Shown here piece after piece: positions 1 to 18,966 of a DNA stretch of 18,966 bases. Source of the DNA: Bacteroidales bacterium (lineage in GTDB: Bacteria; Bacteroidota; Bacteroidia; Bacteroidales; UBA932). The notes under the pieces were generated by a model that saw only the letters and a list, made by a program, of their open reading frames with translations, did not search any database and was not told the DNA's origin. The stretch is from contig JAGAAF010000029.1 of NCBI GenBank assembly GCA_017615435.1, positions 1 to 18,966 on the forward strand, given 5' to 3'. Position numbers and translations under genes: made by a program. How positions within the stretch are numbered: position 1 is the first letter of the stretch; each line of letters opens with the position of its first letter.

Positions 1-44
1 AAAACGGGAGTTGCAATGAAAACGGTTTCGTACTGTTTGATCAT
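1..44 (-). CDS. rpsF: 30S ribosomal protein S6, N-terminal fragment (cut by window edge)
   Basis: The minus strand has an ATG at 44-42 followed by an open frame to the window edge. The 14 complete codons read MIKQYETVFIATPV, which matches the conserved first strand of ribosomal protein S6 in Bacteroidota (usual form M-x-QYETVFIxTPVLS). S6 binds S18 on the small-subunit platform. In this phylum rpsF normally leads an rpsF-rpsR-rplI operon, which would lie to the left of the window. A consensus promoter about 45 bases upstream supports a real gene start. Only the start is present, so the identification rests on a short but very conserved stretch. Confidence 0.8.
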   Translation of the reverse strand, partial: MIKQYETVFIATPV

Positions 45-87
45 TTTGTTATACGTTAATTAATAATACATCCCCATTTGGGGGCTG

Positions 88-118
88 CAAATATAGACAT
101 TATTTATGAAAAGACAAA
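88..118 (-). promoter_or_regulatory. Promoter of rpsF (Bacteroidota -33/-7 type)
   Basis: On the minus strand TTTG (118-115) is followed after 19 bases by TATATTTG (95-88), a close match to the Bacteroidota consensus TTTG-N19-TAnnTTTG. Transcription would start near 84 and run left into rpsF, giving a leader of about 40 bases. That leader begins with a small GC hairpin: CCCC and GGGG at 80-83 and 72-75, with an AAAT loop. Confidence 0.65.
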
Positions 119-119
119 T

Positions 120-298
120 AAATATATGAAAATAAGCGGATGTCCTTTCATCCTTCGAGAACTCCAGTCGCTTTGCTCCTTCCGGCCCCTTCCATTGTCT
201 ACTTCGTCCTCGCTACGCTCAAACTCGTATCCAACGGACACCTACCCCCTTCCCGTGCCCGGGGGTGGGCACGTCTCTCAGGACGAAAGGTCACTCCG
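120..298. other. Non-coding, structured intergenic segment of unknown role
   Basis: This stretch lies between the stop of the acyltransferase and the rpsF promoter. No plausible protein is encoded in any frame; the open frames crossing it run antisense through the neighbouring gene. It is strongly pyrimidine-rich on the plus strand. It can form a 7-bp hairpin (254-260 with 267-273), a 6-bp stem around the acyltransferase stop (290-295 with 305-310), an 8-bp long-range pairing (203-210 with 280-287) and a 5-bp hairpin (138-142 with 149-153). No T-run follows any stem, so none is a clear intrinsic terminator. It could be a dispersed intergenic repeat, a 3' UTR structure or a small RNA; the sequence alone does not decide. 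Confidence 0.35.
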
Positions 299-856
299 CT
301 ACCTAGTGACGTATCCTTCAGGGTGCTTGGCGGTCAGATGCATATCTTCATACATCTGTTGGATGCGGTCGGTGTCGGCGCGGGGGTTGTCGGTGAGTTC
401 GACGCGGGGACCGCGGCCGAATTCCTTCTTTTTGTAGTCGATATGCGCGAGGTAGACGGGCAGATTGCAGGCCTTGGCGATGGTGTGATATCCGGTTTTC
501 CATTTGTGGACGGCCTTGCGCGTGCCTTCGGGGCAGATGACAAGTATTACCTTCTGGTCGGTGCTGTTCATTTCGTGGATGACCCTCATCAGCATCTCCT
601 GCGGATTCTTACGGTCGATAGGGAAGCCTCCCATAGCGCGCAGAAGCAGCGACACAGGGAAGAAGAAAGCTTCCTTCTTGATCATTACCTTCAGCTTGCC
701 GCCGAGGGAACGATAGTAGAAATAGCCCACCGCGAAATCCCAGATACTGGTGTGCGGAGCGGCGAGCACGACCGCTTTCTGCTCAGGGATGATAGGCTCC
801 GTGGCCTTCCACCCCATCACTTTTTCGTAGATGAATTTGCAGAACTTTTGTCCCAT
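299..856 (-). CDS. Lysophospholipid acyltransferase family protein (PlsC-like), 185 aa
   Basis: This is a small acyltransferase of the PlsC/LPLAT fold, expected to transfer an acyl chain to a lysophospholipid-type acceptor at the inner membrane. It has the catalytic HX4D motif (HTSIWD, residues 35-40), the acceptor-binding segment GGFPIDR (76-82) and the PEGTR block (109-113), in the usual order and spacing. The FFFPVSLLLRAMGGF stretch is a membrane-associating segment. At 185 residues it is about the size of the short Bacteroidales members of this family, which lack extra membrane domains. Its ATG lies one base after the parE stop, so it is almost certainly the last gene of the parE transcript and translationally coupled to it. 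The exact acceptor is not predictable, and I would not call it plsC without biochemical evidence. Confidence 0.85.
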   Translation of the reverse strand: MGQKFCKFIYEKVMGWKATEPIIPEQKAVVLAAPHTSIWDFAVGYFYYRSLGGKLKVMIKKEAFFFPVSLLLRAMGGFPIDRKNPQEMLMRVIHEMNSTDQKVILVICPEGTRKAVHKWKTGYHTIAKACNLPVYLAHIDYKKKEFGRGPRVELTDNPRADTDRIQQMYEDMHLTAKHPEGYVTR

Positions 857-857
857 C

Positions 858-2750
858 CTAGATGTCTACGTCTTCCAACTCTTCCTCCGAACGGAGGTTG
901 GCGCGAACGAAATTCTGGCGCTCGATGGTGTTGTCGCCCATATAGAACTCCATAATCTCGGAGATGCTCTCTTCGTCCGCAAGCTTGACGTGGTCCACCC
1001 TCATCCCTTCACCGATGAAATCGGCGAACTCGTCGGATGAGATCTCTCCAAGGCCTTTGAAGCGGGTGATCTCCACGCCAGTCTTCAGCTTGGCTATTGC
1101 CTTCTCCTTCTCCGTCTGGTCGTAGCAGTAGATATTGTCTTTCTTGTTGCGCACCCTGAAGAGGGGAGTCTGGAGGATATGGACGTGCCCGCGGCGGATA
1201 AGATCCGGGTAGTACTTCATAAAGAAGGTCAGGACCAGCATACGGATGTGCATACCGTCGTCATCGGCATCGGTCGCCACCACAATGCGGTTATAGCGCA
1301 GATCTTCCAGATCGTCCTCCACTCCGAGGGCTGAAATGAGCAGATTGAGTTCCTCGTTCTCGGCCACCTTCTTGCGGCTTTCCTTGTAACAGTTGATGGG
1401 CTTTCCGCGAAGGGAGAAGACCGCCTGATACTTGGCGTTGCGGGCCTTGGTGATGGTTCCGGAAGCGGAATCACCCTCGGTGATAAAGATCGAGGAAGCG
1501 TCGATATAGTCCTGAATCTCCTGGGGAGTCCTCTCGGTGATCTTGTCGTTGTAGTGGTAGACGCAGTCGCGGAGCTTCTTGTTGTACACGCTCGCTTTCT
1601 TGTTCTTCTCGCGTGTCTTCTTCTGGATTCCGGCAATCTCTTCGCGCTCCTGCTTGTTGGACTTTATCTTTTCCTCGATAATGGGAACAATCTCCTTGTG
1701 TATGCGGAGGTAATCGTCAAGTGCCTTCGAAACGAAATCATTGACAAAAGACCTGATGGTAGGGCCTACATCTCCGTTCTTTTCCCAGAGATAGGTCGAG
1801 CCGAGCTTGATCTTCGTCTGGCTTTCGAACTTGGGCTCCTGGATCTGGATCGAAATGGCACCCACGATGCCCTGACGGCAGTCGGCGGGTTCGTAGTTCT
1901 TCCCGAAGAACTCCTTGAGCGTTTTGGCGATCGCCTCGCGGTAGGCCGCCAGATGCGTTCCGCCGTCGCGGGTGTTCTGGCCGTTCACGAACGAGCTGAT
2001 GTTCTCACCGTAGGCGTTGCCGTGGGACAGGACGATCTCGATATCGTCGCCCTCCAGGTGGATGGGCGGGTAGAGCGGTTCCTCGCTGAGATTGTCGTTG
2101 ACAAGGTCAAGCAGACCGTTCTCCGAGCGGTAGGATACGCCGTTCAGAACGAGGGTGAGGCCTTTCTTCAGGTAGGAGTAGTTCTTCACCATCGTCTCCA
2201 CATAATCCATATTGAAGGCGAAATTGCCGAACATCTCGGAATCGGGCTTGAACGATATCAGGGTGCCGTTCTTTTCCTTGGTGGGCTCTTCAGCCTCGCC
2301 GGAAAGCTCGCCCTTCACGAAAGTGGCCCAATGGCTGAGGCCGTCGCGATAAGAGCAGACCCTGAATTCGGAAGAAAGGGCGTTCACGGCCTTCGAACCC
2401 ACGCCGTTCAGACCGACAGACTTCTTGAAAGCCTTGTCGTCGAACTTTCCGCCCGTGTTCAGCACGCTCACCGCCTTGACCACCGAGCCGAGCGGAATGC
2501 CTCGGCCGTAGTCGCGCACGCTCACCAGGCCGTCTTCCGTGATATCGATAGTGATCTGTTTGCCGAAGCCCATCGAGAACTCGTCGATGGAGTTGTCGAT
2601 TATCTCCTTCAGCATCACATAGATACCATCGTCCTGGCTGCGGCCGTCTCCCAGCCTTCCTATATACATACCCGGCCTCATTCGGATGTGGGTAACACCT
2701 TCCAGAGTCCGTATGTTTTCGTCTGTGTATTTAATCTGCTCTTCTGCCAT
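858..2750 (-). CDS. parE: DNA topoisomerase IV subunit B (ParE), 630 aa
   Basis: This is the ATPase and TOPRIM subunit of topoisomerase IV, which with ParC decatenates daughter chromosomes. The GHKL ATPase domain shows the EIIDNS motif with the catalytic Glu (E49) and Mg-binding Asn (N53), DYGRGIP (80-86) and the glycine-rich lid GLNGVGSKAVNALS (113-126). The C-terminal TOPRIM has EGDSASG (from 425), the metal-binding DADDDG (494-499) and the FKGLGEI block near residue 564. The length fits ParE and GyrB alike. I prefer ParE because the DADDDGMHIR stretch and the overall form match Bacteroidota topoisomerase IV B subunits as I remember them. No parC lies next to it. The start is 24 bases after the DUF1573 gene and no good -7 box lies just upstream, so co-transcription with that gene is likely. 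Confidence 0.9.
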   Translation of the reverse strand: MAEEQIKYTDENIRTLEGVTHIRMRPGMYIGRLGDGRSQDDGIYVMLKEIIDNSIDEFSMGFGKQITIDITEDGLVSVRDYGRGIPLGSVVKAVSVLNTGGKFDDKAFKKSVGLNGVGSKAVNALSSEFRVCSYRDGLSHWATFVKGELSGEAEEPTKEKNGTLISFKPDSEMFGNFAFNMDYVETMVKNYSYLKKGLTLVLNGVSYRSENGLLDLVNDNLSEEPLYPPIHLEGDDIEIVLSHGNAYGENISSFVNGQNTRDGGTHLAAYREAIAKTLKEFFGKNYEPADCRQGIVGAISIQIQEPKFESQTKIKLGSTYLWEKNGDVGPTIRSFVNDFVSKALDDYLRIHKEIVPIIEEKIKSNKQEREEIAGIQKKTREKNKKASVYNKKLRDCVYHYNDKITERTPQEIQDYIDASSIFITEGDSASGTITKARNAKYQAVFSLRGKPINCYKESRKKVAENEELNLLISALGVEDDLEDLRYNRIVVATDADDDGMHIRMLVLTFFMKYYPDLIRRGHVHILQTPLFRVRNKKDNIYCYDQTEKEKAIAKLKTGVEITRFKGLGEISSDEFADFIGEGMRVDHVKLADEESISEIMEFYMGDNTIERQNFVRANLRSEEELEDVDI

Positions 2751-2774
2751 TTGTCGTAAAATTGCGGCGCTAAG

Positions 2775-3818
2775 TTACAAAATAATCACGTCAATATAAA
2801 GATGTATCACGCTATGATGCGGGTCATTTGTGTAGAGCGTGATTATTCCCAGGTTATCGCCGTCCGGCTTCATACCGGTCGTGTCCATCTCGAACTCGAA
2901 TACCGCTTTCCCGCCGGCCTTGATGCTGCCGGGGGCCGATTTGACCGTGATCCTGTCGCTGTCCGTATCCAGCTTGTAGACCGTGAGCGGGCTCTTTCCG
3001 CCGTTGGCGATTTTGAAAGAAGCGGTCACCGTGCTGCCGGCCTGAACCGGATCTGCCGCGAACGACCCGTCATACTCGGCCGCCGGGGCCTCCGCACGCT
3101 GCTTCTCGCTCCAGCCGTCGAAGTTCTCGCGCGTCGTGGCCACGAAGCTGACGCTGCCTTCCTGACGTACGCCGTTGACTATCGGCGTTGCGCCATAGAC
3201 ATTTCTGCCCCACAGGGTGCGGTCGGCGGTAACGGTAACACCGAGCATCGCCGTGCTGTTGCCTTCTATCTTAAGCTCGGCCGGAGTGAATGAGAGGAAG
3301 GGGGAGTCGGGATCGAAACTTACGATGATATCCTTCTTGCCCACATTGGCCACCCTGAGCTGGATGCTTTTCTGCTCGCCCTGGCTGAGGTTGCCTACCT
3401 TTATCTCTGACTCCCTGAAGCCAAGCTGGCCGAACTGGACGGTGTAAGTGTCTTTCAGAGGCATTTTCTTCGGGTGCACCACACCGCGAAGGTGCAGGAT
3501 CAGCGGCTTGCGCACTCCCACGAAAGAGACGGTGAGGGTCTTGTCGAAAGCGTACGGACCTTCGTCGTTGGAATACGTCGCCGAGATGGTGCCGCTTGCT
3601 CCGGGCTCTATCATACCCTGAGTCCAGGTGACGCCCGTGCAGCCGCAGGAACTCGCGACCGAGCGTATCATCACCGGTTCACTGGAGATGTTGGTCACAG
3701 TGAACGAACAGTCCAGCGGACCGTCCTTGACGGTAACATCGCCCCAGTCGTGGACGGTCTTGTCCACTGAGACTATCCCGCCAAAGGTGAACAGAGCTAT
3801 TAATAATGCCTTTATCAT
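2775..3818 (-). CDS. DUF1573 domain-containing exported protein, 347 aa
   Basis: This is an envelope protein of unknown function built of immunoglobulin-like beta domains. After a hydrophobic N-terminus (MIKALLIALFTFGGIV), the first domain (about residues 20-110) has the DUF1573 hallmarks: HDWGDV, an FTVTN strand, and SSCGCT followed by an aspartate/glycine-rich strand. A second, degenerate copy covers about 120-210. A third Ig-like unit ends in TLYTNDPHHSVIHLYI, as is common in this family. An in-frame ATG six codons upstream (3836) is rejected because the -7 box TAACTTTG (3831-3824) lies downstream of it; the ATG at 3818 is five bases from the box. The protein is transcribed ahead of parE and the small acyltransferase. 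The CGC motif may be a metal or redox site, but that is a guess. Confidence 0.85.
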   Translation of the reverse strand: MIKALLIALFTFGGIVSVDKTVHDWGDVTVKDGPLDCSFTVTNISSEPVMIRSVASSCGCTGVTWTQGMIEPGASGTISATYSNDEGPYAFDKTLTVSFVGVRKPLILHLRGVVHPKKMPLKDTYTVQFGQLGFRESEIKVGNLSQGEQKSIQLRVANVGKKDIIVSFDPDSPFLSFTPAELKIEGNSTAMLGVTVTADRTLWGRNVYGATPIVNGVRQEGSVSFVATTRENFDGWSEKQRAEAPAAEYDGSFAADPVQAGSTVTASFKIANGGKSPLTVYKLDTDSDRITVKSAPGSIKAGGKAVFEFEMDTTGMKPDGDNLGIITLYTNDPHHSVIHLYIDVIIL

Positions 3819-3820
3819 AA

Positions 3821-3851
3821 TTGCAAAGTTAACCACAAATTGTTACATTTG
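3821..3851 (+). promoter_or_regulatory. Promoter of the ferredoxin gene
   Basis: TTG at 3821-3823 and TACATTTG at 3844-3851 are 20 bases apart and match the Bacteroidota -33/-7 elements. The ferredoxin ATG lies 29 bases after the box. The promoter overlaps the divergent one for the DUF1573 gene, so the two starts may compete. Confidence 0.6.
3824..3831 (-). promoter_or_regulatory. -7 box of the DUF1573-parE-acyltransferase transcript
   Basis: The minus strand reads TAACTTTG (3831-3824), a full match to TAnnTTTG, five bases before the ATG at 3818. Transcription would begin almost at the start codon. No clear -33 element is seen. Confidence 0.5.
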
Positions 3852-3880
3852 CACCAGCGAAATTCTAAACAACAAACATT

Positions 3881-4054
3881 ATGGCTTACAAAATTTCTGC
3901 CGACACTTGCGTCGCTTGCGGAACCTGCCAGGGAGAGTGCCCTACCGGCGCCATCAAGGAAGGAGATGTGTACAGCATCGATCCTGATATCTGCATCGAC
4001 TGCGGTACCTGCGCGGACGCTTGCCCCACCGGAGCTATCACTCCCGGCGAGTAA
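3881..4054 (+). CDS. 2[4Fe-4S] ferredoxin, 57 aa
   Basis: This is a small bacterial-type ferredoxin carrying low-potential electrons. The frame runs from ATG 3881 to TAA 4052-4054. It encodes two copies of the CxxCxxCxxxCP cluster motif: Cys 10, 13, 16, 20 and Cys 38, 41, 44, 48, each followed by Pro-Thr-Gly-Ala-Ile. Cluster I ligands come from the first three Cys of one motif and the last of the other, as in clostridial ferredoxins. The length (55-60 residues) is typical. It has its own promoter and terminator, so it is a single-gene transcript. It is the likely electron acceptor of the pyruvate:ferredoxin oxidoreductase encoded about 5 kb away; that link is inferred from family knowledge, not from linkage. 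Confidence 0.95.
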   Translation: MAYKISADTCVACGTCQGECPTGAIKEGDVYSIDPDICIDCGTCADACPTGAITPGE

Positions 4055-4072
4055 GAAACGCTGAAAGGCAAC

Positions 4073-4102
4073 AAAAAAAGACCGGTACACCGGCCTTTTT
4101 TT
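4073..4102. terminator. Bidirectional intrinsic terminator
   Basis: A run of seven A (4073-4079), a stem CCGG (4082-4085) pairing with CCGG (4090-4093) across a TACA loop, an outer G-C pair, and a run of eight T (4096-4103). It lies between the convergent ferredoxin and acyltransferase stops and would work in both directions. Confidence 0.8.
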
Positions 4103-4104
4103 TG

Positions 4105-5055
4105 TTATCTGAACAACTGGTAGAAGAAATTCGGCGCAAGCCAGAAGAACAGCACCAGTGCAACTGCGCCCCACCAGGGCAGGAAGATGAAACCGAGCAC
4201 CGAGTAGATAATTGTAAGGAGCACGGTGCCGACCAGCCTGCAGCCGAAACGGGTGGTGTTGGACCACGCTTTGTCCTTCAGACGCCTGACTAACAGCTCT
4301 GAAGTGATCCAGATAGGGCAGGAAAGCAGTATCGCCGCGATAATGACGGGCGAAATCACTATGCTGATAAGCCACTTGAGGACCGTGACGACCAGATAAT
4401 CGTTGTCCGGTGCGGGCTCGATAACGAGTTCCTGGATGGCGTCGTGGAGCTTTTCGCTTCTTTCCTTGGGCGGAAGAGCCAGAATTTCCTCGGCGGGAAT
4501 AGCCTTACCATATCTTAAATATATGTCAGGCTTAGGACGGTAGAAATCGGAGTAGCTCAAGCCTATGGGCACGATGTACACCTTCTTGTCCGTCTTCTGG
4601 AGGGCGGCCTCTGCGATGCGGAAGACTCCGCTCTTGACCGGCTGCACTTCGTAGCCGGGGGTGTGCTTTCCTTCGGGGAAGATGCAGAAGGGGACTCCCG
4701 CAATCGCGCATTCGGCCGCCTCGTCGAAGACGGCGAAATTGTTCTTGACCTCGTCCAGTCCGTCGCGGAAACGGGCCATAGGCACCATCCTCAGCCAGGT
4801 GAGTATGCGCGCTACCGCAGGTTTGCGGAAGATGTCCGCACGGGAACCGAAAGCGGTAGGACGGCGGCGGCTCTGGAGTACCACAAGCGCATCCAGCAGG
4901 GTGTTACAGTGGTTGGGAGCGAAGATAAGGGCGGCGTCCTTCGGGAGGTCCTTCTTGCCGTAGGTCCTTATCTTACGGAACATCCTCCGGGTGCAGGCGT
5001 CCACCGGCCACCGAAGGATGTTGTAGAATATGTCTTCCGACTGGATTTTAGCCAT
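4105..5055 (-). CDS. 1-acyl-glycerol-3-phosphate acyltransferase-like membrane protein, 316 aa
   Basis: This is a PlsC/GPAT-like acyltransferase with a C-terminal membrane domain, probably acting in phospholipid or glycolipid synthesis at the inner membrane. The acyltransferase part (about 1-215) has NHCNTLLD (48-55), the Bacteroidota variant of the His-Asp catalytic motif with one extra residue between H49 and D55. It also has MARFRDG (93-99) and FPEGKHT (126-132). Three hydrophobic segments follow: about 222-248, 272-290 and 293-312, the last rich in Trp and Phe. The start is 12 bases after the stop of the repeat-protein gene, so the two are probably one transcript, and the bidirectional terminator closes it. 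It is clearly different from the short acyltransferase at 299-856. The acyl acceptor is not predictable. Confidence 0.85.
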   Translation of the reverse strand: MAKIQSEDIFYNILRWPVDACTRRMFRKIRTYGKKDLPKDAALIFAPNHCNTLLDALVVLQSRRRPTAFGSRADIFRKPAVARILTWLRMVPMARFRDGLDEVKNNFAVFDEAAECAIAGVPFCIFPEGKHTPGYEVQPVKSGVFRIAEAALQKTDKKVYIVPIGLSYSDFYRPKPDIYLRYGKAIPAEEILALPPKERSEKLHDAIQELVIEPAPDNDYLVVTVLKWLISIVISPVIIAAILLSCPIWITSELLVRRLKDKAWSNTTRFGCRLVGTVLLTIIYSVLGFIFLPWWGAVALVLFFWLAPNFFYQLFR

Positions 5056-5067
5056 CGGATATGTGAT

Positions 5068-7254
5068 TTATTGTTCGAGTATCTCGCCGATGCGGGGATC
5101 GTCCTCGCGTGCCACGATAACGAAGCCGTTGCCATCTTCCTTAGCAATTCCGGCAGGGGAGATGAGAACTGTCTCGCGAAGTTTGCGGCTGTCCACGCCG
5201 TTCTCCCTGATGAGGTGAAGCCTTACCTGGGAGACTCGCCTTACGCCGAGGTTGTAGGCCTTGACAGTGTCTTCGCTGTCCGGCGAAACAGGGGCGATAA
5301 GCAGATACTTGGCGCTGCCGTCGTAGGCCTTGATTTCCTTGGAGATCTTGTCCAGCTGCTTGCGGGCGCCGTAGTTGACCCACGCTGCGTTCTCGGGGAA
5401 CACGACATAGATCAGAGTGCTTTCCGGCTCGACGGGGACCTTGACGACCACGGTGTCGGTCTGGACGACAGGGTCCTTCTCCACCACGACGGTATCAACC
5501 TGCACGATCGGATCTTTCTCAATGACTACGGTATCAACCTGGACGACAGGGTCTTTTTCAATAACGACGGTATCTATCTGCACGACAGGGTCTTTCTCGA
5601 TAACGACTGTGTCAACCTGAATGATCGGGTCCTTTTCTACAACCACGGTGTCCGTCTGAACCCTCACCACTTCTTTGACCACTTCGCGGTCGCGGTAGCG
5701 GATCTCGATTTCAGGCTCGGACTGCACGAACACGGTGTCCTTCACGATGACGGGCTCCTTGTCGCGGTAAACGGTCTGGATCTGAACCTCCGGATCGGAG
5801 GCCACGAAAACGGTATCCTTCACGATGACGGGCTCTTTGTTCACATAGACTGTCCTGACCATAATTTCAGGCTCGGACTGCAGGAAGACTGTGTCTTTCT
5901 GAACCTGTATCTGAACCTCCGGTTCGGACTGGAGGAAGACGGTATCTTTGACAACTTTTACCTGAACTTCCGGCTCGAGCTCAAGGAAGACGGTGTCTTT
6001 CTGAACTTTCACCACTTCGCGGTCGCGATAGACGGTGCGGACCTCGATTTCGGGCTCCGACTGGACAAAGACGGTATCTACCAGGACGATAGGCTCCTTG
6101 TCGCGGTAAACGGTCTGGATCTGAACTTCGGGGTCGGTCGCCACAAAAACTGTGTCCCTGAGCACGATGGGCTCCTTGTTCACATAGACCGTCCTGACCA
6201 TAACTTCGGGCTCGGAGTGGACGAATACGGTGTCGGTCTGAACCTTGACCTGCACCTCGGGTTCCGAGAGCACGTACACGGTGTCCACCTGAACAACGGG
6301 CTCGGGGAAGACCGCGTCAGTCGCAGTGGAACTCACGCTGTCCGCATAAACCGTCTTGACCAGAATCTCGGGAAGAGATTTGATGTACACGGTGTCTGCC
6401 TTGATGAAGACGGTGTCTGCTTTTGCCGCACCTGAACCGACCTCCACTACGTCATAGATGGTAAGGGTGTCCACCTGGTTGACCTTGAGGATGACGGTGT
6501 CGCGTACTATCTTCTCGACCTCCTGGGTCTCTTTGACCACGAGGGTGTCGGTCCTGTACTTAACCTTTACGTTGCCCTTTTCTTTTGCGAGTTCTTTCTC
6601 CAGCTCGGCGATGTCGTTTTTATATGACTGGCTGGGATCTTTTGCGTAGACCCTGCCTTTGCCGATGGCTATCCTCATGCCGAGATTGGCTTCGGGATGG
6701 AGATTATGGTAGCTCAGGTGATATGTGTTGACGCCGGCGCGCAGATACAGCCTGAGGCGCCTGTCCACCTGGAACGAAAAGTCCATACCGGCAGTAATGA
6801 CGGGGCGTATGTAATTGCGCCAGTCGCGAATGCTGGTTATGGGAGTGGTGTTCATGTTGTAGATGAGCTCGCCTCCAAGATAAGAACCTATGTGGAAGGG
6901 CGCCCTGGCGCCGACTTCTCCGCCTACCGCAAGATTGGTCCAATCCATAAGGCCCGTGAACCTTAGTCCTGCGTAATAGGGGCTTGTCTTGAAGAAAGCA
7001 TCGGACCTGGAGTCAAGCGAACCTCTCATTGCATATCCCCTGAGGCTTACTGCAAAGCCCATCTGGGGCATAAACCAGCAACCGTATTCAAGTTGGGCCT
7101 CACCGCCCATCGTATAGAAGTCGGGAGAGAAGGGGAGGCCGCCGCCAATGAGAATGTACGACTTCTCACCTAAAACGGTATCCACGTCCTTCTCGGCGAA
7201 GATGGGGCCGGATGCCAGGCAGCACAGCAGTGCGATTAGAATAGTCTTTTTCAC
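5068..7254 (-). CDS. Large valine-rich repeat outer-membrane-associated protein with degenerate OmpA-like C-terminus, 728 aa
   Basis: Function is unknown. From a GTG start the N-terminus is a clean signal peptide (KKTILIALLCCLASG, cleavage likely after PIFA near residue 20). About residues 25-215 are rich in aromatic and Gly alternation like an outer-membrane beta-barrel. A short charged helix follows (NDIAELEKELAKEKG). About 230-590 is a long array of DTVFV-x-SEPEV-type and VDTVVIEKDP-type units. The last 115 residues resemble an OmpA-like peptidoglycan-binding domain (VVFPENA, YNLGVRRVSQVRLHL). The peptidoglycan-contacting Asp region is poorly conserved. An upstream ATG at 7296 is rejected because the -7 box (7287-7280) lies after it. 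An acyltransferase gene follows 12 bases downstream. The protein might span the periplasm; this is inference. Confidence 0.75.
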   Translation of the reverse strand: MKKTILIALLCCLASGPIFAEKDVDTVLGEKSYILIGGGLPFSPDFYTMGGEAQLEYGCWFMPQMGFAVSLRGYAMRGSLDSRSDAFFKTSPYYAGLRFTGLMDWTNLAVGGEVGARAPFHIGSYLGGELIYNMNTTPITSIRDWRNYIRPVITAGMDFSFQVDRRLRLYLRAGVNTYHLSYHNLHPEANLGMRIAIGKGRVYAKDPSQSYKNDIAELEKELAKEKGNVKVKYRTDTLVVKETQEVEKIVRDTVILKVNQVDTLTIYDVVEVGSGAAKADTVFIKADTVYIKSLPEILVKTVYADSVSSTATDAVFPEPVVQVDTVYVLSEPEVQVKVQTDTVFVHSEPEVMVRTVYVNKEPIVLRDTVFVATDPEVQIQTVYRDKEPIVLVDTVFVQSEPEIEVRTVYRDREVVKVQKDTVFLELEPEVQVKVVKDTVFLQSEPEVQIQVQKDTVFLQSEPEIMVRTVYVNKEPVIVKDTVFVASDPEVQIQTVYRDKEPVIVKDTVFVQSEPEIEIRYRDREVVKEVVRVQTDTVVVEKDPIIQVDTVVIEKDPVVQIDTVVIEKDPVVQVDTVVIEKDPIVQVDTVVVEKDPVVQTDTVVVKVPVEPESTLIYVVFPENAAWVNYGARKQLDKISKEIKAYDGSAKYLLIAPVSPDSEDTVKAYNLGVRRVSQVRLHLIRENGVDSRKLRETVLISPAGIAKEDGNGFVIVAREDDPRIGEILEQ
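5452..5646 (-). repeat. Tandem 39-bp repeat inside the valine-rich protein gene
   Basis: Five consecutive units begin at 5452, 5491, 5530, 5569 and 5608, each exactly 39 bases, with a partial sixth at 5647. They encode 13-residue units of the form VVQVDTVVIEKDP. Synonymous differences between units show the array is not freshly expanded. Confidence 0.9.
5695..6230 (-). repeat. Higher-order duplication (339-bp offset) inside the valine-rich protein gene
   Basis: A block of three units (SEPEIMVRTVYVNKEP, DPEVQIQTVYRDKEP, SEPEIEIR...) at about 5695-5890 recurs at about 6034-6229, offset by 339 bases (113 codons). A stretch of over 30 bases around 5755 and 6094 is identical. Each unit is about 25 residues and is built on the motif DTVFV-x-SxPE. 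Confidence 0.8.
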
Positions 7255-7279
7255 TTCTAAGTGATTTTGGTTCAGGATA

Positions 7280-7287
7280 CAAATATA
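7280..7287 (-). promoter_or_regulatory. -7 box of the repeat-protein operon
   Basis: The minus strand reads TATATTTG (7287-7280), a perfect TAnnTTTG. It sits 25 bases upstream of the GTG at 7254 and downstream of the ATG at 7296, which fixes the start. It is back to back with the box of the LysR-type gene. Confidence 0.55.
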
Positions 7288-7299
7288 TAAAATCATTCT

Positions 7300-7307
7300 T
7301 ATATTTG
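7300..7307 (+). promoter_or_regulatory. -7 box of the LysR-domain/lipoprotein operon
   Basis: The plus strand reads TATATTTG at 7300-7307, six bases before the ATG at 7314. The transcript would be nearly leaderless. No -33 TTG is found at the expected spacing. Confidence 0.55.
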
Positions 7308-7313
7308 TGTCGT

Positions 7314-7676
7314 ATGTTGGAGGAAGATTTCAGATTGAGGGTTTTCGTAACCGTCGCCGAGCTCGGGGGCTTTTCTGCCGCTGCGCGCGAACTGGGCGTG
7401 AGCCAGTCCGCGGTGAGCCAGAACATAGCCGAGCTCGAGCGCCAGGCGGGAGTCGTTCTTTTCGAGCGCTCCAGAAGTTCTCTTTCCATCACTCCGGCAG
7501 GCGAATCCCTTAAGAAATACGCCGACGAAATACTCCACTGGTATGGCGCCGCGAACGATTCCCTGGACCCTTCGAAGCAGGCTGAAGAGCCGCTGGAAGT
7601 CCAGCTGAACGGTTCTCGGACGGTGCAGATCTGGAGCACGGGCGGCGACCTTCACCTGAAACTTAAAGAATACTGA
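7314..7676 (+). CDS. LysR-type helix-turn-helix protein lacking an effector domain, 120 aa
   Basis: This is a DNA-binding regulator made only of the LysR-type winged helix. Residues 18-37 (GGFSAAARELGVSQSAVSQN) are the helix-turn-helix. They are followed by the wing (ERQAGVVLFERS) and the SITPAGESLKKYADEIL linker helix that dimerises full-length LysR proteins. The usual 200-residue substrate-binding domain is absent. Instead about 40 polar residues end at a normal stop, so it is a stand-alone form and not an obvious truncation. The ATG at 7314 is preferred over the in-frame TTG at 7305, which overlaps the -7 box. It is 16 bases upstream of a large lipoprotein gene and divergent from the repeat-protein operon, either of which it may control. 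Confidence 0.85.
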   Translation: MLEEDFRLRVFVTVAELGGFSAAARELGVSQSAVSQNIAELERQAGVVLFERSRSSLSITPAGESLKKYADEILHWYGAANDSLDPSKQAEEPLEVQLNGSRTVQIWSTGGDLHLKLKEY

Positions 7677-7692
7677 TCAAATATGAATTACT

Positions 7693-8952
7693 ATGAAAAC
7701 TTCAAAATTGACTCTCGCGGCCCTTGCGGCCGCCTGCACGTTGCTGGCAGCATCGTGCTCGACTTCCAGAAAGATTGATTCTATCCGCGGCGCTTCCCGC
7801 ACCGCATCTCTGTCGTTGCCCGAACTGAGTGAGGAAAAGGTCACTCAGATCCGGCAGACTAAGGTTGAGGACCTTACCGTGAAGGATGACGACGGGCGTG
7901 AGCTGCATATTATGCGTGCCGTTCGGGATTCCCTCACCGGCGAAATGGTCGCATCGGAGCAACTGCGGCCGGCAGTGCTCGTGGCGCGTTTCCGAAATGT
8001 GGCGGAACGTCTCGGGGTGATTGACCTTGATTTTATGATAGTGGTGAGCGATTCGCTTCAGGATCCGGAGTGGCAGCTGCGCTTCGAACCGGTTATGTAC
8101 GTGCTTCAGGACACCCTGCACCTGAATCCGGTGCTGATTACGGGCGAAGATTTCCGGCGCGCCCAGCTCCGCGGGTACGACCGCTACGACCGGTACCTGC
8201 GGAGCCTCGCGCGCGACAGCTCGCTCTTTGTCAACCACGGGCAGGTGGATATGTTTATGGACCGTACGGCAAGCCTCAGCAGGGAAGAGGTGGAGGAGCA
8301 CTACTCCCGCCGTGGACTCAAATGGCTCAACGCCAGGCGCGCTTCCCGAAAGGACGAACTGCGTCGCAGGTATATCCGGGTGCCCATCGAGCCGGAGTAC
8401 GCCCGTCTGGACACGGTGTGCCGCAGTTCGAGCCCGTTCGTGTACGTGTACTCGCACCGCCTGCAGACCCGCCCGGGCCTTCGAAAGGTGACGGTCGCCG
8501 TGGAGGGCAGCATCTACCGTGGGGATAAGCTTCTCTGCCCGCTGCCCCAAAGCGAGCCGGTTACCTTCTATGTGAGCTCGCTCAGCTCTATGGCCGATTC
8601 CACCTTCGTTCCCGCTGCCGATACCGCCTATGTCCGTGCGATTGACCTCCTGCGCGACCGCGACTACAAACGGGCGCTGGCGGTACTCACGCCCTACCGC
8701 GACTACAACACGGCCGTGGCCTACCTCGCCCTCGACTACAACGCGACCGCGGCGGAGATCCTGGAGAGCCTGCCGTCTTCGCCGGGAGTGGACTATCTTC
8801 TCGCGCTCTCCTATTCCCGCCGCGGCCGCGAGCCCGAGGCCGTGGAACATCTTGTCAGGGCCGTTGCCGCCGAACCCGCATATAAATATCGCGGCAACCT
8901 CGATCCGGAGATTGCCGCGATAATCAGGAAGTATGCTCTGTTCGAGGATTAG
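7693..8952 (+). CDS. Putative outer-membrane lipoprotein with TPR-like C-terminus, 419 aa
   Basis: I do not recognise the family well. The N-terminus is a type II signal (MKTSKLTLAALAAACTLLAASC) with a lipobox and lipidation at Cys22. The middle (about 60-300) is rich in beta strands and charged residues, including AEFR-like strands and repeated Tyr-Asp-Arg stretches (RGYDRYDRYLRSL). About 318-405 looks like degenerate TPR helices (YVRAIDLLRDRDYKRALAVL, then EPEAVEHLVRAVAAEP). This architecture suggests a surface or periplasmic scaffold protein in the Bacteroidales envelope. It follows the LysR-domain gene by 16 bases and is probably co-transcribed. Its stop overlaps the nifJ stop tail to tail by four bases. 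The TPR call is from pattern only. Confidence 0.7.
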   Translation: MKTSKLTLAALAAACTLLAASCSTSRKIDSIRGASRTASLSLPELSEEKVTQIRQTKVEDLTVKDDDGRELHIMRAVRDSLTGEMVASEQLRPAVLVARFRNVAERLGVIDLDFMIVVSDSLQDPEWQLRFEPVMYVLQDTLHLNPVLITGEDFRRAQLRGYDRYDRYLRSLARDSSLFVNHGQVDMFMDRTASLSREEVEEHYSRRGLKWLNARRASRKDELRRRYIRVPIEPEYARLDTVCRSSSPFVYVYSHRLQTRPGLRKVTVAVEGSIYRGDKLLCPLPQSEPVTFYVSSLSSMADSTFVPAADTAYVRAIDLLRDRDYKRALAVLTPYRDYNTAVAYLALDYNATAAEILESLPSSPGVDYLLALSYSRRGREPEAVEHLVRAVAAEPAYKYRGNLDPEIAAIIRKYALFED

Positions 8953-11900
8953 TCCTGCGAAGCGAGCTTCTTGTACGAGTTGTAACGGATCTTCGCGTAC
9001 TCTTCAGTCTTCTTGAGCAGCTCTTCAGCCCTGTCGGGGAAGAGTTTGCTCAGGGAGGCGAAGCGAACCTCACCCTTCAGGAAGTCCTGGAACTTGGTCC
9101 AGTCGGGCTCCTTGCTGTCAAGCACGAAACCGTTCTGTCCCTGCTCCTCGAGCTCGGGGTTGAAGTGGTACAGATGCCAGTAGCCGCAGTCGACCGCAAG
9201 CTTCTCTTCCTTCTGGCTCAGACCCATACCGGCCTTGAGACCGTGGTTGATACAAGGAGCGTAGGCGATGATGAGCGACGGTCCGTCGTAGGCCTCGGCC
9301 TCCTTGATGACCTTCATAAACTGCACGGGGCTTGCACCCATAGCGACCTGGGCCACATAGACGTAGCCGTAGCTCATAGCCATCATTCCGAGGTCTTTCT
9401 TGCGTATTTTCTTGCCGCTGGCGGCGAATTTCGCGATAGCGCCGGCAGGGGTGGCCTTGGAAGACTGGCCGCCGGTGTTGGAATAGACCTCCGTGTCGAG
9501 CACGAGGATGTTCACATTCTCGCCGCTTGCAAGGACGTGGTCCAGTCCGCCGTAGCCGATATCGTAGGAAGCGCCGTCGCCGCCGATGATCCACTGGCTG
9601 CGGGCGGGGATGTAGTCCTTAAGGGCCAGCAGGCTCTTGCTGGTCTCGCAGCCGCAGGCCTCCATCAGAGGAACGAGCTTGTCGGCAACCTCGCGGGTGA
9701 CGTCGTAGTTCCCGCGGTTGTCGAGCCACTTCTGGTAGAGTTCCTTCATCTCTGCGGAGCACTTCGGACACTCGAGACCCTTCTGCATAAGGGCGGCGAC
9801 AGTGTCGCGCAGACGCTCGGAGCCGAGCCTGATACCGTAACCGAATTCGCAGAAGTCCTCGAAGAGGGAGTTCTGCCAGGCGGGACCGTGGCCCTTCGCA
9901 TCGGTGCAGTAAGGCGAGGCAGGGAAGGAGGCGCCGTAGATCGAGGAACAGCCGGTAGCGTTCGAGATCATCATACGGTCGCCGAAGAGCTGGGTGATGT
10001 TCTTGATGTAAGGGGTCTCGCCGCATCCTGCGCAGGCGCCGCTGAACTCGAAGAGCGGCTGCGCGAACTGCGAGGCCTTCATATTGCTCTTCGGATCGAA
10101 CGGGGTCTTGTAACCGACCTTGCTGTTCAGCCAGTCGTAGTTTGTCTGCTCGGCGACATTCTCGTCGTACGGGGCCATAGTGAGGGCCTTGTCCTTCGCG
10201 AGGCAGACGTCCACACAGTTGCCGCAGCCTGTACAGTCGGCCACGGAGGTGGCGAGGGCATACTTGTATTCCTTGAGGTTGGCTTTGCCGTCGGAGATCT
10301 TGAGTCCGGCGGGAGCCGCCTTGGCTTCTTCTTCGGTGAGAAGGAACGGACGGATGGCGGCGTGAGGGCAGACGAAGGCGCAGGTGTTGCACTGGATACA
10401 CTTCTCTGCGTCCCACACGGGAACCATCACGGCCACTCCGCGCTTCTCGTAAGCGGCGGTGCCGGCGGGCATAGTGCCGTCCTGGTAGGGGAGGAATGCG
10501 CTGACGGGCAGAGAATCTCCTGCCTGGGCGTTCACGACGTCTGCGATTTCCTTCACGAACGGGGTCGCGAGGCGGGCGGCGTTCACGTTCACGAACTTTG
10601 CGGTAATGTCAGCCCACTCTGCCGGGATGGCGACTTCCTTGTACTCGCCTCCGCGGTCGATGGCGGCGTAGTTCATATTGACCACGTTCTCGCCCTTCTT
10701 GCCGTAGCTCTTGAGGGCTGCGTCCTTCATATACTTCACTGCGTCGGCCTCGGGGATGATGCCGGTAATGCGGAAGAATGCGCTCTGGAGGATGGTGTTG
10801 GTCCTTCCGCCAAGGCCTATCTCAGCTGCGATCTTGGTAGCGTTGATGATATAGAGCTTGACGTGCTTGCGGCCGATGGTGCCCTTCACGAAGTCCGGGA
10901 TGCGCTCGAGTGTCTCCTTCTCGTCCCAGAGGGAGTTGAGAAGCAGCGAGCCGCCGTCCTTGATGCCCTTGAGCACGTCGTATTTCTCGAGATACGAAGG
11001 GACGTGGCAGGCCACGAAGTCAGGAGTGTTCACAAGATACGGGGCGTGGATGGGCTGCTTGCCGAAACGGAGGTGAGAGCAGGTGTAACCGCCGGACTTC
11101 TTCGAATCGTAGTCGAAGTATGCCTGGCTGTACAGATCAGTATGAGTACCGATGATCTTGATGGTATTCTTGTTGGCGCCCACGGTACCGTCTGAACCCA
11201 GACCGAAGAACTTGCACTCTGTGGTGCCGGCCTTGACGATACTGACTTCCTCCTTCACGGGGAGGCTCTTGAAGGTCACGTCGTCCACGATACCGATAGT
11301 GAAGTCGTTCTTCGGAGCTTTGAGAGCGAGGTTGTCGAACACCGCGATAATCTGCGCGGGGGTGGTGTCCTTGCTGGAAAGACCATAGCGGCCGCCTACG
11401 ATGAGGGGAGCGTTCTCCGCACCCTGAAAGACGGTCTTGATGTCCTGATAAAGGGGCTCTCCGAGAGCTCCGGGCTCCTTCGTCCTGTCCAGAACGGCGA
11501 TGCGCTTGACTGTCTTCGGGAGTGCCTTGAGGAAGTATTTCGAGCTGAACGGGCGGTAGAGATGCACGGCGATGACGCCGAGCTTCGTGCGGCCCTGGGA
11601 TGCGAGATAATCGATGGTTTCGCGTATAGTCTCTGTGACCGAACCCATAGCGATGATGACGTCTTCAGCGTCCTTGGCTCCGTAGTAATCGAACGGACGG
11701 TACTGGCGGCCGCTGATTTCTCCGATCTCGCCCATATAGCGGGCTACTATGTCCGGGATGGCTTCATAGGCCTGGTTGCGCGATTCGACCGCCTGGAAGT
11801 AAACGTCTCCGTTCTGGGCGGTACCCCTTGTCACAGGGGCGTTCGGGTTGAGGGCGCGTGCCCTGAAGCCCGCGAGAGCCTTGTCGCTGATGAGCTTCTT

Positions 11901-12479
11901 GAGTTCCTCTTCATCGAGGGCTTCAATCTTCTGCACTTCGTGCGAGGTGCGGAAGCCGTCGAAGAAATGCAGGAACGGGATGCTGCCCTTGATGGCTGCG
12001 AGATGCGCCACGGCGGCCATATCCTGGGCTTCCTGCACTGAGCCGGAAGCGAGCATAGCGAAGCCGGTCTGGCGGCAGGCCATCACATCCTGATGGTCGC
12101 CGAAAATTGAAAGTGCGTGCGAGGCGAGCGCGCGGGCCGAAACGTGGAAGACTGCGGGAAGCATTTCGCCCGCGATCTTGTACATATTCGGTATCATAAG
12201 GAGGAGACCCTGTGATGCGGTGAAGGTGGTGGTGAGGGCGCCTGCCTGCAGCGAGCCGTGCACCGCCGCTGCGGCTCCGGCCTCACTCTGCATCTCGGTG
12301 ACCTTCACTGTTTCGCCCCAGAAATTCAGTTTTCCGTGGGCTGCCCACTCATCGACATTTTCTGCCATCGTCGAGGAAGGCGTGATAGGGTAGATGGCCG
12401 CGTGCTCGCTGAACAGATATGCGATTCCGCTCGCGGCCTGGTTACCGTCACAGGTAATGAATTTTTTCTCTTTGGACAT
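8949..12479 (-). CDS. nifJ: Pyruvate:ferredoxin (flavodoxin) oxidoreductase, 1176 aa
   Basis: This enzyme oxidises pyruvate with CoA to acetyl-CoA and CO2 and reduces ferredoxin; it is central to anaerobic energy metabolism. The single-chain, roughly 1,180-residue form is complete. The N-terminal domain has the YPITPSSTMAE substrate motif (near residues 30-40). A ferredoxin-like insert holds CIQCNTCAFVCP (about 694-705) and CTGCGNCVDVC (about 748-758). The third cluster begins with CAGCGE (about 814) and is completed by the later NATGCSS. The thiamine diphosphate site runs from GDGASYDIGYGG (about 965) to NTGGQ (about 1000). The ATG at 12479 (MSKEKKFITCDGNQAA) matches the family start; an in-frame ATG at 12524 adds an unrelated tail and is rejected. 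It is a single gene with its own promoter. Confidence 0.95.
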   Translation of the reverse strand: MSKEKKFITCDGNQAASGIAYLFSEHAAIYPITPSSTMAENVDEWAAHGKLNFWGETVKVTEMQSEAGAAAAVHGSLQAGALTTTFTASQGLLLMIPNMYKIAGEMLPAVFHVSARALASHALSIFGDHQDVMACRQTGFAMLASGSVQEAQDMAAVAHLAAIKGSIPFLHFFDGFRTSHEVQKIEALDEEELKKLISDKALAGFRARALNPNAPVTRGTAQNGDVYFQAVESRNQAYEAIPDIVARYMGEIGEISGRQYRPFDYYGAKDAEDVIIAMGSVTETIRETIDYLASQGRTKLGVIAVHLYRPFSSKYFLKALPKTVKRIAVLDRTKEPGALGEPLYQDIKTVFQGAENAPLIVGGRYGLSSKDTTPAQIIAVFDNLALKAPKNDFTIGIVDDVTFKSLPVKEEVSIVKAGTTECKFFGLGSDGTVGANKNTIKIIGTHTDLYSQAYFDYDSKKSGGYTCSHLRFGKQPIHAPYLVNTPDFVACHVPSYLEKYDVLKGIKDGGSLLLNSLWDEKETLERIPDFVKGTIGRKHVKLYIINATKIAAEIGLGGRTNTILQSAFFRITGIIPEADAVKYMKDAALKSYGKKGENVVNMNYAAIDRGGEYKEVAIPAEWADITAKFVNVNAARLATPFVKEIADVVNAQAGDSLPVSAFLPYQDGTMPAGTAAYEKRGVAVMVPVWDAEKCIQCNTCAFVCPHAAIRPFLLTEEEAKAAPAGLKISDGKANLKEYKYALATSVADCTGCGNCVDVCLAKDKALTMAPYDENVAEQTNYDWLNSKVGYKTPFDPKSNMKASQFAQPLFEFSGACAGCGETPYIKNITQLFGDRMMISNATGCSSIYGASFPASPYCTDAKGHGPAWQNSLFEDFCEFGYGIRLGSERLRDTVAALMQKGLECPKCSAEMKELYQKWLDNRGNYDVTREVADKLVPLMEACGCETSKSLLALKDYIPARSQWIIGGDGASYDIGYGGLDHVLASGENVNILVLDTEVYSNTGGQSSKATPAGAIAKFAASGKKIRKKDLGMMAMSYGYVYVAQVAMGASPVQFMKVIKEAEAYDGPSLIIAYAPCINHGLKAGMGLSQKEEKLAVDCGYWHLYHFNPELEEQGQNGFVLDSKEPDWTKFQDFLKGEVRFASLSKLFPDRAEELLKKTEEYAKIRYNSYKKLASQD

Positions 12480-12531
12480 AGTGTTATTTATAGATTGTTT
12501 TAGATTTTTAGCACAATTGCACAATATCGTA

Positions 12532-12562
12532 CAAATTTAATCATTCTTGCTCGAAAATGCAA
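12532..12562 (-). promoter_or_regulatory. Promoter of nifJ
   Basis: On the minus strand TTG (12562-12560) and TAAATTTG (12539-12532) are 20 bases apart, matching the Bacteroidota consensus. The start codon is about 52 bases after the box, so this transcript has a real AU-rich leader. Confidence 0.6.
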
Positions 12563-12801
12563 CGAATAATTTTTTGTTGTTGCCTGGTTGATATTCTTGG
12601 TCTTTCCTTCCTGAACGATTATTGCCCCATTCTTAATCCGTGGCGCCCAACTCCTTATCTATCAGCCAATTACCAAAACTCGACTCCAAGAATTTCGGAG
12701 CCGAGTTTAACGATCTGCCTGATTGCCAGCCACTTAGGCGCCACCGCTTTTTCAATAATGAGCGGAAAGCCCCGGCAAGAAAGGGGGACCTTTCGTGATT
12801 C
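12563..12801. other. Intergenic region with a strong inverted repeat
   Basis: No credible gene is seen. A hairpin is formed by 12676-12682 with 12702-12708 (7 bp), continued after one mismatch by 12684-12687 with 12697-12700 and closed by a nine-base loop. On the minus strand it is followed by TTTTGG, so it may terminate the msrA-yccF transcript, though the T-run is short. A weaker 5-bp stem, CCGCT with AGCGG, lies at about 12743-12764. Confidence 0.45.
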
Positions 12802-13170
12802 TTACCTCAGATGCTGCCCGAAGGGGAAGGCGGCGGCTGGGATCATCTTGAAGTGCTGGACTCCGAGGGGAATTCCGATGATGGTGATGCAGAAGAGAAG
12901 GCCGCAGACGATGTGGATTGCGGCGACTTCCCAGAATCCGCCGAGAATCCAGATAATGTTCATCGCGACAGACAGGCAGCCGGGCTCGTTCTCGCCGAAC
13001 TGCATCTCCCTGCCGAAAGGCCACATAACATAGTTGCCAAGTTTGAACAACTGCACTCCGAACGGAATTCCGATAATGGTAATGCACATCAGCAAACCGA
13101 CCAGATAGTAAAAGAAGGCAATCTCCAATCCTCCGAAGATCAGCCACAAGATGTTTCCTATAACTTTCAT
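12802..13170 (-). CDS. YccF family (DUF307) membrane protein, 122 aa
   Basis: This is a small inner-membrane protein of the YccF family; the biochemical role is unknown. It is an internal duplication. The segment LVGLLMCITIIGIPFGVQLF followed by an aromatic-rich WPFGRE (about residues 23-54) is repeated as VCGLLFCITIIGIPLGVQHF ... FPFG (about 87-119). Each copy is a hydrophobic hairpin ending in a conserved Phe/Trp-Pro-Phe-Gly. Length and repeat spacing are typical of the family. Its ATG overlaps the msrA stop by four bases (ATGA), so translation is probably coupled to msrA. A functional link to methionine oxidation repair is possible but rests only on this overlap. Confidence 0.9.
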   Translation of the reverse strand: MKVIGNILWLIFGGLEIAFFYYLVGLLMCITIIGIPFGVQLFKLGNYVMWPFGREMQFGENEPGCLSVAMNIIWILGGFWEVAAIHIVCGLLFCITIIGIPLGVQHFKMIPAAAFPFGQHLR

Positions 13171-13661
13171 ATCAATTTGAATAATTCGGGATTTAAATGA
13201 CAGTAGCCGCCGGGGTTCTTGTCCAGGTAATCCTGGTGATATTCGTCGGCCGTGTAGAACTTATCCACAGGCTGCAACTCCACAGGCAGCGCCTGGACGC
13301 CGAGAGCCGCGGTGACCCGGGCGAAAACGTCCTCCAGCACGGCGCGATCTTCCACATCCTTATAATATGCGCCCGTGCGATAGCGCGTGCCTTCGTCCTC
13401 GCCTTGTTTGTTCAGGCTGAGCGGATCGATTATCTTGAAAAACAGTTCGGCAAGCCTCTGCAAGCTGACACGGGAGGGGTCATAGACTATGTGCACGCAC
13501 TCGGCGTAGCCGGTGTCGTCTTTATAAACTTCTTCGTAGGTGGGGTTGTCGGTATGGCCATTCACGAAACCGACCTCGGTCCGGAGGACTCCGTCTATCC
13601 TCTTGAAGAACTTCTGGGCGCCCCAGAAGCAGCCTGCCGCAAACCATATTTCTTTTTCCAT
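13167..13661 (-). CDS. msrA: Peptide-methionine (S)-S-oxide reductase, 164 aa
   Basis: MsrA reduces the S epimer of methionine sulfoxide in proteins, using thioredoxin. The catalytic motif GCFWG is at residues 10-14 with nucleophile Cys11. The Glu/Tyr active-site region (GHTDNPTYEEVYKDDTGYAECVHIVYDP), the FFKIIDPLSLNKQGEDEGTRYRTGAYY core and the AxEYHQDYL segment are all present. A C-terminal GGYCHLN supplies a likely recycling Cys. The ATG at 13661 is used; the TTG at 13664 only adds one residue. The -7 box TACTTTTG ends four bases upstream, so the mRNA appears leaderless. It is the first gene of a two-gene operon with the YccF protein and shares a divergent promoter region with the SGNH hydrolase. 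No msrB is fused or adjacent. Confidence 0.95.
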   Translation of the reverse strand: MEKEIWFAAGCFWGAQKFFKRIDGVLRTEVGFVNGHTDNPTYEEVYKDDTGYAECVHIVYDPSRVSLQRLAELFFKIIDPLSLNKQGEDEGTRYRTGAYYKDVEDRAVLEDVFARVTAALGVQALPVELQPVDKFYTADEYHQDYLDKNPGGYCHLNPELFKLI

Positions 13662-13665
13662 CAAT

Positions 13666-13673
13666 CAAAAGTA
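13666..13673 (-). promoter_or_regulatory. -7 box of msrA-yccF
   Basis: The minus strand reads TACTTTTG (13673-13666), a match to TAnnTTTG, four bases before the msrA ATG. No -33 TTG at standard spacing is evident. Confidence 0.5.
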
Positions 13674-13685
13674 GCAATAATTTCT

Positions 13686-13693
13686 TATTTTTG
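13686..13693 (+). promoter_or_regulatory. -7 box of the SGNH hydrolase/phosphate symporter operon
   Basis: The plus strand reads TATTTTTG at 13686-13693, a match to TAnnTTTG, 17 bases before the ATG at 13711. An in-frame GTG at 13693 overlaps the box, which excludes it as the start. Confidence 0.5.
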
Positions 13694-13710
13694 TGGAAAC
13701 CGAACCCATT

Positions 13711-14487
13711 ATGAAGAGATTCCTTCTCGCTGCCGCGGCAGCACTGATAGCGCTCGGCGCCTGTGCGCAGGGAGTGCCGGATCCGGCAGCGCACACTCTC
13801 AGGCCCGATCCCAAGGTCGCGAAGCACAGCCCCTATAAAGCGAGCAAAAACTACGGCAAACGCATCGCCGTGTTCGGCGGTTCGCTCTCCGTGCACAAAG
13901 AATCCGACGCCGCAAAGCAGATATGGGCGAACCTCCTCAACGCAGAGGTCGTGACCTACGGCGTGGGCGGCGCAGGCTTCGCCCGAGAGCAAGGGTACAC
14001 CCTTCAGAAGCAGGTGGAGGAAGCCGGAGTATTCGACATCTATGTCCTCTGGGCCAGCACGAACGACTATAACGGCCAGAAAGAATGCGGCACCTGGAAG
14101 GACTACACCGAGTTGGACGGTTATGATGAATCGAAGCGCAACACCCAGTGCGGCGGTATCAACTACTGCATAAAGACTCTGCTCGAAAAGAATCCCAACG
14201 CGGAAATCTATTTCTTCACCTCGCTGCGATTCTTCAACAACGAAGCGGGCAACAATCCCTTCAGCACGAAGGCGAACACGACAGGAAAAACCTTCGCCGA
14301 TTACGTGCAGGGGCAGAAAGACTGCTGCGCTTATTACGGCATTCCCGTCCTGGACCAGTTCAACCTCCAGGGCATCAACAAATTCAACGTTAGTAAGTAT
14401 TACCTCGAAGACCGTCTGCATATGAGGGAAGAGGGTTACCGCAAGATCGGTCCCGTGCAGGCAGCCTTCCTCGCAAATGGTTTCTGA
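13711..14487 (+). CDS. SGNH/GDSL-type hydrolase, putative lipoprotein, 258 aa
   Basis: This is an esterase/lipase-fold enzyme exported to the envelope; the substrate is unknown. The N-terminus MKRFLLAAAAALIALGAC is a type II signal with a lipobox and Cys18. The SGNH blocks are in order: FGGSLS with nucleophile Ser58 (Gly-Gly-Ser in place of Gly-Asp-Ser), the oxyanion Gly in YGVGGAGF (83-90), STNDY with Asn118, and DRLHMREEGY with Asp234 and His237. This makes a complete catalytic set. The large insertion at about 120-150 and the six Cys in the mature part are unusual. Its TGA shares one base with the ATG of the phosphate symporter gene, so the two are translationally coupled. It could release phosphate or acyl groups from a substrate, but that is only suggested by the neighbour. 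Confidence 0.85.
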   Translation: MKRFLLAAAAALIALGACAQGVPDPAAHTLRPDPKVAKHSPYKASKNYGKRIAVFGGSLSVHKESDAAKQIWANLLNAEVVTYGVGGAGFAREQGYTLQKQVEEAGVFDIYVLWASTNDYNGQKECGTWKDYTELDGYDESKRNTQCGGINYCIKTLLEKNPNAEIYFFTSLRFFNNEAGNNPFSTKANTTGKTFADYVQGQKDCCAYYGIPVLDQFNLQGINKFNVSKYYLEDRLHMREEGYRKIGPVQAAFLANGF

Positions 14488-16163
14488 TGAATCTTCTTAT
14501 CGCTTTTAAGCTTCTGGGCTCGATAGCCCTGCTCATCTACGGAATGAAGGTAATGAGCGAGGCCCTGCAGAAAATGGCGGGACCTCAGCTGCGCCACCTC
14601 CTCGGCAAGATGACCACCAACCGCTTCTCCGGAGTGGCGACAGGTGCGCTGGTGACCGTGGCCGTGCAGTCTTCGGCCGCAACGACCGTTATGACCGTGT
14701 CGTTCGTGAACGCGGCTCTCCTCACGCTCAGCCAGGCTATCTCAGTGATTATGGGCGCGAACATCGGAACCACGATGAGCGCGTGGATTATGTCCGCCGG
14801 TTTCTCGTTCAACATAGCCAACGTCGTATGGCCGGTCTTTCTGGTCGCGATTATCCTCATCCAGACGGGCAAGCGCCGCTACTTCGGCGACTTCCTGTTC
14901 GGCCTGTCGTTCCTGCTGTTCGCGCTAGGTATGCTCAAGCAGACGGGAACGGAGCTCGACCTGGCCAGCAACCCGGCCGTGGTCAGTTTCTTCGCGAGTT
15001 TCAAGACGAACTACTGGACCGTGCTGCTGTTCCTGCTGATCGGCACCCTGCTGACCGCGCTCGTGCAGAGTTCGGCCGCCCTGATGGCTATCACTATGGT
15101 CCTATGCTCGACCGGCGCAATCACGATCTTCCAGGGTATAGCGCTCGTTATGGGCGAGAACATCGGTACCACGGTCACGGCCAACCTCGCCGCGCTCAAC
15201 GCGAACACGCAGGCCCGTCGCACCGCTATGGCGCACCTTCTGTTCAACGTCTTCGGCGTGGTGTGGGTGCTGATCGTGTTCTTCCCGTTCGTGCGCGCAG
15301 TCTGCCGCATCGTGGGCATAGACCCCGCTGCCGACAGCGTAGACCCCGCTCGTCTGTCATTCGCTCTTGCAGCCTTCCATACCGGCTTCAACGTCATCAA
15401 CACGGCCCTGCTGATAGGCTTCGTGCCGCAGATCGAGAAGCTCGTATGCCTGATCATAAAGCCCAAGAAGACGGACGAAGAGGACGAATTCCGTCTCAAG
15501 TTTATCCGCGGCGGTATTATGAAGACTCCGGAGCTTTCCGTCTTCCAGGCGCAGAAGGAGATTGCCACCTTCGGCAAGCGTATGCTGCGTATGTTCGGTA
15601 TGGTCAAGGACCTCTACTTCACCGAGGATGACACCAAGTTCGGCGAGATCTTCGACCGCATCAAGAAATACGAGGAAATCAGCGACAGGATGGAGAGCGA
15701 GATTGCGAAATATCTGGGCCAGGTTGGCGATGCACACCTTTCCGACGACACTAAGGCCAAGATACGCGAGATGCTCCGCCAGATAGGCGAGCTCGAATCC
15801 ATCGGCGACAGCTTCTTCAACCTCGCACGCATCCTTCGCCGCAAGCACGACGAGAAGATCGTCTTCACGGACGAGCAGGTGGCAGCAGGAACGGAAATGA
15901 CGCATCTGGTGGAGGCGGCAATGACCCGTATGAACGACATCCTTGCCGGCCACCGCGAAGATTTCACCCTCGATCAGTCCAACGAAATCGAGGCCCGAAT
16001 CAACGAGCTGCGCGACAGCCTGCGCGTACAAAATATCAAGGATGTGGAGAACAATGTCTACACCTACGAAGCAGGCAACGTCTTTATGGATATGATAAGC
16101 GAATCCGAAAAGACTGGAGACTATGTGATGAATGTGGTGGAAGCCAGATTAGGAGTGGAATAG
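14487..16163 (+). CDS. Na/phosphate cotransporter family protein with PhoU-like C-terminal domain, 558 aa
   Basis: This is an inner-membrane sodium-coupled phosphate carrier of the NptA/PF02690 type. It has two inverted Na_Pi_cotrans repeats, each with the signature QSS motif (QSSAATTV at 61-68, QSSAALMA at 194-201), followed by GANIGTT (90-96) and GENIGTT (223-229). About eight to nine hydrophobic segments cover residues 1-330. From about 350 to the end, a helical PhoU-like domain (RMLRMFGMVKDLYF, ELESIGDSFFNLARILRRK) lies in the cytoplasm and probably regulates transport. This fused arrangement is the common form in Bacteroidota. The ATG overlaps the stop of the hydrolase gene and the DUF486 gene starts four bases after its stop. 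Transported ion is inferred from family. Confidence 0.93.
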   Translation: MNLLIAFKLLGSIALLIYGMKVMSEALQKMAGPQLRHLLGKMTTNRFSGVATGALVTVAVQSSAATTVMTVSFVNAALLTLSQAISVIMGANIGTTMSAWIMSAGFSFNIANVVWPVFLVAIILIQTGKRRYFGDFLFGLSFLLFALGMLKQTGTELDLASNPAVVSFFASFKTNYWTVLLFLLIGTLLTALVQSSAALMAITMVLCSTGAITIFQGIALVMGENIGTTVTANLAALNANTQARRTAMAHLLFNVFGVVWVLIVFFPFVRAVCRIVGIDPAADSVDPARLSFALAAFHTGFNVINTALLIGFVPQIEKLVCLIIKPKKTDEEDEFRLKFIRGGIMKTPELSVFQAQKEIATFGKRMLRMFGMVKDLYFTEDDTKFGEIFDRIKKYEEISDRMESEIAKYLGQVGDAHLSDDTKAKIREMLRQIGELESIGDSFFNLARILRRKHDEKIVFTDEQVAAGTEMTHLVEAAMTRMNDILAGHREDFTLDQSNEIEARINELRDSLRVQNIKDVENNVYTYEAGNVFMDMISESEKTGDYVMNVVEARLGVE

Positions 16164-16167
16164 AACT

Positions 16168-16536
16168 ATGCGTGGATTACTTACTGTCGTAATGCTAATT
16201 TTCTCCAACGTCTTTATGACGTTCGCGTGGTACGGGCATCTGAAACTTAGCGAAATGAAAATCTCCACAGGATGGCCGCTGATTCTGGTTATCCTGTTTT
16301 CGTGGGGGATTGCGTTTTTCGAGTACTGCCTGACGGTGCCGGCCAACCGCATCGGTTTCATCGGCAACGGCGGGCCTTTCAACCTGATGCAGCTCAAGGT
16401 GATTCAGGAGGTGATTTCGCTGACCGTTTTCACCATTATCATCCTTTTTATGTTCAAAGGGCAGCACCTTCAGTGGAACCACATCGCGGCCTTCGTATGT
16501 ATGGTTCTGGCAGTGTTCTTCGTATTCCTGAAGTAA
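16168..16536 (+). CDS. DUF486 / DMT-like small membrane protein, 122 aa
   Basis: This is a four-helix inner-membrane protein of the DUF486 family (PF04342), distantly related to the small drug/metabolite transporter half-units; substrate unknown. Family marks are FMTFAWYGHLK (about 17-27), SWGIAFFEYCLTVPANRIG (about 45-63) with the conserved Glu in the second helix, and FNLMQLKVIQEVISLTVF (about 71-88). The last helix ends in VFFVFLK. It is full length for the family. It starts four bases after the symporter stop, so it is the last gene of that operon, and it converges on the next gene with a six-base gap. Confidence 0.9.
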   Translation: MRGLLTVVMLIFSNVFMTFAWYGHLKLSEMKISTGWPLILVILFSWGIAFFEYCLTVPANRIGFIGNGGPFNLMQLKVIQEVISLTVFTIIILFMFKGQHLQWNHIAAFVCMVLAVFFVFLK

Positions 16537-16542
16537 TAAGGC

Positions 16543-17256
16543 TTAGGCCAGCATTTTGAGAATAAGGGAGTCGGTGGCGTTCGGCGCTGCCGACTTTATT
16601 ATTTCTTTGAGTTTGTAGAGCGACTCCTCGGGCGAGTGAGAAACGGCGAGCTTGAAAGCATCCGAGTGGAAGGGGCCGAAACTTTCGCCTTCTGTTTCGA
16701 ACAGCGCTTCGGGGGTGCAGAAGGAAGAGGTCTGCCAGCCGTTATAATGGAGATCGGCGCCGCGGTAAACGCGCTGGATGTCGCCCGTCACCAGCCTCGT
16801 GCACATCTGCATCTTGCGGACCAGGTTGTCCGCGGCGGCCTTTTTGATTCCGAACATCTGGCGGATTTCCTTTATGCTGACGGTGCCGTGCCCGTCGAGA
16901 TAGTCGAGGATCGTTTGCCCTGCCTCATCGGGGAGATAGCGCTTAAGGCTCCGGCGCCAGTTCACGAGTTCACGGTAGCACTCGACCGTGGCGAATGCGG
17001 CCTTCCCGCCCCATAGAAACTTGCCATAGGCTATATCCCCGCTGCGCACGGCCTCGATCTTCCAGTCCCACGGTCCCAGCGGGTCCTCATCGCCGTCGAA
17101 CCAGTACTCGGGCGGGGTCATCTCTTCGATCGAGTAGCCCTTGATCGGATTTTCGAAAAACGGGATGATGCCGGCGCGGCGTATCGCCTCCACCATAGAT
17201 TCCGGCGAAGTGATGTGCGGTCCGTCGACCGTCCAGGCGTGTCTTACGATGGACAT
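16543..17256 (-). CDS. Uncharacterised protein with a winged-helix-like segment, 237 aa
   Basis: No catalytic family is certain. The N-terminal part (about 20-100) includes GIIPFFEN and a Trp/Asp-rich patch YWFDGDEDPLGPWDWKIE (51-68). About 112-150 (TILDYLDGHGTVSIKEIRQMFGIKKAAADN) looks like a winged-helix/HTH unit followed by a basic helix. About 188-237 is helical. The layout recalls Bacteroidales proteins annotated as AlkZ-related, named after a DNA glycosylase fold built from winged helices; this is from memory and needs a profile search. The ATG at 17256 is four bases after a -7 box, a leaderless start. A later in-frame ATG at 17196 (MVEAIRRAG) is possible. It is divergent from the lipoprotein/radical SAM operon. 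Confidence 0.7.
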   Translation of the reverse strand: MSIVRHAWTVDGPHITSPESMVEAIRRAGIIPFFENPIKGYSIEEMTPPEYWFDGDEDPLGPWDWKIEAVRSGDIAYGKFLWGGKAAFATVECYRELVNWRRSLKRYLPDEAGQTILDYLDGHGTVSIKEIRQMFGIKKAAADNLVRKMQMCTRLVTGDIQRVYRGADLHYNGWQTSSFCTPEALFETEGESFGPFHSDAFKLAVSHSPEESLYKLKEIIKSAAPNATDSLILKMLA

Positions 17257-17260
17257 ACAA

Positions 17261-17268
17261 CAAAGATA
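17261..17268 (-). promoter_or_regulatory. -7 box of the winged-helix-like gene
   Basis: The minus strand reads TATCTTTG (17268-17261), four bases before the ATG at 17256. It is the exact inverted copy of the box of the divergent operon at 17301-17308. Confidence 0.5.
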
Positions 17269-17275
17269 GAAAATA

Positions 17276-17308
17276 TTGCATCTATTATATGTATTTATTG
17301 TATCTTTG
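17276..17308 (+). promoter_or_regulatory. Promoter of the lipoprotein/radical SAM operon
   Basis: TTG at 17276-17278 and TATCTTTG at 17301-17308 with a 22-base spacer. The start codon follows five bases after the box, so the mRNA should be leaderless. Confidence 0.55.
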
Positions 17309-17313
17309 GTGCT

Positions 17314-17889
17314 ATGAGAGCAAAGTATCTATTCATCTACATCGCAGCAGGGATTGCCTTTCTGGCCGTTTCCGCGTGGGTGTTCCTTACAAATGGGAAA
17401 AACGCAAAAGCCCTCAGGGCCAAGTACAAGCTGGGCGGGCTGCTTCTGACGTGCACCGCTATGCTGTCTGTCGCATCCTGCGGGCAGGTTCCTCATCCGG
17501 GAGTGACGTGCTACGATGTGGCCGTGACGTGCTACGATCCGGTGGTGAACGACTATGCGCATATCATTGCTTCGAGGCAAGATGAAAACGGGATCTGGCT
17601 CGTTTCGAAGGGAGACTCCCTGAAGGTACTGGTTGAATTTCCTACATACTCGAGGTACTCTGTGGTCATCAGCAAATTTGTCGACAGTAAAGCCGGAGAC
17701 CTTCTGCAGACAGAAACTTTCGATGCCCCAAGTCGAGATGACTTTGATCATTCCTTCGTGTTCGCCCCGGCTGATGAGACATACAGGGGAGCGGCGTTGG
17801 CGCAGATTTTCGGGAAAGACGAGCAGCTCGGAGAAGATATGGAATTGTCAATCAACTACAACATAATCATCACTGACGGTGAGAATTGA
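17314..17889 (+). CDS. Putative lipoprotein paired with a radical SAM enzyme; candidate modified substrate, 191 aa
   Basis: Function unknown. It has two hydrophobic segments: a membrane helix at about 5-26 and a lipobox-type segment LGGLLLTCTAMLSVASC at 40-56, separated by a basic loop (NGKNAKALRAKYK). Lipidation would be at Cys56. Right after it comes a tandem VTCYD motif (64-68 and 71-75, Cys66 and Cys73), then a beta-rich domain without further Cys. The ATG at 17314 is chosen over an upstream in-frame ATG at 17215 because the promoter lies between them. Its 3' end overlaps the radical SAM gene by 11 bases. The pairing recalls the TIGRFAMs rSAM/lipoprotein system (TIGR04133/TIGR04134, as I remember them), but this sequence may be a different family. 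The Cys-Tyr repeat is a natural target for the partner enzyme; that is inference. Confidence 0.7.
   Translation: MRAKYLFIYIAAGIAFLAVSAWVFLTNGKNAKALRAKYKLGGLLLTCTAMLSVASCGQVPHPGVTCYDVAVTCYDPVVNDYAHIIASRQDENGIWLVSKGDSLKVLVEFPTYSRYSVVISKFVDSKAGDLLQTETFDAPSRDDFDHSFVFAPADETYRGAALAQIFGKDEQLGEDMELSINYNIIITDGEN
17503..17538 (+). repeat. Direct 15-bp repeat coding for the VTCYD pair
   Basis: GTGACGTGCTACGAT occurs at 17503-17517 and again at 17524-17538 with no mismatch, a 21-base period. Exact identity at the DNA level, including third positions, points to recent duplication or conversion. Confidence 0.9.
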
Positions 17890-18877
17890 CAATCTCGTTT
17901 TCGAACTGACCGGAGCCTGCAACCAGTGTTGCAGGTTTTGTTATAACTATTGGAGAGACGGCAGCAGTCCTATCCCCGCGCCGGATCCTTCTCTCGCGCG
18001 GCGAACGCTCAAAAAGTTACTTTCGCAGGTTTCAGTCGGAACCATCTCCTTTTCAGGCGGCGAGCCTCTTCTGCTGAATAATGTCCACGACCTCGTGCTT
18101 CAGGCCAGGTTCAAGGGCTCTCGCGTGAATGTCCTAACCAACGGCACGCTTCTGACTGATGATGCCTTGCAGAATTTTGTAAGTCTTGGAGTAGACGCGA
18201 TTCAGATACCGCTTCTCAGTGCGGATGCATCCGTGCACGATTATCTGACAAATGTTCCCGGTTCGTGGGAAAAGGCTTCTGACGCGCTTGGACGTGCTTG
18301 CAAGGCCGGGATTGGAGTCGCGGTGCTAGTGATTACGAATGTCAACGCGCCCGGTGTTTCGGAGACGATTGACCTGATCCGCGACTGCGGCGTTCGCACC
18401 GTAATGGTGAATCGCTTCAATATAGGCGGGAACGGAATCAGGCACTGCAAGGAATTGGTGCTGGACAGGACGACTCTCGCAAAAGCATTTGCCGATGTCG
18501 AAGCATTTGCCGAGGCTCATCCGGAGATGCATTTTGTCAGCGGAGTTTGCACGCCTCTGTGTTATCTGGACACAAGACCCTATCCTCACGTCCGCTTCAC
18601 CAAGTGCAGCACAGACTTGAGCGGCAGGCCCATCACTCTGAATTACAACGGCGACGTGCGTTTCTGCAACCACTCTCCAAGAGTGCTTGGGAATATTTTT
18701 GACAGGCCTATTGGCGACATCCTCACCGACCCGGAAATCAATTCCTGGTACGCGCCCGTTCCAGATGAGTGCGGAAAATGCGTTCTGCTGGATCGCTGCG
18801 GCGGCGGTTGCCGCGCAGCCTCCGAGCAAGTCTACGGCACCTTCTCCGCCCAAGATCCCATCCTGAACACCCGCTAG
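17879..18877 (+). CDS. Radical SAM/SPASM domain enzyme (putative lipoprotein/peptide maturase), 332 aa
   Basis: The enzyme cleaves S-adenosylmethionine to start radical chemistry on a protein or peptide substrate. The [4Fe-4S] motif CX3CX2C is Cys14, Cys18, Cys21. SGGEP (59-63) and the barrel strands follow. The C-terminal SPASM region has C243-x14-G258-x4-C263, then C298-x2-C301-x5-C307-x3-C311. The last SPASM Cys, normally in a DPxC context, is absent: the protein ends DPILNTR. Two additional Cys at 224 and 228 could serve as ligands. The start is a GTG at 17879, 11 bases inside the lipoprotein gene, so translation is coupled. No ATG lies near the required N-terminus. A hairpin terminator follows the stop. 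The final 17 codons lie in the palindrome at the window end. Confidence 0.88.
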   Translation: MRIDNLVFELTGACNQCCRFCYNYWRDGSSPIPAPDPSLARRTLKKLLSQVSVGTISFSGGEPLLLNNVHDLVLQARFKGSRVNVLTNGTLLTDDALQNFVSLGVDAIQIPLLSADASVHDYLTNVPGSWEKASDALGRACKAGIGVAVLVITNVNAPGVSETIDLIRDCGVRTVMVNRFNIGGNGIRHCKELVLDRTTLAKAFADVEAFAEAHPEMHFVSGVCTPLCYLDTRPYPHVRFTKCSTDLSGRPITLNYNGDVRFCNHSPRVLGNIFDRPIGDILTDPEINSWYAPVPDECGKCVLLDRCGGGCRAASEQVYGTFSAQDPILNTR

Positions 18878-18966
18878 TACGAGAAAAGGCGCCAGCTGGC
18901 GCCTTTTCTCGTACTAGCGGGTGTTCAGGATGGGATCTTGGGCGGAGAAGGTGCCGTAGACTTGCT
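18825..18966. repeat. Perfect 142-bp palindrome at the window end (likely assembly fold-back)
   Basis: Bases 18896-18966 are the exact reverse complement of 18825-18895: arms of 71 bases with no spacer and no mismatch that I could find. The left arm includes the last 17 codons of the radical SAM gene, so the right arm is an antisense copy of it. The repeat runs to the very last base. Confidence 0.95.
18881..18910. terminator. Terminator hairpin after the radical SAM gene (partly in the fold-back)
   Basis: Four A, stem GGCGCC (18888-18893), AGCT, stem GGCGCC (18898-18903) and TTTT follow the TAG by about ten bases, the form of a bidirectional intrinsic terminator. Because the palindrome centre is inside it (18895/18896), the right half could be an artefact, so only the left half is certain. 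Confidence 0.5.

Follow-up and report, generated by a model that had tools for sequence, protein, structure and literature searches.

A two-gene system of Bacteroidales pairing a SPASM radical SAM enzyme with precursor lipoproteins that share a membrane leader and a Cys-Tyr site

Analysis of a stretch of 18,966 nucleotides from a Bacteroidales bacterium (hereafter the window), together with searches for relatives of two overlapping genes at its right-hand end, revealed that these genes constitute a real two-gene system of Bacteroidales, unnamed by the NCBIfam and Pfam models searched. Three elements are conserved throughout the system: a membrane leader, a Cys-Tyr pair (Cys-His at one locus), and an adjoining gene for a SPASM radical SAM enzyme. 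From its sequence features the system is probably RiPP-like, the SPASM enzyme modifying the Cys-Tyr of a precursor whose signal sequence doubles as leader.

The two genes had been singled out in a sequence-only reading of the window, and their overlap was confirmed to the base, with 11 bases (17879-17889) common to the open reading frames of the lipoprotein and the enzyme. The lipobox that this reading had reported was identified as VASC with Cys56, and the two exact VTCYD motifs seven residues apart were found as described (Table 1). These two copies, 7 residues from start to start, are encoded by a 21-nt direct repeat (17503-17523/17524-17544) of 81% identity. Upstream of the pair, the sequence TATCTTTG (17301-17308), which we take to be a Bacteroidetes-type -7 element (consensus TAnnTTTG), ends 5 nt before the lipoprotein ATG, and the resulting transcript would be nearly leaderless. 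As a shared promoter motif TAnnTTTG found no support, being located close to the start in just 2/51 loci beyond the window, and a scan for terminators and sigma-70 promoters gave results near chance. At the other end of the pair, two 71-nt arms, 100% complementary and without a spacer, span 18825-18966 and reach the exact end of the record. The core of this palindrome (18881-18910) is a short hairpin flanked by A and T runs, so that the assembly appears to have folded back on itself at a natural palindrome resembling a terminator; the enzyme stop codon (18875-18877) precedes the turn. Elsewhere in the window, a gene on the minus strand (5068-7296) codes for a 742-aa protein in which many near repeats of the type VDTVFVQSEPEIEVRTVYRDREP were seen by eye, flanked by an N-terminal part that resembles a barrel and an end resembling OmpA.

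Table 1. Features of the gene pair in the window, and features of related loci mentioned in the text
Feature	Position	Strand	Description or basis
Precursor lipoprotein gene	17314..17889	+	191 aa; open reading frame and homologue search
Radical SAM/SPASM enzyme gene	17879..18877	+	332 aa, GTG start; PF04055, PF13186
Membrane leader, residues 1-55	17314..17478	+	Conserved positions, hydropathy, leader identity above cargo identity
Predicted lipidation Cys56	17479..17481	+	Cys in 120/120 aligned (best 120 of 131)
First VTCYD, residues 64-68, subfamily-specific copy	17503..17517	+	Aligned in 11/120 (best 120 of 131)
Second VTCYD, residues 71-75, conserved Cys-Tyr site	17524..17538	+	Alignment (best 120 of 131)
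Variable cargo domain, residues 76-191	17539..17886	+	Without Pfam or NCBIfam match
CX3CX2C, Cys14/18/21	17918..17941	+	Invariant in 32/32 aligned enzymes
Auxiliary cluster region, Cys224, 228, 243, 263, 298, 301, 307, 311	18548..18811	+	Invariant, 32 enzymes
Shared clusters	L042:6157-10992, L048:7998-12811, L050:51-3743		TIGR04134-type lipoproteins and enzyme
Precursors without lipobox Cys	L021 first, L094 second, L097 first, L098 second, L109 fifth, L112 single, L117 first		

A scan of genome contigs yielded 51 loci for the lipoprotein, whose record titles name MAGs or uncultured Bacteroidales, Rikenellaceae, Alistipes, Tidjanibacter and similar organisms, many of them from ruminants; most of the loci studied here are MAG contigs. 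In 45 of the 51, a relative of the enzyme starts no more than 200 nt from the lipoprotein stop codon, the first possible start codon being taken as the enzyme start, so that overlaps are upper bounds. These 45 include one enzyme truncated to its last third (L034) and one enzyme piece cut by the contig end (L009). Among the six exceptions, the lipoprotein gene is itself cut by the contig end in three (L024, L038, and L041), and in L028 the enzyme gene lies immediately upstream, not downstream, of the lipoprotein gene. L005 codes for a lipoprotein without any enzyme in the 9.2 kb of DNA covered, which like the truncated enzyme of L034 counts against the pairing, and no enzyme was found in the DNA of locus L051. 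The lipoprotein of this last locus (L051:2798-3133) has the same leader and shows LYGP twice in place of CY; no such enzyme was detected nearby or genome-wide at E ≤ 1e-30, while TIGR04133 (see below) is present in that genome. On this one case, the motif may track the presence of the enzyme.

Co-occurrence was also determined by genome. Among 199 genomes of one family, the leader profile was found in seven, the enzyme in seven, and both in six. In the seventh leader genome (G107) a contig of 3,046 bases resembles the one of L009, whose 101-residue enzyme piece runs off the end, and in the seventh enzyme genome (G031) the precursor has another leader type. In the family of G003 (130 genomes), the leader was detected in 12, the enzyme in 11, and both in 11, the twelfth leader genome (G295) having its lipoprotein at a contig end. 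The adjacency and the co-occurrence supported the enzyme-substrate pairing that had been proposed from the window alone. The earlier remark that no peptidase or dedicated exporter is linked to the pair also held, since no third gene was conserved: beyond the pair, no gene cluster occurred in more than five of the 51 loci.

A protein search with the enzyme returned 885 homologues at E ≤ 1e-3. The window enzyme scored above the cut-off for both PF04055 (79.3 bits against 29.5, E 4.8e-22) and the SPASM model PF13186 (24.6 bits against 21.5), and Cys14, 18, 21, 224, 228, 243, 263, 298, 301, 307, and 311 were invariant in 32 aligned enzymes. With the pattern C-X14-G-X4-C plus CX2CX5CX3C, these results agreed with the initial description of a CX3CX2C and most of a SPASM motif. 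The textbook SPASM pattern contains seven Cys, including a last "gap-Cys"; this full pattern was not found in the 32 sequences, in which the last gap-Cys is missing and an extra upstream pair, Cys224 and Cys228, is invariant. Given that the curated PF13186 score is reached, we read this as a variant SPASM ligand set and not as an exclusion, and the invariant Cys would be enough for the SAM cluster plus auxiliary clusters. The enzyme frame opens 13 residues ahead of the first cluster Cys, and the protein probably has no N-terminal recognition domain. The best 25 of the 85 NCBIfam families matched by the enzyme were all far below cut-off, the top one being GeoRSP (90.5 against 400 bits), and the nearest solved chain was SkfB (6efn, E 3.6e-13). 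Membership of a defence system was considered and discarded: in padloc the enzyme matched viperin models over the radical SAM core, which says only "radical SAM protein".

For the lipoprotein, 131 homologues were retrieved by protein search at E ≤ 1e-3, and the best 120 of these 131, query included, were aligned. The best conserved region of the alignment is the leader, which in the window protein consists of a hydrophobic helix (residues ~5-26), a basic turn, GKNAKALRAKYKLGG (28-42), and a lipobox helix (43-55). Its hydropathy profile shows two peaks, at about 4-24 and 40-55, with the basic turn in between. In the mature part, Cys73 is present in 120/120 of these best 120 of 131 proteins, Tyr74 in 119/120 (the exception, P0024, has Cys), and position 75 is Asp or Glu in 120/120. 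Up to 45 residues from the lipobox, the same best 120 of 131 contain two CY in 46 cases, one in 73, and none in one (P0024, Cys-Cys); paired copies are most commonly 7 apart (29/46). The tandem VTCYD was rejected as an essential feature, since its first copy is aligned in 11/120, two CY occur in the 46/120 just mentioned, and the exact double VTCYDxxVTCYD was found in 5/120 (best 120 of 131). The invariant element is a single C-Y, and the tandem VTCYD is a subfamily trait. The region behind the motif is not conserved, being a small unnamed domain, TonB_C, or nothing. The window lipoprotein matched 0 NCBIfam families at E ≤ 10 and no Pfam family over cut-off, and a search of solved structures with the lipoprotein profile gave 0 matches at E ≤ 1. 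The proposal that the Cys-Tyr-Asp repeats are the modified site was thereby supported in one part, Cys-Tyr being the conserved part of the mature protein, and amended in two, the tandem being non-essential and the Asp, as seen in the wider family below, not obligatory. The motif stayed constant while the remainder of the protein varied or was absent, the opposite of the outcome that would have spoken against this site.

Conservation of leader and cargo was compared in 43 lipoprotein-enzyme pairs (903 comparisons). The mean identity of the enzymes was 0.60 and that of the leaders 0.58, while the cargo behind the motif averaged 0.27; leader identity exceeded cargo identity in 901 of the 903 comparisons. 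The leaders of the window and of L001 show 98% protein identity, yet only 18 of their 32 fourfold sites are identical, and in the enzyme genes of the same two loci 66/142 fourfold sites are identical. These diverged fourfold sites indicated that leader conservation reflects selection on the protein, and they ruled out recent DNA transfer or exchange as its cause. Signal sequences can be conserved per se, and this counts against the leader reading; in a control with other lipoproteins of the same loci, the signal peptide surpassed the rest in conservation in 12/31 pairs, a weak control because it is small and 26 of the 31 pairs are TIGR04134-type proteins.

The enzyme of G031 (locus L070) is 37% identical to that of the window and has an 81-aa precursor upstream, with another leader, V-S-C-Y, and no domain behind the motif. 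A protein search with this precursor found three proteins, itself included. With the L070 enzyme as query, 23 of 393 Bacteroidales genomes were positive at E ≤ 1e-40, giving 24 loci, 19 of which contain one to five precursors directly upstream of the enzyme gene; of the five others, two (L095, L111) run into a contig end, L114 has a broken gene, and L115 and L116 are without precursor. A phylum-level search with a type-B enzyme gave 2 of 395 genomes, including the centre genome G001, and a new locus with a precursor (L118). Leaving out L113, a close relative of the window, and adding L070 and L118, a wider set of 36 precursors from 20 loci was obtained through a filter that required C-[YH] or a leader-like stretch, so that a precursor with neither would be missed. 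Open reading frames judged by eye to be unrelated were removed (a methionine sulfoxide reductase at L113, an ORF tail at L097, and a coiled-coil ORF at L105), one L094 precursor and the precursor of L118 were taken from separate scans, and one precursor each at L100 and L106, cut by the locus end, was still counted.

In the 36 distant precursors, C-Y was found in 31 and C-H in five, all of the latter at L109, and the position after the Cys is solely Tyr or His. Position 3 of the motif can in these wider relatives also be A, K, I, V, L, M, T, S or F, and in the C-H mini-precursors of L109 it is R/K/A/M. Behind the motif, TonB_C (PF03544) was recognized over cut-off at L094, L103 (twice), L112, and L117, and L101 is alike by eye; small unnamed domains occur, for example, at L099, L104, and L110, and precursors without cargo at L037, L108, L070, and L109. 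The last of these loci contains five tandem genes (L109:333-1492) coding for C-H precursors of 75-81 aa ahead of one enzyme gene. L037, from the close group, codes for an 82-aa precursor that ends 15 residues past MCYDP and overlaps the start region of the enzyme gene. On the enzyme tree (41 rows), three changes are required to account for the cargo-less label, and the starred branches force three. Seven precursors keep C-[YH] and have no lipobox Cys (Table 1), which indicated that the conserved site is separable from the lipid anchor and that lipidation, assumed at the outset, is not obligatory. At L115 and L116 the radical SAM/SPASM enzymes share 27-28% identity with that of L070, and neither gene is accompanied by a precursor of this kind. 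They lie on a long branch in a poorly resolved part of the tree, where the outer limits of the system are therefore unsure, and perhaps represent a neighbouring family with another substrate; the placement of L112 is also unsure.

TIGR04133 and TIGR04134 are NCBIfam hypothetical equivalogs that likewise describe a SPASM radical SAM gene adjoining genes for small lipoproteins, and the sequence-only reading had named them among the profiles to be searched. The pair reached the cut-off of neither model. TIGR04133 (cut-off 425) was not among the best 25 of the 85 families found with the window enzyme, the 25th of which scored 47.3 bits, and the window lipoprotein gave no match to TIGR04134 (cut-off 39.8 bits) at E ≤ 10, nor did any of seven relatives (0/7). 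The window genes thus belong to neither family. TIGR04134-type lipoproteins resemble the window precursor in that a conserved Tyr follows the lipidation Cys at a short distance (YG-x-P type; L042, L048, and L050), whereas the window pair has its own enzyme family, a two-helix leader, C-[YH], and other cargo domains. The same three loci, all from Alistipes MAGs, have the pair in one cluster with further genes for small lipoproteins and another radical SAM gene (Table 1). The second enzyme of L042, the one locus for which the enzyme model was run, scored 580 bits with TIGR04133 against the cut-off of 425; eight of the 11 small lipoproteins of these clusters were tested, and 8/8 matched TIGR04134 at E ≤ 1.6e-5, three of them over cut-off. 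A TIGR04133 gene lies no more than 1.6 kb from the enzyme in 4/11 enzyme-bearing Rikenellaceae genomes, and TIGR04133 is present in 64/130 genomes of the family of G003 and in 11 of the 12 with the leader. The two rSAM/lipoprotein systems travel together at times. This clustering, the membrane leader, and the TonB_C and cargo-less versions had not been part of the initial description. In the literature searched, from which subscription journals were largely missing, nothing named TIGR04133 or "radical SAM-associated putative lipoprotein", and no title or abstract described the pair.

The lipoprotein had also been proposed to reach the cell surface. The Bacteroidetes export signal has been described as K-(D/E)2, Q-A-(D/E)2 or a stretch of acidic residues following the lipid Cys (PMC5080379). 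These published motifs were found in 0/120 lipoproteins (best 120 of 131), a count to be read with the proviso that other species may use other signals, and surface sorting through a known export signal was discarded, which leaves the label "surface" unsupported.

The hallmarks of RiPPs seen by sequence are a conserved leader, a conserved site, and a linked enzyme, and it is the conserved leader before a variable part, the two-residue site, the tandem precursors, and the coupled enzyme that make the anatomy RiPP-like. Other RiPP hallmarks are a modified core and a recognition element or PqqD-like partner, on which the enzyme start, 13 residues before CX3CX2C, and the lack of any third gene common to more than five of the 51 loci bear. 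Among the wider relatives, only Tyr or His follows the Cys and position 3 is variable, so that the reaction is likely to involve the Cys and the residue next to it. We infer from these patterns that the lipoprotein would be the substrate, with its Cys and/or Tyr/His modified, and that the leader would be recognized in the following order of events. The leader would start with a helix, either hydrophobic or amphipathic, continue with a basic turn whose last residues are K-x-K-x-(x)-G, and finish with the hydrophobic lipobox helix. The translationally coupled SPASM radical SAM enzyme would bind it in the cytoplasm or at the inner membrane, and would oxidatively modify the Cys-Tyr pair a few residues past the cleavage site, before or during entry of the precursor into the membrane. 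Lipidation and signal peptidase II would then remove the leader, and the product would follow a general export route; where the lipobox Cys is missing, removal would fall to a different signal peptidase. What remains would be a modified N-terminal segment, with a variable domain attached or, in cargo-less precursors, by itself. The basic turn would be on the side of the enzyme only if the first helix runs N-out, a proviso that we counted against this reading. For the bond itself, a thioether involving the Cys is our single likeliest guess, and a tentative one.

Parallels to this arrangement exist in known systems. Bufferin precursors have Sec signal peptides, which are reported, on preliminary evidence, to form part of what is recognized, and in about 16% of Buf2 the signal peptide is of the lipoprotein kind (PMC12452194). 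Bufferins and other MNIO-modified RiPPs are thus alike in having a signal peptide where the classical leader would be; they differ in using a multinuclear iron oxygenase with a partner protein and in having another Cys pattern, whereas here there is a radical SAM enzyme alone. PapB, which links Cys to Asp or Glu (PMC9413430), and SkfB, maturases of ranthipeptides and sactipeptides, share the radical SAM and SPASM fold with the window enzyme, but their substrates are short cytosolic peptides, while those proposed here are membrane-directed proteins. The window enzyme also resembles PqqE and the SPASM family in its CX3CX2C and most of the SPASM Cys pattern; unlike PqqE, it is without the final gap-Cys and has the extra invariant Cys224/228, and it scored 66.1 bits with the PqqE model against 381.

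Other readings of the pair have to be weighed against this one. The Asp or Glu found after Cys-Tyr in 120/120 close relatives (best 120 of 131) would suit a Cys-Asp/Glu thioether as in PapB-type ranthipeptides, a possibility implied by the sequence-only reading, with the Tyr as a mere spacer. We consider this unlikely, because position 3 varies across the wider set while Cys and Tyr/His remain, which makes a general Cys-Asp crosslink improbable, and because the PapB model NF047865 was absent from the best 25 of the 85 matches of the window enzyme. The lipoprotein might instead be a membrane anchor, chaperone or carrier of the enzyme, the true substrate being something else, and both the conserved long membrane segment and the strict gene pairing are in line with such a role. 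It is nonetheless rather unlikely: there are several tandem precursors per enzyme, up to five at L109, some precursors are just leader plus motif, and a mere anchor would need no C-[YH] motif.

We give little credence to the idea that C-[YH] stays unmodified, as a disulfide, metal or sorting motif, and that the enzyme acts elsewhere on the exported protein. The motif does lie near the mature N terminus, in the same region as Bacteroidetes sorting signals, and two-copy forms could pair through a disulfide; however, single-copy forms prevail (73/120, best 120 of 131), many mature parts have no partner Cys, the published export motifs are absent from the best 120 of 131 lipoproteins (0/120), and a sorting motif leaves the radical SAM gene unexplained. 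Finally, the common logic of the two rSAM/lipoprotein systems and their ability to share one cluster could suggest that the pair is an ordinary member of the TIGR04133/TIGR04134 system, but with the cut-off of neither model reached by the window pair, and with both systems present as separate genes in the same genomes, this is very improbable. The RiPP-like reading, with modification at Cys-Tyr, is the one we retain.

A wider meaning of the system can be put forward with considerable reserve. Leader and C-[YH] could together form a portable N-terminal module, in which an ordinary signal sequence takes the place of the leader and signal peptidase II that of the leader peptidase, and which yields a Cys-Tyr- or Cys-His-derived group, cofactor-like or crosslinked, either fixed to unrelated periplasmic domains (TonB_C, small beta-type) or released as short modified lipopeptides. 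If this is true, recognition would rely on the export signal itself, so that the system could do without a dedicated transporter or leader peptidase. A set of hypothetical proteins in MAGs and in the wider Bacteroidales would be explained, and two unexplained rSAM/lipoprotein systems would be linked, making the function of TIGR04133/TIGR04134 easier to approach. The pair would offer a compact two-gene test case with a site of only two residues, and the radical SAM chemistry of gut bacteria would extend beyond small secreted peptides to exported and lipid-anchored proteins.
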